Of a stretch of DNA of 64,000 bases, positions 1 to 64,000 are shown one piece after another. Below the pieces are notes generated by a model that was given only the letters and a program-made list of their open reading frames with translations, was not told where the DNA came from and did no database searches. A program made the position numbers and the translations under genes. How positions within the stretch are numbered: the stretch's first letter is position 1; each line of letters begins with the position of its first letter. The DNA is from Calothrix sp. PCC 7716 (GTDB lineage: Bacteria; Cyanobacteriota; Cyanobacteriia; Cyanobacteriales; Nostocaceae), in contig NZ_AP025018.1 in assembly GCF_019977735.1 (NCBI RefSeq), forward strand, positions 10,420,580-10,484,579, given 5' to 3'.

Positions 1-224
1 GTTTCGTCAATACCCCGCATTTTTCTTAGTTCTGCCTTTAAAGATGCTATTTCTTGCTGTAACAGTTGAGCATCAGTACGACGCTGTTCAGCTTCGGTGT
101 TATAGAGTTTGCGCCATTTTTCAGCACTTTCCCACGCTTCATCACAGCGCGTTATTGCATCTGCCAGCTGTTGCTTCAGCGCTTGAATTTCTGTTAACCA
201 CCGCTGCGTTAAATCTTCACTCAT
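1..224 (-). CDS. Coiled-coil hypothetical protein, 3' end outside window
   Basis: An open frame begins with ATG at 222-224 and runs off the left edge of the window, so only the first 74 or so residues are visible. They begin MSEDLTQRWLTEIQALKQQ and are rich in Glu, Gln, Lys and Arg with Leu or Ala at heptad positions, which indicates a long coiled coil. There is no signal peptide or membrane segment. I do not recognise a named family; similar short coiled-coil proteins are common in filamentous cyanobacteria. No function can be given. Confidence 0.6.
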   Translation of the reverse strand, partial: MSEDLTQRWLTEIQALKQQLADAITRCDEAWESAEKWRKLYNTEAEQRRTDAQLLQQEIASLKAELRKMRGIDE

Positions 225-483
225 AAAACTATAGGGATAAAAAGTGCATAAGTTGATTTTGCCTACATTTACTAATAGACAACAATATCCTAACGCTTGT
301 GTATTCACTGTTCCCATTATTTTACATGTTTCCATCCAACTTCAAACAGAGGTTTCTGCGGCGCCTCAAGTTTGTGTAACACAACATTTTAATGTACCTT
401 AATTTCGTTGCAAGGACTCAAATAAACAATTCAAACATGGTGTCTTATTGTAATAACATAAGTCGCGTGCTGGCACAAATAGC

Positions 484-1620
484 TCATTCCCACGGGGAAA
501 TCAAACCATCACCCTCAACTGAAAGGAATCTCCCACTCCAGTAAATACGCTTTCCAAAACAACCTATTACCCAAATAACTAAACTCAGTAAATCTCGCAG
601 TGGTAAAGCCCAAAGCCAAAGTAAGAGTTTTGGAGATTTCATACAAAAAATACTTACCAGTACCTGAGCGTAGCGTACCAATATTACAGTTAAACAAATT
701 GCGACTGCCCACGAAGTGAACCCAGACAAAATTAATAGCGGTAGGCAAAAAACCGTACCATAGCAAAAAATCATGCCGTAGTATATGGAACCGCGATTGT
801 AACGAATAGTTCTGGCCCAACGTAACTCCCGTGCATAAAGTTGACCTATACCTTCGCTACCAGGATTCCAATCTAATACGTAGGGAGATAGGTAAATTTG
901 ATAACCGGCTAAAGCAATCCTTTTACCAAGATTGTAATCAGAGCCAATCCTACTTGTGTGTAAGCTACCACTCTCTAATAAAGTAGATTTACTAGTAGCA
1001 ATAGTAACGCCAATCGCAAAACGCAAACCAAAATCAATAGCGCGAGCAATTAAAACGCTAGGAAGAAAATCAAAACAGCGACCGAAAGATGCAAGCGCAG
1101 CAATTAAGGAATTGGGAGACCGTAGAATATAAGCACAAGTAACAGCACCTACTTGGTGATTTTTGAGTGGAGCAGTCAAAAAACGAATATACTCTGGGCT
1201 AACCTTTATATCACCATCAGCAAAAATTAAAATTTCATGCTGAGATTTTTCTAAAAGATAGCTTAAATTACTATCTTTAAGATTTACGCCGAGCGGAACC
1301 AAATCTGAGTAGTATTTTACGCGGTCGGGGAAAATTTTAACCAGCTTTTCGAGGATAACAATAGCTGGGTCATCCTTATCTGTTACTCCAAATAAAACTT
1401 CATAATCTGGGTAATTTTGATTGCAAAGAGAAAACCAATTATCCCACGATTTTTCGTCTATACCCTTTACTGAAACTAAGATGGAAACAGGCTCTATGTT
1501 ATTTTCGCTCTTGCAATCTTTATTAGTGAAAAACAGAAGAGTATAAATAGCACAAGCTAAATAAAAACAAACTGAGCCGAAACAAATAATTAAGCAAAAA
1601 ATTTCTAGGAAGGTAATCAT
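484..1620 (-). CDS. GT21-like membrane glycosyltransferase (ceramide glucosyltransferase / HpnI type)
   Basis: This 378-residue protein starts with a hydrophobic segment (about residues 3-30), then has a GT-A fold glycosyltransferase domain, then several C-terminal membrane segments (about 285-365). The order of motifs is that of GT21: DKDDP near residue 80, the DGD-type metal motif in FADGDIKVS near 135, a third Asp in GSDYNLGK near 230, and RELRWART, a (Q/R)xxRW motif, near 265. Known members transfer a sugar to a lipid such as ceramide, or act in hopanoid-linked pathways (HpnI). The next gene upstream is the remnant of a CDP-alcohol phosphatidyltransferase and the one before that a B12 radical SAM protein, so a lipid-modifying role is inferred. 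The acceptor is unknown. Confidence 0.75.
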   Translation of the reverse strand: MITFLEIFCLIICFGSVCFYLACAIYTLLFFTNKDCKSENNIEPVSILVSVKGIDEKSWDNWFSLCNQNYPDYEVLFGVTDKDDPAIVILEKLVKIFPDRVKYYSDLVPLGVNLKDSNLSYLLEKSQHEILIFADGDIKVSPEYIRFLTAPLKNHQVGAVTCAYILRSPNSLIAALASFGRCFDFLPSVLIARAIDFGLRFAIGVTIATSKSTLLESGSLHTSRIGSDYNLGKRIALAGYQIYLSPYVLDWNPGSEGIGQLYARELRWARTIRYNRGSIYYGMIFCYGTVFCLPLLILSGFTSWAVAICLTVILVRYAQVLVSIFCMKSPKLLLWLWALPLRDLLSLVIWVIGCFGKRIYWSGRFLSVEGDGLISPWE

Positions 1621-1632
1621 ATTCTTTACACG

Positions 1633-1915
1633 CTACAAGTAAAGCTTAAGATACCGATTGTCAAAAAAGCAAAAAGATGCATAAATTGCATGATCATAAT
1701 TATGTCCCCACTTGCTGGTTTTACCACTTATTCGTGCTAGTTCTCTATCGGTATGGTCTAAAAAGTTAGATAGTGCGAATATAAAGGCGCCAAGATTTGC
1801 GAATTTGATATCGATGGCTAGTAGGAGTGATGAAGTTATACCTGTGATGTTTGTGTTGGTGAGGGGAGGCACTAGCCAGTTGGCGGATTTGGGCGTCCCA
1901 AGTTTTGGTTGTCAT
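1633..1915 (-). pseudogene. Broken CDP-alcohol phosphatidyltransferase fragment
   Basis: Two adjacent minus-strand frames together resemble the N-terminal half of a CDP-alcohol phosphatidyltransferase. From ATG at 1915 the first frame reads MTTKTWDAQIRQLA. After a frameshift near 1872 the second reads PPLTNTNIT and then LDHTDRELARISGKTSKWG followed by HNYD. The family signature is DGxxARx8GxxxDxxxD; here the first DG is DR, and the last Asp is missing because homology stops just after HNYD and the frame ends at 1633, with no membrane segments following. A frameshift, an altered catalytic motif and truncation all argue for a dead gene. It lies between the radical SAM gene and the GT21-like gene in the same orientation, so it was probably once part of that operon. 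Confidence 0.6.
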
Positions 1916-1947
1916 GAGGTTTTGTGGAAGCGCTGAAGCGCTTATTA

Positions 1948-3585
1948 CTAGCGGGGCAGTTTTTGGGAGTAGAAGGAGGCTGTTTCTTCTCCTTTGTCGC
2001 ATTCCAGGGCAAACTTAATCAGGTGATGTCCAACTAAACCAACGTGAATTAAACTTTCAATATCACCCTTAGAAAAAGCTTTGCGTGCCATTTTCCAAAA
2101 GGTGTTACGGTAGTTTCCAAGTATACCTACTTTTACTAAGATATTAGTTAGGTAGGTTAAGCCTTTGATGATGTTGGCTCGTGAAACCCGTGCGGGACTG
2201 TTGGGTACTTTGATACGATTAGGGTAAGTATTTTCTATGTTGTAGGCAAATCGCTGGTAAAGAAATTCTGGTTCGTAGGCAGTTGTTACACACTGGCGCC
2301 ACATTTGGGTAACTTGTTCGTATGGCATCAAAAACTCTACGTTAGAATCACGGGTTTCGTCAAATATAAGCCTTCCTTCTTGTTCGAGTCGGCGCCATAA
2401 TGGTGTACGCGGTAAAGCATGAAGTAGATTTATCGTTAATAATGGAATGTTAGACAACTCGATAAATTCAAGAATACGCGCGCATGTGTCTTCTGTATCT
2501 GTATCGAGTCCCATAATAATACCCGAAACAACCTCCATACCGTAACTATTAAGAATTTTTACGCCTTCAAGAATTGGTATACTCAAGTTTTGCGTTTTGG
2601 AAATCGCTTGCAGTGCATTAGTTTCAGGAGTTTCAATCCCACAGAATATAGTACAAAAATATGCTTGGCGCATCATTTCAAGTAACTTCGGACTTTGTGC
2701 CAAATTCAATGTCGCTTCACAAGCAAACTGAATAGGATACCCGTTGCGTTTTTGCCACTCAATTAAATGCGGCAATAATTCCATCGCTGCTCGACGATTA
2801 CCAACAAAATTATCATCGACAAAATATACCGCTCCAATGTTGCCATATTTGAGCATGGTATCAAGCTCATTTATAACCTGTTCGGGAGTTTTCATGCGTG
2901 GATTATTTCCGTAGAGTTCTGGTATATCGCAAAACTCACAATGATACGGGCAACCACTAGAAAATTGAATATTGGCAATAAAATATTGGTCGAGGTTGAG
3001 TAAATGATACGCTGGAGTAGGAAACTCAGTTAAAGGTAAACGTTCTTTTGTTTCAAAGCGTAGTTGCTGCGATGGGCGCCTGTTATGATTATCAAGATAT
3101 TCAATCAAGCGGTCGGTTGCATCACCCAATTCACCCAAACTCAAAATATCAAAATCAGGATAATACTCAGGACACCCCGAAACTGATGGACCACCAACAA
3201 CAGTAATTTTACCTTCGCGATGTGCAAGTTCATTAATTTGATTGATTTGCGCGCGTTGAATATGCATCCCACTAACAATTACAACGTCTGCCCATCTATA
3301 ATCTTTACGTGTTGCAGGTTTAACATTTTCATCAACAAACCGAACTTCCCATTGCTTGGGTAAATATGAAGCGACAACTAATATACCTTGTGGAGGCATA
3401 AACGCGCGTACCTTTCCCATTAATGGATAAGCATGATGAAAAGTACCGAACGAACGGCTATACTTTGGAAAAACACAGAGAATGCGACGGTGGTTAGTTG
3501 GAGTATAACTCTTGCGCTCTTTAGTGGAAGTATTTTGAGTTGTTACTGTAATCGGGTTCTCAAAAGATTTTAGATTTACAGTCAT
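1948..3585 (-). CDS. B12-binding-domain radical SAM protein
   Basis: The protein has 545 residues. The N-terminal third (about 30-185) is a B12-binding-type Rossmann domain (VVIVSGMHIQ, VVGGPSVSG, LGELGD). The radical SAM core follows, with the CxxxCxxC cluster motif in SSGCPYHCEFCD near residue 215, then a C-terminal extension typical of the DUF4070-like branch. Relatives include methylases and other enzymes acting on lipids or hopanoids. The B12 domain lacks an obvious DxHxxG motif, as in many class B members. It reads toward the broken CDP-alcohol transferase and the GT21-like gene, and is divergent from the ABC exporter. The substrate cannot be deduced. Confidence 0.8.
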   Translation of the reverse strand: MTVNLKSFENPITVTTQNTSTKERKSYTPTNHRRILCVFPKYSRSFGTFHHAYPLMGKVRAFMPPQGILVVASYLPKQWEVRFVDENVKPATRKDYRWADVVIVSGMHIQRAQINQINELAHREGKITVVGGPSVSGCPEYYPDFDILSLGELGDATDRLIEYLDNHNRRPSQQLRFETKERLPLTEFPTPAYHLLNLDQYFIANIQFSSGCPYHCEFCDIPELYGNNPRMKTPEQVINELDTMLKYGNIGAVYFVDDNFVGNRRAAMELLPHLIEWQKRNGYPIQFACEATLNLAQSPKLLEMMRQAYFCTIFCGIETPETNALQAISKTQNLSIPILEGVKILNSYGMEVVSGIIMGLDTDTEDTCARILEFIELSNIPLLTINLLHALPRTPLWRRLEQEGRLIFDETRDSNVEFLMPYEQVTQMWRQCVTTAYEPEFLYQRFAYNIENTYPNRIKVPNSPARVSRANIIKGLTYLTNILVKVGILGNYRNTFWKMARKAFSKGDIESLIHVGLVGHHLIKFALECDKGEETASFYSQKLPR

Positions 3586-3782
3586 AAACTACTTACCTAA
3601 ACTAGATTATTAATCAATTCCCGCACAGCCGTTAAAATAGTAAAGCTGCTCTATCTTAATTCACAGTACCAGTTTAGAATGGAACTTCTTCGCTACGAAC
3701 ATAATCGCAAGCAAAAGTTACAAAAACCGGGTTTATTGGGCATTTATTTTCCTTTTTCCCTCTTCCCCTTTTTTAAATTGAA

Positions 3783-5396
3783 ATGAATCTTATTCTCTTT
3801 TTACTACGTTCCGCGTGGGGAATGGTAGCGATAGCAATATTTACCGGATTTCTTAGCGGTGGTAGTAGTGCTAGTCTTATTGCATTAATTAGCAACGCAA
3901 GTACTCGCACTCCTGGTTCATCACTTACCCTGATAGCTTGGGTTTTTGTTGGTTTAGCAATAATTTCGCTAATTACCAGTGTAATTTCACAGGTAATGCT
4001 AATTAAACTTTCGCAAAACGCGGTCTTTCAACTCCGAATGCGTTTAAGCACTCAAATTCTCAACTCTGAATTAAACCATCTCGAACGTTTAGGAAACGCG
4101 CGAATATTAGCGACCCTTACCGAAGATATTCAAGCTGTCGCAAAGGCAGTTTACATAATTCCATTTTTATGTATCGATTTGGCGATGGTTTTAGGTTGTC
4201 TTATATATATTACTTGGTTATCGTGGCTTGTAATCGTGATGGTAGTTATATTAGCTGTAGTAGCGATTGGTAGCTGTCAGTGGTTAATACACCAAGGTAA
4301 GAAATATCTAGCTTTAGCTCGTGAAGACGAAGATATTTTGTTTAAACATTTACGTACAATTACGGATGGAATAAAAGAGCTTAAACTACATTATCAACGG
4401 CGCCAAAGTTTTACCGAAAGGCAATTACAAACAGCAGCAAATGCATTCAAACGTCACAACACCCGTGGTCTCACATTATTTGCAATGACAAATAGTTGGG
4501 GAAGACTAATATTTTTCTTCGCTATTGGGTTTGTATTATTTACACTTCCTAAATTTCTCACCCTTAACCCACAAACGCTTACTGGCTATATACTCACCTT
4601 CACATACCTAATGCTACCGATGGATAATATCGTTAGTAAGCTGCCTCAAATCGTAAGCGCAAATATTGCACTACAAAAAATTGAATCCCTAGGATTATCA
4701 TTATCAAACCGTGCTGAAATTGCAACGGTTCCTACTGATATTACATTATGGCGCCGTTTAGAACTGAGCCAAGTAATTCACACATACCATACAGATAACG
4801 AAGACAGTAACTTTGTGCTTGGTCCAATAGACTTGGTATTACACCCACAAGAACTAATATTTATAGTCGGTGGAAACGGAAGTGGCAAATCATCACTTTT
4901 AAAAATCATCACAGGGTTATATGCTCCCGAAAGTGGAGAAATACGCTTAGATGGTGAATTAATAACAGACCAAAACCGTGAATGGTATCGTCAGCACTTT
5001 TCAGTTGTATTTGCAGACTTTTACCTATTCGACGAACTATTAGGGTTAGAAAGTACGAACTTAAACGAACTAGATAAACAAGCGCAAGAATATTTAAAAT
5101 TATTAAAACTCGACCACAAAGTAAATATAGAAAACGGTAAACTTTCCACAACATCATTATCTCAAGGACAACGTAAGCGACTAGCATTACTCACAGCATA
5201 TTTAGAAGACCGACCAATTTATCTATTCGACGAATGGGCAGCAGACCAAGACCCCACATTTAAAGACGTATTTTATAAAGAGTTATTACCTTCATTAAGA
5301 GACAAAGGTAAAACAGTAATTGCCATTACCCATGATGATAAATATTTTGGTGGCGCCGACCGAATCATCAAACTAGATTATGGTAAAATCACTTAA
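3783..5396 (+). CDS. Cyclic-peptide-type ABC exporter, fused membrane and ATPase domains
   Basis: A 537-residue half-transporter of the PvdE/SyrD-like cyclic peptide exporter family. About six membrane segments occupy residues 1-290. The ATPase follows with Walker A GGNGSGKSSL (near 365), signature LSQGQRKRLALL (near 460) and Walker B PIYLFDEWAADQD (near 480), with a switch His in AITHDD. All motifs are intact. Known relatives export siderophore or lipopeptide precursors; no peptide synthetase is in this window, so the cargo is unknown. The stop codon abuts a 21-bp tandem repeat array. Confidence 0.82.
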   Translation: MNLILFLLRSAWGMVAIAIFTGFLSGGSSASLIALISNASTRTPGSSLTLIAWVFVGLAIISLITSVISQVMLIKLSQNAVFQLRMRLSTQILNSELNHLERLGNARILATLTEDIQAVAKAVYIIPFLCIDLAMVLGCLIYITWLSWLVIVMVVILAVVAIGSCQWLIHQGKKYLALAREDEDILFKHLRTITDGIKELKLHYQRRQSFTERQLQTAANAFKRHNTRGLTLFAMTNSWGRLIFFFAIGFVLFTLPKFLTLNPQTLTGYILTFTYLMLPMDNIVSKLPQIVSANIALQKIESLGLSLSNRAEIATVPTDITLWRRLELSQVIHTYHTDNEDSNFVLGPIDLVLHPQELIFIVGGNGSGKSSLLKIITGLYAPESGEIRLDGELITDQNREWYRQHFSVVFADFYLFDELLGLESTNLNELDKQAQEYLKLLKLDHKVNIENGKLSTTSLSQGQRKRLALLTAYLEDRPIYLFDEWAADQDPTFKDVFYKELLPSLRDKGKTVIAITHDDKYFGGADRIIKLDYGKIT

Positions 5397-5542
5397 ATAT
5401 ATCTAAGACTTTGTGAAATATATCTAAGACTTTGTGAAATATATCTAAGACTTTGTGGAATATATCTAAGACTTTGTGAAATATATCTAAGACTTTGTGG
5501 AATATATCTAAGACTTTGTGGAATATATATAGGACTTTGTGG
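5396..5542. repeat. Seven tandem copies of a 21-bp repeat
   Basis: The unit AATATATCTAAGACTTTGTG plus A or G is repeated seven times without spacers, beginning at the last base of the ABC exporter stop codon. Copies differ at the last base (A or G), and the seventh has two changes. The tail of the unit (GACTTTGTGGAAT) matches the left flank of the adjacent palindromic element, so the array probably arose by amplification of that flank. Short minus-strand open frames with a repeating HKVLDIF or PQSLRYI pattern are by-products of the 21-bp period and are not called as genes. Confidence 0.95.
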
Positions 5543-5564
5543 AATGGGCATCCTTGCCCGTTCC
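5541..5564. repeat. REP-like palindrome (GGGCATCC..TGCCC family)
   Basis: GGAATGGGCATCCTTGCCCG followed by TTCC forms a hairpin whose arms are GGAA-GGGCA and TGCCC-TTCC. Related elements lie at 17726-17757 and 19765-19829 in this window, each preceded by CTTGTGGA or a variant. This is a dispersed palindromic element of the kind that is abundant between cyanobacterial genes. Confidence 0.8.
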
Positions 5565-5675
5565 AGATATAGAGCAGGCACCCCACAATAGAAGTAGCAT
5601 TCACAGTAAATCAATAAATTCATCTACCGTTAAACCAACTTGCTTGATAATTGCTCTTAATTTTCAATATTAAGA

Positions 5676-7127
5676 CTACCGATATTCTAAAAGACGTTTA
5701 CGTAGTCCAAATAGCGTTAGAGTAGAAATAGTTAAAGTAGCAATAACAGTAATAGCTTCAAAACCTTGGATATTTTGAAAACCTTGGTCAATATATTTAT
5801 CAAGAACTTTATTATTAATTTCTTGGGCTTTAAGGTGAGCTTTTTTAAATTCGTCAAATGCAAAGTTTGATTGCCCTTTATCTTTACCTACATTTAACTT
5901 GACTGCTTCAAGATGTTTTCCACTTTGTTCTAACTGCCGAATTTGCTTGTCAATATCTAAATAGTCACCAAACGTTGAAATTGCTTTTATTACTGCTTCG
6001 CGCTCGCCAGTAAAAGTAATATTATTAATCTCAGTCGCAAATAACCCTGTTATACCTTCAACTTTTTTGCCAGCAATTAATGTTGCTTTGACATCATTCC
6101 AAGTTTTGCCAACAGGTAATTTCATAATTTGATTGACTTTATCAAAAAAGGCTTGTTCGTGCTTGAGTGCGTTCTCTTTATCTAATAAATAACGGCTTTC
6201 ATCTGCATTGGCGCCATAAGCAAGTGCGCGTGCTTGACGTAATGCATAAAGCGAATTAAAAGCATCTTCTTTTGCAACCTTTAAATTATTAGATGCTGAA
6301 ATTAGAGATTGTGTAGTGTATCCAAGGAATAGTAATGTCATTGCTGTTGCACCTAACAAAAAGGGATTTAAAATCCGCCGCATCCGTAGATATAAAAACA
6401 CCTGTGTAACAGCTAAAAGTGCTAATAAAGTTGTACCTGAAATTAAAATTATAAATAGCGAAGCAGTTGTTTTAAAACCCTGTTGACTATAAATTATATC
6501 TAGTTGCTGTAAATTAACTTTATCGAGTTTATCAACAGCGGGCATTAATATATTATCTATAATTTGTGATGCTTCACGGTAAGCGAACAAAGCTCCATTT
6601 ACATCACCACGTTTATGAAAATCGCGCGCGCTTTGAACTTTTGCAATATAATCACCTAAACTTAACTGCAAAGTTTCAATAGGTTTGGTTTCAGCTTCAC
6701 CATAAGTAATATTTTTCGCAGCTATAATAAGTCGTTCTGAAAACGCTTTGCGACGTTCTTCATAGCCATCAATAGCACTACGTCGAAACTTATCATATTC
6801 TTGAGGTGCCCCAACATAATCTGTAGGTTTAAGAAGTAATTCATTTGCAACATAAGCATCCATACCTACTAAAGTATCTTTAATGCGTTGTGCAGTAATA
6901 ATACTGGGTATTGAATCTTTACCAACACTTTGAATTGCTTGCCTTTGAGTTTGGGCGCCAGAAATAGTAGTTAAAGCTAGCAGAAAACTGGCGCCCCAAG
7001 TCAGATAAAGAGCAGCTTTTAAAATTTGCGGAGTATTAAAATTCCTTTTCTTCAGTAACGAAATATATTTAGAACGCAAAACAGCAGTATTGTAATTCAT
7101 ATGTATTGTAGGTAATAGGTTACACAA
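5676..7127 (-). CDS. Four-segment membrane sensor, GlnX-like
   Basis: A 483-residue membrane protein with four predicted membrane segments (about 38-58, 220-243, 250-275, 452-475) that enclose two helical extracytoplasmic regions resembling four-helix-bundle sensors. Between the middle segments is RMRRILNPFLLGATAM. I compare it, from memory, with mycobacterial GlnX (Rv0412c), a four-segment protein encoded beside pknG that relays amino acid sensing to the kinase. Here it is the last gene of a PknG cluster, overlapping the FHA gene by 8 bp, which supports the analogy. The longest frame begins with TTG at 7127; the in-frame ATG at 7100 (MNYNTAVLRS) is an equally likely start. No GlnH-type binding protein is seen nearby. 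Confidence 0.6.
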   Translation of the reverse strand: MCNLLPTIHMNYNTAVLRSKYISLLKKRNFNTPQILKAALYLTWGASFLLALTTISGAQTQRQAIQSVGKDSIPSIITAQRIKDTLVGMDAYVANELLLKPTDYVGAPQEYDKFRRSAIDGYEERRKAFSERLIIAAKNITYGEAETKPIETLQLSLGDYIAKVQSARDFHKRGDVNGALFAYREASQIIDNILMPAVDKLDKVNLQQLDIIYSQQGFKTTASLFIILISGTTLLALLAVTQVFLYLRMRRILNPFLLGATAMTLLFLGYTTQSLISASNNLKVAKEDAFNSLYALRQARALAYGANADESRYLLDKENALKHEQAFFDKVNQIMKLPVGKTWNDVKATLIAGKKVEGITGLFATEINNITFTGEREAVIKAISTFGDYLDIDKQIRQLEQSGKHLEAVKLNVGKDKGQSNFAFDEFKKAHLKAQEINNKVLDKYIDQGFQNIQGFEAITVIATLTISTLTLFGLRKRLLEYR

Positions 7128-7800
7128 ATCTAACCTTGATTCGAGTCCAATGTCCTAAAGTAAACTCATCACCATCTTTAAGAACAGCATCAACCATTGG
7201 CGTTAATTCCAAAGTGTTAAGTACAGTTCCATTTGACGAATCAATGTCGCGCAAAGTAAAAGTTCCATCGCTTTGACGATTAATTAGCGCATGACGATGC
7301 GAAACAGCAGTGTCAAAATTGAGTGCTATCTCTGGATTAATACCACGCGCAACACTTAGGCGCCCAATTAAGTTACTGTCCTTATCAAGTCGTAAAATAA
7401 TTGGTGGCTGATTAGGAGCTTCTGGACTTTCAGCATTTCGTAACGCAGGGTCAACAGTAATAGTAATTTCTAGGGAGTGCTGAGTGCTGAGTGCTAAGTG
7501 CTGAGTTGGAAGTGGGTACTCAGCACTCAGCACTTTATACTCAGCACTTTTTATTGGTATTTCTCCATGTACTCCTGTGTTAAAGTTGTACCCGCAAATT
7601 TCGCAGAAGTGACCGCTATTGGGGTCATGTGGAGCAGTACACGCAGGACAAGTTATTGCATTTTTTGTCAGCTTAGGTAAATTATCAGGTGGATTTACTG
7701 TAATTACCTGCTCAATACTACCCTGAATTTTGGCGCCGCACTCCGAACAATAATCAGGTTCTGTAGAAATGTGACCCTTTGGACATTTATAATTAGACAT
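7120..7800 (-). CDS. Zinc-ribbon FHA-domain protein
   Basis: A 226-residue soluble protein. Two CxxC zinc ribbons lie at about residues 5-25 (CPKGH, CSECG) and 48-72 (CPACT, CEICG). A C-terminal FHA domain at about 140-226 has the phosphothreonine-recognition signature GRLSVARG, SHRHALI, and SSNGTVLN. FHA domains bind phosphorylated Thr, so it is a plausible reader of the neighbouring PknG-type kinase. The gene starts 2 bp after the VWA stop and overlaps the next gene, so it is translationally coupled. The linker at about residues 84-108 is encoded by an inverted pair of heptamer repeats that appears to have been inserted in frame. Confidence 0.85.
   Translation of the reverse strand: MSNYKCPKGHISTEPDYCSECGAKIQGSIEQVITVNPPDNLPKLTKNAITCPACTAPHDPNSGHFCEICGYNFNTGVHGEIPIKSAEYKVLSAEYPLPTQHLALSTQHSLEITITVDPALRNAESPEAPNQPPIILRLDKDSNLIGRLSVARGINPEIALNFDTAVSHRHALINRQSDGTFTLRDIDSSNGTVLNTLELTPMVDAVLKDGDEFTLGHWTRIKVRFV
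7475..7548. repeat. Inverted heptamer (STRR) element inside the FHA gene
   Basis: The left arm (7475-7506) consists of four degenerate copies of GAGTGCT; the right arm (7518-7548) of copies of ACTCAGC, its reverse complement. Together they can form a long hairpin. The insert keeps the reading frame and encodes a Ser/Ala/Glu/Leu-rich linker between the zinc ribbons and the FHA domain. The same element recurs at 10473-10587 and in part at 29728-29768. Confidence 0.9.
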
Positions 7801-7802
7801 AA

Positions 7803-9077
7803 TTATGATTTGGGAATGCGGGTTGTTTTGGTGGAACGAGTTTCAAGTGTCATACTGTCTTCTTTGGCGACTTGACGCTTAATTTTGACTGTTCCAGTTG
7901 CTGCATCTTCAATATCAACGACTTTTTTGAGTAATTTAGCAGTAGCTTCGTTTCCTGACTCGTGGGCAAGTTTAACTGCTTTACCTAACTTCGCTGTAGC
8001 AACTTCGTAATCTCCTCTATCCCGTGCTTCTAATCCTTGTTGAATTGAATCAGCAAGTTCAGCTTGTCCTGTATAGTGAGCAACCGTTCGGTCAATTTTA
8101 GTAGACTTAGCATCATCATCCGTCCAAACAGCAATAATCCGCGCTTCGGCAACTTTGGTTTCAACACCATCAACGGTGTACATTAAACTTGCCCGACCAG
8201 CAAGCATTTCATCACCAACATTACCAGGGTTGACTTGAATACAAAAATGATAATCGCGCGATTCACTTTTACCCCAGGCGCCTGTAGGATAATCATTAAC
8301 TTGTGGTTTAACAAGTTTGGCGCGCGTTGTTAAATCTACAATATCAGGACTAACTTGCTTACAATACAAAACTTGGGCGCCACTCGGTGTCCACAAACGT
8401 AGTGACACATCGCTGATATTCTTATTCATAGCTGTTGCTAAAATCGTTTGAAAATCAGCTTCTATCATTTCTGGCTTTGCGATAATATCTGTCGTACCAA
8501 GTAATTTCCCTGATATTTGCTGTAACTGTTTAACACGCCAATCAGTCCCAACACCTCGACAATCACATTGAAACATCTCTTCGCAAGTACTCAGCACATT
8601 TTCTAATGCAATCTCATCCGAGTCATCATTTTGACCATCGGTAAGTAAAAGCGCTTGACGTAAACCATTCGGCATTTTATCAAACTGCTTACGAGCTTCA
8701 GCCAACCAACGCGAAATAACTGTACCACCACTAGCGCCTATCTTTTTTATCTCTCCTATCGCACGATGTTTATTATCAGGTGTCGCTTGAGAAACCGGAA
8801 AAATTAAACTAGCAATGCTGGCGCCTGTTACAATAAAAAACGAAGCATCCTCTGGCAGCAACTCCACAATTCTAATCATCGCCGCTTTTGCCGCGCGAAT
8901 CTTCTCACCCCCCATCGAGCCAGAAGTATCACAAATCACACCAAATAACTTACTAACACCTTGATTACTCGAAACACCATCACCAAAAGCAGCAACAGTC
9001 ATAATAGCGTGAACTTCCTTAGCATTTTGCGCGAGGAACTGATTTTGAAAAACTTCAGCCTTAAATTGAGTACTCAT
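7803..9077 (-). CDS. VWA-domain protein of the PknG cluster
   Basis: The 424-residue protein has a von Willebrand A domain at about 40-215 with an intact metal (MIDAS) site: DTSGSMGG near residue 50, the Thr in GASGGTVIS, and LLTDGQND. A beta-rich middle section and a helical C-terminus, like a single TPR-type region (about 340-395), follow. It has no signal peptide, so it is probably cytoplasmic. VWA, PP2C, FHA and kinase genes commonly cluster in bacterial signalling systems, where the VWA protein acts as a metal-dependent scaffold or phosphorylation target. Which role applies here is inference. Confidence 0.85.
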   Translation of the reverse strand: MSTQFKAEVFQNQFLAQNAKEVHAIMTVAAFGDGVSSNQGVSKLFGVICDTSGSMGGEKIRAAKAAMIRIVELLPEDASFFIVTGASIASLIFPVSQATPDNKHRAIGEIKKIGASGGTVISRWLAEARKQFDKMPNGLRQALLLTDGQNDDSDEIALENVLSTCEEMFQCDCRGVGTDWRVKQLQQISGKLLGTTDIIAKPEMIEADFQTILATAMNKNISDVSLRLWTPSGAQVLYCKQVSPDIVDLTTRAKLVKPQVNDYPTGAWGKSESRDYHFCIQVNPGNVGDEMLAGRASLMYTVDGVETKVAEARIIAVWTDDDAKSTKIDRTVAHYTGQAELADSIQQGLEARDRGDYEVATAKLGKAVKLAHESGNEATAKLLKKVVDIEDAATGTVKIKRQVAKEDSMTLETRSTKTTRIPKS

Positions 9078-9425
9078 AATAGATAATTAATGTTAGTCGT
9101 TGTAGGTTGGGTATAGCGGCAGCGTAACCCAACTAAAAAGTCTATTTTCTTGATAGAGTAAAGTGAAAAAATTTTTCTTGCTTTACTATCCTTTTATGAA
9201 CAAAAGCGAGCTTATTCAGTCCCATCAATTTCCAGAATTCCTCTATCAGCCATATATCATTTCTCTTTTAAAGTATTTCAAACAACTTGCGGTAAGAATC
9301 TTGAGTAAATTTATTGCCTTTATCATATTCATAAGAATTATACTTATAATAAATCTGTAGAATCTTTCGACATACAATATTGGTGATTTATTAGATGCTT
9401 CGTGCCTCAGCATGACAATTCTCAA
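9078..9425. other. Intergenic gap between VWA and PP2C genes
   Basis: This 348-bp AT-rich spacer lies between two genes of the same strand. It contains an inverted repeat near 9103-9133 (GTAGGTTGGGTAT...GTAACCCAAC), a common cyanobacterial hairpin. A 65-codon plus-strand open frame at 9163-9360 is very AT-rich and hydrophobic, lacks a ribosome site and is not called as a gene. Confidence 0.6.
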
Positions 9426-10445
9426 TTATAAAGAGAGTACAGCCACAGTAATATTGTCGTGTCCACCACACGCACGCGCGTACTCAACTAAACTACGTGC
9501 CATCGTTCCAGTATCCAAATGTAAATATTGCTTGACGAGTATTTCCATTTGTGAAGGTTCGGGAACATAATTCCATAATCCATCGCTGCATAATAATAGA
9601 TATCCAGTACCAGGAATATTAAACTCGAAAGGTGATGGATGGTTGTTTTCAGCATCGGCGCCTATCCAACTAGTAATAGCATGAGCATATGGTGATTTAC
9701 GTGCTTCAATTTCACTCATTTTTCCTAACTTAACAACTTCGTTAAACCACGAGTCATCTTCTGTTAGTAGCAGTGAACCACTAGGAGATATCCAATAAGC
9801 GCGACTATCACCCATTGATACAATTCTAGCTACACCATTCATAACAACTGCTGCCACTATAGTTGTTGATGGAGGGTCATTGTGTAAATTAGTTTTAGTA
9901 TAAGGAATGGTACATACTGCTTGTTTAGCAATTTCTATAGATTCGCGTATTATGTCTCTTTGATTATTTACCCCCTTTGCGAGTTCATCATTTACTCCTT
10001 CAACCAAAGCACGGCAAGTTGTTTCTGCTACAGCTTTAGACGCTAACTCTGCAAGTTGTGCGCTAGAAACACCATCACAAACAACCATTACATAAGCTTT
10101 ACCGTCATCAACTTCGGCACATGCGACAAAATCTTGATTATGATGATGTCTTAGTCCTCGGTCGCAACAAGCAGCTAGTTTCGGTGATATCATCACTTCA
10201 AAATGGTCAAGTTTACGTGGTTCACGTCGAAACCCACACTGGGTACAAAACCCCTCCTCATCGATTTCTGTTGCATCAGCACCACATTTTTCACATTGGT
10301 CTCTACTATCTATATTCCAATCTAAGCTGTCATCTTTATGCATTTGTGGTGAGAATGTTGGAACTGTTACTTGGGCGCCACATTCTTCACAAAAGTTATC
10401 ATCTATTTGTAGGGTTGCCCCACATTGAGAACATTGTAAATTCAT
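9426..10445 (-). CDS. PP2C-type serine/threonine phosphatase with zinc ribbons
   Basis: 339 residues. Two zinc ribbons come first (CSQCG/CEECG at 4-23 and CEKCG/CTQCG at about 52-77). The PP2C domain follows: NQDFVACAE and VVCDGVSSA (metal-binding Asp), MGDSRAYWI, LLCSDGLWNY and GGHDNITVAVL. All four aspartate motifs expected of an active PPM-type phosphatase are present. It presumably reverses phosphorylation by the PknG-type kinase encoded just upstream. A heptamer-repeat element fills the 145-bp gap to that kinase. Confidence 0.9.
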   Translation of the reverse strand: MNLQCSQCGATLQIDDNFCEECGAQVTVPTFSPQMHKDDSLDWNIDSRDQCEKCGADATEIDEEGFCTQCGFRREPRKLDHFEVMISPKLAACCDRGLRHHHNQDFVACAEVDDGKAYVMVVCDGVSSAQLAELASKAVAETTCRALVEGVNDELAKGVNNQRDIIRESIEIAKQAVCTIPYTKTNLHNDPPSTTIVAAVVMNGVARIVSMGDSRAYWISPSGSLLLTEDDSWFNEVVKLGKMSEIEARKSPYAHAITSWIGADAENNHPSPFEFNIPGTGYLLLCSDGLWNYVPEPSQMEILVKQYLHLDTGTMARSLVEYARACGGHDNITVAVLSL

Positions 10446-10472
10446 TTTAATAAGTTAGGAGTAATGAGTCAT

Positions 10473-10587
10473 GAGTGCTGAGTGCTGAGTGCTGAGTACT
10501 GAGTATTAAAGAACGGAGTTAGAAGTTAAAAGTTACAATTTTACATTCATAACTTTACTCAGCACTCAGCACTTTCTACTCAGCACT
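10473..10587. repeat. Inverted heptamer (STRR) element between pknG-like and PP2C genes
   Basis: The left arm has GAGTGCT three times, then GAGTACT and GAGTATT. About 50 bp later the right arm carries ACTCAGCACTCAGCAC and ACTCAGCACTC in inverted orientation. Structure and sequence match the element inside the FHA gene. It occupies most of the gap between two operon genes. Confidence 0.9.
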
Positions 10588-10590
10588 CTT

Positions 10591-12777
10591 TTATACCCAG
10601 GTTTTGGGACGGACACGGTTTGCTTCGTCAACTAGCTGAATTTTTTCGTCTCCTGTTGAAAGATGTGCCATATTACGAAGTGCTTTTTCTAGTCCTGTTC
10701 GTAAATGAACTTCTTTTAATGGTTGTCCTAAAATAGAAATGTTATCTGTGGGAGGAAGTTGTTTAGAAGTGACTAAGTTTAAAGCTGTTTCCAAGACTTG
10801 TTTGGCTAACCGATAAAGTTCAATACCGTCTAGAGTTAGTGTCTCAACTACTTTTGCGGCTTCTTGGAGTTCTTTGGCTACTGGCGCCCCATTTGAGTTA
10901 TCTATTAATGTATTGGCAATTTCAACGCGCGAGCGTGTATGTAAATTTGAGGTGTGGGGTATACGTTGTAATGCTGCTACTGCGTCACTACGTTTTCCTA
11001 GTACACGTAAACACCGTGATAAACCAAATGCTGCTGCTGTATAACTAGGGTCTTGAAGTGATACTAAGTCATACATTTGCATTGCTAACTTGAAATTTCC
11101 TGCTGCTTCTGCTGCTAAACCTAGTGCTAACTTAGGTGCTAGTTCTCCTGGTAAATCAAAATAAACTTGGTCAAATATCTTTTGTGCTTCTTGATATTTA
11201 CCTTGTGCCATCAAACTGCGTCCTCGGTACCATAGTACTCGCCAGTCCCAAGCGTCTTTTTCTTCAACTTGTTTTAAGTATTGTTCGGCTTCTTCATAGT
11301 TACTAGCTTCAATTAAACTATTAGCCAATCTTAATAATGCTTCGCGAGAGTTAGGATACTGTTGAACAACTTGTCTTAAATTAGTAATTTGCAAGTTGAT
11401 TACACTCACGGCGCCTGCTGCTAATATACCATTACAGCTAGGGTCTGTTGTGTCGAGTAATGGCATTGGTAATTGATGATAATTTGGTTTAATGGCGCCG
11501 AAACTATTACCATCCATTAAAGCCAACATATCACCACCAAACATCGTACTGGTACTTGGACGTGGTGTACCAGTTTGTTTTGCTACTATTTCTCTTAGTA
11601 CTCCTAAAAGCTGCTCTGCCATTTCATCAGCAGATTGAAACCTTTCATCAGGGTTTTCCGCAGTAGATTTGAGTAAAAACCTGTACAAAGATTCTTGTTC
11701 GGCAAATAAAGGTTCTTCTTGTGGAGTTGGTAATTTATATAAATGTTCTTTACTAAAAGAGCGAATGTTAGTAAGTAAAACAGCCAAGGTTCTACCAATA
11801 GTATATAAATCTGATACGGGTGTGGGTCCAGAACCTGCTTCGGGTGCGCTGTAACCAACTGTACCGTAAATATCGCCATTGGGGTCATCAATGCGTCGTA
11901 CCCCACCCATATCAATCAATTTAACATCACTGCCTTCAAGCATGACATTATCAGGTTTAAAGTCACAATAAACTAAACCCAGTGAATGTAAATAAGCAAA
12001 AGCACTTAATATTCTATGAATATAAGCAATAGCTTCGGCAACTGGTAAAGGCCCCCGTTCTTTGCGAATATCCTTAAGCGTTTTACCACCGACATACTCC
12101 ATAATAATGAAGCCTTCGGCGCCGTGATTGACAAAGTTATAAATTCCGACGATATTACCGTGTTTTACAGAAGCTAAAAATTGCCTCTCAGCTACAGCAA
12201 CCGCAGCACTTGAAGCATCTTCTGTATTTAGTAATCCTTTCAAAACTACATAACGCGAAAGAGTTATATCAAAACCAAGATAAATCCATCCTAAACCACC
12301 ATATGCAATGGCGCCTTTAACTTCATACTGTCCCGAAACAACATCACCACGAGTTAAGGAAGGAACAAAAGAATACTTCTGACCGCACTGAGGACAAAAA
12401 CCTTTTTCTCTTTTTAAAGGATTATTACAATTTGAGCAAAAGCGTTTGTTTTCAGGCACTTTCGCTTCAGCCATTATCAGCTTTTCAGGGTCAGTCGAAG
12501 GTAGTTCGGGTATAGATATTAACCCGGCGCCTAATTGTTTTCGACTACTTCCTCTTGATGTTCCTCCAGTACGTCTTGAACCGCGCGAGCGACTATTAAG
12601 AGGTGAGGAACCTGTACCAGTAGTGATGTTACCACTAACCTTAGTGGGCTGGTTGTGTAATGAAGTTTGTATATTAGATGCGAGTACGCTTTTAATCACA
12701 GCGTGTCCGCATACATCGCAATAGCCATCTTCAATCTTACCACTACACCCACTGCGCTTGCAGTTTTCACCGTCCAT
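10591..12777 (-). CDS. pknG: PknG-type serine/threonine protein kinase
   Basis: 728 residues with the complete PknG architecture: an N-terminal zinc ribbon (C6, C11, C20, C23), a low-complexity Ser/Arg/Gly linker (about 50-80), a rubredoxin-like metal site (C114, C117, C128, C131), a kinase domain (about 150-405) and a TPR region to the end. Kinase motifs are AYGGLGWIYLG, VVLKGLL (catalytic Lys), VYCDFKPDN (HRD loop without the Arg, as in PknG) and IDMGGV in place of DFG. The motif GELAPKLALGLAAEAAGN and the C-terminus LVDEANRVRPK closely match the mycobacterial protein as I remember it. PknG regulates central nitrogen and carbon metabolism through FHA-protein phosphorylation in actinobacteria. 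The substrate here is unknown; the FHA protein is an obvious candidate. Confidence 0.9.
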   Translation of the reverse strand: MDGENCKRSGCSGKIEDGYCDVCGHAVIKSVLASNIQTSLHNQPTKVSGNITTGTGSSPLNSRSRGSRRTGGTSRGSSRKQLGAGLISIPELPSTDPEKLIMAEAKVPENKRFCSNCNNPLKREKGFCPQCGQKYSFVPSLTRGDVVSGQYEVKGAIAYGGLGWIYLGFDITLSRYVVLKGLLNTEDASSAAVAVAERQFLASVKHGNIVGIYNFVNHGAEGFIIMEYVGGKTLKDIRKERGPLPVAEAIAYIHRILSAFAYLHSLGLVYCDFKPDNVMLEGSDVKLIDMGGVRRIDDPNGDIYGTVGYSAPEAGSGPTPVSDLYTIGRTLAVLLTNIRSFSKEHLYKLPTPQEEPLFAEQESLYRFLLKSTAENPDERFQSADEMAEQLLGVLREIVAKQTGTPRPSTSTMFGGDMLALMDGNSFGAIKPNYHQLPMPLLDTTDPSCNGILAAGAVSVINLQITNLRQVVQQYPNSREALLRLANSLIEASNYEEAEQYLKQVEEKDAWDWRVLWYRGRSLMAQGKYQEAQKIFDQVYFDLPGELAPKLALGLAAEAAGNFKLAMQMYDLVSLQDPSYTAAAFGLSRCLRVLGKRSDAVAALQRIPHTSNLHTRSRVEIANTLIDNSNGAPVAKELQEAAKVVETLTLDGIELYRLAKQVLETALNLVTSKQLPPTDNISILGQPLKEVHLRTGLEKALRNMAHLSTGDEKIQLVDEANRVRPKTWV

Positions 12778-12973
12778 GCGGACTCTCCTTTGATGATTTA
12801 GGTAGTAATAACACGCTCAATTAAACCTCTTACCTTTATGTCCTTTGTGTACGAGCATGGTTAAATTTTCCTTATATTTAGGTTGCCCAAAATTAAAGTT
12901 AGTTTAACCATATATATAGTTTCTTTATCAAAACGCTAAATTTATGCTTTTTAAGAAAAAGGAACCACAGTAG

Positions 12974-12994
12974 CCTAGGGGTTTCAACCCTAGG
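12974..12994. repeat. CCTAGGG hairpin between coiled-coil and kinase genes
   Basis: CCTAGGG, a 7-base loop and CCCTAGG form a perfect hairpin 50 bp downstream of the coiled-coil gene on the minus strand. A second small hairpin, GAGAG-TTT-CTCTC, lies at about 13016-13028. Neither has a clear T-run, so processing, attenuation or a dispersed repeat is as likely as termination. Confidence 0.55.
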
Positions 12995-13044
12995 AAAGCA
13001 AAGGAAAGAGGGTTTAAGAGAGTTTCTCTCTACTACAACACGAC

Positions 13045-14265
13045 TTATCGCAAATTCGGATAACTATTCAATCTTTTTTCATATTTTGTTACCAACTCCG
13101 CTGCTTCATGTAGAGGAGTTGGGCGAGTATATAATATTTTTTTAGCTTGTTGCGCGAGTTCTTGTAGCACAGTATCCTCGACACAACCGCGCGCGAGTGC
13201 TTTAGCAACTAATGCATCAAGTCTACCGCGTAACTCACTACGGAAATCTAATGGCACCTGATTAGCTGCAAAAGTATTTTTTTCTTTAGCTATATATTCC
13301 TTCACCTTAGTAGTCCAGTTTTCCAGACCAACCCGTACAGGATTGAATAAACCATCATTAAATTTTATTTCTAACCTATCTAACCATGCTTCTAAAGCTT
13401 GTACTTCCTCATCAGTAAGCGGGTTTTGTAATTTAGAATGGTCAGCTACCTTACTTTTGCTCTCATCATAAGCAACTTTAGCTTGATAATGGATTTTTTG
13501 TAAATTAGATAAATGGTTACGCGCTGTTATCAAACCCAAGCGTACAGACTCTCGCTGTTGCCTTGCCACATCCAGCATTGACTTCAGCTTCATTATTTGA
13601 GGTTGAATAGACTTCAAAAATTCTTCATTCACCCCCAGCGGGTCAGACTCAACCAAAGCGCGCTGTTGCTTAAGCTTTTGAGCAACATCAACTATTTCCT
13701 CCAAACAATCAATATTTAAAGACTCAGCCAAATATTGTAACTGCCGAGTTTCTATTTCGATATTTATCAAACTAGGTTCTAGACGTGACCACACCTCATC
13801 AACAGCTAAAACCACATCTTTCGCAGCTTGAAATGCGCTGGTCATTAACTTTAATAACTCTTGCGGAGTTATAGCATTAATAGCTTGGGAAGCAGAAAGT
13901 AATCCCCGTTGTGCCAAAGGTATTGTCTCAATCGATAAATGAATCGAAGGTTTAGTTAATAAATCTTCAATTTCTTGAACTTTCTGTAGCGATGCCAAAA
14001 ATCTTGGTATCGAACCTCGCAACTGTACAGCTTTATCAATAGTCTGCACCAGCAAATCAAAATTCTGGAATAACTCATTCATCACATGTAGCACAGGATT
14101 AACGCGCGCTAGCGTCACCCCCATCAACTTCACTCTGGGAAAACCCGAAATACCACAAAGTCGTTGGTATGCATCGAGTCCGTGTAAATCAATTAGATTT
14201 TGACCTACAACGTCGAGTTTAAATTTCCAGTCAGCAAGGAGTTGGTCGATTTCTTCTAAATTCAC
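13045..14265 (-). CDS. Coiled-coil protein upstream of the PknG-type kinase
   Basis: A 406-residue, almost wholly helical protein with no cysteine motif, signal peptide or membrane segment. Residues about 170-290 and 330-400 have strong heptad character. I do not recognise a family. It is the first gene of the minus-strand run ending at 5676, 267 bp upstream of the PknG-type gene, so it may belong to the same transcription unit. Being soluble and rod-like, it could be a scaffold, but that is only inference. Confidence 0.75.
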   Translation of the reverse strand: MNLEEIDQLLADWKFKLDVVGQNLIDLHGLDAYQRLCGISGFPRVKLMGVTLARVNPVLHVMNELFQNFDLLVQTIDKAVQLRGSIPRFLASLQKVQEIEDLLTKPSIHLSIETIPLAQRGLLSASQAINAITPQELLKLMTSAFQAAKDVVLAVDEVWSRLEPSLINIEIETRQLQYLAESLNIDCLEEIVDVAQKLKQQRALVESDPLGVNEEFLKSIQPQIMKLKSMLDVARQQRESVRLGLITARNHLSNLQKIHYQAKVAYDESKSKVADHSKLQNPLTDEEVQALEAWLDRLEIKFNDGLFNPVRVGLENWTTKVKEYIAKEKNTFAANQVPLDFRSELRGRLDALVAKALARGCVEDTVLQELAQQAKKILYTRPTPLHEAAELVTKYEKRLNSYPNLR

Positions 14266-14748
14266 AAGCCACTCTAAGTAACAAAATAAACAAACATAGA
14301 TTCTGCCACATAGTTGCTACAACACCAATTATACCAATTCCAGAAACCAGGTTTCTTTTACACGCCCGCACAACAATCATGGTGCAGAATGCGTGGTGTT
14401 GAACTCTTTATAAACATGTTCAGAGAATTTGTATAATTCATTAGAATGATTTTAAGAATCAGGTTGACAAGTTTTATACTCTTACCATATAGTATTTCCT
14501 AAGTCATTCATGCAAAGCGAAGAGTGCGTGCAAGCGCTCAAATCGAGACTCTAGAGACTGGATAGAGAAGTTTCTACGGTCAGGCATGTTTCACAAATTA
14601 TACAACAATTCTAGATCAGAATAAAGTATTACAAAGCTCGGCAATGATTTCCTAGCTTGTATCTGTAGTAAATGAGTGCAACTACAGTCAGATTTTCGGT
14701 GCATTTTAACACTCATGTTAAGCAACTACCAATTTTCAAATTTTTAGA
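14266..14748. other. Divergent intergenic region
   Basis: This 483-bp region separates the minus-strand kinase cluster from the plus-strand lipoprotein gene, so it must hold promoters for both. It contains the palindrome-like AGAAACCAGGTTTCT near 14341, a degenerate member of the AAACCCGG family, and a consensus-like promoter at 14464-14493. No coding signal was seen. Confidence 0.6.
14464..14493 (+). promoter_or_regulatory. Predicted sigma-70-type promoter
   Basis: TTGACA at 14464-14469 is followed by an 18-bp spacer and TATAGT at 14488-14493. It points toward the lipoprotein gene and would give a leader of about 250 bases. This is a consensus match only. Confidence 0.4.
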
Positions 14749-15666
14749 ATGATGAAGAAACCGTTTCGGCAAAGCGTGTTTGTCTTTGTATTAATTGTAA
14801 CATTAACAACAGGATGTCGCGGAAGTAGTGAGTATAAAAAACTTGCAGATGCAGGAAATCAATATACAAATGCAGTTGACAAGTTACTTGTAGCTACTAT
14901 TGACATACATCTTGAATCAAGCTCTAGGGAGCTTCTGGATAAAATGGGTAACTATGATGTTTCAGATGACGAGGATAGATCTGAAATAAAAAATAGATTA
15001 ATAAAATCTTCTCAGTCTGACGCAGAGTATTTAGAAGCCATTAGGGGTTTACGTGAGCATAACAAATTATTAGGCGATTATTTTCGACAACTTAATAAAC
15101 TTGCAGCCTCTGATGCATCTGCAAACTTGCCAGGACAGCTTATTACAACTGCCAATAATCTCACAAGAACTGGAAAAGAACTCTTAGGGGTCTTAGAGCG
15201 AAATAACGCTACAAGTACTGAAAAAAAAACAGAGACAAGCAACTCTAAAAAGGCTGGACTTTTTCCGGACATCAATAGTCCTGTTTCATCAAACATTACT
15301 GGTGCATTACGCTCGGAATTAGAGCAGCGCAAAGATATAATTATGAGTGAAATAGTAATCCAAAAAGAAATGTTGCAACTGATTGGGGAGCAAATGGAAC
15401 AAAGAGCTCAAACAATTCGTGAAATAGAACAAAAACGTATTCTTATGGCACCACTAGTGCGACAGGAAAAATTGTCTGAGCAAGAACAAACTGAATGGAT
15501 AGCAATGCGAAAGAATTTACAAACAATGTACAGTACAGCAGAAGAGCTTAGTGAAGCAAGTAGAACATTGGGTAATCTTCAAGCTGTATTTCAAGCTTTT
15601 ATTGAGGGAAAATCAACTCTTGATAAACTTAATAATGTTTCAAAACAGATAAAAGAACTCAAGTAA
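14749..15666 (+). CDS. Predicted lipoprotein, helical, unknown function
   Basis: The 305-residue product has a lipoprotein signal: charged MMKKPFRQ, a hydrophobic stretch and a lipobox LTTGC, with lipidation expected at C23. The mature part is nearly all helical and coiled-coil, with a Ser/Lys/Asn-rich linker at about residues 155-175. It should be anchored to a membrane facing the periplasm. I do not recognise a family. A second small helical gene follows 27 bp later, so the two probably form an operon. Long AT-rich stretches and no GGCGCC sites set this pair slightly apart from its surroundings. Confidence 0.75.
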   Translation: MMKKPFRQSVFVFVLIVTLTTGCRGSSEYKKLADAGNQYTNAVDKLLVATIDIHLESSSRELLDKMGNYDVSDDEDRSEIKNRLIKSSQSDAEYLEAIRGLREHNKLLGDYFRQLNKLAASDASANLPGQLITTANNLTRTGKELLGVLERNNATSTEKKTETSNSKKAGLFPDINSPVSSNITGALRSELEQRKDIIMSEIVIQKEMLQLIGEQMEQRAQTIREIEQKRILMAPLVRQEKLSEQEQTEWIAMRKNLQTMYSTAEELSEASRTLGNLQAVFQAFIEGKSTLDKLNNVSKQIKELK

Positions 15667-15693
15667 ACATTTACATTTTTAAGGTGAATTAAA

Positions 15694-16125
15694 ATGACTA
15701 ACAATCAAAATCAAAGTTCAAAACAAAAAATCTCAAATGTTAATAAAGATAACATTGGAGAAGTTTTTAAAGGGGCTAAAAATTGTGATGCAGACCTTGA
15801 AAAAATGATTCGTGAGTATTTTAGTGAACTTAATCCACGAGTAGAGAAATTGAAAGTGACATTAGGTATTCAAGACAAAAATTTCAAAGAATTAAGAGAC
15901 CACCGAGAGTTGGTACATGATATGGTTAAGAAAATGGATACATATAAGATAAAAAAATTTCGTGAACAGCTCCAAGCGAATGAACAACAGTTGCGTAACG
16001 GAATACAAAAATTACAAGGTATGCTTAATCAGCTTGATAATAAGAACGGATTAGAGAATATTGTTAAACAGATAAAAATGCCAGGGATAGGAGGAATTGT
16101 TAAAAAATGTTTGGATTTATTTTAG
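15694..16125 (+). CDS. Small helical hypothetical protein
   Basis: 143 residues, charged and helical, with a coiled coil at about residues 85-125 and a hydrophobic glycine-rich end (MPGIGGIVKK). The ribosome site AAGGTG lies about 9 bases before the ATG. It follows the lipoprotein gene by 27 bp and is likely co-transcribed and functionally linked. No family recognised. Confidence 0.65.
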   Translation: MTNNQNQSSKQKISNVNKDNIGEVFKGAKNCDADLEKMIREYFSELNPRVEKLKVTLGIQDKNFKELRDHRELVHDMVKKMDTYKIKKFREQLQANEQQLRNGIQKLQGMLNQLDNKNGLENIVKQIKMPGIGGIVKKCLDLF

Positions 16126-16177
16126 TAATAATTTGTGTTCTATAGGAAAAACTGTAGATTTTTGAAATACATGTAGG

Positions 16178-16223
16178 GTAGGCTTCGTTTCACCACATTC
16201 GGGTTTTGGTGAGCGAAGCCTAC
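16178..16223. repeat. Palindromic repeat GTAGGCTTCG...CGAAGCCTAC
   Basis: Ten-base perfect arms GTAGGCTTCG and CGAAGCCTAC, extended by TTTCACC and GGTGAG, enclose a short loop. It lies 50 bp downstream of the small helical gene and could end its transcript, but lacks a T-run; it looks like a dispersed intergenic element. Confidence 0.7.
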
Positions 16224-16510
16224 TTGTACATACATACGCGCACAACTGCAAATAATAAATATTAAATAAAAGTCATAGCTGAAAGTTTATAAGTCTAATG
16301 ATAACTTTTACGGTTTAAATAAAACCCTCAGCCGAGCATCGAAATGTTTAACGGCGCCTCTTCAACCACAACTGCCTGTTTTTCTAAGTGGTCACATGTG
16401 AGTAGACTTCCGGCAGCCGAACCTGAGCCTATGGGACAATTAATTTAGGGAATTACTGGTTAGTAGGTATAACCGAAAAGTTGCCCAGTTATTATATAAA
16501 TACACACGTT

Positions 16511-16538
16511 GTAGAGACGCGATTAATCGCGTCTCTAC
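16511..16538. repeat. 28-bp palindrome GTAGAGACGCG...
   Basis: A perfect 28-bp palindrome with arms GTAGAGACGCGATT. A second copy of the family with a different centre (GTAGAGACGTGACA arms) is at 63693-63720. The outer part GTAGAGACG is constant and the inner bases co-vary, as expected for a selected stem structure. Confidence 0.85.
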
Positions 16539-16750
16539 AATTTTAACGTCGTTATAATCATTATCATAAATATATATTACGTCCAACTCTTAAAATAAGT
16601 GCTTTTGAGAAAATACAGCGTTTTATAGAATGAGAATAGTAGTAATTTTATATACACAGAAAAGCTTACATTATTTAATACAAGAATACTGAATAAAATG
16701 ATATTTTTGTATTTATTCAGTCAAAACAGTCTAATAAGCAGCAAAACCGA

Positions 16751-17692
16751 ATGACTAGATTTATACACGATGAATTTAGTAAAGACTTCATTGAAGCATT
16801 GCTAGAACCTTATGGTGCAGTCAAAGCACCAAAGCGCGTTGCCACAGAAGTAAAGCAAATAGATATCTTATTCACTCCCAAAGTCTTACAAAACCCTAAG
16901 CTTAAAGTGCTAGGTTTACTTGGGAAGTTCGCCCAGTTCCCTGCAATATTTGAGCCGTTTCGCAATCCGGCGCCAGAAGACGACATTTGTGATTGTATAA
17001 TCAAGGTGTTGGAAGTAAAAAATGCACTCAAAAGAAAAGCAAAGCCAAAAAAAACAACACGCAAAACAAAAGCCAAGCCCAAAAAAACAGTTCTTGAAGA
17101 AACAGCGATACCGAAACTATGGGTTTTGATGCCAACGGTATCAGATGAAATACTATCTAAGTTTAAAGCAGACCCAGATACAAGCTGGGCGCCAGGGATA
17201 TATTTCCCACCCGAAGCTTTCAGAACAGGAATAGTTGTCATCCACCAGTTGCTTGAAACACCTGATACACTTTGGTTAAGAATGTTGGGTCGAGACACAG
17301 TGCAAACCAATGCCATCGATGAATTTATCGCACTAGCAGATGACAACCCTTTTAAGCAAGCCACGCTAGAATGTTTGTACAACTTCAAGCAAAATTTAGA
17401 ATTAAATAAAACAGAAGACGCAGAAACGGAGTTAATTATGAGACTGGCGCCACTATATCAACAAGACCGTGAGTTAGCAAAGCAAGAGGGAAGAGCCGAA
17501 GGAAGAGCCGAAGGAAGAGCCGAAGGAGAACAACGTTTAGTTCTACGTCTACTTAATCGACGTTTTGGTGAGGTTGATGCATCGCTAGTTGAAAGAGTTC
17601 GTTTACTATCTACAGAACAATTAGAAGCATTGGCAGAGGCATTATTAGATTTCTCTACCTTAGCTGACTTGGAAGTTTGGTTAAATCAATAA
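16751..17692 (+). CDS. Rpn/PD-(D/E)XK-like protein with DUF4351 C-terminus
   Basis: 313 residues. The N-terminal part resembles Rpn-family recombination-promoting nuclease or transposase-like proteins (QIDILF near residue 36), but the usual ExK motif is not obvious. Residues about 97-118 are a Lys-rich insertion. A helical region ending in three GRAE repeats (about 247-260) leads to a DUF4351 domain (RLLNRRFGEVD to the end, LEVWLNQ). Such genes are multicopy and mobile in cyanobacteria, and a role in DNA recombination is only inferred from the family. It stands alone between repeat-rich gaps. Confidence 0.7.
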   Translation: MTRFIHDEFSKDFIEALLEPYGAVKAPKRVATEVKQIDILFTPKVLQNPKLKVLGLLGKFAQFPAIFEPFRNPAPEDDICDCIIKVLEVKNALKRKAKPKKTTRKTKAKPKKTVLEETAIPKLWVLMPTVSDEILSKFKADPDTSWAPGIYFPPEAFRTGIVVIHQLLETPDTLWLRMLGRDTVQTNAIDEFIALADDNPFKQATLECLYNFKQNLELNKTEDAETELIMRLAPLYQQDRELAKQEGRAEGRAEGRAEGEQRLVLRLLNRRFGEVDASLVERVRLLSTEQLEALAEALLDFSTLADLEVWLNQ

Positions 17693-17725
17693 ATTTAGCA
17701 ATATCATATCTGAATAAAAATAAAA

Positions 17726-17757
17726 CTCTTGTGGAGCGGGCATCCCTGCCCGCCCCT
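17726..17757. repeat. REP-like palindrome CTTGTGGAGCGGGCATCC...
   Basis: CTCTTGTGGAGCGGGCATCC then CTGCCCGCCCC forms a GCGGGCA/TGCCCGC hairpin. The first 34 bases are identical to the start of the element at 19765-19829. It lies just downstream of the Rpn-like gene. Confidence 0.85.
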
Positions 17758-17817
17758 CCTTCCACACACATCAAAACCAAACTAACTACCTTTCTTAATA
17801 ATTCTCCCCCTGCATGG

Positions 17818-18249
17818 TTATTCGACTGTTACCATCGTAGGAACTAACACTTCATCAATAACGTGAATTACGCCGTTATCAGCAAGAATATCAGTTTTTA
17901 GTACATTGGCATTATTAACTTTCACCTTACCGTCAGAAGATTCAATTGCTAATATAGAACCTTCTACAGTCGGTGCCTCATCAATTTGAGCTAGATCATC
18001 AGAGCGTACATCTCCAAACACAGCATGATACGCGACAATTCTCTTTAATTTAGGAATATCTTGAAGAAGTTCATCTAAAGTTGATTGTGGCAACTTATTA
18101 AACGCATCGTCAGTAGGTGCAAATACGGTCAAAGAATCTGCATGTTCAATAGTATCTAGTAACCCAGCAGCTTCAGCTACTTTGATTAAAGTCTTAAAAT
18201 TACCTGCACTCTTTGCAGTCTCTAAAAGGTTTGCCATAAGTTGCTTCAA
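17818..18249 (-). CDS. Fasciclin (FAS1) domain protein
   Basis: 143 residues forming one FAS1 domain: LTVFAPTDDAFNKLP (H1 motif region) near 40 and NGVIHVIDEVLVP (H2 motif) near the end. No signal peptide is evident, which is usual for small cyanobacterial FAS1 proteins. The in-frame Met at residue 5 (MANLLETAK) is an alternative start. FAS1 domains mediate adhesion in secreted proteins; the role of these short bacterial forms is unclear. It is transcribed divergently from rpoZ. Confidence 0.88.
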   Translation of the reverse strand: MKQLMANLLETAKSAGNFKTLIKVAEAAGLLDTIEHADSLTVFAPTDDAFNKLPQSTLDELLQDIPKLKRIVAYHAVFGDVRSDDLAQIDEAPTVEGSILAIESSDGKVKVNNANVLKTDILADNGVIHVIDEVLVPTMVTVE

Positions 18250-18360
18250 ATTGGGTGATATTACAAGCTACTTATAAATTCCCAACTGTATGTATATCCT
18301 CTACCCGGAGTAATGAATCACGAGTGCTAAACTAAAAGTTGTTCTACTGAACCAGTGATT

Positions 18361-18597
18361 ATGCTCAAGCGTTCAAAGTTCGAGACAACTCAGTCTCAGA
18401 TTATGCACCGTGCTGAAGATTTGATACATGCAGCCTCAAATCGTTATCGCATTACGGTTCAAGTTGCTAACCGTGCAAAACGGCGCCGTTACGAAGATTT
18501 TGACAATGCCGATGATACGCTCATGAAACCTGTATTGCGCGCAATTATCGAAATGTCAGATGAGCTAACTCAACCGGAAATCATTGGTGAAGTCTAG
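18361..18597 (+). CDS. rpoZ: RNA polymerase omega subunit
   Basis: The 78-residue product ([15 protein letters not shown] to the C-terminal QPEIIGEV) is the cyanobacterial form of omega, a small subunit that assists assembly and stability of RNA polymerase around beta-prime. ATG at 18361 is preferred over the in-frame GTG at 18355 because cyanobacterial omega starts MLKRSKF. The length is normal. Two hypothetical genes follow on the same strand after a palindromic repeat. Confidence 0.93.
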
Positions 18598-18609
18598 AAG
18601 TTAATTCTA

Positions 18610-18653
18610 ATCCCCCTCTTTTCCCCCCCTTATTAAGGGGGGTTGGGGGGATC
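18610..18653. repeat. Poly-C/poly-G palindrome (CCCCCTTATTAAGGGGGG family)
   Basis: TCCCCCTCTTTTCCCCCCCT and its approximate complement flank TATTAA, giving a strong hairpin just downstream of rpoZ. A larger relative lies at 20326-20405, so it belongs to a dispersed repeat family; it may also terminate the rpoZ transcript. Confidence 0.8.
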
Positions 18654-18686
18654 AAATACTATGTACTAAACAACTAAATTCCAACA

Positions 18687-19223
18687 ATGGAAAAAAATCC
18701 TATTCTGCCAATTATTTATTTTTTATACCCAGCGCGCCGAATTCTATATTTCGCTTTATTTGTAACAGTTTTGGTTGCCGTGCTTTGCAGTGCCGAAGTT
18801 AGTCCACCAATTTTGTCTAATATAAGCTTATTCGGCACCCAGCCAGCAGTGGCACAGCAGCGTGTTGTTATCGGTGATGTTTGGCAAAAAATTTACCAAC
18901 AATTACCAGATTTACCCAAAGAAAATACTTACAAAGCTAAAGAGGGCGGTAAGGTTGCTACTGATAATACTTTAGTCGGTCGCATAATTCGCTACCACAT
19001 CTACACAAAGGGACGGGCGCCTAACTTTCGTTTAGATTGGAAGTTAACTTTGGCAGATTACCTAGGTGCCAACGAAATTATGTACGATTACAGCTATCCA
19101 GGAAAAGATAATTTAACAACAAACCCATTTGATGGTGATAGGGCTGCCGTAAAAAAACTTACTCGTAGTCAGCGTGCTGCTTTAGTAGAAGCTTTAGCAA
19201 ACGCCTTCACAGGCAAAAGCTAA
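18687..19223 (+). CDS. Exported or membrane-anchored hypothetical protein
   Basis: 178 residues. A hydrophobic segment at about residues 18-38 follows a positively charged PARR stretch; it is an uncleaved anchor or a signal peptide, with a possible cleavage after AVAQQ near 58. The rest (about 60-178) is a soluble domain with YHIYTKGRAPNFRLDWK in its centre. It ends 1 bp before the DUF1818 gene, so the two are probably translationally coupled. I do not recognise the family; it seems restricted to cyanobacteria. Confidence 0.75.
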   Translation: MEKNPILPIIYFLYPARRILYFALFVTVLVAVLCSAEVSPPILSNISLFGTQPAVAQQRVVIGDVWQKIYQQLPDLPKENTYKAKEGGKVATDNTLVGRIIRYHIYTKGRAPNFRLDWKLTLADYLGANEIMYDYSYPGKDNLTTNPFDGDRAAVKKLTRSQRAALVEALANAFTGKS

Positions 19224-19224
19224 A

Positions 19225-19590
19225 ATGGAACGTGTCATTAAAAGTGGTGTTGGTTGGCGTATTGGTTGGAACGCTTCGGCACCAAAATTTAAAGGATTAG
19301 TTGGTACCTCGGATTGGTCTGTTGAGTTAACGCAAGCTGAGTTAGATGATTTTTGTCGGTTATCAGCACAGCTTGCTGACACAATGAAACAACTGGCGCC
19401 TGAGTTAATGGACTCTGAAAAAATAGCCATAGAAGCCGAAAGCGATTTAATCTGGATGGAAGCAGAAGGCTACCATCACTCCTATAGCTTACGCTTCATT
19501 ATTAATAATGAACGCGCTTGCGAAGGGAAATGGGAGGTCGATGCCGTACCAGGTTTACTCCAAGCAGCAAGCACGCTCAAGGTTTTTTAA
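19225..19590 (+). CDS. DUF1818 protein
   Basis: 121 residues beginning MERVIKSGVGWRIGWNA and containing WSVELTQAELDDFCRL, both typical of the cyanobacterial DUF1818 family. It is cytoplasmic, its length matches the family and its function is unknown. It is placed 1 bp after the exported hypothetical gene and just upstream of tRNA-Pro. Confidence 0.85.
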   Translation: MERVIKSGVGWRIGWNASAPKFKGLVGTSDWSVELTQAELDDFCRLSAQLADTMKQLAPELMDSEKIAIEAESDLIWMEAEGYHHSYSLRFIINNERACEGKWEVDAVPGLLQAASTLKVF

Positions 19591-19665
19591 TTAAAGATGC
19601 TATTTTTCTTCAGAGTTGTGTTATTATAGCTAAGTTAAAGATTACAAAGTTAAATTTGTATTTTT

Positions 19666-19739
19666 CGGGGCGTAGCGCAGCTTGGTAGCGCGCCACTTTG
19701 GGGTAGTGGAGGTCTTGGGTTCAAATCCCAACGTTCCGA
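19666..19739 (+). tRNA. tRNA-Pro (anticodon GGG)
   Basis: The 74 bases fold as a tRNA: acceptor CGGGGCG with CGTTCCG, D arm GCGCAGCTTGGTAGCGC, anticodon stem CCACT/AGTGG with loop TTGGGGT (anticodon GGG at positions 34-36), and T arm TTGGG-TTCAAAT-CCCAA. The discriminator is A and CCA is not encoded. A purine-rich G-U pair occurs twice in the acceptor stem. The C1-G72 start is normal for bacterial tRNA-Pro. Confidence 0.95.
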
Positions 19740-19764
19740 TGTTTTGTAAAAGTCTTAAAAAACT

Positions 19765-19829
19765 CTTGTGGAGCGGGCATCCCTGCCCGCCCCTGAAATT
19801 ACAACAGGCAAGGATGCCTGTTCCACAAG
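19765..19829. repeat. Long REP-like inverted repeat after tRNA-Pro
   Basis: CTTGTGGA at the left end pairs with TCCACAAG at the right end; inside, GGGCATCC and GGATGCC also pair, and the left half alone can form a GCGGGCA/TGCCCGC hairpin. It is the full-length version of the elements at 5541-5564 and 17726-17757, 25 bp downstream of the tRNA. Confidence 0.88.
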
Positions 19830-20724
19830 ACAATTTATTAAATTATACCAATACAAAAGGCGCGCTCTCTGGTGAGAACGCGCTATGCAAGCTAAGACTT
19901 AAATCTTAACCTCTTTTTAACGATTAGGCAGGCGCCTAAAGTCTCATCACAATAAATTTACGGCACCAAGTCAGGTACTTATGTAATTTCATTCTTATTA
20001 ACTGGTTCTGTACTTATTTGCCCGTTTGCTTGAGATTGCAATCCTAGCTACGATAAGCATATACAAGTCGCTAAAAGATAATAATTTATTCGTTTATTAA
20101 GTGATAACATTGTATATTTTGTAGCTTTATATTCCTACTTAGGATGCCCAAAATTTTCTGATTAGTAACACCTTTATTTAATTTGAAAGTTTTAAAGTGT
20201 ATAGTAATAATACTTAAAAAGATGTAAGTAATTTATCGAATGTAAGATTTTGTACCAAAGCATTAATACTGTAAGTATTGGGTGAAGGAACGGAAGCCAA
20301 CTCAATATTGCGTAGGTTTTAGAATCGATCCCCCCTAACCCCCCTTAATAAGGGGGGAAAAAAGCGGCTTAAAGCCCCCCTTATTAAGAGGGGGGTTGGG
20401 GGGATATAATTTCAGAAAATATTTTAACCGAGTAGTATTGGAAGCTAACCTATAATATCGGGTTATTTTAGGATTTTTATGTTGAAAACAGCAAATAAAG
20501 GTTAGATGTCTTCTTTTTTATCGTTATTTCTTGTTTTTATGGCTTTACTTAACTAAACATCTAGCTGAGTAGGCACTTTATTAAATCTTTAGAAGTATTT
20601 TTATTTAATTAAATTCTGTATAGTATTCAATCGAAAAGTAGTAATAATTAAATAATTCATAAGTATAGTTAACATTGACTTGAAATTGAATAATATAGAG
20701 TAAACATACCGCTGAGGGTATTAA
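19830..20724. other. Long intergenic region without recognised gene
   Basis: Almost 900 bp of AT-rich DNA. It contains a hairpin at about 19860-19884 (GCGCG/CGCGC) followed on the minus strand by TTTT, a possible minus-strand terminator, and the large C/G palindrome at 20326-20405. No open frame has coding character, and I saw no known cyanobacterial small RNA. Confidence 0.5.
20326..20405. repeat. Large C/G-rich inverted repeat
   Basis: ATCCCCCCTAACCCCCCTTA with AATAAGGGGGG forms one hairpin, and CCCCCCTTATTAAGAGGGGG with GTTGGGGGGAT forms another; the two halves are themselves inverted copies. It is a double version of the element at 18610-18653. Confidence 0.85.
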
Positions 20725-21102
20725 ATGGAGCCATTGCAGAAACAGGTCTTGACTTTAAGCCATAAGGTCGATGCCCTCTACCAGGTTATTCAGCAACTTG
20801 AGCATAAAGTCTCTCAAGCTTTATCGACGTGTAATACAGAGAAAATCACCGTTAGAGACAGTTTGCACGAGTTAGGCGAAGCTGGTAGCTACCAGTTAAA
20901 AGGATATACACTCTCTAATTCAGAACTAGAGCATAAAGACGTTTTAACTGATGGAATTTTTACGGACATTAATTTTCAAGGGGGAGATCGGCATTTAACA
21001 CCCGAAATTCAAATTCAACGGTTAACTGCACAACTAACCGCAGCATACAATCGCATTGCCGCTTTAGAAGAGCAACTACTACTCAAACGAATCAATTATT
21101 AA
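20725..21102 (+). CDS. Small coiled-coil hypothetical protein
   Basis: 125 residues: a short coiled coil at 1-35 (KQVLTLSHKVDALYQVIQQL), a polar middle, and a second coiled coil at about 96-120 (QRLTAQLTAAYNRIAALEEQ). A ribosome site GAGGG lies 8 bases before ATG. Cytoplasmic and probably oligomeric. I do not recognise a named family. It ends two bases before a strong terminator shared with the convergent CobT-like gene. Confidence 0.7.
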   Translation: MEPLQKQVLTLSHKVDALYQVIQQLEHKVSQALSTCNTEKITVRDSLHELGEAGSYQLKGYTLSNSELEHKDVLTDGIFTDINFQGGDRHLTPEIQIQRLTAQLTAAYNRIAALEEQLLLKRINY

Positions 21103-21103
21103 T

Positions 21104-21135
21104 AAACCGGGTTTCTTGGAAGAAACCCGGTTTTT
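21104..21135. terminator. Bidirectional Rho-independent terminator
   Basis: AAACCGGGTTTC, loop TTGGAA and GAAACCCGGTTTTT form a 12-bp stem followed by five T on the plus strand. It separates two convergent genes by a few bases on each side, so it probably serves both. The stem is also a member of the AAACCCGGTTT sequence family scattered through the window. Confidence 0.85.
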
Positions 21136-21138
21136 ACA

Positions 21139-22254
21139 TTAATTTTGTTTCAATTTATCAATTTGTTTTTCTATTGCCATTAGTAGCTGCTCTTGTTGCC
21201 AGTTTTGGTATAAATACGCAGCAATGCAAGCTGCACCAGCACCTACACCTTCTTTAACAAAGCCTTGCTCGTATACACGCAATTGTTCGTAACGAGAGTT
21301 AGTAAGATTAAGTTGGGTAGCAATTAGCGGAACATCGCCAATTAAAGAAGCTAATTCAATTGTGGCGCCAGAAGTATCAGATGCAACCCAACGAGTAGTA
21401 CCTACTACAATTTGGTCTGGTTGCCACTCTAATGAATAAAAATTCGCACATGCACGGGATAAAGCATACACTGCCAGCATTTGAGTACCTCCGGCAAGCA
21501 TTACCCCACAAAAACGACTTGCAGCTATTGCCATTCCAGCTACTACTATTTGCATTGGGTCTCCAACCGATGCAACTAATTCTAATGGCTCATCAGAAAT
21601 TTTACCCATTCTCTCTAGTCCTGTTTGCACTACCGCTAATTTTTGCGTGTGATTACAAATAGGATGACTACTATTAACTTTTCCCGCAGCGTTAATTCCC
21701 AAAGCTGTTAAAATCGCCAAAGCTGTCGTCGTTCCACCAACAACGCACTCGCTCAAAATTAAATATCTTTGATTATAATAATTTTTACCTAAAGAAGCTT
21801 CACGTCCTAGCTTCTCTCCCCACTCTAATCCTTGCTCGAATAAGTGACGCACTACAGATAATTTTATTGCATTACCACTACTTACACATAGAGCATGTGT
21901 ACCTTTTAAATCAATTGCACTAATACTTAAAGGCGGCGCCTGAATTAATCCAGCATTAAAAATATAAATAGGTAACTTTAGTTCTTCGACAACGGCACGC
22001 GAAATAACTACAGGTGATGCTCCTGCGGTCAGTGGTGGTAAAGGATACTCAGGGTTATGTGAGGCACCGTGATATAAAAATTCTGCATCAGCGCAAGCGG
22101 TGTACATACGGTCTTCTGGAGTTAGACCAGCGGCGGATATACCTGGTATCAAAGCAGTCTCAGTAAATCCTAATACGCAAACAAATATTGGCAACCCGCA
22201 ATGCTTACTTACCCAGGCTTTTCCGGATTGAATCTGAGTATAGATATTAATCAT
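21139..22254 (-). CDS. CobT-like nicotinate-nucleotide phosphoribosyltransferase family protein (UPF0284)
   Basis: 371 residues with the conserved blocks of the UPF0284/TIGR00303 family related to CobT: LPPLTAGASPVV near 70, ECVVGGTTTALAILTALG near 170, VGDPMQ near 230 and MLAGGTQM near 255. CobT transfers phosphoribose from nicotinate mononucleotide to the lower base of cobalamin. Cyanobacteria make pseudocobalamin, and this form lacks the classical catalytic Glu context, so the exact reaction is uncertain. It overlaps the DUF2232 gene by 8 bp. Confidence 0.8.
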   Translation of the reverse strand: MINIYTQIQSGKAWVSKHCGLPIFVCVLGFTETALIPGISAAGLTPEDRMYTACADAEFLYHGASHNPEYPLPPLTAGASPVVISRAVVEELKLPIYIFNAGLIQAPPLSISAIDLKGTHALCVSSGNAIKLSVVRHLFEQGLEWGEKLGREASLGKNYYNQRYLILSECVVGGTTTALAILTALGINAAGKVNSSHPICNHTQKLAVVQTGLERMGKISDEPLELVASVGDPMQIVVAGMAIAASRFCGVMLAGGTQMLAVYALSRACANFYSLEWQPDQIVVGTTRWVASDTSGATIELASLIGDVPLIATQLNLTNSRYEQLRVYEQGFVKEGVGAGAACIAAYLYQNWQQEQLLMAIEKQIDKLKQN

Positions 22255-22927
22255 AATCTAGTAAAACTTGTACCCAATGCGGAGGACGAGGTATAGGATT
22301 ACCAAGACGGTCTAATAATAGCCATGCTCCAATGTGAACTAAAAATAAATATAGAAAATTATTCAATAGAACAAATATAAGGGCGCCGATTTGAATATAA
22401 AACGGGCTGGGAGTCGATAGAATACCGAGTCTTAGAAAAATCCAGTCAATTATACTAGTGACTTGATTAATTATATAAATCCATAAATCTTCATCGGTTA
22501 ATATAGATATAAACCAAATTCTAAAAAATACACCAATCGTCCCTAGCAGCGCTCCTAGACTAATCGAAACAATCCAAGGAACACGGCGATTCCATGCGAC
22601 ACCTAGTAATACTCCCATCAACGCGAACGGCATTACAAACTGTAAGCTGCGAATTGGTCCCATTAGTACCGATAACAACAACCCAGATACAACAGCTGCC
22701 ATCCAAGCTGCACGTTTGCCTCGACGCAGGTAAACTAACGCAATTGGAACCGGAAAAAATATCCGCAAAACAGGGGCAAACGCCGGAAAATAAAAGCTAA
22801 TAAACCAAATTAAACTGCCTGTACTGGCTAAAAAGGCAGTTTCTACCATTCGTAGTGGTGCATCAACTTTTATCTCTGGAGATGTTAATACTTCTTTTTT
22901 TTCAGCCCATTCTTTCTCTGGAACCAT
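22247..22927 (-). CDS. DUF2232 integral membrane protein
   Basis: 226 residues with six or so hydrophobic segments (about 28-50, 55-75, 88-108, 115-140, 170-195, 198-215). Family members include YybS-like proteins, and the fold resembles S components of ECF transporters. Coupling to the CobT-like gene by an 8-bp overlap suggests a link to cobamide or cofactor supply, but this is inference. It starts 18 bp after the Crp-type regulator stop. Confidence 0.8.
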   Translation of the reverse strand: MVPEKEWAEKKEVLTSPEIKVDAPLRMVETAFLASTGSLIWFISFYFPAFAPVLRIFFPVPIALVYLRRGKRAAWMAAVVSGLLLSVLMGPIRSLQFVMPFALMGVLLGVAWNRRVPWIVSISLGALLGTIGVFFRIWFISILTDEDLWIYIINQVTSIIDWIFLRLGILSTPSPFYIQIGALIFVLLNNFLYLFLVHIGAWLLLDRLGNPIPRPPHWVQVLLDYD

Positions 22928-22944
22928 GATTTTTTGCGCTCAGT

Positions 22945-23646
22945 TTAAACAATCATCCTTTCTAATGCTGACAAATCAGGAATGCATATTGAATCTTGGT
23001 CACGCTTGATTAGTCCTTTCTTTTCTAACCTATTTAAAACTCTTGTTACAGTTTCGCGCGCTAATCCACTCAAACTGCTTAACTCCCGATGCGGTAAAAT
23101 GGGTATTTCCATACCAAAATCTCCTTTAATTCCCTGCCCCTCAGCTAGAAATATTAATGTATCTGCTACTCTAGACTGACTATCTGATTCACGCAACCGC
23201 AGGCGCCGATTTACTTGTCGTAATCTTCGTGCCATTAGTTGAGACAACCGCACTCCTGCCATTGGTTCAGTTTGAAGTAACTTAACAAAATCTTGAGAAG
23301 GCATACTACCTATAATAGTACCCGTTAAAGTAATTACATCGGTTGAACGGGGAACTTCATCAAGTGCCGCCATTTCACCAAATAATTCACCTTTTCCTAA
23401 AATATTCAGTGTAACTTCCTTACCTTCAAGATTGTAAGTCCGAATTTTGACCCAACCCTGAGCAATAAAATATACTGAACCCCCCCAGTCATTTTCGAGT
23501 AAAATAACCTGATTTGCCGGATGGGTACGGGTAACAAGATGTGTAAGTGCCAAATCGATAGCAGTTTGTGGTAACCCTTGAAAAAAGGGTGACGACGTGA
23601 CTATCGTAGGATTGGCTGGGCTGATTAAGCTATATCGGTCTTCCAT
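22945..23646 (-). CDS. Crp/Fnr family transcription regulator
   Basis: 233 residues. The cyclic-nucleotide-binding fold (about 20-140) retains the key cAMP contacts in GELFGEMAALDEVPRSTDV (Gly-Glu and Arg-Ser). The dimer helix spans 140-165, and the winged helix has LSSLSGLARETVTRVLNRL (recognition helix about 195-215). So it may respond to cAMP, in contrast to NtcA, whose pocket differs. The protein is not NtcA by sequence. It is first in an apparent operon with DUF2232 and the CobT-like gene. An FHA-GAF-cyclase capable of making cAMP is encoded at 45 kb. Confidence 0.88.
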   Translation of the reverse strand: MEDRYSLISPANPTIVTSSPFFQGLPQTAIDLALTHLVTRTHPANQVILLENDWGGSVYFIAQGWVKIRTYNLEGKEVTLNILGKGELFGEMAALDEVPRSTDVITLTGTIIGSMPSQDFVKLLQTEPMAGVRLSQLMARRLRQVNRRLRLRESDSQSRVADTLIFLAEGQGIKGDFGMEIPILPHRELSSLSGLARETVTRVLNRLEKKGLIKRDQDSICIPDLSALERMIV

Positions 23647-24045
23647 TAGAATATTTTTAAATATTGCAGCAACAAGCGTTAATAAACCTAAAAAGTTAAA
23701 CTTAACCCTACGCTATCAAAGCATAACTGCTTTCAAAGATAAAGCGAAAGTTTATAACAAAGAACTGAAATCGAGTTGCTTTTCCGATACAAATTTTATC
23801 TACGGGTATAAAAAAATAAAGCTCTGACTCTAATTAGCTCTTAGTCTAGTGTAATGCCTTTTCAGCAAACAACATATTGCAAATATAATCACCAAACTAC
23901 TTACACGCATTACACTAATGATACCCGTAGCATAAGAAACCCGGTTTCTATAATTTTGGCGATAAGAGCGGAAATTTTGTAAATAATGCTGTACCCTAGT
24001 AGCGATTAGCAAACCCTCGCCCAGTTCTAGCTTAGGTAAATCACT
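23647..24045. other. Divergent intergenic region
   Basis: 399 bp between the Crp-type gene and the Hsp70-like gene, which are divergent. It contains the palindrome AGAAACCCGGTTTCT at 23935-23949, a member of the dispersed family. Small open frames here have no ribosome site or coding character. Confidence 0.6.
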
Positions 24046-27000
24046 GTGACTTCCCGCTCAATCGAAATTCAAACGCTAATTGCAGATATTGATAACTTGC
24101 TCGCCAACAATAAAGGTAAGCGCTTGGTTAGAGTTCTCGCTAACCAAGGACAAGAACCCAGACAGGTATTAGAGCGAGTGCGTGACTTTTTAGCTTCAAT
24201 CGAAACCGAACCACAGTCCTCACAGGCAGCGTTATTATCTCCCTTACTAGCTAAGTATATTGGCAGCGATGACTTACCCAATAATGAGTCTCAATCTCAA
24301 CAACTCAATTCTCCTTCCTCTCAAATAAACGACTTAAGAACGTTAATTGAGCCGTTGCGCGTTGAAATTCAAACCATGCAGCAAGAGCGAAAAAATTTGG
24401 TTGAAGAAATTCGCCAGCTTGAACAGCAACGAATGCATAATTACTCCTTGGCTAACCAAATGGCAAACCAAGAGCAAATGATTGCCGAATTTTTACAGGT
24501 GTTAGCAAACAGAGTCTCAACTACCGCACCACAACTACCTGCTCCTGTACAACCGCTCTCAACACCGGAGCAAATGTACGATAGATTAGCAACTGCCCCA
24601 CCATTACTTAAAAGTGAGGCGCCTTCTGTTATCGAAGCGCAATCAGCCGAACTATTAGAACGTATTTCGCGGTCTTATAATGAGTTAGACCAAAAAATAG
24701 TTGAGTTCGATGGCAATGTAAATCTTTCGTTTGAGACTTTGCAACGTGATTTAAATAATTACCGCTCGTCTTTAACAGAAGCACTCGTGAGTATGCAAAA
24801 CGAGGGTGTGCAAGGTGAGCAACTGCTCAAAAATTGGATTGACAATTTAATGCAGCAATTGCAGTCTGTAAACATGTTTCTGTCAGAGCTTGCTAACAAG
24901 TCACAGTCATTGCAACACCAAACGCAACAAGAAGCTCAAAACACGGTTTCGCTACCAGATATTGACACTACTTTAGTCGATGATGCTAACGTTACTCCCG
25001 ATTTAGATGCTTTGCTTTTGGAATTAAATCCGAATGTAAATAGTTTTAGTGCAAACTCAAACATTCAATCATTACAAATAACTAAAACCAATACTCAATC
25101 GACTGTTGATGAAGTTGACTTACTTTATGCGAGCTTATTCGGCGCCTCGGATACACCAACATCGTATCAGCAAGTTAGCTTACCTCTTTCAAACCCCATC
25201 AGTGTTATCCCATCGCCAGTAAATTTAGAGGCGCCTTTAACTCCAACTGAGCCAGAAGTCACTCCAGACACAGTTGATATATTTGATACAGTTGATGTTG
25301 CTGCTAATTTAGATTCTCTAACTTCTCCTCCAAGCCAAGACGAAAAAATTATTTCTAGCATTTCTATAGAAAGTGCCTTACAACCACCAACTTCTGAAGA
25401 AACCATCCATATTACATCTACTACATTTATTACACCATCAGTACCCGCTGAGTTACCAGAAACAGTAGAAACAGTAGAAATAGTAGAAACATCATCGGCG
25501 CCAGAGACAGAAACAACATTTGTACCAGACCCTTGGCTTGATAGCGCAGATGCGGGACTACTAGATTTACAAGACTTTCAAGCTCCACAAGAAACAAGCA
25601 TTGCAAGGCAAACATCAAATGCATGGGAAACATTTGTTCGCATTGACCAAGCTTCGACACATTATGAACTAACTGCTGCTGATACAATTACCTCATTAAC
25701 AGATTTAGTTTTTGAAGATGCATCTACTTTAATTGGTATTGATATACCCGAAAATCACATAAATCAGACAAATAATGTTATTACAACTTTGCCAAAAGAA
25801 GCATTGCTTTCTGAAGCATCGGCTCAAGTTGATGCGGCAATGCCCAATATTTTGCTTGATGAAGAGCAGATACAGCGATTAGACCAAGATTTAAAAAAGT
25901 TTGATGGTGAGCAATATATAAATCCTTCTCCTCAACAAAACGAAGAAAAACCCGAAGAAAAACCCGAAGAAAAACTTGCAACTACATCTATTGATAACTA
26001 TGAAGACATACCTGATACAGTAGACTCAGCGTGGTATTTGGGCATAGATTTAGGAACAACTGGAATTTCTGCTGCTTTATTAAATCGTTTAACAGCAGAA
26101 GTCTATCCCCTTTACTGGTCAACAGATGATATTAATACAAACGGCGCCAAACGTTCGTTTCGATTACCCGCAGAAGTTTACTTACCTGCAAGTGCTGGTT
26201 TACCAATTGGTAGCCAAGATAGCACACAAAGCACGCAAAATCTGTTTTCTGCCGAACTTAAGCCTTATTTACAAATAGCTTTACCTTATAGAAGCGAAAA
26301 GCAAATTCAATCAAATGAAGACCAAGATTTGCCTCTAGACCAGTCGGCAGCAAAAACTTCACATAGATGGGAACCTGTACTGCAATTAAATGAAGTTGCG
26401 ACGGTACCTTTAGTATGGATGGTACGCTCACTTTCAAAGTTACTGTTAACTCTCAAATCTGACCGTAATAGCACGACTTTGGGGTTAACGGCAACTGCTA
26501 TGGGTATTAACCAAGAAAGCTTCCGTCGTATTATCGATAATATATCTGGTGTTGTTTGCTCGTGTCCGTCAAATTGGTCAGAGCAATATCGTTTTAATAT
26601 TCGTGAAGCTTTGCTGCTTTCAAAATTAATTGTTCATCCTCAGCAAGTATTTTTTGTTGAAGAAGCAGTTGCTAGTTTACTCAGCGAACTTGACGGCGCC
26701 AACGGTGAAGAAGTTAAACTAAATACTCGAAATGGTTTTCGCAGTGCCAAAAGCAGTGAACAATCACTACAAGGTAACACCTTAATTATGAATATCGGTG
26801 CCAGTGCTACCGAAATGGGACTGGTTGAGTTACCCGAAAATCTATTAGAGTTGTCTCACAATGACTTCATGCTTCATAGTTTTGCATACGGTGGTAAAGG
26901 TATCGAAATAGACATTTTATGTCAGTTATTGCTACCACCAAAATGGCGCCAACCAGTATCCGAAAAGCCTTCTTCTGAGCCAATAGCAAGTAATCCTTTA

Positions 27001-27930
27001 CACTGGCAACCAAACATACAAGGATTAGAAGCAACACGACTATCTAGTTTGAAATGGGAAGAGCTAACGTTACCGCGACCAGGTGAACCAGATATTATGG
27101 AGCGCATTCGCTTGTTACAGCGACTTGAAAGTTCACGTCTTGGGCAAGCACTTTTAGATGCGGCAACTGCAATGAAACTAATTTTGCAGCATCAAGAATC
27201 ATTCTCATTTGAATTAGCTGACCAGCGCTGGGTTTTGCAACGGCGCGATTTAGAGGGACAAGTGTTTGTGCCGTTTGTCCGTCGTCTCAACCGTGAACTA
27301 AATCGTTTATTGGTAGCACGTGGTATTCCTACCGAAGCTATTAACCAAGCGATTTTAACAGGTGGAGTTGCAACACTTGGCGCCGTTAGTAGGTGGTTAC
27401 GCCAAAAACTTCCAAATGCCAGAATAATTCAAGATTTGTATCTTGGCGAAAATGGCGCCCCCACATGTAGTCGTGTAGCTTATGGCTTAAGCTTACTACC
27501 ACTTCATCCCCAAGTTTTAGAAGTGTCAAGACAGCAATATACAGATTATTTCTTGTTTACAGAATTATTGCGCGTTTTACCAGAACATGCTTTAACATTT
27601 GGCGAAGTCATTGCACTGTTTGAGGAACGCGGTATTAACACTCGTAACTGCCAACAAAGACTATTGGCATTTTTAGAAGGTGAACTACCCGCAGGTTTGG
27701 TACCTGGCAACACCGAGTCAATGTGGTTAACTCAAGCTTCGTTAGAAAATTTTGATTACAAAGCAACGAAAGAAGCCGAGTTATTTGAAAAACAAGGTAG
27801 TCTGACATATCGTCCTAATATCCAGCAAATAAACACCTTGCGTCGTTTACTTGATGCAGTAAAAGCTAGTACTCAACAATCACTAGAAGAACCTTACACC
27901 GTTAACTTTGCGGTTGGTGTACCTTTGTAA
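24046..27930 (+). CDS. Giant Hsp70-like protein with long N-terminal extension
   Basis: 1294 residues starting with GTG. Residues 1-160 are helical, with a coiled coil at about 105-160. Residues 160-655 are acidic and low complexity, with PEEK repeats near 635. An Hsp70-type ATPase follows: phosphate-1 motif LGIDLGTTGISAALL at about 664, phosphate-2 motif MNIGASATEMG at about 915, and adenosine motif ILTGGVATLGAVSRWL at about 1102. The usual substrate-binding domain is absent; about 120 helical residues end the protein. Such proteins occur in cyanobacteria with unknown clients. It stands alone, followed by a weak GGGAAAG/CTTTCCC hairpin at about 27943-27970. Confidence 0.8.
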   Translation: MTSRSIEIQTLIADIDNLLANNKGKRLVRVLANQGQEPRQVLERVRDFLASIETEPQSSQAALLSPLLAKYIGSDDLPNNESQSQQLNSPSSQINDLRTLIEPLRVEIQTMQQERKNLVEEIRQLEQQRMHNYSLANQMANQEQMIAEFLQVLANRVSTTAPQLPAPVQPLSTPEQMYDRLATAPPLLKSEAPSVIEAQSAELLERISRSYNELDQKIVEFDGNVNLSFETLQRDLNNYRSSLTEALVSMQNEGVQGEQLLKNWIDNLMQQLQSVNMFLSELANKSQSLQHQTQQEAQNTVSLPDIDTTLVDDANVTPDLDALLLELNPNVNSFSANSNIQSLQITKTNTQSTVDEVDLLYASLFGASDTPTSYQQVSLPLSNPISVIPSPVNLEAPLTPTEPEVTPDTVDIFDTVDVAANLDSLTSPPSQDEKIISSISIESALQPPTSEETIHITSTTFITPSVPAELPETVETVEIVETSSAPETETTFVPDPWLDSADAGLLDLQDFQAPQETSIARQTSNAWETFVRIDQASTHYELTAADTITSLTDLVFEDASTLIGIDIPENHINQTNNVITTLPKEALLSEASAQVDAAMPNILLDEEQIQRLDQDLKKFDGEQYINPSPQQNEEKPEEKPEEKLATTSIDNYEDIPDTVDSAWYLGIDLGTTGISAALLNRLTAEVYPLYWSTDDINTNGAKRSFRLPAEVYLPASAGLPIGSQDSTQSTQNLFSAELKPYLQIALPYRSEKQIQSNEDQDLPLDQSAAKTSHRWEPVLQLNEVATVPLVWMVRSLSKLLLTLKSDRNSTTLGLTATAMGINQESFRRIIDNISGVVCSCPSNWSEQYRFNIREALLLSKLIVHPQQVFFVEEAVASLLSELDGANGEEVKLNTRNGFRSAKSSEQSLQGNTLIMNIGASATEMGLVELPENLLELSHNDFMLHSFAYGGKGIEIDILCQLLLPPKWRQPVSEKPSSEPIASNPLHWQPNIQGLEATRLSSLKWEELTLPRPGEPDIMERIRLLQRLESSRLGQALLDAATAMKLILQHQESFSFELADQRWVLQRRDLEGQVFVPFVRRLNRELNRLLVARGIPTEAINQAILTGGVATLGAVSRWLRQKLPNARIIQDLYLGENGAPTCSRVAYGLSLLPLHPQVLEVSRQQYTDYFLFTELLRVLPEHALTFGEVIALFEERGINTRNCQQRLLAFLEGELPAGLVPGNTESMWLTQASLENFDYKATKEAELFEKQGSLTYRPNIQQINTLRRLLDAVKASTQQSLEEPYTVNFAVGVPL

Positions 27931-28125
27931 AGCAGAAAGGGGAAAGGAATATTAATTTAATCTTTCCCTTTGCTTATTTTCTCTCTATGTAATTTACATA
28001 TATCGTTATCTTTCTTCATACAAACTTTACAAATATAAATACTGAAAGTTTACTTTTCTGTTGCTTTATCCAAAGATTAGATAAAATTTCGGATTTTAGG
28101 TGTTGAGTAGTAAATTCACTTGACT

Positions 28126-28869
28126 ATGATGGTGAAGTACGACAAAACCTACGTAAGAACCGAATTGAAAACTGTGTCTGCATATATTCCCGATACGAGT
28201 CCCTATACTCGCGAGTCAGTACCGAATAATCAGTACTTAAGTCAGTATTTACAACAGCCAATACACCCTTCTGTGCTAAGTAGAACAAAAAGACTAATTG
28301 ATATTATCGGCGCCATCGTTGGGCTGATAATAACAGCTTTTTTAGCAATACCGATTGCAATAGCAAACTTTTCCTACGACCGAGGGCCAGTATTTTACAA
28401 GCAAACTCGTTGTGGTCTACATGGGCAAACTTTTCAAATATGGAAGTTTCGTTCGATGGTCGTAAATGCCGAGAAACTCAAGCATTTAGTTAAAAATGAG
28501 GCTCAGGGACACATATTCAAGTGTGCCAATGACCCTCGTATTACTCCCATTGGTCGGTTACTAAGACGTTCGAGTTTAGATGAACTTCCACAATTTTGGA
28601 ATGTTTTAAAAGGAGAAATGAGTTTAGTCGGTACCCGTCCACCTACAGTTGATGAAGTAAAAAATTACCAAGGTCATCATTATGTACGCTTGCAAGTCAA
28701 ACCCGGAATGACCGGAGAGTGGCAAGCAAACGGACGTTCTAGCATTAAAGATTTTGAGCAAATCGTTCAAATGGACATTGACTATCAACAGAAATGGACA
28801 GCAATGTACGATTTGAAGTTAATTATCAAAACCGTTTGGGTTGTGATAAAAGCTTCAGGGGCATATTAA
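28126..28869 (+). CDS. Polysaccharide-priming sugar-phosphate transferase
   Basis: About 247 residues (the frame can also begin at TTG 28120). One membrane segment at about 60-85 precedes a bacterial sugar transferase catalytic domain with KFRSMVVNAE, DPRITPIGRLLRRSS, DELPQFWNVLKGEMSLVGTR and KPGMTG. Known members transfer a sugar-1-phosphate to undecaprenyl phosphate as the first step of capsule or exopolysaccharide assembly. The typical GPRP is GTRP here. Together with the locus at 31-41 kb it would supply the priming step. It converges with the ABC permease, one base apart. Confidence 0.9.
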   Translation: MMVKYDKTYVRTELKTVSAYIPDTSPYTRESVPNNQYLSQYLQQPIHPSVLSRTKRLIDIIGAIVGLIITAFLAIPIAIANFSYDRGPVFYKQTRCGLHGQTFQIWKFRSMVVNAEKLKHLVKNEAQGHIFKCANDPRITPIGRLLRRSSLDELPQFWNVLKGEMSLVGTRPPTVDEVKNYQGHHYVRLQVKPGMTGEWQANGRSSIKDFEQIVQMDIDYQQKWTAMYDLKLIIKTVWVVIKASGAY

Positions 28870-28870
28870 C

Positions 28871-29704
28871 TTACCCTTTAACTCCGCTGCCAGCATCAGT
28901 GGGTACAATATATCGTTGTAGAAATAGAAATAATATCATCACAGGGGCAATCGAAATTACAGAACCGGCAGCTACCAAACGCCAATCGAGTGAAAACGTT
29001 CCTGCTAATTTTGCCACCCCAAGCGGTAATGTATATAAACTCTCATCTTGAATAACGATGAGGGGCCACAGAAAATCACTCCAAGCTCCAATAAATACAA
29101 AAATAGCCAGGGTAACAAGTGCCGGACGGATTGCTGGCAACATAATATTCCACCACAGTCCCAATTCTGAACATCCGTCCATCCGCGCTGCTTCTTCAAG
29201 TTCTTTAGGAACACCCAAAAAAGCTTGTCTCAAAAGAAATATACCAAACGCGGAAGCCAAACTTGGGAAAATCATTCCCAAGTAGGTATTCCGTAGCCCA
29301 ATTTGCACCGTCAATATATATAGTGGAATCATGACAATTTGAAAAGGAATCATAATTGTCGTGACTATGGCAGTAAATATCCAGTCGCGTCCTGGAAAAG
29401 ATAATCTGGCTAATGGGTAAGCAGCTAAAGCACAAAAAATTAAATTCAAGCAAACAGTCAACACCGCCACGATAGTACTATTCAACAGGTATTGCCCAAA
29501 AGGGTTAGTTTGCCAAACAGTGACAAAGTTATCAAAAGTAGGTTGGGCGGGCAATAATTGTGGTGGAGATTGAAATATATTCTCTGTTTGCGATTTAAAA
29601 GCAGTGCCAACCAGCCATAGTAATGGAAAGAGTGTTACGAGTGCAGTGGAAGTCAGCACTCCATACATCAATAAAGTTTTTATTCTAGGGTTTTTTATTA
29701 GCAC
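28871..29704 (-). CDS. Carbohydrate ABC transporter permease (MalG type)
   Basis: 277 residues with six membrane segments and the EAA loop EEAARMDGCSELGLWWNIMLP truncated in writing to its key part EEAARMDG (near residue 180). It belongs to the MalG/UgpE branch of sugar importers that pairs with a MalF-type permease, a binding protein and an ATPase. None of these partners is adjacent, so it is an orphan here and the substrate is unknown; other cyanobacterial relatives move glucosylglycerol, sucrose or maltose. Confidence 0.87.
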   Translation of the reverse strand: MLIKNPRIKTLLMYGVLTSTALVTLFPLLWLVGTAFKSQTENIFQSPPQLLPAQPTFDNFVTVWQTNPFGQYLLNSTIVAVLTVCLNLIFCALAAYPLARLSFPGRDWIFTAIVTTIMIPFQIVMIPLYILTVQIGLRNTYLGMIFPSLASAFGIFLLRQAFLGVPKELEEAARMDGCSELGLWWNIMLPAIRPALVTLAIFVFIGAWSDFLWPLIVIQDESLYTLPLGVAKLAGTFSLDWRLVAAGSVISIAPVMILFLFLQRYIVPTDAGSGVKG

Positions 29705-29727
29705 TTTACATTTTATATTTTCTACTT

Positions 29728-29768
29728 AACACTCAGCACTCAGCACTCATCACTCAGCACTCAGCACT
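29728..29768. repeat. Heptamer repeats over the end of the cyclo-ligase gene
   Basis: Degenerate copies of ACTCAGC fill the 45-bp gap between the ABC permease and the cyclo-ligase and extend into the latter. They provide its last codons (VLSAE) and stop. It is one arm of the element seen at 7475 and 10473. Confidence 0.85.
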
Positions 29769-30316
29769 AACTTGTTTTCTGTACAAATATTTTGTAATGG
29801 TTTATCCCAACTTTCAATAGGCAATTGTGGCAAGTAAGCAAATTCAAACACTATCCCAATAGTTGGTATAGATTGCCACTCTGTTTTACTTAGCATTCGG
29901 TCATAATAACCACCACCGTAGCCTAAACGGTATCCTCTATGGTCGCAAGCAACACACGGTACTAAAATCAAGTCAACTTCGTTTGGTTCAATTATAGAGG
30001 CATCGCTGTTTGGTTCGGTAATACCATAGGCGCCTGTGTTTGTAGAATCTCCAGGTTTCCAAACATGCCAAGACATAGTTTTACCAACACAGCGAGGAAA
30101 TCCCCAACGGTAGTTAGAGTCATAAAATAAAGAACTTAAATCAGGTTCAGTACGAAAGCTAAAATACGCAAGAATGGTTTTGGCGTTCGTTAGTAATTGC
30201 GAATTAGTGAGGTGACTACAAATATCATCGCTTTTCTGGCGCCATTCAATTACTGGTAGTGCCATGCGCGTTTGCAGTAGACAAGAGCGCAATTGTACTT
30301 TATCATACATAATCAC
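29750..30316 (-). CDS. 5-formyltetrahydrofolate cyclo-ligase
   Basis: 188 residues of the MTHFS family: the Mg-ATP and folate motif GYRLGYGGGYYDRML near residue 128 is intact, as is LVPCVACD. It converts 5-formyl-THF to 5,10-methenyl-THF with ATP, salvaging one-carbon units. The last residues VLSAE are encoded by a heptamer repeat, so the native C-terminus has been replaced. ATG at 30316 is followed by a second Met; either may be used. It lies on the minus strand upstream of the ABC permease. Confidence 0.9.
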   Translation of the reverse strand: MIMYDKVQLRSCLLQTRMALPVIEWRQKSDDICSHLTNSQLLTNAKTILAYFSFRTEPDLSSLFYDSNYRWGFPRCVGKTMSWHVWKPGDSTNTGAYGITEPNSDASIIEPNEVDLILVPCVACDHRGYRLGYGGGYYDRMLSKTEWQSIPTIGIVFEFAYLPQLPIESWDKPLQNICTENKLVLSAE

Positions 30317-31161
30317 ATGGAGTAGTAGCCTATTAATTATAAAACGTACAAAATCTAGAAACCCGGCTCCTGTATTAGAAGTTTTAAATTATACTTGTTT
30401 CGTACTAAAGCAAAATCATTAGTAGCCGCAGGCACACGTATTATATAGTTACTTTTTATACTTACATCACGAAAAATTTATTTTTTATAATTTATATGTT
30501 GAATCCTAGGAACCTTGGAAAAAAGGTTATTGAGTGATAATTAAAATTTTACCTTCCCTTTGCCGCTTTACCTTTCGCGTTAAACTGTGCCAAGTACTGA
30601 GTTATAAATGTAAAGAATTTACAAATCAATTGTAAAAAATATAAAGTTTTTGGCAAGAACATGTCAAAGATGGTTGACTTACTGTGAATAAGTTATACAC
30701 TGATTAAAGCTCAAATGTGTTCTATCTATCAGGAAAGACTGTAGTAAGTTCTTTTCAACTGCTTATGATTAGCAAGTGTAGCTACTGGAAGCTTATGTAG
30801 CCAAAGACACTTTCTACTCAACAGTTAATACTTACATGAAGTTTTATTGCATCGTATCGTGTTTCCAAAAATAGAATATGACGAATCTATGCTTTGCAGT
30901 TAAGTTCAACGTCGTAAGAAGTTTGCTCTTATTCAGTCTGTTAAAGACAAGTAAGAAATTATGACTAAGGAGCGATTTTTAGTGGTGCCTGACTTAACAA
31001 ATGCACATAGAAGAATAATAAAAGTAGTATTCTTCAATAACTATGCAGAAATTCTAGACCACATTTGAGGAATAGGGTCTTTGTGGTGTTTAAAAGTTCA
31101 TAGTGTTTATTTACATTGATGAACTTAAAATTTCCAGTCATATAAAATTTTTGTCAAGCAT
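30317..31161. other. Long leader region before the polysaccharide operon
   Basis: 845 bp, AT-rich and without GGCGCC sites. No gene or ribosome-binding signal is credible. The AAACCCGG family appears at 30358. Since all genes from 31180 to 41181 run rightward with short gaps, promoter and leader sequences for that operon are expected here; I cannot place them exactly. Confidence 0.5.
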
Positions 31162-31179
31162 TTGATTCCATTTTGTCAT

Positions 31180-33453
31180 ATGAATCGTACTGAACAACCA
31201 ATAACTGTAGAAATCAAAAATTCTGAAGATTTAAATATAGATTTTCAGCAATACTGGTTTATTTTGAAGCGTCAATGGTTAGCTGCAACTGGCGTTGCAG
31301 GTGGATTTTTAGCTCTTAGCGTTGCAGGTATAATGCTAATGTCCAAACCTAATTACATAGCAGAAGGTAAAATTCTTGTTAAACCAGATGAATCAGCTTC
31401 TTTAACAGGTTTGTTAAAAGAGGCAAAAACACAACTAACTCCTTTAACGCTACAAGGTAATCCGTTAAAAACAGAGGCTGAAATTATACTTTCTCAACCA
31501 GTTTTAAATAAAGTAGTTAATTCAGTAATGTCAGATGAAAAGGGAAACCAAAAAATATCAGAAGCAACCCTAAAAAATAATCTTAAGGTAGAAGAAATTA
31601 GAGGTACAGATATTCTACAAATATCTTACACAAATACTGATCCAGCGAAAGCTGCCTTAGTAGTTAATCAAATAATGAAATCCTATATAGAAAATAACAG
31701 ATTAGTTAACCGTTTAGAAGCATTAGCAGCTAGAAATTTTATCGCTAAACAATTACCTGCAACTCAAGAGACTGTTGGTAAAGCTGAACAAGCGTTGCGA
31801 AAGTTTAAGGAAAAAAATAAGCTTGTAGACATCGACGAAGAAGCAAAACTATCATTAGAAACTGTTGAAAAGCTTAAAACAGCGATTTCAGAAGCAAAAG
31901 CCAAGTTTTCTGATGTTAATGCCCAAAATAAAGATTTGATTAATAAATTGGGCATGGATTCCCAAAGAGCTATAATTGTAGCAAAACTTAGCCAGTCTTC
32001 TTCAGTTCAAGCAACATTGGCATCAATTCAAAAAACTGAAGATGAGTTAAAAGCTGGAAGAACTCGCTTGCAAGACGAAAATCCGCAAATTATTGACCTC
32101 AATAATCAACTAATAACCTTGAGAAGTCAATTACAAGAAAGAATTGTTCAAGAGATTGGTGGTAATCAATTAATACCTGAAAGCGATTTACGTGCTGGAG
32201 AACTAGAATTAGGTTTGATGAAGCAGTTAATCAATTTGCAAGTCGAGCAAAATGGTTTATCAAATCTAATAAGCTCTTTAGAAGATAATTTGTTTAAATA
32301 CCAACAGAGAATAAATAGCTTACCAAAATTAAAAGAAGAAGAGCGAGAAATACAACGAAGGTTAGAAGCTGCACAAGCAACTTACGAAACTCTCTTGAAA
32401 AAACTTAAAGAAATAGAAGCAGCAGAAAATCAAAACATAATCAATGCCAGAATTGTTGAAGCAGCATCGCAACCCATGCGTCCATCTTTGGATAAGAAAT
32501 TGGTTTCTTTATTAATAGGAAGTAGTGCTATTAGCGTAGTACTTTTTATAGCAACTGTACTAATTTTAGAGAAAAGAGATTTTTCTTTAAAAAGTGTTAA
32601 ACAAATTCAAAATATTTTCTCATACCCATTGTTGGCAGCAATTCCAGCTTTTGAAAAGAAAAAAGCTGTGCATTATCAAGGTTTAGAAAAATTGCACGCC
32701 TTAATACCTGTTATAGACGCTCCTCATTCACCTATTAGTGAAGTTTATAGGATGCTGCAAGCTAACCTGGAGTTTATTGACTCAGACCAAAAGCCAAAAG
32801 TGATTGTAATTTCTAGTTCAATTCCTCAAGAGGGTAAGTCTACTGTTGCAGCTAATTTGGCTACTGTATTTGCCGAATTGAAGAAAAGAGTTCTGCTTAT
32901 AGATGCAGATATGCGTCATCCCTCTCAGCATGAGATATGGGAACAAACGAACGAACTGGGTTTAAGCAATGTAATTGTTGGTCGGTGCGATACATCAATG
33001 GCGACCAAAGAAATTATGCCAAATTTACATCTTCTGACATCTGGTGTTATACCGCCCAATCCAGTAACGTTATTGAAATCTCAAGCAATGGCTACACTTA
33101 TCAACAATGAATCGAGGAATTATGATTATATAGTTTTTGACGCACCACCAATATTAATGGCTGCTGATGCTTTAATTTTAGGCAAGATAACTGATGGAAT
33201 TTTAATGGTATCTCGACCTGGAGTTATTGATTCTAACAGTGCTATCAATACTAAAGGTTTATTAGAACAATCAGGTCAGAATGTTCTCGGTTTGGTAATT
33301 AACGGTGTCATTTTAAATAATGAATCTGATAGTTATTTTCATTTCAGAACAAATTATCATGCTCCTGATAGTCCTATAAATAGTAGAAAAATTGCTAATG
33401 CTAAAACCCCTGAAAATGCAAATAATCCTAAAAAACCTGTTGGTTTATCGTAG
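31180..33453 (+). CDS. Wzc-type chain-length regulator and tyrosine autokinase
   Basis: About 757 residues (ATG at 31180 is preferred to an in-frame TTG at 31162). Membrane segment one at about 30-52, a long Wzz-type periplasmic coiled coil to about 440, segment two at about 445-470, then a BY-kinase domain: Walker A in IPQEGKST, Walker A-prime LLIDADMRHP, and Walker B YIVFDAPP. Such kinases control polymer length and export in the Wzx/Wzy pathway. The tail has only a few Tyr, fewer than the clustered tail in Wzc, and is Asn/Pro/Lys-rich instead. First gene of the operon. Confidence 0.88.
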   Translation: MNRTEQPITVEIKNSEDLNIDFQQYWFILKRQWLAATGVAGGFLALSVAGIMLMSKPNYIAEGKILVKPDESASLTGLLKEAKTQLTPLTLQGNPLKTEAEIILSQPVLNKVVNSVMSDEKGNQKISEATLKNNLKVEEIRGTDILQISYTNTDPAKAALVVNQIMKSYIENNRLVNRLEALAARNFIAKQLPATQETVGKAEQALRKFKEKNKLVDIDEEAKLSLETVEKLKTAISEAKAKFSDVNAQNKDLINKLGMDSQRAIIVAKLSQSSSVQATLASIQKTEDELKAGRTRLQDENPQIIDLNNQLITLRSQLQERIVQEIGGNQLIPESDLRAGELELGLMKQLINLQVEQNGLSNLISSLEDNLFKYQQRINSLPKLKEEEREIQRRLEAAQATYETLLKKLKEIEAAENQNIINARIVEAASQPMRPSLDKKLVSLLIGSSAISVVLFIATVLILEKRDFSLKSVKQIQNIFSYPLLAAIPAFEKKKAVHYQGLEKLHALIPVIDAPHSPISEVYRMLQANLEFIDSDQKPKVIVISSSIPQEGKSTVAANLATVFAELKKRVLLIDADMRHPSQHEIWEQTNELGLSNVIVGRCDTSMATKEIMPNLHLLTSGVIPPNPVTLLKSQAMATLINNESRNYDYIVFDAPPILMAADALILGKITDGILMVSRPGVIDSNSAINTKGLLEQSGQNVLGLVINGVILNNESDSYFHFRTNYHAPDSPINSRKIANAKTPENANNPKKPVGLS

Positions 33454-33483
33454 TTTAAGTCAGTTTTTTTTCATCGAGAGCTT

Positions 33484-34770
33484 ATGTACAAATATCAAAG
33501 ACTAATTGAAAAAATTTTTGCAGTCCTTTCGCTCTTTTTTTATACAGGCGCCATTGACCCATTCATCTCAGAAACCCACATTTTATATCCAATTAAGTTG
33601 GTACTCCCTAATACTTGTTTAGTAATTAGTTTAGTACTCATTCTCGCTAGATGGAAAAGAGTTGTAAATATTATTACTAGGGAAAAACTATTGTGGGTTT
33701 TATTGGGAATTGCTTTAGTCTCACCATTCTGGTCTGACACACCAATGCTTACATTAGAAAAAATTATGCCCTTAGTACGGGTTACTGTATTTGGAGTGTA
33801 TTTAGCTACATGTTATAGTCTTCATGAACAATTACAAATGTTTACTTGGATGTTTGGCGCCATTTCATTCTTAAGTTTATTATTCGCTATACTTTTACCA
33901 AGTTATGGAGTTATGGGCAGAGGTTTTGTCGCCAACATAGAAGACGTAATACATACAGGTGCTTGGCGAGGCGTTTTCGTCCATAAAAATGACCTGGGAA
34001 ACATTACAAGTTTGAGTGCAGTAACTTTCTTTTTAAATGCAACAAGTAATGCTAAATTCCGTCAATTAATGTGGGCTGGCTTTATCATATCAACAGCGGT
34101 AATTTTAGGCTCAAAATCACAAACTGCTCTAGTCGTTATATTAATAGTAATGATTCTGACTCCTTTTATTAAGGCTTTGCGTTGGAATCATACAAAAGCA
34201 TTACCATTTTTGATTATCACCATTTTAATTAGTGGGGTTACTTCTTTACTATTGGTAAACAATGCAGAATCTATTCTAACAAGCTTAGGTAGAGATATAA
34301 CTTTTACTGGTCGTACAGAGATTTGGCCCGTAGTTTTCAACAAAATTCAAGAGCGTCCTTGGCTGGGTTATGGCTATGAAACGTTTTGGTTAGGTAAATG
34401 GGAAGGAGAAACGGCAGATGTTTGGAGAGAAATAGGAGGAGGATTTGAGCCAATTCATGCTCACAATGGTTTTCTTGACCTTTATCTTAGTTTAGGTTTA
34501 ATTGGATTAATTGCTTTAGTAATTAGTTTACTTAGTATTAGCTTAAAAGCATTAATTTGGGTACGCCGGGTTCAAGGTGCAGAAGGTCTTGTTCCGTTAC
34601 TATATCTAACTTGTTTAGTACTAATGAATTTGTCCGAAAGTCGCTTTATGATAGGTACAATTCACTGGTTGCTTTATGTAACAATTACAATCTCAATGCA
34701 CTCTACTCTTAATAAGTTAGATATTTGGAATCTTGCAAGTCAAGGCAAAGTTCGCATTGTATATAACTAA
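33484..34770 (+). CDS. O-antigen polymerase/ligase family protein (Wzy-like)
   Basis: 428 residues with about eleven membrane segments and a large periplasmic loop containing GRTEIWPVVFNKIQERPWLG and HAHNGFLDLYLSLG, which is the O-antigen ligase family signature. By position between the chain-length kinase and a flippase, it most likely polymerises exopolysaccharide repeat units in the periplasm. It is 30 bp downstream of the kinase. Confidence 0.87.
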   Translation: MYKYQRLIEKIFAVLSLFFYTGAIDPFISETHILYPIKLVLPNTCLVISLVLILARWKRVVNIITREKLLWVLLGIALVSPFWSDTPMLTLEKIMPLVRVTVFGVYLATCYSLHEQLQMFTWMFGAISFLSLLFAILLPSYGVMGRGFVANIEDVIHTGAWRGVFVHKNDLGNITSLSAVTFFLNATSNAKFRQLMWAGFIISTAVILGSKSQTALVVILIVMILTPFIKALRWNHTKALPFLIITILISGVTSLLLVNNAESILTSLGRDITFTGRTEIWPVVFNKIQERPWLGYGYETFWLGKWEGETADVWREIGGGFEPIHAHNGFLDLYLSLGLIGLIALVISLLSISLKALIWVRRVQGAEGLVPLLYLTCLVLMNLSESRFMIGTIHWLLYVTITISMHSTLNKLDIWNLASQGKVRIVYN

Positions 34771-34794
34771 AGTCGAATAAAATAATAAATACAG

Positions 34795-36063
34795 GTGAAT
34801 TTGCCAATGTTAATTAATAAAATTAAAAAAAGGTTTTCTAACGAATTTGTCCGTAATCTTAGCTTTTTAGCTGGAGGAGAGTTTCTTAATCGAGTTTTTC
34901 GTTTAGTGACTACAGTAGTTATTGCACGTTTATTATCTCCACATGATTATGGACTAGCAGCAATAATATTCACTGTTAGAGAATTCGCGGTTGTTTTATC
35001 ACTTAAATTTGGAATTGCAAGTAAACTTATTCAAGCTAATGAAAAAGATTTAGATGATTTAATCAACACATCTTATTGCCTCAATTGGATATTTTGTATT
35101 CTTATTTTTATTCTTCAATGTGCGGCAGCTTTTCCTCTAGCTTTGTTCTATAAATCGAATGAAATTATTTTGCCAATATGTGTTGTTGCTTTTTATCATT
35201 TAATCGTCCCCAACTTTGTTATTCAATGGGCATTGATTGAACGAGAAAATCGAATGAATTTAATGGCGTTAACTCAAACTACTGATTCAGCCATTAATAA
35301 TTTAATAACGCTATGTTTAGCAGCATCAGGTATGGGTTTGTGGGCAATTGTATTACCCTCTGTTATCTCTTCTCCTTTTATATGGCTATTTTTTGCTTAC
35401 AAATATAGCTCTTGGCGCCCAAAACGTATTTTTACACTTTATCGTTGGAAAGAAATATTCGTATTTTGTAGAAATATATTAACTGTACAGTTATTAGATA
35501 ATCTCCGAAACAATCTAGATTACCTAATTGTAGGAAGATTTTTAGGAATTAACGCTTTAGGAATTTACTATTTTGCCTTTAATGCTGGGTTAGGAATTAG
35601 TCTAAGTGTCATAAATTCATTTATTATTGCTTTACTACCTCATCTTTGTGCTGCGCGCGGTAATTTACAAGACCTCAAAAAACGATATTTCGATGGTTTA
35701 AAAACTATTGCAGCGGTTTTTTTACCTTTAGTAATTGTACAATCTAGTCTGGCGCCATTCTATGTGCCAATAATTTTTGGACAAAAATGGGTAGTAGGTA
35801 TTCCAGTTCTAGTCTTAATTTGTCTTTCCGCTTTACCACGTCCCTTTGCAATAGCAACTTCAACGCTGTTACAAGCTATAGATAGAACAGATATAAATGT
35901 CAAATGGAGTGTTATTTTTACCACAATTTTTGCACTATCGATATTAATCGCTGTTAAGTGGGGAATTGTCCCAGTTGCAGTAGCTGTTCTCGTTTCTCAT
36001 TTTGTTGCAATGCCAATCTTTACTATTTGGGGTGCTAGATATGCAATAAAATCTAATTCTTAA
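34795..36063 (+). CDS. Oligosaccharide flippase (Wzx-like, MOP superfamily)
   Basis: 422 residues with about twelve membrane segments. The N-terminus LSFLAGGEFLNRVFRLVTTV and ARLLSPHDYGLAA are typical of the polysaccharide transport family that flips lipid-linked units across the inner membrane. GTG at 34795 is the longest start; ATG at 34807 is also possible. It pairs with the Wzy-like and Wzc-like products to make a Wzx/Wzy pathway. Confidence 0.87.
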   Translation: MNLPMLINKIKKRFSNEFVRNLSFLAGGEFLNRVFRLVTTVVIARLLSPHDYGLAAIIFTVREFAVVLSLKFGIASKLIQANEKDLDDLINTSYCLNWIFCILIFILQCAAAFPLALFYKSNEIILPICVVAFYHLIVPNFVIQWALIERENRMNLMALTQTTDSAINNLITLCLAASGMGLWAIVLPSVISSPFIWLFFAYKYSSWRPKRIFTLYRWKEIFVFCRNILTVQLLDNLRNNLDYLIVGRFLGINALGIYYFAFNAGLGISLSVINSFIIALLPHLCAARGNLQDLKKRYFDGLKTIAAVFLPLVIVQSSLAPFYVPIIFGQKWVVGIPVLVLICLSALPRPFAIATSTLLQAIDRTDINVKWSVIFTTIFALSILIAVKWGIVPVAVAVLVSHFVAMPIFTIWGARYAIKSNS

Positions 36064-36122
36064 TTTACTTAAATTTTGCTTTCCCCGACCAAGTTTCATA
36101 TTTTTTCTACTGGAGTGTATGT

Positions 36123-37115
36123 ATGCCGACTATATCTGTAGTTATTCCAACCTATAATAATCAAACAACAATATTAGAAACTATAAAATCAATTCAAAAA
36201 CAAAGCTTTTTTGATTATGAAATTGTAGTTATCAATGATGGCTCTACAGACAATACTTTAAAAATTTTAAATAGTATTGAAGATGAAAGAGTCAAAGTTT
36301 TTACTTATGAAAATAGTGGTGTTTCTACAGCGCGTAATCGTGGAATATCAGTAGCAAAAGGAAAATATATCGCTTTTTTAGATGGCGATGACTTATGGAC
36401 ACAAAATAAATTAGAGCTTCAATATTCAGCCCTAGAAAAACATCCTGAAGCCGGGTTAGCTTATAGCTTGACTTATATTATGAGTGAAAACGGCGAACAA
36501 GTTCACAAATGTGACCCTATATATTATGAAGGAAATGTTTATACTAAATTACTTGCTGGTAATTTTATTATAGGTATATCTTCTAATATTTTAGTTCGCA
36601 AAGCAGCTATCGATTCTGTTGGTCTTTTTGATACAAGCTTGAGTCATTATGAAGATTGGGATTGGTGTCTACGATTAGCGAGCAAATGGTCATTTGTTGC
36701 TGTACCTGAGTATCAAGTTTTTTACCGTTTATCTTCAGGTTCTGCTTCAACTAATATCGAAGCATTTGAAAAATCTGTACTCACCGTTATAAACAGAGCT
36801 ATTCAAAATGCTCCGCAAGGAATTGAATCTTTATCAAAAATCAGATCAAAAAGTATTGCAAATTGTCACTTATACTGGAGTCAACTATATTTAACTCGCG
36901 TTCCAGGTTTCAAAGGAGTTACACAATCTCGTTATCACCTGCTAAAAGCGGCTCATTTATATCCAAAAGTTATCCTCAAAAAATACGCTCTTATTCTGGT
37001 AGTTAAGTTAATTGCAATGCATTTTCTTACACCTGAAGTTGCAGGAAGAATACTAAATTTTATTACTAATTCACGTGCAATGCCAGCCCAAAAAACAAAT
37101 CTTATTAAATCTTAG
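36123..37115 (+). CDS. GT2 glycosyltransferase A
   Basis: 330 residues, GT-A fold: ISVVIPTYNN at the start, VINDGSTDN near 37, the metal motif FLDGDDLW near 88, and EDWDWCLRL as the acceptor-side acid motif near 176. It is soluble or peripheral at the membrane. It should add one sugar of the repeating unit. Less similar to the next two GT2 genes than they are to each other. Confidence 0.88.
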   Translation: MPTISVVIPTYNNQTTILETIKSIQKQSFFDYEIVVINDGSTDNTLKILNSIEDERVKVFTYENSGVSTARNRGISVAKGKYIAFLDGDDLWTQNKLELQYSALEKHPEAGLAYSLTYIMSENGEQVHKCDPIYYEGNVYTKLLAGNFIIGISSNILVRKAAIDSVGLFDTSLSHYEDWDWCLRLASKWSFVAVPEYQVFYRLSSGSASTNIEAFEKSVLTVINRAIQNAPQGIESLSKIRSKSIANCHLYWSQLYLTRVPGFKGVTQSRYHLLKAAHLYPKVILKKYALILVVKLIAMHFLTPEVAGRILNFITNSRAMPAQKTNLIKS

Positions 37116-37175
37116 CTTTTCTTTTTATTAAGTTTGAAGATATTTATTGTAACTCAAAACAGATGTTAATTAATC

Positions 37176-38207
37176 ATGAAAAAAGTTTCCGTAATTATTC
37201 CCGTATATAATGCTGAAAAGTATGTTGCACTAACAGTTGAATCGGTATTATTGCAAACCTATAAAAATATTGAAATTCTAATAATTGACGATGGTTCTCC
37301 TGACCAAAGCATACAGGCTTGTCAACAATTCACAGACCCTAGAATTAAAATAATTAGACAGAAAAACCAAGGAGTTTCAGCAGCAAGAGATACAGGTATT
37401 CGTCATGCTCAAGGTGATTATTTTGCTTTTATAGATGCAGATGATATTTGGATACCTGAAAAGCTAGAAAAACATGTAGAACATTTAGATAATTCTCCTA
37501 ACGTTGGAATAAGCTTTAGTCGTTCTGCTCTGATAAATGAACTTGGGCAATCTTTAAATATATATCAAATGCCTAAGTTGAAAGAGATTGAAGTATCTGA
37601 TTTACTCTACACTAACCCACTTGGAAATGGTTCATCTGGAGTGTTTAGACGAGAAGTTTTTGAGGCCATAGCTTTTAAAGAAGACTCTAATACAGAAAAG
37701 TATTGTTACTTTGACACTAAATTTACTGTGTTAGAAGATATTGAGTGTTGGCTGCGTATAGCTATTCAAACCATTTGGAAGTTTGAAGGTATTCCTGAAG
37801 TATTAACTTTATACAGAGTTAATCCTGAAAGCCGTTCGGGGGATTTACTAAAAGCCATAGATTATTGGGAAAAAATAGATGAAAAGACACGCTCATATGC
37901 ACCAGAACTAATAGATAAATGGAAACATCAAGCTATGGCTTATCGATTGCGAGATTTAGCGCGCGAAGCTGTACGTAGACAAGCTGGTTCTATTGCTGTA
38001 AAAGTGATTAATCAAGCTTTAAAATTTAACTGGCGCCTGCTATTAACAGAACCGCTAACAACAAGTTTGACATTGGTAATGTCTTACTTACTTTGGTTAA
38101 TGCCAAAATCTTTGTACTTTCAAGTCGAACATTTGATTTTAAAAGCAAAAGGCTTTATCCAAAGACGCAAAATGCAAGACGATTTGTCTGCGACAATGAA
38201 TGCGTAG
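37176..38207 (+). CDS. GT2 glycosyltransferase B (duplicate pair member)
   Basis: 343 residues, with VSVIIPVYNAEKYVALTVES, IIDDGSPDQS, FIDADDIW as metal motif and LEDIECWLRI as the catalytic acid region. It ends in a helical segment with hydrophobic LVMSYLLWLMP near 305. The product of the following gene is a clear paralogue over its whole length. Confidence 0.88.
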   Translation: MKKVSVIIPVYNAEKYVALTVESVLLQTYKNIEILIIDDGSPDQSIQACQQFTDPRIKIIRQKNQGVSAARDTGIRHAQGDYFAFIDADDIWIPEKLEKHVEHLDNSPNVGISFSRSALINELGQSLNIYQMPKLKEIEVSDLLYTNPLGNGSSGVFRREVFEAIAFKEDSNTEKYCYFDTKFTVLEDIECWLRIAIQTIWKFEGIPEVLTLYRVNPESRSGDLLKAIDYWEKIDEKTRSYAPELIDKWKHQAMAYRLRDLAREAVRRQAGSIAVKVINQALKFNWRLLLTEPLTTSLTLVMSYLLWLMPKSLYFQVEHLILKAKGFIQRRKMQDDLSATMNA

Positions 38208-38271
38208 AAAGCGGGTTTCTTAAAAGTTTTCTTGACATATGAATTTTCCCTGAAATGATTTAGTTAATTGT

Positions 38272-39249
38272 ATGAAACAAGTTTCCGTAATTATCCCTGT
38301 ATATAACGCCGAAAAGTATGTTGCCGCAACAGTTAATTCTGTTCTGTCACAAACCTATCAAAACTTTGAAATTATTATTATCGATGATGGCTCTATTGAT
38401 GGCAGCATAGAAATTTGCCGACAGTTCAAAGATTCAAGAATCAAAATTATTCATCAAGCCAATAGAGGACTACCAGGAGCTAGAAATACGGGCATTCGCC
38501 ATGCTCAAGGTGACTATATAGCTTTTGTAGATGCGGATGACATCTGGACTCCAGACAAACTAGAAAAACACGTCAAACATCTTGACAATTCACCAACTGT
38601 AGGAATTAGCTTTTGTTATTCTGCATTTATTAACGAACAGGGCAATTTAACAGGACTTTATCAAAAACCTCGCAAACTTCACGACATCACACCCTCATAT
38701 GTACTATGTCGTAATCCTGTCGGTAATGGTTCAGCAGCAGTTATAAAACGTGAAGTCTTTGAAGCAATTAAATTTCAAGATAATCTGTACGGCGCCACCG
38801 AAGATTACTACTTTGATGAAGCTTTGCGTCGTGCTGAAGATATCGAATGTTGGCTACGAATCTCTATTCTGACTCACTGGCGCCACGAAGGAATTCCAGA
38901 AGTACTGACTTTGTACAGAATAACTTCAGGAGGACTATCTGCGAATGCTTTGAAACAATTAGAGGCGTTAGAAACGGTAATAGAAAAAACTCGTTCCTAT
39001 GCTCCAGATATCATCGCACACTGTGAAAAAGCTGCAAAAGCTTATCATATGCGTTATACAGCGCGTCGTTTGGTGAGCTTGGGTGACGGAATAACTGCTG
39101 CAAAGCTGTTCAACCTTGTTCTAATCAATCATTGGCATATTTTATTAGAAGAACCAGGTAAAACTGTAATAACTGGTGTTGCAGCTTATCTACTCTGGTT
39201 CATAAACCCTATAAAAGCCACTTTCCGTAAACCACAATTATCCACTTGA
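38272..39249 (+). CDS. GT2 glycosyltransferase C (duplicate pair member)
   Basis: 325 residues; starts MKQVSVIIPVYNAEKYVAAT and shares RHAQGDY, DADDIW, LEKHV and HLDNSP with the previous gene. Metal motif FVDADDIW and acid motif AEDIECWLRI are intact. The pair most likely arose by tandem duplication; differences in the acceptor-binding C-terminal half suggest different acceptors. Confidence 0.88.
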   Translation: MKQVSVIIPVYNAEKYVAATVNSVLSQTYQNFEIIIIDDGSIDGSIEICRQFKDSRIKIIHQANRGLPGARNTGIRHAQGDYIAFVDADDIWTPDKLEKHVKHLDNSPTVGISFCYSAFINEQGNLTGLYQKPRKLHDITPSYVLCRNPVGNGSAAVIKREVFEAIKFQDNLYGATEDYYFDEALRRAEDIECWLRISILTHWRHEGIPEVLTLYRITSGGLSANALKQLEALETVIEKTRSYAPDIIAHCEKAAKAYHMRYTARRLVSLGDGITAAKLFNLVLINHWHILLEEPGKTVITGVAAYLLWFINPIKATFRKPQLST

Positions 39250-39330
39250 CCTTAGCCAGAAACCGGGTTTTTTTGTATTCTTTGTCTTGTTTCCCTATTA
39301 ATTTTTTATCAGTCAAAAAACCATCAGAGT

Positions 39331-40263
39331 ATGAAAATATGTTTCCTGATTCAAACTTATAAAAATCCGGAGCAAATATATCGACTTATTCGTAATATAA
39401 AAAGCTCAAGCTCAAACTCAATAATTATATTGAGTCATAATTCGGCTTATTGCACTCTAGATATATCCAGATTGGAACAATATTCAGATATTTATTTATT
39501 TAACGTCACAACACGTAGAGGAGATTTTTCGATACTTCGAGAATATTTATCAACTATTAATTGGGTATTTAGTAATAATCTAGATTTTGATTGGTTTATT
39601 AATCTAACAGGACAAGATTATCCAACTCAACCTATTTCAGAGCTAGAAATTTTGTTATCTACAACTAGTTACGACGCTTATCTTGAGTATTTTAAAGCGT
39701 TCTCCAAAGAAACTTTATGGACTATTAAGCAAGGCTATGATAGATATTTATACAAGTATCAAGTAAATTCAACCAATTTCCGTAATTGGTTAAAAGTCTT
39801 CTTAAAATCATTAAAAGTAATTAATTACTTTCAGGCAATTTTGCGAATTCATTTTATTTATGGTTTGCTAATGATAGGAAACAAAGTTAAATCTCCCTTT
39901 AATGACGAATTTATTTGTTATGGAGGCTCTTATTTTTCTATTCTGTCTAAAAAATGCCTTGAATATATACATGACTTTACTCAAAAGCATCCCGATATTC
40001 TTGAGCATTATAAATATGTAATCAACCCTGAAGAATCTTTTCTTCAGACTGTACTAGTCAACAGTAAACTGTTCAATTTATCGAATGAATCTAAACATTA
40101 TATAAATTTCTCTAAAACTACTTATGGTAGTCCAGCAACTCTAACCAAGGATGATTATACTTTAATGAAACAAAATCAATATTATTTCGCACGTAAATTT
40201 GATATTGACATTGATAGTACTATTTTAGACATTTTAGACCAAAACATTTTGGTAAAAACTTAG
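39331..40263 (+). CDS. GT14 branching-type N-acetylglucosaminyltransferase
   Basis: 310 residues of the core-2/I-branching (PF02485) family: MKICFLIQTYKNPEQI, then FINLTGQDYPTQPI near 92, and GGSYFSILSKKCLEYI near 195. Members transfer GlcNAc or xylose using inverting chemistry without a DxD motif. It would introduce a branch or side sugar on the polymer. AT-rich, 81 bp after the GT2 gene. Confidence 0.82.
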   Translation: MKICFLIQTYKNPEQIYRLIRNIKSSSSNSIIILSHNSAYCTLDISRLEQYSDIYLFNVTTRRGDFSILREYLSTINWVFSNNLDFDWFINLTGQDYPTQPISELEILLSTTSYDAYLEYFKAFSKETLWTIKQGYDRYLYKYQVNSTNFRNWLKVFLKSLKVINYFQAILRIHFIYGLLMIGNKVKSPFNDEFICYGGSYFSILSKKCLEYIHDFTQKHPDILEHYKYVINPEESFLQTVLVNSKLFNLSNESKHYINFSKTTYGSPATLTKDDYTLMKQNQYYFARKFDIDIDSTILDILDQNILVKT

Positions 40264-40269
40264 TAAATA

Positions 40270-40292
40270 TGGGTAGGCAAAATGCCTACCCA
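40270..40292. terminator. Hairpin TGGGTAGGCAAAATGCCTACCCA
   Basis: A perfect 9-bp stem (TGGGTAGGC/GCCTACCCA) with a 5-base loop, 7 bp after the GT14 stop. There is no T-run on the plus strand, so it may attenuate or protect the transcript, or be a dispersed repeat. Confidence 0.6.
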
Positions 40293-40374
40293 CAAGCAAT
40301 GCATAAAGTTTAGAACTAAAATTGCTCTCTATCTCTTGTTTTCTCAAATAACTACTTAATTATATAATAAGACA

Positions 40375-41181
40375 ATGAATCGAGTTAAACTATTTAATTT
40401 GACTATTGATAACATCACAATGTATCAATTACTCAAAAAACTAAAATTTGGTGGTATTGTATTTACTCCTAATGTAAACCATATAATTCAGCTACAAAGA
40501 AATTTAAATTTTTATGATGCTTATCAAGAAGCAGATTACATAGTTTGCGATAGTAAAATACTTATGTTTACATCTAAGTTGTTAGGTATACCCATTCAAG
40601 AAAAGATATCTGGCTCAGATTTATTGCCAGCTTTCTATAATTATTATAAAGATGACGAAGATATCAAAATATTTTTGTTAGGAGGAATTGGAGAAGTCGG
40701 GTATACTGCCCAGCGTAATATCAATTCCAAGATAGGGCGTAATATCGTTATTGCAACTTATTCTCCACCAATGGGGTTTGAGAAAAACGAAAAAGAATGT
40801 CAAAATATAATAGAGTTAATTAATGACTCAGGAGCAACAGTTTTAGCAATTGGAGTAGGCGCCCCTAAGCAAGAAATGTGGATTTCTAAGTATAGACATA
40901 AATTAAAAAACATCAAAATTTTCTTAGCAATCGGCGCCACCATCAATTTTGAAGCAGGAACAATAACACGGGCGCCAAAATGGATGAGCCAAGTTGGTCT
41001 AGAGTGGTTATATAGACTTTCCACTGAACCAACTCGACTCTGGAAGAGATATTTGCTCGATGCGGCGCCATTCTTCTGGTTAGTTCTTAAACAAAAATTT
41101 AGATTCTATAAAAACCCTTGGTCAGCAGACCCGAATATTTCTACTAGTACTATTGCAGAATACGAGAGAGCCAGGTTGTAG
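40375..41181 (+). CDS. WecG/TagA/CpsF family glycosyltransferase (GT26)
   Basis: 268 residues: FTPNVNHIIQLQRN, then YIVCDSKILMF, KISGSDLLPAF, LAIGVGAPKQEMW and FLAIGATINFEAG, with RAPKWMSQVGLEWLYRL toward the end, all typical of GT26. Members use UDP-ManNAcA, UDP-ManNAc or UDP-glucose on lipid-linked acceptors. It likely adds an early sugar of the exopolysaccharide unit. Last intact gene of the locus. Confidence 0.92.
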   Translation: MNRVKLFNLTIDNITMYQLLKKLKFGGIVFTPNVNHIIQLQRNLNFYDAYQEADYIVCDSKILMFTSKLLGIPIQEKISGSDLLPAFYNYYKDDEDIKIFLLGGIGEVGYTAQRNINSKIGRNIVIATYSPPMGFEKNEKECQNIIELINDSGATVLAIGVGAPKQEMWISKYRHKLKNIKIFLAIGATINFEAGTITRAPKWMSQVGLEWLYRLSTEPTRLWKRYLLDAAPFFWLVLKQKFRFYKNPWSADPNISTSTIAEYERARL

Positions 41182-41209
41182 TAACTATATATTGCTCTCT
41201 TTTATAAAT

Positions 41210-42103
41210 ATGTCGCGCAAAAAAGAAAGTGGGTGTGGATGGGGGAGTATTCCAATCTCGGTAATTATAGCTGCCCTTGGCGGTGGTTATTGGTGGTTTA
41301 TTCATTTAGGCAATTTTAATATCAGCAAATTCCTACCTAATAACCAGCAAATAACTGCTCCGACTTTGCTTCATGCGCCTATAGTGAATGATATAGTTAC
41401 TACCCCCCTACCAAAGGCGCCGATTGTTTCAAACAATACACCAACAAGCACTCCACAAGCATTACCTCAAACAGCTTGGGATAAAAAAGTAATTAGAGGA
41501 ATTTATTTAAGTAGATATCAAATAACGAATAATGCAGACGAGCAAACAATTCGTCAACGAGTTCGTAATTATCGCGCCCAAGGAATTAACACCATTATTC
41601 ATGGAGTATGGGGTAATGGTTGTACAATGTATAATAGTGAAGTGACACAGCAAATTCTTGGTTATAAAAGTTGCCCCAATCAGTTTCAAGAGCAATGGTT
41701 AGATTGGTTAATAGATGAAGCGCACAAACAAGGAATGCAAGTTCACGCCTATTTCGAGAAAGGCATTAAAATAGATAAAAACAGCCCAATATTTGACTTA
41801 CCAATTTCTAAAAAGTGGATTGTACCTGGAGTCGATAGAACCTATGCAGGAATTGACCACTATGTATTAGATGTAGAAATTCCAGAAGTGTGTAGATAGA
41901 GCCTTTATTCAAGCATATAACGATGCCAACTTCAACCAAGAATTAGAATACGCAGAGAATTACGCAGGAGTCGCAATTCTAGATAAACAATTAAATCGCC
42001 TCAAACAACTAGCTGACAACACCAAAATTCAGAGTATTTTAGTATTCCCCTTAGAAGGCAAACCAGAACAAACCGCAACCGCAATCAAATACATCACAAA
42101 GTA
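41210..42103 (+). pseudogene. TIM-barrel/glycosidase-like exported protein, broken by internal deletion
   Basis: ATG at 41210 begins MSRKKESGCGWGSIPISVII, a membrane anchor (about 10-32), then a Pro/Thr linker and a domain with VIRGIYLSRYQITNN, GINTIIHGVWGNGC and VHAYFEKGIKID. The frame stops at 41899 after DVEIPEV. From 41890 a different frame continues VDRAFIQAYND and ends with SILVFPLEGKPEQTA at 42103, the expected C-terminus. An out-of-frame deletion of the middle of the gene, probably of tens to a hundred codons, explains this. The family resembles glycoside-hydrolase-like barrel proteins common beside cyanobacterial polysaccharide genes; the exact family is uncertain. Confidence 0.65.
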
Positions 42104-42122
42104 GTATTATAAATCTAGCTAA

Positions 42123-42171
42123 ACTCCTAACTCCTAACTCCTAACTCCTAACTCCTAACTCCTAACTCCTA
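42123..42171. repeat. Seven tandem copies of heptamer ACTCCTA
   Basis: Seven perfect copies of ACTCCTA stand between the broken gene and rbgA, ending 10 bp before the rbgA ATG. It is a short tandem repeat typical of Nostocales but of a different sequence from the GAGTGCT type seen elsewhere here. Confidence 0.95.
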
Positions 42172-42181
42172 ACTTAAATCA

Positions 42182-43078
42182 ATGGGAATAACACAAAACT
42201 ACAAATTAAATACTATCCAGTGGTACCCAGGTCACATAGCCAAAGCAGAAAAGCAACTAAAAGAGCAGCTAAAGCTTGTTGACGTGGTACTAGAAGTGCG
42301 TGATGCGCGTATCCCAGTATCTACCCATCACCCACAATTACAAGAATGGATAGGAAACAAATCCCGCGTTTTAGTAATCAACCGCTTCGACATGATTTTA
42401 CCGCAAACGAAGCAAGCCTGGATAAAATGGTTTAAGCGACAAGGTGAAGTCCCTTACTATACCAATGCTCAACATGGGCAAGGTGTACCAGCAGTACTCA
42501 AAGCCGCTCAAGCTGAGGGTGTGCAATTAAATGAGCGTCGCAAAAGCAGAGGAATGCTACCACGTCCCGTCCGTGCGGTTGTAATTGGTTTCCCTAATGT
42601 TGGAAAATCGGCATTAATTAACCGTATACTAGGAAAGCGCGTAGTTGAAAGTGCCGCACGTCCTGGTGTAACACGTTCGCTACGTTGGGTAAGAATTTCT
42701 GATGAATTAGAATTACTCGATGCACCCGGAGTAATTCCTTTAAAACTACAAAATCAAGATGCTGCCGTCAAATTAGCGATTTGCGATGATATCGGTGATG
42801 CATCGTATGATAATCAGTTAGTCGCCGCCGCTTTTCTTGATATAATTAGTTATTTAGAAGCAGTGGCGCCAGAACTATTACCAAAACAACCATTAAACGA
42901 GCGTTATAAGCTAGACCCAACAGAGCATACAGGTGAAGGTTATCTTCATGCTCTAGCAGAACATCGTTACAAAGGAGATGTCGAACGCACCGCACGTCAG
43001 CTACTCACAGACTATCGCAAAGGATTTCTAGGTCAAATACCCCTAGAAATACCCACTCAGTTCAGCGGTGAGGAATAA
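42182..43078 (+). CDS. rbgA: Ribosome biogenesis GTPase RbgA/YlqF
   Basis: 298 residues with a circularly permuted GTPase domain: NRFD (G4 position, usually NKxD) near 62, then G1 GFPNVGKSALIN near 138, and G3 DAPG near 180. IQWYPGHIAKA at the N-terminus is the RbgA signature. RbgA assists a late step of 50S subunit assembly. The seven ACTCCTA repeats lie directly where a ribosome site would be expected. Confidence 0.92.
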   Translation: MGITQNYKLNTIQWYPGHIAKAEKQLKEQLKLVDVVLEVRDARIPVSTHHPQLQEWIGNKSRVLVINRFDMILPQTKQAWIKWFKRQGEVPYYTNAQHGQGVPAVLKAAQAEGVQLNERRKSRGMLPRPVRAVVIGFPNVGKSALINRILGKRVVESAARPGVTRSLRWVRISDELELLDAPGVIPLKLQNQDAAVKLAICDDIGDASYDNQLVAAAFLDIISYLEAVAPELLPKQPLNERYKLDPTEHTGEGYLHALAEHRYKGDVERTARQLLTDYRKGFLGQIPLEIPTQFSGEE

Positions 43079-43109
43079 CGAAGGTTGGGTGCAACCCCAA
43101 CCCAACTAA

Positions 43110-44609
43110 TTAATTACTCAATATCAAAGTTCGTGCTTTAAACACCAACGCTGTACAAGCAGTAAAAAATACTCCCAGCATTAAATTCACCAAGCTAAAA
43201 CTCTTATCACTAGCATGAATTAAAATACTTTCAATTATCAAAGAAGGTAAAACGGCGCCAGAAATAAGTAGAATCAAATTAAACGCTTTGCGCTTAACCA
43301 TGATAATCAATACTGTTAAATACAATCCTAACGGAATAAAAGTAATTGCATACGCAAAAACTTTTAGATTATTAGGATACAGTTCTAACAAGTTAAACAA
43401 ATAAACATTTTCTGGTTTATCGACATTTACCTGAATTTTACCCTTCGCATAACTAATAATTATACGACGTGGAGTAGTATCAGAGAACACATTAGGCACC
43501 GACAAGTTAATCTCCGAACCATTTTGTCCAGTTATAGGAGTTCGCAAACGCAGCGATAAATTAGTATTATCTTGACCAATAGTAAAATTTCGATGCATCG
43601 GGTCACCAGAAACAGAAATTATCCGTGCAGGCCCTTTCTGCAAAACATTAGCAGACGCGACAGTAGTAATAATTGTAAATTCTGAAGTTTCACTAATTCT
43701 TTGATTAATTAATTTAACTGCTTTTTCTGTCTTTAACCAGCGACTCGAATCAACAGATATACCTTTTTGATTGCTGCTTGAACCGTTAGATACTTGTCCT
43801 TGCCATAATAAATCAGGTTGTTTCCCAGTAATATCGCGATAGTTATCTTTCCCATCAAATTTATATTTTGCTAATAGTGCATCATTTGTACTAGCTAAAT
43901 AATTAGGGTTAGAGAAAACTTTTTTAATTTCGCTATCAGAAAAAGCTTTATCAGCAATAGCTATTTGCGATACACTTCCTTGCCAAGGTCTATCACCAGT
44001 TCGTTCATTACCAATCACCAAAGGAAAATTTGTGTTCCATTGGCTTAAACTAATATTGTTTTCCCACGAAATACCAACAAAAAACGCCAAAATAATATAT
44101 CCAGTCAAAAATCCTACAATACCTGCACGAGAATTACTGACGCGGCTATTTTGGATATAATCAAGCGTAGAACGAAATTGACGTGTGTCTAATATATAAA
44201 GACTAAGCAACCCAACAAAACTACCCAGCGTGTTATTAAAAATATCAGCAGGAGTAGGGTCTCGTGAAGGTAAAAACGATTGTAAAAATTCTACCGTAAA
44301 AGATAAACAGGCGCCAGTGGCAATCACAGCAAGTACTTGAATTAATGGCGAAACATTTTTTCTAATTAAAATACTTGCAACACCGAAACCAAGCGGCATA
44401 AACAGTAAAATATTATTTACTTGGTCATTAAAAAAACTCGTGTTGTCAAATCGCTCAAAAATGGCGCCAAGCGAAAAATTATCTGGTACTGAAAAATTAA
44501 ACGGGTATAATGTTGCAATTAAAACTGCTGCAATACCAACAAACACCAACAATAAATCTGCTGGAAAACCCCAAATTAGTAAGACGGAAGATGCTTTGTT
44601 TCGTTTCAT
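43110..44609 (-). CDS. VanZ-like membrane protein with LamG-type domain
   Basis: 499 residues. The first half is VanZ-like with several membrane segments (NNILLFMPLGFGVAS, FTVEFLQSFLPSRDPTPADI near 120). A LamG/concanavalin-type domain (about 190-395, WQGSVSQIAIADKAFSD) must lie outside the cytoplasm, followed by three more membrane segments. The combination suggests a sugar- or polymer-binding envelope protein. Whether it works with the nearby polysaccharide locus is inference. It converges on rbgA with a GGTTGGG/CCCAACC hairpin at about 43082-43103. Confidence 0.8.
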   Translation of the reverse strand: MKRNKASSVLLIWGFPADLLLVFVGIAAVLIATLYPFNFSVPDNFSLGAIFERFDNTSFFNDQVNNILLFMPLGFGVASILIRKNVSPLIQVLAVIATGACLSFTVEFLQSFLPSRDPTPADIFNNTLGSFVGLLSLYILDTRQFRSTLDYIQNSRVSNSRAGIVGFLTGYIILAFFVGISWENNISLSQWNTNFPLVIGNERTGDRPWQGSVSQIAIADKAFSDSEIKKVFSNPNYLASTNDALLAKYKFDGKDNYRDITGKQPDLLWQGQVSNGSSSNQKGISVDSSRWLKTEKAVKLINQRISETSEFTIITTVASANVLQKGPARIISVSGDPMHRNFTIGQDNTNLSLRLRTPITGQNGSEINLSVPNVFSDTTPRRIIISYAKGKIQVNVDKPENVYLFNLLELYPNNLKVFAYAITFIPLGLYLTVLIIMVKRKAFNLILLISGAVLPSLIIESILIHASDKSFSLVNLMLGVFFTACTALVFKARTLILSN

Positions 44610-44986
44610 TATCTATTAATATCTAGTCGCTAAAATATTTTGTCTATATAATATTGACTAAAAAAAGGTCAAGATAGAATAAAGCCGTTGTAAAGAATAT
44701 GCAAAAATACTTATTATATTTTTATTTGTATAAAAAATAACAATAAATTAAGTATCTCGCCTGACTTACACTACTCGCTTGACCTACGCCAATAAGCTAT
44801 ACTCTAGTTGAAATTACTCAGATTAAATTTTTGTGTAAGCTATCTAGTACTTTTAACCTTGCATTTCTGGAATTAGATTGCGAAAATATTATGTGCTTTA
44901 TATTACTAATATCAAGGAGTGTAAGCTCAAAATGACTAATCAATTACCAAGCCAACAGGCTGCTGAGTTAAGATGCTAGCACAACT
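44610..44986. other. Divergent intergenic region with an upstream micro-ORF
   Basis: 377 bp between VanZ/LamG and the cyclase gene. At 44932-44979 a 15-codon frame (MTNQLPSQQAAELRC) is preceded by a strong ribosome site AAGGAG and ends 34 bp before the cyclase ATG. It is either a leader peptide or the original start of the cyclase, now shifted by one frame. Nothing else was seen. Confidence 0.5.
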
Positions 44987-45013
44987 TTGCCCTGGATGGA
45001 GTTTTCGTCACCC

Positions 45014-46624
45014 ATGACCGACCTGAAGCTACGACTCAAAGAGGGAAACACTGAAAAAACGGTAGAAGTGCATCAAGATGTGTTTACAATTGGTCGTCTA
45101 CCGGAATGCGACTTATATTTACCGTTTGGCGGAATTTCTCGCTATCATGCTCGTTTAGTAAAAGCACCTGATGACACATGGACAGTTGAGGATTTGGGTA
45201 GCAAAAACGGGACACACGTTAATGATAAAATGATTACGGCGCCACAACAATTCCATCATGGCGATGTAATATGGTTGGGAAACATCAGCCTGCTTGTGAT
45301 TCTCAAAAATAATGATTTTCGTCTTCAGGCATCAGGGTTCCCAGAAGCAGGAGAACAGCGAACTATCTTGCGAAACGTCAAGCAGTTGCGAGAAAGCTGG
45401 ATAGAAGCACAAGGAAACTCAGGTAGCGATAGTAACAAAGATAAAACAATTGCGCGTCTTAAGGATTTAGTAAACATCGCGAAAAATCTCTCTGCTGCTA
45501 CGTCAATAGAAGAAATTTTTGCACAAGTGCAGGAAGTTGTATTTCGCTACTTAGACAGTATAGACCGTTTAGCGCTATTAATCGATGTAAAAGGCTGTGG
45601 CAAGCTAGAATTAATAAGTGCAGCAGTACGAATTTCTGCTAAAGAAAAAAAACTTTCAGCAGATGGCAGTTGGGTAAGTCGCAGTATTTGCCAAAAAGTA
45701 TTTGAAGAAAAAATAGCGATTCAAATTGCCGACGCACAAAACGACGAAAGATTTGCAAGCGAACACAGTATATTAATGAACGATATTCGCAGCGCAATGG
45801 CTGTACCTCTGTGGGATGAAAATAAAGTAGTTGGCGTTTTATATGCAGACGCGCATCTTTCTTCATACCATTGGGAAGCAGAAGGAGAGCAAGAGTTAAG
45901 TTTTTTCTCAGCGCTAGCAAATATTGTAGCATCGAGCGTTCAACGTTGGTTGTTAGCAGAAAAACTTAAAAGCGAAGAAATAATACGTCAGCGTTTAGAA
46001 CGATATCATTCACCAGCAGTTGTTCAGCAATTAATCGAGGTTGGTGCTTTACCCGATGGACGTTTACCACCCAAAGAAAGCGAAATTAGCATTTTATTCG
46101 CCGATATCGTTGGATTTACAGCTATTTCCGAACGAATGACACCAACGCAAATTGCCGAAATGCTCAATAATTTATTTGAAGAAATGCTTCAAGAGGTTTT
46201 TGCCTACGGTGGCACTTTAGATAAATATATCGGTGATTGTATCATGGCTTTTTTCGGCGCCCCCGAACTACAGCCCGACCATGCAGAACGTGCGGTTGCT
46301 GCTGCACAAGGAATGTTAATTAGGTTAGAGAATCTAAATGCCAATAACTTCTGGCAAGAACCTTTACAATTACGAATAGCAATTAACAGTGGTAAAGCCG
46401 TTGTTGGTGATGTTGGCAGTTCACAACGGGTAGAATACACTGCATTAGGAGCAACAATTAATTTAGCATCACGTTTAGAAAGTGTATGTCCACCAGGTGA
46501 ATGCGTCATCAGTGAAGCAACTTACCAACTTCTTAATGCCAATTCTTCATTTTACGAAATGGGTGAGTACCGCTTTAAAGGTATTGACCGCCTAGTAAAA
46601 GTATATCAAACAAGGATGCATTAA
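45014..46624 (+). CDS. FHA-GAF-class III nucleotide cyclase
   Basis: The 536-residue product has an FHA domain (about 15-95; FTIGRLPECDLYL, SRYHARLV, SKNGTHVN), a GAF domain (about 155-310) and a class III cyclase catalytic domain (about 350-535). The metal aspartates are in ILFADIVGFT and GDCIMAFFG, the purine-contact Lys in GTLDKYIGD, and the transition-state Asn/Arg in INLASRLE. The position that is usually Asp or Thr lies in LGATIN, so substrate preference needs testing. It would make cAMP or cGMP in response to a GAF ligand and to phosphopeptide binding. ATG 45014 is a tentative start; the frame extends to TTG 44987. Confidence 0.85.
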   Translation: MTDLKLRLKEGNTEKTVEVHQDVFTIGRLPECDLYLPFGGISRYHARLVKAPDDTWTVEDLGSKNGTHVNDKMITAPQQFHHGDVIWLGNISLLVILKNNDFRLQASGFPEAGEQRTILRNVKQLRESWIEAQGNSGSDSNKDKTIARLKDLVNIAKNLSAATSIEEIFAQVQEVVFRYLDSIDRLALLIDVKGCGKLELISAAVRISAKEKKLSADGSWVSRSICQKVFEEKIAIQIADAQNDERFASEHSILMNDIRSAMAVPLWDENKVVGVLYADAHLSSYHWEAEGEQELSFFSALANIVASSVQRWLLAEKLKSEEIIRQRLERYHSPAVVQQLIEVGALPDGRLPPKESEISILFADIVGFTAISERMTPTQIAEMLNNLFEEMLQEVFAYGGTLDKYIGDCIMAFFGAPELQPDHAERAVAAAQGMLIRLENLNANNFWQEPLQLRIAINSGKAVVGDVGSSQRVEYTALGATINLASRLESVCPPGECVISEATYQLLNANSSFYEMGEYRFKGIDRLVKVYQTRMH

Positions 46625-46918
46625 TTTATAATTACATTAATTGCATCAGTACAAATACTGAATCAAAAAAAATATAAATGACTCTTTTAAATATATATAC
46701 TAATTAACATTGTAAATTTTAAATCTAAAATAATTGCAATAAACCCGGTTTTTAAGCAAAATTGTCATTTTTATTGCAATCTAATAGAAAAATCGGTTTC
46801 TATAGGCAGACACTAAAATTATAATAGTGTTATACATAATCAATTTTTGCTCTTTACCATAATGGTTAAGTCAAAAATAAATGTTATCTATAGGTGTATT
46901 TAACGGGAGGTATTTGTC

Positions 46919-48283
46919 ATGGCAATAGCCACCATAAATCCCGCTACCGGGGAACTAATCAGGACTTTCGAGCCGCTCAATGATACTGAAATAGGCGCCA
47001 AAATAGATTTGGCACAGCAGGTATTTTTGAAATATCGTCACACAAGTTTCGAGACGCGCTCGCATTTACTGAGCAAAGTAGCAGAGATTTTAGAACAAGA
47101 CAAAGCTAAATTTGCAGCTTTGATGACTTTAGAAATGGGCAAAACTTACAAAAGTGCTATTGCTGAAGTCGAAAAATGCGCTCTTGTGTGTCGTTATTAT
47201 GCCGAAACGGCACCGCAATTTCTAGCTGATAACAGTGTCGAAACAGATGCAAGCGCTAGTTTTATTCGCTACCAACCGTTAGGTATTATTCTTGCTGTAA
47301 TGCCGTGGAATTTCCCCTTCTGGCAAGTCTTTCGCTTTGCGGCGCCAGCTTTAATGGCAGGTAATGTTGGTATATTAAAACATGCTTCAAACGTACCTCA
47401 GTGTGCCATAGCTATCGAAGAAATTTTTCAAAAAGCAGGCTTTGAGGCAGGTGTATTTCAAACTTTCCTCATCGGCGCTAAAAAAGTCGCTGACATTATA
47501 ACCGACGACCGCGTAAAAGCCGCAACCCTAACAGGTAGCGAGCCAGCAGGCGCCTCACTAGCAGCAGCAGCAGGCAAAGAAATTAAAAAAGTCGTATTAG
47601 AACTAGGTGGAAGCGACCCATTTATAGTAATGGAGAGTGCAGACCTAGAGCTAGCAGCAACAACAGCCACAAGCGCGCGCATGTTAAACAACGGACAATC
47701 ATGCATCGCAGCCAAACGATTTATAGTCACCGAAACAATAGCAGATAAATTTGAAAAATTACTCCTACAAAAATTCCAAGCTTTAAAAATTGGCGACCCC
47801 ATGTCAACCGACACCGACATCGGCCCACTCGCGACACCCAATATCCTTCAAGATATAGACTCGCAAGTAAAAGCTGCCGTCAACAACGGAGCAAAAGTAT
47901 TAACAGGTGGTAATCCTATCGATGACCGTCCTGGTAACTTTTATCCACCAACAATCTTAAAAATTTCTAAAGACAACCCCATTGCTAAAGAAGAATTCTT
48001 CGGACCAGTGGCAATGTTGTTTCGAGTCAAAGATATCGACGCAGCTATTGAACTTGCCAATGATATACCCTTTGGCTTAGGCGCCAGTGCTTGGAGTAAC
48101 GATGAAAGCGAGCAAAAACGCTTCATCAACGAAATCGAAGCAGGTTCAGTATTTATCAACGGCATGGTAAAATCAGACCCCCGTTTACCTTTCGGGGGCA
48201 TTAAACGTTCTGGTTACGGTCGCGAACTAAGTATCCAGGGGATACATGAGTTTGTAAATGTTAAAACAGTGTGGGTCAAATAA
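46919..48283 (+). CDS. gabD: Succinate-semialdehyde dehydrogenase
   Basis: 454 residues of the aldehyde dehydrogenase superfamily: MPWNFPFWQVFR (oxyanion Asn), LTGSEPAGASLAAAAG (cofactor), VVLELGGSDPFIV with catalytic Glu, NNGQSCIAAKRF with catalytic Cys, and the C-terminal GRELSIQGIHEFVN. It oxidises succinate semialdehyde to succinate with NADP or NAD. A good ribosome site (GGGAGG) precedes ATG. It lies 23 bp before 2-oxoglutarate decarboxylase; the two are known to complete a cyanobacterial TCA cycle. Confidence 0.93.
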   Translation: MAIATINPATGELIRTFEPLNDTEIGAKIDLAQQVFLKYRHTSFETRSHLLSKVAEILEQDKAKFAALMTLEMGKTYKSAIAEVEKCALVCRYYAETAPQFLADNSVETDASASFIRYQPLGIILAVMPWNFPFWQVFRFAAPALMAGNVGILKHASNVPQCAIAIEEIFQKAGFEAGVFQTFLIGAKKVADIITDDRVKAATLTGSEPAGASLAAAAGKEIKKVVLELGGSDPFIVMESADLELAATTATSARMLNNGQSCIAAKRFIVTETIADKFEKLLLQKFQALKIGDPMSTDTDIGPLATPNILQDIDSQVKAAVNNGAKVLTGGNPIDDRPGNFYPPTILKISKDNPIAKEEFFGPVAMLFRVKDIDAAIELANDIPFGLGASAWSNDESEQKRFINEIEAGSVFINGMVKSDPRLPFGGIKRSGYGRELSIQGIHEFVNVKTVWVK

Positions 48284-48306
48284 TTAGGTAACAGGGGCAA
48301 CACATT

Positions 48307-49950
48307 ATGAATACAGCAGAATTATTAGTAAAATGTTTGGAAAACGAAGGCGTAGAGTACGTATTCGGTCTTCCTGGAGAAGAAAATTTACACGTACTCG
48401 AAGCACTTAAAAATTCTTCGATTCAATTCATTACTACCCGTCATGAACAAGGTGCAGCGTTCATGGCTGACGTATACGGGCGCCTAACCGGCAAAGCTGG
48501 CGTGTGTCTTTCTACACTTGGACCTGGTGCAACTAACTTAATGACAGGTGTTGCCGATGCAAACTTAGATGGGGCGCCGTTAGTAGCAATAACCGGACAG
48601 GTTGGTACTGACAGAATGCACATAGAATCGCACCAGTACTTAGACTTAGTAGCAATGTTCGCTCCAGTCACAAAATGGAGTAAACAAATAGTTCGACCAA
48701 GCATTACACCCGAACTAGTGCGTAAAGCCTTCAAAAAATCGCAAAGCGAAAAACCTGGTGCAGTTCATATAGACTTACCAGAAAACATTGCCGCGATGCC
48801 AGTAGAAGGTCAACCTTTACGCATCGACAAACCTGACAGAACCTTTGCATCTTTTGCTAGTATCCGTGCTGCCGCAGCTGCCATATCTCAAGCAGTCAAC
48901 CCAATTATTTTAGTAGGAAACGGAGCAATTCGCGCGTTAGCGAGTGATGCAGTAACTCAATTTGCCACTCAACTAAATATTCCTACAGCCAATACATTTA
49001 TGGGTAAAGGTGTAATTCCTTACACTCACCCTTTAGCATTATGGGCAGTTGGGTTACAGCAACGAGATTTTGTTAGCTGCGGTTTCGATAACACCGACCT
49101 AGTAATTTGTATAGGTTACGACCTCATCGAATTTTCACCGAAAAAATGGAACCCCGACGGCAAAATTCCTATTATACATATCGGCGCCAACTCAGCAGAA
49201 ATAGACAGCAGTTACATACCAACAGTTGAAGTAGTCGGTGACATATCAGACTCATTAAACGAAATATTAAAAGTTGCCGACAGACACGGCAAACCAAAAC
49301 CCTACTCCCTCACCCTACGCGACAACATCCGCGAAGACTACGAACAATATGCGAACGATGACGGTTTCCCAATAAAACCGCAAAAATTAATCTATGACAT
49401 GCGGCAAGTAATGGGGCCAGAAGACATCGTAATATCAGACGTAGGCGCCCATAAAATGTGGATAGCCCGTCACTATCATGCCCACAGTCCCAACACCTGT
49501 ATAATATCCAACGGCTTCGCAGCAATGGGTATAGCCATACCAGGCGCCGTAGCAGCCAAACTAGTACATCCCAACCGTAAAGTCATCGCAGCCACAGGAG
49601 ACGGTGGTTTCATGATGAACTGCCAAGAACTAGAAACAGCACTACGAGTAGGTACACCATTCGTCACCTTAATCTTCAACGACGGAGGTTACGGTTTAAT
49701 TGAATGGAAACAAGAAAACCACTTCGGCAAAGGTCGCTCATCCTTCGTCCACTTCGGCAACCCCGACTTCGTTAAATTTGCCGAAAGCATGGGATTAAAA
49801 GGCTACAGAGTCACATCCGCTACCGACTTCATACCCGTCCTCAAAGAAGCACTGGCACAAAACGTACCCGCAGTAATCGACTGTCCAGTAGACTACCGCG
49901 AAAACGCGCGCTTCTCCCAAAAAGCCGGCGACCTAACCTGTAAAGTCTAA
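48307..49950 (+). CDS. 2-oxoglutarate decarboxylase (ThDP-dependent, acetolactate-synthase-like)
   Basis: 547 residues with the ThDP enzyme layout: catalytic Glu in TTRHEQGAAFMADVYGRL near 45, middle Rossmann domain, and a C-terminal motif GDGGFMMNCQELETALRVG near 430 ending NDGGYG. By sequence it resembles acetolactate synthase large subunit, but its partner gene and known cyanobacterial pairs (as in Synechococcus sp. PCC 7002) identify it as the enzyme converting 2-oxoglutarate to succinate semialdehyde and CO2. No small regulatory subunit is present, in agreement. Acetolactate synthase remains a weak alternative. Confidence 0.88.
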   Translation: MNTAELLVKCLENEGVEYVFGLPGEENLHVLEALKNSSIQFITTRHEQGAAFMADVYGRLTGKAGVCLSTLGPGATNLMTGVADANLDGAPLVAITGQVGTDRMHIESHQYLDLVAMFAPVTKWSKQIVRPSITPELVRKAFKKSQSEKPGAVHIDLPENIAAMPVEGQPLRIDKPDRTFASFASIRAAAAAISQAVNPIILVGNGAIRALASDAVTQFATQLNIPTANTFMGKGVIPYTHPLALWAVGLQQRDFVSCGFDNTDLVICIGYDLIEFSPKKWNPDGKIPIIHIGANSAEIDSSYIPTVEVVGDISDSLNEILKVADRHGKPKPYSLTLRDNIREDYEQYANDDGFPIKPQKLIYDMRQVMGPEDIVISDVGAHKMWIARHYHAHSPNTCIISNGFAAMGIAIPGAVAAKLVHPNRKVIAATGDGGFMMNCQELETALRVGTPFVTLIFNDGGYGLIEWKQENHFGKGRSSFVHFGNPDFVKFAESMGLKGYRVTSATDFIPVLKEALAQNVPAVIDCPVDYRENARFSQKAGDLTCKV

Positions 49951-50300
49951 CAGCAACAATCTTGTGAAGCAGCCTTCCAGGCTGCCTCAACCCAAAAAAG
50001 CTTGAATACTCTTATATTGAAGGCGCCATCGTTTAAGTCCACCTAACCCTGGTTAGATGTTTTGGTTAAATAACTATCGGCTGTTGCGAGCATAAAAACT
50101 GGTGCCATGAAATCAATAATACTAATGCTCTATTGTTTGGCAATTACAGGCGCCGTTTCTCATCATCGACATTATCGACATTAATGACATTAATTTCGAT
50201 AAATTTGCTCTGCCCAGGTTTAGTTTCTACATATTTCTGGGAATACTAAGCATAGCGAAAATAATTACCAGTACTTTTAGCATAAACAGGGTAAAATGCT
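49951..50300. other. Intergenic region before the sacsin-like gene
   Basis: 350 bp with the hairpin at 49969-49985 and two GGCGCC sites. Short near-repeats of GACATTA occur at about 50165-50199. A 25-codon frame near 50107 (MKSIILMLYCLAIT) resembles a signal peptide but has no downstream domain, so it is not called. Confidence 0.5.
49969..49985. terminator. Hairpin GCAGCCT-TCC-AGGCTGC
   Basis: A perfect 7-bp GC-rich stem with a 3-base loop, 18 bp after the decarboxylase stop, preceded by CTTGTGAA, which echoes the REP-like family. It lacks a T-run but is well placed to end the two-gene operon. Confidence 0.6.
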
Positions 50301-53300
50301 ATGACTTACGAACAAGAGTATCGTGATGAGTTAGAAAATGCTCATCGACAGCAAACGGCAACTAAACTATTTGACGGTATTCGTAGGTTATATAGTAGCG
50401 AATCATCACCCCGGCGTTGGATTTGGGAGCTTTTACAAAACGCTAAAGATGTTGCTCATAATCAGGTTAAAGTAGAAATTATTTTGAATAAAGACTATCT
50501 TGAGTTCAAGCACAACGGTAAGCCGTTCTTGATGAAAAATATTACATATTTAATTGAACAAGTTTCAACGAAAGATAGAAATAGTAATAAACCTACAGAA
50601 AATCAAAGCGATAGTAATAAGGTCAGAACTACTGGTAAGTTTGGTACAGGTTTTATGACCACTCACTTACTATCCAAAGTAGTTCAGTTAAATAGTATAT
50701 TTGAAGACCCAAAATGTAAAATTTATAAACGATTTAATTTAAATTTAGATAGAAGTGCTGCAACAATTGAGGAAATGATAGAAGCAGTTAAAAAAGCTTC
50801 TGATATTCGGCGCCATCTAGACGACGAAAACATCTGTCCTACTTTAGCTTCCGATTATCAGCTATACCAAACTTGTGATACATCATTTCGTTACCAGCTT
50901 AATAAAGAAGGATTTAAAGTTGCTCAAAAAGGAATTGAAGATTTACATAATGCAATTATATATACCCTTGTTTTTATCCCTGAACTAGAATCTGTAATTG
51001 TTAAAGATGAAACAAAATCAATAGAGACTTCTTACTGTATACAAAATCGCAAAAAATTAGAAGAAATAACAATATCCCATATAGAAAAGCGCGTTGGAGA
51101 CCAAATAGAAAAAGTAATTATTGCTAATTGCTCAAAAATCATAAACTTAGCTGATGAAGAAGGTGAGATAAGTATCGCCATTCAGCTAGAGGATATCAGC
51201 AATCAATATTCTGTTGTTAAGCTTAATTCCTTTGCACCACTTCTATTTTGTGATTTCCCTTTAATTGGCTCTGAAAGTAAATTCCAGTATCCGCTAGTAA
51301 TTAATAGTCCATTATTAGAGCCAACTGAACCTAGAGACAGTATATTGCTTGACGATAGAAATGAGACTGGTGGTAAAAAAAACAGAGCAATTTTTGAAGA
51401 AACAATATCACTTTACGGTATTTTATTAGATTACGCAGCACAAAATTGGTTAAACCCTCACTTCTTGGCATTGGCAGGATTACCAAAAAATATTGATTCC
51501 GAATGGTATGAATCGCATATTCAAAGTTCTATTAGAGCCAAAGTACTTGAAAGTAAGCTTGTATGTACCAATGAGAATACCAAGATTAAGTTGAAAGATG
51601 CTTTAGTTCCTGAATGCAGCAACAAAAACCTTTTAGAATTTTGGGAAATAGCAGCATTCCTTCATTCTTCAAAGTTACCTCAAAAACAAGATGTAAAAGA
51701 ATGGAGCGAAGTTATTGGGCTTGATAATCGTTATCCAAAAGAACTGCGATATAATTTACAAAAGTTGCTCGCTGAGATTAGCGAACAAAAAACTTTAAAA
51801 AATTTATCTGCTCGACTTGGTTTAAGTGATACTAATACTCTAACTTGGTTAAACAGGGTTATCAGCTTTATTATTGAATCTAAACAACTTGAACTTTTGG
51901 ATAACAAGTATGCTATCTTACCAAACCAGTACGGAGTATTCCAGTTAAAAACTCAATTGCGATTAGATGAAAATATTCCTGATGGGTTAAAAGAAGTTCT
52001 TCTTATACTTGGCGAAGATTGGAAGCAGGAGCTATTACACTTAAATATAAATTGTAAACTCGAAAGAAGTTACAGCACACGTAATATATCCGAACGTATC
52101 GGCGCCATTTTCGCAGAAAAAGTACATCCGAATTTAAGAGATGCAGCTTACCTACTAGCTAGTTACCTTCCCAACAGCGAAAGCAACAAAAAAGCTATTA
52201 AACCTGATATCTTAGAAAAGAGAATCCAAATTTGGCAGTTTGCCAAAGCTTTAGATAATAATGTACCTGAAATCAAGCAATTATTTGATTGGACTCCTTC
52301 CCTTTGGGATATTTGTGACGAATGGCTATTAAATACTTTAATTCAAGATATTGCCCAGTACCGAGATGTTATTAAATTACACACAAATTTACGAAAAACT
52401 ACAGAGTTAGAAAGTATTAATTGGTTAAGCAGTTTTATTAACTTTCTTAAAGCTAATAAAAAACAATCACTTTATAGTGAAATAGCTATCTTCCCTAACC
52501 AACAAGGAGTTTTTCGTAAAAAAGCAGAATTACTTTTTGATAGAAACGTACCTGAACAGTTAAAAGATATTTTGGAAACATTAAGCGTTCCTTGCAGAAG
52601 TAAACTTTTACATACGAATATCTTAAATTTTGACAAAAGCTTAGAACAGTATCGTGTTATTGACTGCTGCAAGGAAATCAATGAAATTATTAGAGATAAA
52701 GATAGCAACCAAAGTGAAAGCTTCAAACGAGCTATTTATAGCTTAATTAGCTACTTTAAATTTGGCAGTAGAGAAGAAAATCGTTTAAAAATTTGGCAAT
52801 TTGCGCGCGATATATATAAACAAGTAATTCCAGACAAAGTAGAATTAGATAATTTAGATGAGTTTGACTGGAAGGAATGTAATAAATGGATTATTATTGC
52901 TCTTGTTGAAGAAGTAGCACAAGTGAACAAATTAACTACTCTTGCAAGCTCTCTATCTAAGACTAAAGAGCAAACAACGAGTTGGCTCAATAATTTTGTG
53001 TACTTTGTCAATACCATTGATGATACATTATTTGATAAATACGCAATACTACCCACTCAAAACGAATATTTTAAATTAAGAAAATCTTTAAAAAGAGATG
53101 GGGGTATACCAGAAGAGCTTAAAGAAATCGCGCGCTATCTCAGGTTAGAGGATTGGAATGATTTCCTTCTTTTAAAAAATGACTTATTTACAAAAGCACA
53201 ACAAATAATTGACGAAAAAGAAATTGTTACGCTTGAAGATATCGCAGATGAAATCGATTATGCTATCCGCGATTATAAAGGTGATAAGCAAGATAACAAC

Positions 53301-55397
53301 TTTAGGCAAGTTGTACAACAACTGCTGCATTGGTCTAATTCAATAGCTGAATCAAAGTTTAAACAATTATTTACTTATTTCTTTGACCGTAGGGCTGAAC
53401 TAGTTTTACAAGCTTTGGGAGATGATGAAGTTAGAAATAATATTTTTGATGTTTTACAAGCTCCGCCTGATAAGTTAGAAGCTTTAGCAAATATCGCACG
53501 CCAATCAAATATTACAGCTAATGACATAAATCAACTTGCTGAAAATTTTAACACTTATAAAGCATTAGAAAATTTGAAAGGGCAACCAAATATAGAAACT
53601 GACACAGTAGTTACATTACTTTCTGAACTCGGCATTAATTGTGTCCTTCCATATACTAATACTCAAAGAGTCGTTTCTATTAATAATAGCTTTGCAAAAT
53701 TTCTAGAAAACCCTGATGATTCTTCGCCTGAACAATCCGATGACTATTCTTTTGCCGAAACTTGGGATGACAATTATTTAATATGCATTCCAGATGAAAA
53801 TAATGATAGCCCAAGCTCTGGAGAAAATGCAGAAAGATACGGTCAAAATGGTGAGTATTGGGCAAGACGTTTGTACGAAGAGTTTTTAGAATACACTATT
53901 TTACCGCGCGACAACAGTGCCATGTCTGACACCTCAAACCCGCCCCCCCGCAAATCCAGCCAAACCGAACATACACTGCAACTCTCTGACGGTTCCGAGG
54001 TTCGCTACACGGCTTTGGCAGAATGGCAATTGTTGTTTGATCAAGAAAAGCCTCTAGCGCAACTGTTTCACGTGGCATATCTCGCAGAAAATAAAATCGG
54101 TACGCTGAAACCATTGACTTTTGTATTTAATGGTGGACCTGGAGCCGCTTCTGCATACTTACATATGGGCGCGTTAGGTCCAAAGCGCATTTATTTTGAT
54201 ACCAATGGCAAACTGCCAAAACCGCCTGTCAAACTCGTCGATAATTTAGAGAGTTGGTTAAGCTTCACAGATTTAGTGTTCATTGATCCGATCGGAACGG
54301 GTTTCAGTCGAGGTATCTCACAGGACAAAGATACACAGGACAAAGAGAAGGAGAAACCTCAAGAAGCTGATTTCTGGGAAGTAGATCGAGATTTGAATGC
54401 GTTAGGAGAATTCATTCAGCGCTTTCTGTCGAAGCACAATCGCTGGCTTTCACCGATCTTTATTGCAGGAGAAAGCTACGGTGGATTTCGCGTGGCACGT
54501 TTGGCACGAAAACTTCAGCAGGAATTTGGGGTTGGGCTTTCGGGTGCAATCCTAATTTCTCCAGCTTTAGAATTTAGCTTGTTGGGTGGAAGTGATTACA
54601 ATCTGACTGCTTGGGCAACGGTGCTCCCTTCTTTTGCTGCCGCTGCTGCACATCACGGACAGGCGCAATGGAGGGGAGAACCAGGAAATCTACACTCTCA
54701 TACTGCGGCTGCCGAGAAATTTGCCTGCAAAACGCTGATTCCTTTTTTGGCAATGGGCGATACGGTTTTAGAGGAAGAGCGAGAAGCCGTCTACCAGGAG
54801 ATGGCAGGATTAATCGGTTTACCAAAATCGCTAATTGAACGACAGGCTGGACGGATTGGGATTGAAGTGTTCTCACGGGAACTATTGCGAGATCGACAGC
54901 GGATTGTTGGACTATACGATGCGTCGATCACAGCGATTGACCCATTTCCCAATCGTATTACTTACGAAGGCATTGATCCAACGCTCGATGGACTCGATCG
55001 ATTGTTTACAGGTGCAATTAATAGTCAATTGCGTGAAACATTGGGAGTCGAAACTGACCTGACATATCGTCTGTTGAACTTAGAAACGTTCAAAGCCTGG
55101 AAATTTGATGCTAAAGGAGAATTGAAGCAGGGCTTTATTGGTGCGATCGATGATTTGCGCGTGGGAATGACGCTCAACCCATTCATGCAGGTGTATGTCA
55201 CTCACGGCTTATTTGATTTAGTCACGCCGTATTTTGCTTCAAATCATCTCGCCAATTTAATGAAGCTTGATGCAGAAGTTTGTCCAAACCTGATATTACG
55301 CCATTATCAAGGAGGGCATATGTTCTACACTTGGGACGATTCGCGACAGGCTTGGTTCGCTGAGATGAAAGAGTTTTATCAAAAAGCAACTGCATGA
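50301..55397 (+). CDS. Sacsin-like HSP90-type ATPase read in frame into an S10 carboxypeptidase
   Basis: 1698 codons. Residues 1-150 are a GHKL ATPase (WIWELLQNAKD with Glu43, Asn47 and Asp50; FKHNGKPF; GKFGTGF at 112-118) as in sacsin and restriction-linked relatives. Residues about 500-1060 contain three tandem units of about 190 residues, each with a WLN/WLS motif, then ILPxQxxxF and a WQFAR-like motif. From about 1176 (ENAERYGQNGEYWARRLYEE) a DUF3883-like nuclease-type domain seems to begin but stops at about 1200. From residue 1208 the protein is a serine carboxypeptidase. This could be a genuine fusion, a truncated gene with read-through, or an assembly join. The first half's role may be genome defence, by analogy. 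Confidence 0.7.
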   Translation: MTYEQEYRDELENAHRQQTATKLFDGIRRLYSSESSPRRWIWELLQNAKDVAHNQVKVEIILNKDYLEFKHNGKPFLMKNITYLIEQVSTKDRNSNKPTENQSDSNKVRTTGKFGTGFMTTHLLSKVVQLNSIFEDPKCKIYKRFNLNLDRSAATIEEMIEAVKKASDIRRHLDDENICPTLASDYQLYQTCDTSFRYQLNKEGFKVAQKGIEDLHNAIIYTLVFIPELESVIVKDETKSIETSYCIQNRKKLEEITISHIEKRVGDQIEKVIIANCSKIINLADEEGEISIAIQLEDISNQYSVVKLNSFAPLLFCDFPLIGSESKFQYPLVINSPLLEPTEPRDSILLDDRNETGGKKNRAIFEETISLYGILLDYAAQNWLNPHFLALAGLPKNIDSEWYESHIQSSIRAKVLESKLVCTNENTKIKLKDALVPECSNKNLLEFWEIAAFLHSSKLPQKQDVKEWSEVIGLDNRYPKELRYNLQKLLAEISEQKTLKNLSARLGLSDTNTLTWLNRVISFIIESKQLELLDNKYAILPNQYGVFQLKTQLRLDENIPDGLKEVLLILGEDWKQELLHLNINCKLERSYSTRNISERIGAIFAEKVHPNLRDAAYLLASYLPNSESNKKAIKPDILEKRIQIWQFAKALDNNVPEIKQLFDWTPSLWDICDEWLLNTLIQDIAQYRDVIKLHTNLRKTTELESINWLSSFINFLKANKKQSLYSEIAIFPNQQGVFRKKAELLFDRNVPEQLKDILETLSVPCRSKLLHTNILNFDKSLEQYRVIDCCKEINEIIRDKDSNQSESFKRAIYSLISYFKFGSREENRLKIWQFARDIYKQVIPDKVELDNLDEFDWKECNKWIIIALVEEVAQVNKLTTLASSLSKTKEQTTSWLNNFVYFVNTIDDTLFDKYAILPTQNEYFKLRKSLKRDGGIPEELKEIARYLRLEDWNDFLLLKNDLFTKAQQIIDEKEIVTLEDIADEIDYAIRDYKGDKQDNNFRQVVQQLLHWSNSIAESKFKQLFTYFFDRRAELVLQALGDDEVRNNIFDVLQAPPDKLEALANIARQSNITANDINQLAENFNTYKALENLKGQPNIETDTVVTLLSELGINCVLPYTNTQRVVSINNSFAKFLENPDDSSPEQSDDYSFAETWDDNYLICIPDENNDSPSSGENAERYGQNGEYWARRLYEEFLEYTILPRDNSAMSDTSNPPPRKSSQTEHTLQLSDGSEVRYTALAEWQLLFDQEKPLAQLFHVAYLAENKIGTLKPLTFVFNGGPGAASAYLHMGALGPKRIYFDTNGKLPKPPVKLVDNLESWLSFTDLVFIDPIGTGFSRGISQDKDTQDKEKEKPQEADFWEVDRDLNALGEFIQRFLSKHNRWLSPIFIAGESYGGFRVARLARKLQQEFGVGLSGAILISPALEFSLLGGSDYNLTAWATVLPSFAAAAAHHGQAQWRGEPGNLHSHTAAAEKFACKTLIPFLAMGDTVLEEEREAVYQEMAGLIGLPKSLIERQAGRIGIEVFSRELLRDRQRIVGLYDASITAIDPFPNRITYEGIDPTLDGLDRLFTGAINSQLRETLGVETDLTYRLLNLETFKAWKFDAKGELKQGFIGAIDDLRVGMTLNPFMQVYVTHGLFDLVTPYFASNHLANLMKLDAEVCPNLILRHYQGGHMFYTWDDSRQAWFAEMKEFYQKATA
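53922..55397 (+). CDS. S10-family serine carboxypeptidase portion, foreign signature
   Basis: Starting at an internal ATG, 491 residues match the S10 peptidase family: FNGGPGAASAYLHMG (oxyanion hole), IAGESYGGF with catalytic Ser1392 of the fusion, Asp1639 in GLFDLVTPY, and His1673 in GGHMFYTW. The triad is complete, so it should be active. No signal peptide is seen, unlike many S10 enzymes. The segment carries about ten GATC sites in 1.5 kb while the rest of the window has roughly fifteen in 62 kb, has no GGCGCC, and is richer in GC. No clear ribosome site precedes ATG 53922. It may be independently translated. It was probably acquired from another bacterium. Confidence 0.85.
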   Translation: MSDTSNPPPRKSSQTEHTLQLSDGSEVRYTALAEWQLLFDQEKPLAQLFHVAYLAENKIGTLKPLTFVFNGGPGAASAYLHMGALGPKRIYFDTNGKLPKPPVKLVDNLESWLSFTDLVFIDPIGTGFSRGISQDKDTQDKEKEKPQEADFWEVDRDLNALGEFIQRFLSKHNRWLSPIFIAGESYGGFRVARLARKLQQEFGVGLSGAILISPALEFSLLGGSDYNLTAWATVLPSFAAAAAHHGQAQWRGEPGNLHSHTAAAEKFACKTLIPFLAMGDTVLEEEREAVYQEMAGLIGLPKSLIERQAGRIGIEVFSRELLRDRQRIVGLYDASITAIDPFPNRITYEGIDPTLDGLDRLFTGAINSQLRETLGVETDLTYRLLNLETFKAWKFDAKGELKQGFIGAIDDLRVGMTLNPFMQVYVTHGLFDLVTPYFASNHLANLMKLDAEVCPNLILRHYQGGHMFYTWDDSRQAWFAEMKEFYQKATA

Positions 55398-55645
55398 GTT
55401 AGAGAAAATAAGTAGCCATAAGTATACCCAGCAACATATTTCCAAAAGTACAGAGTATGTATATATTCGGCTTTATGCATACAGAACCTATAATTACAAA
55501 TGAACGACTTTAGTAATACATATGCGCTGCTAACATAATTAGAGCGTATGGGTGTTATTACTCAAAAAGTTCTATCAACAGCTTTTAACATGTATTAAAA
55601 ATAACCTCACCGCTTAATTGTCTACTTAAAAAAGTTCTATTAGCA

Positions 55646-55819
55646 ATGGCGCCTCCATCGTACTTTAGTCATGGTTACATTACACAAGCCAAGTGGGTAG
55701 ACACATGGCAAGAATGTTTAAGAGTCAACTATCAACCTGTTGTTCATGTTAGTGCTATAGCAAAGCATCAAGACCCAAAAATTATCATCCCAGAAATTCT
55801 TTTGCATAATCCCAGCTAA
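55646..55819 (+). pseudogene. Fragment of a rolling-circle plasmid replication protein (Rep_1)
   Basis: A 57-codon frame reads SYFSHGYITQAKWVDTWQEC then LRVNYQPVVHVSAI and PKIIIPEIL before a stop. In Rep_1 (pC194/pUB110-type) proteins a W..LW...LRVDY.P.V.V block is followed a little later by a PEILKY-type motif, and both are matched here. The catalytic HUH and Tyr motifs of the full protein are missing, so it is a remnant. It lies 250 bp after the foreign-looking S10 segment. Confidence 0.6.
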
Positions 55820-56221
55820 CAACTTTAAAGTTAGCCAGGATTACTTAACTTGATACTTTAGAAATAATTTAAACCAATACATTTATTCACATCTTTTACT
55901 TATACAAATAAATTCTTAATTTTCAAAAAGTATGTGTTTAATATGCCTATTTATTCAGTCCATCAAATGGACTTTCAGTATTAGCCTAGGAACTTCTAGT
56001 CTTAGGCGGGTATGAGCATAGTTACAGATTAAGTAATTAATACTACATAAAAAATGTAAGCGCAAGATATGAGTTAATGCGAAATTTACCTTCGGTTCAT
56101 TTAAGCGTTATTTCCGTGATTTTGAAAATGATGCTTAAATTTTATATATTAAAAATTGTTTGTAACTAAATTTAAATTGCTTTAAAATTTATTTGATTTA
56201 TTGATTTTTTATATTTACATA

Positions 56222-56257
56222 AAAATAATAAAAACCTCAACCCATTACGGGCTGAGG
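56222..56257 (-). terminator. Rho-independent terminator of the BI-1 family gene
   Basis: On the minus strand CCTCAGCCC, loop GTAAT, and GGGTTGAGG form a 9-bp stem with one G-T pair, followed by TTTTTATTATTTTT. It lies about 120 bp after the stop of the gene at 56376. Confidence 0.8.
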
Positions 56258-56375
56258 CAAAGGTTAATCAGGGTGCATCTAGAATTTGTATTCGCTGTAT
56301 GGTTGAGCTAATCTGGACAAAATTGAATATTTTATCTCATCAATCTAGAACACCTTATTAATATCCAGGTAGAGA

Positions 56376-57104
56376 TTAATCACGGCTATTTATTGCAATT
56401 AGTAACCGCAAAATGAAAATAAACAAATTGATGTAGGTTAGGTACATTGATAAAGCAGCGCTTAAATACTGGTTATCACGATAAGCGCGCGGTAATATAT
56501 AGAAGTCAACAACTGCTGCTCCTACAAACAAAAATACTCCGATACCTGAAATACCAATTTCTAGCCAACCTGGTGTGTATACACCAAACATCCGGAAAAC
56601 TACTTGGACTAGCATTACCACAAGTAAAGCAATTAACCCTAAGCCAATTGTTTTACTTAGCGCCATCCCATCCGACTCAGAAAGGTTAGAACCAACTTGA
56701 CGGGCGCCAATAAAGGTGACTCCACAACCAAGGGCTGCAAACCCAATTCCTGCAATGCCTACACCTGTGGTACCCAAGGCAACTGCCACAATACCCGAAA
56801 GTGTATAGCCAGATAACAGACTATATGTTGCCAATAAAGGTAATGCGACTTTATTATTCCCTTTCTCTGCAACGTTCTGGGCAACAAAGAAAAGTATCAG
56901 TTCTAAGACAAACGCCGCAATAAACGTAGGAAAAAAGATTCCTGGGTTATTCGCGCGCACAAACAAACCACCATATGTGCCGACAGCAGTCAACACAAGA
57001 CCCCCACCCACAAAAGGAAGGGCGTTAGCAATTACGTTTGGACCAACCAGGGCTTGATTTTTAGCCTGGTTAATGGCTTCGCGGAAGTTGCTGCTACTAC
57101 TCAT
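56376..57104 (-). CDS. Bax inhibitor-1 (BI-1/YccA) family membrane protein
   Basis: 242 residues with seven membrane segments and the family's C-terminal signature LSMYLTYINLFIFILRLLIA. The conserved acid of BI-1 proteins may be Asp in VVDFYILPRAYRD. Bacterial members act as pH-sensitive calcium or proton leak channels, or modulate membrane proteases; the role here is unknown. No operon partner. Confidence 0.85.
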   Translation of the reverse strand: MSSSSNFREAINQAKNQALVGPNVIANALPFVGGGLVLTAVGTYGGLFVRANNPGIFFPTFIAAFVLELILFFVAQNVAEKGNNKVALPLLATYSLLSGYTLSGIVAVALGTTGVGIAGIGFAALGCGVTFIGARQVGSNLSESDGMALSKTIGLGLIALLVVMLVQVVFRMFGVYTPGWLEIGISGIGVFLFVGAAVVDFYILPRAYRDNQYLSAALSMYLTYINLFIFILRLLIAINSRD

Positions 57105-57272
57105 ATTTGAAACAATCTTATTAACAGAAGAATTATCTTCCTCTATTTTGACCCATATTTAAATTATCTAGGGGTGTGGTAATTGCTAGTTTTTTAACGC
57201 ACTAATGCTGTTGTGATGTAAATATCAAGCTTGGTACCATCGCATGTTAGTCGTATAAATACTGAGTACAAC

Positions 57273-57749
57273 TTACAATCTGGCGCCCACCGAAAGTAAA
57301 TTTTGACGTTGTATCTGTGTCAAACCAATAGTACTATCAAGTTGGCATCCTGAAACAAGCGTATCTTTCCATATTGTTTCGTTAAGCGTGGCGCCAGATA
57401 AATTAGCATTGCGTAAATCGGCGCCAGTAAAATTAACAAATATCAAGTCAGCTTTTACAAAACTAGTATTGCTTAAATTGGCGCCAGATAAATTACCGCG
57501 AATTAAGTTTACACCATCTAAAATTAACCCAGACAAATCTGCTCCTACCAAATTAGGAAACTTTAATCCTCTAGGATTTTCTAAATATCGCGCTACACAA
57601 CTTACATTTGCTTCATTTAAACGCATTTGTAATAAAAACGTGTAGCGCACAATTCCATGCTGCTTAAGTATACATAAACGCTGTTGAGCATCCTGTTCCA
57701 AAAATTCAGTTGCCACTTGACGTAAATATGACGCTGTATAATTATTCAT
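57273..57749 (-). CDS. Pentapeptide repeat protein
   Basis: 158 residues. A helical head (1-65) is followed by A(D/N)LxX pentapeptides at about 70-140 (VGADLSGLILDGVNL, ANLSNTSF, GADLRNANLSGATL), which fold as a right-handed quadrilateral beta helix. Four GGCGCC sites occur at the repeated GA codons. The function is unknown; cyanobacterial genomes have many. It is transcribed alone. Confidence 0.85.
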   Translation of the reverse strand: MNNYTASYLRQVATEFLEQDAQQRLCILKQHGIVRYTFLLQMRLNEANVSCVARYLENPRGLKFPNLVGADLSGLILDGVNLIRGNLSGANLSNTSFVKADLIFVNFTGADLRNANLSGATLNETIWKDTLVSGCQLDSTIGLTQIQRQNLLSVGARL

Positions 57750-57845
57750 AATATATAGGTATTAATATATTTATTATAAAAGAAAACAGCTAATAAAATT
57801 ACGCCACCTACGGCAGTTGTGTATACTTATTCAAATCTTCGGTAT

Positions 57846-58301
57846 TTAGTCTATAAAAAATTCTTCAAAAAATGTATAAAACTTAGGCGCTAGTAACTCA
57901 AACTTCTCTCCAACATAATCAGGAGTAGTGATTGTATACCCTTTGCCATTTAACCAATTATAATTATTAAACGGTTTATAAATTAAATGAGCCATACCTT
58001 CAGAGTAATAACCCGATAAAGTTAAAGTTTTAATCTTTGGAAAAAAATATACACTGAAATTGGCGTTTTTGCCAACATGTATTTCTTTTTTAAAAGTTAT
58101 AGACAAATTATTGCTGCCAATTTTTGGAGCTAACAAGTCATACTGATTTTTTGGAAAAATAAAAGCTGCTTCAGAACAGCTAGCTTGTCTATACAATAAC
58201 TTGAACCGAGTTTCCGGGAAAGCTAAAGCCACAATATTAGCCGCCTCTGCCAGCAAATCTGGTTGTATGCTATAAGTTACCTTAAGTGCGTCACAAGACA
58301 T
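57846..58301 (-). CDS. Hypothetical protein, unknown
   Basis: 151 residues with mixed alpha/beta character and many aromatic residues (FSVYFFPKIKTLTLSGYYSE), no signal peptide or membrane segment. I do not recognise it. It stands alone beside the degenerate leuD copy and may be part of the same mobile insertion, but no evidence fixes that. Confidence 0.6.
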   Translation of the reverse strand: MSCDALKVTYSIQPDLLAEAANIVALAFPETRFKLLYRQASCSEAAFIFPKNQYDLLAPKIGSNNLSITFKKEIHVGKNANFSVYFFPKIKTLTLSGYYSEGMAHLIYKPFNNYNWLNGKGYTITTPDYVGEKFELLAPKFYTFFEEFFID

Positions 58302-58432
58302 TTTGTTACCCTTAAATTATTATGATTGAACTGGAAATAGCTTGTCCGAGGTCAATTAAATGATTTCCTACTGTTTAATAGGGGCAACCAATATGCCTTT
58401 ATGCAATTGTAAATTTTTACTAAAAAAAAAAT

Positions 58433-58595
58433 AGTGCGTGATGCCACTTTAAGTATAGGCTTTACTAATGATTATTGTAAGCATCACAAATCATACGCTT
58501 ATCTCCACATGCACCCCAGAACCGGAAACGAACATGTTTCTTGCTCCTTGACTTAAGATGGCGCCTGTAAACTTACCATTTGCGCTTTTAATTTG
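58433..58595 (-). pseudogene. Partial duplicate of the leuD 3' end and its downstream repeat
   Basis: On the minus strand the sequence encodes [20 protein letters not shown], matching [21 protein letters not shown] of the intact leuD nearby with only a few changes. Downstream it also repeats the GTGCGTGATGC and AAGCATCAC elements that follow the true leuD (59201-59264). The frame is not part of an open gene. The copy and the intact leuD flank the higBA pair, so the region is a degenerate direct repeat about 0.76 kb apart. Confidence 0.8.
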
Positions 58596-58642
58596 TATAA
58601 GAGAGTTTAAGAAAGCAATTACTAGGCGGTTTTCTCCTGAAA

Positions 58643-58918
58643 CTACTTTTGTTGTATCCTAGCAAGTCCCAAACGATACTGGGCTTCACGATTTAGCCAA
58701 AATGCGGCTGTACTCCCCAATACTAGCTCTAGCTTTAAAGCTATTTCTTCGTTTATAGGTACTTTACCATCCATAAGTAGGCTGATATGTTCGGTTGCGT
58801 AACCCAATTGTTCTGCTAACTGTGCTTGTGTCCAATTGCGTTCTTCCAATAAGTCAGCAATAGTATCACCAGGGGCAGATACCCAATCTGGAGTAAAGGG
58901 ACGGTTGGCTTCAATCAT
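58643..58918 (-). CDS. higA: HigA-type antitoxin
   Basis: 91 residues of the XRE family: helix-turn-helix TQAQLAEQLGYATEHISLLM, then NEEIALKLELVLGSTAAFWLN typical of HigA/VapI proteins. It neutralises HigB and represses its own operon. It overlaps the HigB remnant by 8 bp in the usual toxin-first order. No good terminator is seen. With the toxin broken, it is an orphan antitoxin. Confidence 0.9.
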   Translation of the reverse strand: MIEANRPFTPDWVSAPGDTIADLLEERNWTQAQLAEQLGYATEHISLLMDGKVPINEEIALKLELVLGSTAAFWLNREAQYRLGLARIQQK

Positions 58919-59163
58919 GATAATCTCCTATATAAATAATACAAACAGCAGTAACTCTTAACCAATCAACACTTTCATCCTCCGTCAAAGGGATAGGGTC
59001 ATTTGCCGCTTTAAATCTAGACGTTTACCACCCTGTAGGTCTATAGCGAATTCACCAGCACGATCTCCTTTTAACATATTCGCGGAATTCCCAATTTTCT
59101 TTGTGCTAGGTCTTCTTGCTCGCATATTTTTTGTAGTTTACTGTCGCCGAAGCTTATCTCCAT
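58911..59163 (-). pseudogene. HigB toxin remnant with frameshifts
   Basis: From ATG at 59163 the frame reads MEISFGDSKLQKICEQEDLA then QRKLGIPRIC and stops, typical of the HigB killer family start. Further downstream other frames read KGDRAGEFAIDLQGGKRL and then NDPIPLTEDESVDWLRVTA followed by VCIIYIGDYHD, the expected C-terminal two-thirds. About 20-25 residues of the middle are absent, and at least two frame changes occur. The toxin should be inactive, while the antitoxin is intact. Confidence 0.82.
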
Positions 59164-59200
59164 ATTTTAATCAATTGATACAAGTATGACTAAGCGATAT

Positions 59201-59264
59201 GGTGCGTGACGCTACTTTAACAATTGTAATGTTTGTTGATCATTTGCTGTAAGCATCACGCACC
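59201..59264. repeat. Inverted repeat GGTGCGTGACGCT...AGCATCACGCACC
   Basis: Fourteen-base arms (one mismatch) with a loop of about 36 bp, directly after the leuD stop. It may act as leuD terminator or be a mobile hairpin. A degenerate copy occurs at 58433-58492, as part of the duplication described there. Confidence 0.75.
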
Positions 59265-59267
59265 CTA

Positions 59268-59864
59268 TTATGCTGCCCAGCTTATGTAAGGTAATTTTGC
59301 GGCAGTGGCTTTAACTTGTTCTGCTTGTGCTACTAGTTGTCCACATGCGTCCCATGAACCTGAGACAAACATGTTTCTTGCTCCTTCACTTATCAAGACG
59401 GCGCCTATAAAGTCACCACATTGGACTTGCATTGTTTCTAAGTTTAGTGTTAATGGCGCCTGTGGATTTGCGGTGATTAAGTTTTGCAGTTCCTTTACTG
59501 TTTCACCCGAAGCTGTAACACAAGGTACTCCCATAGCTACGCAATTACCGAAAAATATTTCAGCGAAGCTTTCACCTACTACTGCTGTAATACCCCATTT
59601 AGCAAGAGCTTGGGGTGCGTGTTCACGCGATGACCCACAACCAAAGTTTCTATTTACTACTAAAATATTGGCGCCTTGATATTGCGGTTGGTCAAAGGCA
59701 TGTGTACCTTTAAGGGCAATGCGGTCATCTTCAAAAGCATGGGCGCCTAACCCATCGAAAGTAACACAACGTAGAAAGCGCGCGGGAATAATGCGGTCGG
59801 TGTCGATGTCATTACCTACTAGAGGAATACCGCGACCGGATACTGATTTTACTTCGCTGACCAT
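59268..59864 (-). CDS. leuD: 3-isopropylmalate dehydratase small subunit
   Basis: About 198 residues from ATG 59864 ([15 protein letters not shown]; ribosome site AAGG 11 bases upstream); the frame opens earlier at 59900. [14 protein letters not shown] and [17 protein letters not shown] identify the swivel domain of the isomerase. With LeuC it isomerises 2-isopropylmalate to 3-isopropylmalate in leucine synthesis. It ends the leuC-glycosyltransferase-leuD gene run. Confidence 0.93.
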
Positions 59865-59908
59865 AATTTGACCTTGGATTAAATGGAATATTTTAATCAC
59901 TGAAGTGA

Positions 59909-61225
59909 TTAATACGAGCTTTTTGGGCTTCTTAAAACGGGTTGCTTGGTTTCTGCTAGTTGTTCTAGTAACGTAGCAGCGTTTGTTGGTGCATCATAAT
60001 GCGAAATTTCATCACCGATTGATTTTGCTTTTTGTCGATAGTGATATGACGATAGAATCTTTTTAACGGCATCTTTAATTTTGGCAGGTGCAGGAGTTTT
60101 TGTTTTTAAGTTAATTCCTACCCCAGACCACTCAACGCGGGCGCCGACTTCTGGCTTATCCTCAGTTTTGCCTGCTACTACTAATGACACACCATTAGCT
60201 AAAGCCATCTGTACAGCGTTGTATCCACCATTCGTGATCATAATATCAACATGTGGCAACAAATGAAAATGTGGAATAAAAGGTTCGATTCTGGCATTTG
60301 TAGGATATTCTTGAAGTTTAATGTTTTCGATTGGATAACCCCCTGTTGTCGCAATTACTAACACATCTTCATGTGCCAGCGCTTGTAATGTGGGCACAAT
60401 TAAGTCATTGGGGTTAGCGGATACCGTACCTTGGGTAACATGAATTACTGGTTTACCAGCTTTTAAATCATCCCACCAAGCAGGCGGTATAAAATCAGTC
60501 GGAGAGCTAGATAAAAATGGTCCAACAAAATGAACTTGGGGTGGCAAATCACTGCGAGGATATTCAAATGATGGAACTGTTCCCTGTAAATACAAAAAAG
60601 GTGATATCTTGTCAAAAAAAATCTTGTTATGAGGTAGCAAGCCAACGCTAGCACGGATATCATTCGTATGATTAATTACATCTCTTAACAATACCCTCTG
60701 AAGTATCCAGTTTAAAACATCGTTCCGCAAGTGTCCTAATTTTGAAGCATTAGGCGTAAAACCTAATCCAAAAGGGGCTGTATCGCGGCTACCAACTGCT
60801 AAAACACTAGTACTAAATTCTGCATAAGGTAAACTCTGTTGTTCGCTGACCCAACCACCTGCTAAGAAGAAGGAATCGGACAAAAGTACATCTGCTGGAA
60901 ATGAGCGTAAAATATCTACATAGTCTTGCATTTGGGAAACAGTCGGGTCAATCATAAAGGTTTTAATGTCGTATTTAAACTGTGCAAACCCTTTAAGTTT
61001 TTCCCGTTGTTCCCACAAAGATTTTGGAAGGTTCTCAAAATCAGAGGCATCCAGCCCTTTATTCATGGGAACATAGCAGGCGCCAGTTGCTTCTATTTTG
61101 GGTTGAAATAATTTCCCTGTGTACCACCATACTTCATGACCTCGTTCTACCAGCTTGCGAGCAATAGGCAAAGCAGGATTAACATGTCCAACAGCAGGTA
61201 CAGTTCCGATGAGAAAACGAGCCAT
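59909..61225 (-). CDS. GT1 (UDP-glycosyltransferase/macrolide type) glycosyltransferase
   Basis: 438 residues of the GT-B family: [19 protein letters not shown] at the N-terminus, and C-terminal nucleotide-sugar site [20 protein letters not shown] and [17 protein letters not shown] near 330-375. The common HCG motif is NGGYN here. Relatives glycosylate macrolides, sterols, carotenoids or flavonoids. It is placed between leuC and leuD, 23 bp after the first and 8 bp before the frame of the second, so it is probably co-transcribed with leucine genes. The acceptor is unknown. Confidence 0.87.
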
Positions 61226-61248
61226 TGTTTTGCCTCTGATTTTCCTTC

Positions 61249-62655
61249 TTAATTGACTAGCTCGCGTACATCAAAGACTTCACCTTTAACAGCAGCAGCA
61301 GCGACCATTGCGGGACTCATTAATAAAGTACGACCGCTTGCAGAACCCTGGCGCCCTTTAAAGTTACGGTTAGAAGAAGAAGCACTTATTTGTCGTCCTT
61401 CTAATTTATCAGGGTTCATCGCTAGACACATCGAACATCCAGCTTCACGCCATTCAAAGCCAGCTTCCACAAATATTTTATCGAGTCCTTCTTCTTCTGC
61501 TTGTTTTTTGACTCGTTCAGAACCTGGAACAACAAAGGCTTTTATACCAGAAGCAACTTGGCGCCCTTGAGCAATTTTTGCAGCTTCGCGTAGGTCGCTT
61601 ATACGTCCGTTCGTACAGCTACCAATGAAGCATACATCGATTTTAGTGCCTTGAATCGGTTGACCTGGCGCCAAATCCATATATTTATATGCTTCTTGGG
61701 CAATTACACGGTCATCTTCGCTCAACTGTTCGGGAGTTGGTACTTGTTGGTCAACTCCAATACCTTGACCAGGTGTAATTCCCCAAGTAACAGTAGGAGG
61801 AATATCTTCGGCTTGAAAAACAACTACATCATCATATTCAGCGTTACTATCACTTTTTATCGAGTCCCACCATGCAACAGCTTTATCCCAGTCAAGAGCT
61901 TTAGGAGCAAAGTCGCGTCCTTTGAGATAATCGTAAGTTATTTTATCAGGATTAACATAACCACAACGGGCGCCACCTTCAATAGCCATGTTACAAACGG
62001 TCATTCGTTCTTCCATGTTCATCGCTTCAAAGGTAGTTCCAGCAAATTCGTATGCATAACCAACCCCACCCTTAACACCAAGAGTGCGAATAACATGCAA
62101 AATAATATCTTTAGCGTATACACCTGGCTTTAAGGCGCCGTTAACTTCGATTTTACGAACTTTGAGTTTTGCCAAAGCCAACGTTTGCGAAGCCAGAACA
62201 TCACGAACTTGGCTAGTTCCAATACCAAAAGCAATAGCACCAAAGGCGCCATGTGTGGAAGTATGGCTATCACCACAAGCAATAGTCATACCCGGTTGAG
62301 TCAAACCTTGTTCAGGTGCAATAACGTGAACTATTCCCTGATTACCCGAACCAATATTATAAAAAGTGATATTATTATTTTGCGCGTTATGCTCCAAAGC
62401 CTGCATCATCTCTTCAGCAAGAGTATCAACAAATGGACGTGCTTGGTTGTCAGTAGGAACAATATGGTCAACCGTTGCCACAGTCCGTTCTGGAAATAAA
62501 ACCTTCAAACCCCGTTCGCGTAGCATCGCAAAAGCTTGGGGACTAGTAACTTCGTGAATAAGGTGAAGTCCTATAAATAGCTGTGTTTGCCCTGATGGCA
62601 ACGTGCCTACAGTGTGCAATTCCCAAACTTTATCAAACAGCGTGCCCTTACTCAT
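61249..62655 (-). CDS. leuC: 3-isopropylmalate dehydratase large subunit
   Basis: 468 residues of the aconitase family. The three [4Fe-4S] ligands are in [13 protein letters not shown] (one Cys) and [13 protein letters not shown] (two Cys). [16 protein letters not shown] and the substrate residues of the family are present. Catalyses the LeuC/LeuD isomerisation. It is the first gene of the minus-strand leu run, divergent from speE. Confidence 0.95.
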
Positions 62656-62805
62656 ATCTAAAATCCGTGTTCTTATTCTCTCGAATTTTAAATATTAACA
62701 AAAAATAGGTCTTTAAATTTAGAAACTCTGGGTGCCAAAGTCATGTATACTTTCCACTGGCATTTGATTTGTTTGATAAGGCACCCCTTTAAAATAACTA
62801 CTACA

Positions 62806-63696
62806 ATGACTACACCTGACACTTCTCAATTTAACCCGGAAGAATGGGTAATTGACCATAATAGCAAAAGCGCGCTGTCAATTCGCGTCAAAGGAGAATG
62901 TCTTTTTAAAGAGCAATCGCCATTTCAATTAGTAGAAGTATTTGATACATACGACCGAGGGAAAATGCTGACTATTGACCGCATGGTTATGTGTACCGAA
63001 TCAGATGAAGCAAACTATCATGAGATGATTGTTCATGTACCAATGTTTGCTAATTCCAGTATCAAAGATGTATTAGTAATCGGTGCCGGAGATGGTGGTA
63101 CAATTCGGGAACTCATGCGTCACCCAGGTATCGAAAAAGTAACAATGGTAGAAATTGACGAAGTTGTAGTACGCGCAAGCAAGCAATTTTTACCCACAAT
63201 ATCATCAGCCCTAGAACATCCCAAATTGAATTTGCTCATCGACGATGGCATTAAATTCGTCAAAGATGCCGCCGATGCATCTTATGATTTAGTCATTATC
63301 GACTCCTCCGACCCAGTCGGTCCATCAGAAGGACTTTTCAGCAAATCATTTTACGAAGACGTATACCGTTGCTTGCGTCCAGGTGGAGTAGTAACAATAC
63401 AGAGCGAGTCACCACTATTCCATCCCGACGCATTCGTAGACTTAAATAAATGCCTTAAAGAAGTTTTCGGCGCCGACTTTGTACATCCGTACTTAGTATT
63501 TATACCCATGTACCCTACAGGAATGTGGAGTTTGACATATTGCTCTAAACAAGGACAACACCCAGTTAACAACTTTGACCGTGACTCTTCAGCGCAATTT
63601 ACAAAAAAACATAACCTACGCTACTACAACCCAGATATTCATCAAGCAGCGTTTGCGCTACCTGGTTATATTCAGCAAAAAATTATATCCACGTAG
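62806..63696 (+). CDS. speE: Spermidine synthase (polyamine aminopropyltransferase)
   Basis: About 296 residues from ATG 62806 (MTTPDTSQFNPEEWVIDHN); the frame extends to 62743. The aminopropyltransferase core has VIGAGDGGTIRELMRH near 85, VEIDEVVV and LLIDDGIKFVKDA for binding decarboxylated S-adenosylmethionine, and VIIDSSDPVGPSEGLF as catalytic loop with Asp. It makes spermidine from putrescine. The downstream 28-bp palindrome may end transcription. Confidence 0.92.
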   Translation: MTTPDTSQFNPEEWVIDHNSKSALSIRVKGECLFKEQSPFQLVEVFDTYDRGKMLTIDRMVMCTESDEANYHEMIVHVPMFANSSIKDVLVIGAGDGGTIRELMRHPGIEKVTMVEIDEVVVRASKQFLPTISSALEHPKLNLLIDDGIKFVKDAADASYDLVIIDSSDPVGPSEGLFSKSFYEDVYRCLRPGGVVTIQSESPLFHPDAFVDLNKCLKEVFGADFVHPYLVFIPMYPTGMWSLTYCSKQGQHPVNNFDRDSSAQFTKKHNLRYYNPDIHQAAFALPGYIQQKIIST

Positions 63697-63720
63697 AGAC
63701 GTGACATGTCACGTCTCTAC
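63693..63720. repeat. 28-bp palindrome GTAGAGACGTG...
   Basis: A perfect palindrome with arms GTAGAGACGTGACA, overlapping the speE stop codon region. It belongs to the same family as 16511-16538, with a covarying centre. Confidence 0.88.
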
Positions 63721-63729
63721 AATTTACGT

Positions 63730-64000
63730 TTATTTTCTTTTACCTAGTAAACCCAACTGCCTCAACTCACTCTCAGTATCATCAGACCACTCACGCACCG
63801 AACCAAAGGCGCCATCATAAACCGCAGTCAAAATCCTTTTTTCTGCGGGTTTAGCAAAAAATAAATAGCGGGCGCCAGTAGTGGTAATAAAATTATCGCA
63901 AGAAGTTCTATTAAACCCCGTTAAGGTAACAATTCTTGAACCTTTACCTTTAAAATAGCGCTTGACTCGAACTGTCACTTTATCTTCATTCACTCGAATC
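63730..64000 (-). CDS. TIMP/NTR-like domain protein, 5' end outside window
   Basis: The last 90 or so residues of a minus-strand gene cut by the window edge. VTVRVKRYFKGKGSRIVTL then CDNFITTTGARYLFFA resemble the netrin/TIMP-like (OB-fold) domains of bacterial exported proteins. A conserved tail SVREWSDDTESELRQLGLLG follows. The visible part starts at IRV; the earlier frame start GTG 63993 is not likely to be real. The function is unknown. Confidence 0.6.
   Translation of the reverse strand, partial: IRVNEDKVTVRVKRYFKGKGSRIVTLTGFNRTSCDNFITTTGARYLFFAKPAEKRILTAVYDGAFGSVREWSDDTESELRQLGLLGKRK

Follow-up and report, generated by a model that had tools for sequence, protein, structure and literature searches.

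A PknG-type kinase gene of Calothrix sp. PCC 7716 belongs to a conserved set of six minus-strand genes, encoding HEL (a label coined in this analysis), PknG, a PP2C phosphatase, a VWA protein, a zinc-ribbon FHA protein and the membrane sensor GlnX. We consider it reasonably likely that this set forms a self-contained phosphorylation switch, leading from GlnX through PknG and PP2C to an FHA–VWA output of ArnA/ArnB type, and not to the OdhI inhibition of 2-oxoglutarate dehydrogenase. The DNA analysed (the window, in whose positions all coordinates below are given) is the 64,000-nt stretch from 10,420,580 to 10,484,579 on the forward strand of NZ_AP025018.1.

The initial annotation had placed PknG, PP2C, VWA, zinc-ribbon FHA and a GlnX-like protein together in a single orientation with tight coupling of the last three genes, and this is what we find: all five are present, all lie on the minus strand, and the spacing is 2 nt between VWA and FHA and 19 nt between FHA and GlnX, measured from the GlnX ATG. 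The genes it named were correct, but the list omitted a sixth conserved member, HEL (13045–14265, minus strand, 406 aa from a GTG start), which is the first gene of the set and has no Pfam match.

Within the family to which the window belongs, PknG occurs in 36 of 217 genomes and GlnX in 35 of those 36, counts that come from genomes related to one another. Gene order, scored in 31 of the 36 genomes (split or cut loci in G310, G399, G400, G401 and G417 were left out), is constant across 14 genera while the flanking genes vary, and the conservation of order that the annotation proposed to check is found in other cyanobacteria. Since order is kept in 14 genera and the flanks are not conserved, the set is more than a chance assembly. 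Its description as a cyanobacterial module proved too narrow because the set is present in Actinobacteria as well. In two groups its genes are permuted yet still together, and the gene distances match. The wider comparison draws on named loci retrieved by two peptide patterns, one of them the N-terminal zinc ribbon, and takes the 80 best of at least 492, so that both the zinc-ribbon counts and the actinobacterial share of the set are biased; presence in them means more than 20 bits on profiles built here, and several actinobacterial GlnX and HEL matches are weak (22–60 bits). Independently of the two peptide patterns, the ten VWA_3_C matches in a 246-genome actinobacterial sample all lie 2.2–2.9 kb from PknG, the sample being centred on a genome (G432, of locus L190) that was picked for having the set and is itself among the ten. 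In Chamaesiphon, PknG was seen without other members of the set in the stretch examined.

The PknG-type kinase (10591–12777, minus strand, 728 aa) was annotated as complete, and Pfam models agree: behind an N-terminal zinc ribbon, one chain carries above-cut-off matches to PknG_rubred (PF16919, 66.1 bits; residues 78–141, 12355–12546), Pkinase (PF00069, 113.3 bits over residues 151–353) and PknG_TPR (PF16918, 217.6 bits; residues 435–726, 10600–11475). Residues 81–725 align to the solved PknG of M. tuberculosis (2pzi, E 2.2e-133), and kinase constructs of PknG reach residue 403 in the alignment, so the kinase domain spans residues 144 to 403 or thereabouts (11569–12348). Lys180, Glu197, Asp272, Asn277, Asp289 and the rubredoxin cysteines are invariant in 81 of 81 alignment rows, and the position of the HRD arginine is occupied by Cys in 79 rows and Asn in two. 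We take these five invariant residues to be the catalytic ones and the catalytic loop to be one without the HRD arginine; on this assignment the catalytic residues are intact. The PknG trees were quick searches that returned long-branch warnings.

The phosphatase (9426–10445, minus strand, 339 aa) joins an N-terminal double zinc ribbon (DZR, 33.3 bits) to a PP2C_2 domain (50.3 bits) and scores 138 bits against an Stp1-type model, below the cut-off of 230. Under strict patterns its four PP2C motifs are found at 53, 65, 64 and 65 of 66 loci and its zinc ribbon at 61 of 66, the latter count being subject to the selection bias described above. In the FHA protein (7120–7800, minus strand, 226 aa; FHA domain 50.1 bits) the zinc-ribbon match is subthreshold (DZR 22.8 against 27.3 bits); the cysteines are nonetheless conserved, with two clusters ahead of the FHA domain kept in all 35 family rows, as are G146, R147, S149, S167, H170 and N190. 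Strict patterns recover GRxS at 54, SxxH at 49 and NG at 60 of 60 loci. HEL is present at 30 of 31 family loci, the one lacking it being cut by a contig end, and its actinobacterial counterpart, which sits between GlnH and PknG, matches it by profile–profile comparison over 81 C-terminal columns (probability 95.9, E 6e-9). A profile search of HEL against the PDB gave no trustworthy match, the best being a chain of coiled-coil type at E 0.0012.

For GlnX (5676–7100, minus strand) the probable start is the ATG at 7100, giving 474 aa, and not the TTG at 7127, which gives 483, since in the alignment L089 and others begin with the same methionine. The annotation had proposed a comparison of the 483-residue protein with GlnX; that version reaches 295 bits with the NCBIfam model of the GlnX family, NF058618 (cut-off 250), a cut-off that the positive control C. 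glutamicum also exceeds, and its predicted fold agrees with the published GlnX architecture. At 41.3 bits it falls well below the equivalog NF041460 (protein kinase G activation, cut-off 780), and it is thus a family member but not that equivalog. Hydropathy, the structure model and fold matches together predict four membrane segments and two extracytoplasmic four-helix bundles; the structure alignment took 46 of 62 loci.

The VWA protein (7803–9077, minus strand, 424 aa; Pfam VWA_3 and VWA_3_C) is ArnB-like along its full length, with the MIDAS metal site intact, and together with its zinc-ribbon FHA neighbour it resembles the ArnA–ArnB pair that represses motility in Sulfolobus (PMC6509490; PDB 8s05, 5a8j). 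There too a zinc-finger FHA protein adjoins a VWA protein, and Ser/Thr kinases together with a phosphatase are linked to both systems. In contrast to the Sulfolobus pair, the one described here lies within a single gene set with PknG, GlnX and PP2C, its FHA protein has two zinc ribbons, there is no archaellum, and any phosphorylation-dependent FHA–VWA binding is putative. A solved structure of the VWA component already exists, since 4fx5 of Catenulispora acidiphila, whose entry title gives no function, is a full-length homologue with 43% identity in the fold alignment. The C-terminal segment (residues 405–421, 7815–7865) carries a motif common to both phyla, in which M409, L411, S415, T418 and R420 are invariant across 63 rows, while T413 is kept in 61 of them and T416 in 60; this alignment omits three incomplete rows (L132, L175 and L179), and the structure alignment took 38 of 65 loci. 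We dropped the idea that residues 409–420 are a flexible, phosphorylatable docking tail like the ETTRR peptides of ArnB, because they are modelled as ordered (block mean pLDDT 92 and 86); with 4fx5 also aligned to model residue 421, a structural reason for the conservation is as likely as docking. A likeness to the ETTS motif of GarA was dropped as well, as the pattern used picked out a sequence at seven of eight loci with a GarA candidate and only L212 had ETTS.

Work on PknG in mycobacteria and corynebacteria treats it as a regulator of metabolism, within the cascade GlnH–GlnX–PknG–OdhI/GarA–OdhA, and the portions of these papers available to us describe the glnX-glnH-pknG operon as containing only those three genes (PMC6069109, PMC9769921, PMC8546545). 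The present locus resembles that cascade in that the genes are linked, that PknG is homologous and has both the rubredoxin and the TPR domain, and that GlnX, also homologous, has four membrane segments and two periplasmic domains of helical-bundle type; relative to the operon as described there, PP2C, VWA, HEL and an FHA protein of a distinct kind are additional. That the genes for PknG, GlnX and an FHA protein lie together, and that an N-terminal zinc ribbon is also seen by eye in GarA-like proteins of other actinobacteria, would suit the same cascade, with the FHA protein as OdhI/GarA and PknG phosphorylation releasing a 2-oxoglutarate-metabolising enzyme. We regard this as highly improbable. 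OdhA (TIGR00239) has no match in the window genome, against matches in seven of 14 control genomes; no protein of the genome exceeds the OdhI/GarA cut-off (NF041660, 200 bits; best 46.6), and the FHA protein of the set, at 28.2 bits, ranks eleventh of 13 matches. The linker ahead of its FHA domain is unconserved, with no ETTS-type motif in the listed family rows, and eight module-bearing actinobacteria have a separate and better GarA candidate (177–233 bits, one above cut-off). GlnH profiles match 24 of 28 actinobacterial-type loci but none of 39 family stretches and none of 51 named cyanobacterial loci. We therefore reject the OdhI-type reading of this FHA protein, and the annotated control of 2-oxoglutarate metabolism is not supported. 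Of the complete phospho-signalling system that had been proposed, what stands is the conserved set with its kinase, phosphatase, phosphothreonine reader, VWA protein and GlnX sensor. Two outcomes named by the annotation as telling against it, a lack of structural likeness to GlnX and a lack of synteny among relatives, were looked for and are not what the data show.

For the switch that we favour, the computation shows homology, joint inheritance, gene order, the predicted folds of GlnX and VWA, and the lack of an OdhA match in the genome and of GlnH at the locus; we infer all interactions, which way the signal runs and what the kinase phosphorylates. GlnX in the inner membrane would sense a periplasmic signal through its two four-helix-bundle domains, without GlnH, and would activate cytoplasmic PknG, probably via the TPR domain, a route proposed for C. 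glutamicum. PknG and PP2C would then set the phosphorylation of the FHA reader and of VWA, and the FHA–VWA complex, instead of OdhI acting on 2-oxoglutarate dehydrogenase, would carry the output; HEL, a constant member, is perhaps an adaptor. GlnX might instead be the direct receptor of another small molecule, such as nitrate or an amino acid, in a nutrient or stress switch acting through FHA–VWA on gene expression or the envelope. We think this rather unlikely: four-helix bundles resemble many unrelated proteins and the match to NasR is a loose one, GlnX could be served by a binding protein encoded elsewhere (the window genome has seven distant GlnH-like candidates at 26–30% identity, the best of them outside the window), and an NtcA-type site, for which base shuffles predict 4.9 upstream occurrences among 34 loci, is present at one and so is not enriched. 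That the genes are neighbours without joint function, or that PknG alone acts on many substrates, would fit the Chamaesiphon PknG seen alone in the stretch examined, but we give it hardly any credence given the order kept in 14 genera, the presence of the set in two phyla, the permuted groups that stay together, the matching distances and the non-conserved flanks. We hold more tentatively than the switch itself, as a possibility, that the cassette of six to seven genes is the original PknG system, with an FHA–VWA output and its own phosphatase, and that the mycobacterial and corynebacterial glnX-glnH-pknG operon arose from it by reduction and took over a new output, acting on GarA/OdhI.

Other comparisons were made. 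The GAP1-N2 systems of actinobacteria contain kinase–PP2C–vWA triads in which the kinase, often with a zinc ribbon, likewise sits beside PP2C and a stand-alone vWA protein; they come with a GTPase and GAP1, and the available part of their description mentions no GlnX or FHA partner (PMC7159879). The term PknG is absent from that article. A PhoB-like pattern occurred at one of 34 loci against 1.4 expected. A link to nitrate, based on uptake- and reduction-like genes noted by eye near PknG in Chamaesiphon L157, was abandoned when it was not repeated in four other Chamaesiphon stretches, of which L159 alone is long enough on both sides. A role in defence was likewise set aside, PADLOC matching the phosphatase once, weakly, and the PknG kinase domain many times. 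TerY-type and T6SS kinase–phosphatase–FHA sets are further candidates for comparison; a literature search for TerY found no paper.

In cyanobacteria and at many of the actinobacterial loci examined, PknG is accompanied by four further conserved proteins, among them a phosphatase and a phosphothreonine reader, which go unmentioned in the available portions of the PknG literature (PMC6069109, PMC9769921, PMC8546545). As actinobacteria have the same set with an additional sensor gene, the role of PknG is probably wider than, and partly different from, that known in mycobacteria. The members of the set are natural candidates for substrates and partners of PknG, and a GlnX without GlnH isolates what GlnX itself senses. 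In free-living organisms, the locus also places a bacterial relative of the ArnAB switch of archaea next to the kinase that probably acts on it.

Six genes, all on the minus strand, fill positions 5676–14265 of the window (gene calls) and are transcribed in the order HEL, PknG, PP2C, VWA, FHA, GlnX. HEL, our name for the first product (406 aa), has no Pfam domain; PknG (728 aa) carries PknG_rubred, Pkinase and PknG_TPR, PP2C (339 aa) a double zinc ribbon and PP2C, VWA (424 aa) VWA_3 and VWA_3_C, and FHA (226 aa) an FHA domain and a sub-threshold zinc ribbon. The last gene, at 5676–7100, encodes a GlnX protein of 474 or 483 aa that scores 295 bits on the NCBIfam GlnX family model (cut-off 250) and lies far below the narrower NCBIfam GlnX equivalog model (41 against a cut-off of 780). 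Pfam and NCBIfam domains and the shared strand thus bear out the initial annotation, which had named five of these genes, all but HEL, as a PknG module in one orientation. Residues 81–725 of the kinase align to the solved PknG of M. tuberculosis (E 2.2e-133). The 12.37 Mb genome has one strong PknG, one further TPR match below cut-off and one GlnX; the closest named relatives are Dulcicalothrix desertica and Calothrix. A divergent gene pair adjoins the module at 14749–16125, encoding 305 aa (by eye, its start resembles that of a lipoprotein) and 143 aa, and was seen again only in L091 among 39 family stretches searched.

In the family, which we take to be Nostocaceae, PknG_TPR was detected (E 1e-20) in 36 of 217 genomes and GlnX in 35, and the two genome sets differ by a single genome, which is 54% complete. 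Across the phylum, sampled evenly with 244 genomes, PknG and an over-cut-off GlnX occur in the same four genomes, and a further 14 have weak GlnX matches only. Conservation of the gene order in other cyanobacteria, proposed as a check on the module, was indeed found: among 31 family genomes with an uncut locus, from 14 genera, PknG, VWA, FHA and GlnX are each present in all 31, PP2C in 30 and HEL in 30, the remaining HEL being cut by the contig start. The flanks vary: within 4 kb no neighbouring family reaches more than 5 of the 14 genera, a figure attained by ABC transporters, and the runner-up reaches 3. Close relatives of the ABC-transporter and radical-SAM genes flanking the module in the window are confined to the genus. 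PP2C is absent from L171 (titled Desmonostoc vinosum) and from L029, which looks like the same contig; the other five genes are there. In L175, a MAG titled Richelia, PknG and VWA are each split over two overlapping reading frames, which may reflect frameshifts or assembly errors.

A scan of named genomes gave at least 492 loci, and the best 80 comprise 51 cyanobacterial loci, 28 that are actinobacterial or group with them (L178 being one that groups with them) and L168. The complete six-gene set lies inside the fetched stretch in 31 of the 51 cyanobacterial loci, several of the remaining 20 being cut by contig ends. Five Chamaesiphon stretches hold PknG alone (L157, L158, L159, L162 and L163), with about 9 kb on both sides only in L157 and L159. 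In Pseudanabaena (L135, L143) and Microcoleus-type loci (L160, L161) the order is changed or HEL inverted, the genes still being together. In the PknG tree, L141 (Phormidesmis) branches together with a heterocystous clade, a placement that suggests transfer within cyanobacteria. The contig of L168, titled as an Acidobacteriaceae MAG, carries the set arranged as in cyanobacteria and breaks off within HEL; its PknG is 58% identical, and transfer or mis-binning may account for this.

When sequence identity is compared pair by pair across 29 genomes, the values for HEL, PknG, PP2C and VWA correlate with one another at 0.97–0.98, those for FHA with these four at 0.86–0.89, and those for GlnX with the other five proteins at 0.78–0.86. 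Within the window's own genus, L091, L092 and L094 have a GlnX merely 50–53% identical to that of the window, with PknG 91–95% and VWA 93–97% identical; these divergent GlnX proteins are 81–84% identical among themselves. Judged from these identities, this is a putative sensor swap within the genus.

The usual actinobacterial order, found in most of the 28 loci, is GlnX, GlnH, HEL, PknG, PP2C, VWA, FHA. PP2C was counted in 28 loci, VWA in 27, FHA in 26, GlnX in 26, GlnH in 24 and HEL, detected by profile, in 19, with weak hits among these counts; GlnH is SBP_bac_3 in both of two loci tested. GlnX is inverted in L192 and downstream of FHA in L193, GlnH being found at neither locus, and L196 (Actinomadura) has the cyanobacterial order with GlnH at the end. 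Eight of the nine loci lacking a HEL hit have a reading frame of 368–464 aa between GlnH and PknG. A profile of nine sequences (seven of those eight frames plus L184 and L185) matched cyanobacterial HEL with probability 95.9 and E 6e-9 over 81 C-terminal columns.

A reading as 2-oxoglutarate control through an OdhI-type FHA protein is not supported by the genome: OdhA (TIGR00239) gave zero matches (7 of 14 control genomes were positive), and none of the 13 OdhI-model matches exceeds the cut-off of 200 (best 46.6), the module FHA ranking eleventh at 28.2 bits. Eight actinobacteria with PknG of this kind each carry another OdhI-like protein (177–233 bits), one of the eight exceeding the cut-off. 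A GlnH query of the genome recovered seven distant solute-binding proteins (26–30% identity), none inside the window. A second FHA protein in the window, at 44987–46624, in which FHA, GAF and adenylate cyclase parts can be recognised by eye, scores 42.7 bits on the OdhI model with its FHA part, and is followed at 46919–48283 by a gene that by eye is aldehyde dehydrogenase-like.

The GlnX family is already named by NCBI. PknG has been described as mostly restricted to Actinobacteria, with homologues reported in Calothrix and Ktedonobacter (PMC8546545), a paper that makes no mention of VWA; the three-gene operon of glnX, glnH and pknG is said to be conserved in actinobacteria (PMC6069109). The set is not described in the sections consulted of PMC2877116, PMC1262709 and PMC11032199, and no description of the cassette was found in the open-access journal literature searched.

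A quick, unrooted tree built from 81 PknG rows places the cyanobacteria (52, including the window) on one side of a branch and the actinobacteria (28) on one side of another, with SH-aLRT values of 82 and 100, respectively. A count among 246 actinobacterial genomes, independent of the peptide patterns behind the named-genome scan, found PknG (E 1e-20) in 17 and VWA_3_C (E 1e-5) in 10, all 10 among the 17. In each of the 10, one of which is the centre genome picked for having the set, VWA_3_C lies 2.2–2.9 kb from one PknG match on the same strand. The best Pfam TPR matches of these 10 score 181–297 bits, and PknG in the seven genomes without VWA_3_C scores 412–519 bits; we infer that these seven represent the well-studied short operon. 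Because VWA_3_C presence and TPR scores separate the seven from the 10, PknG has at least two settings.
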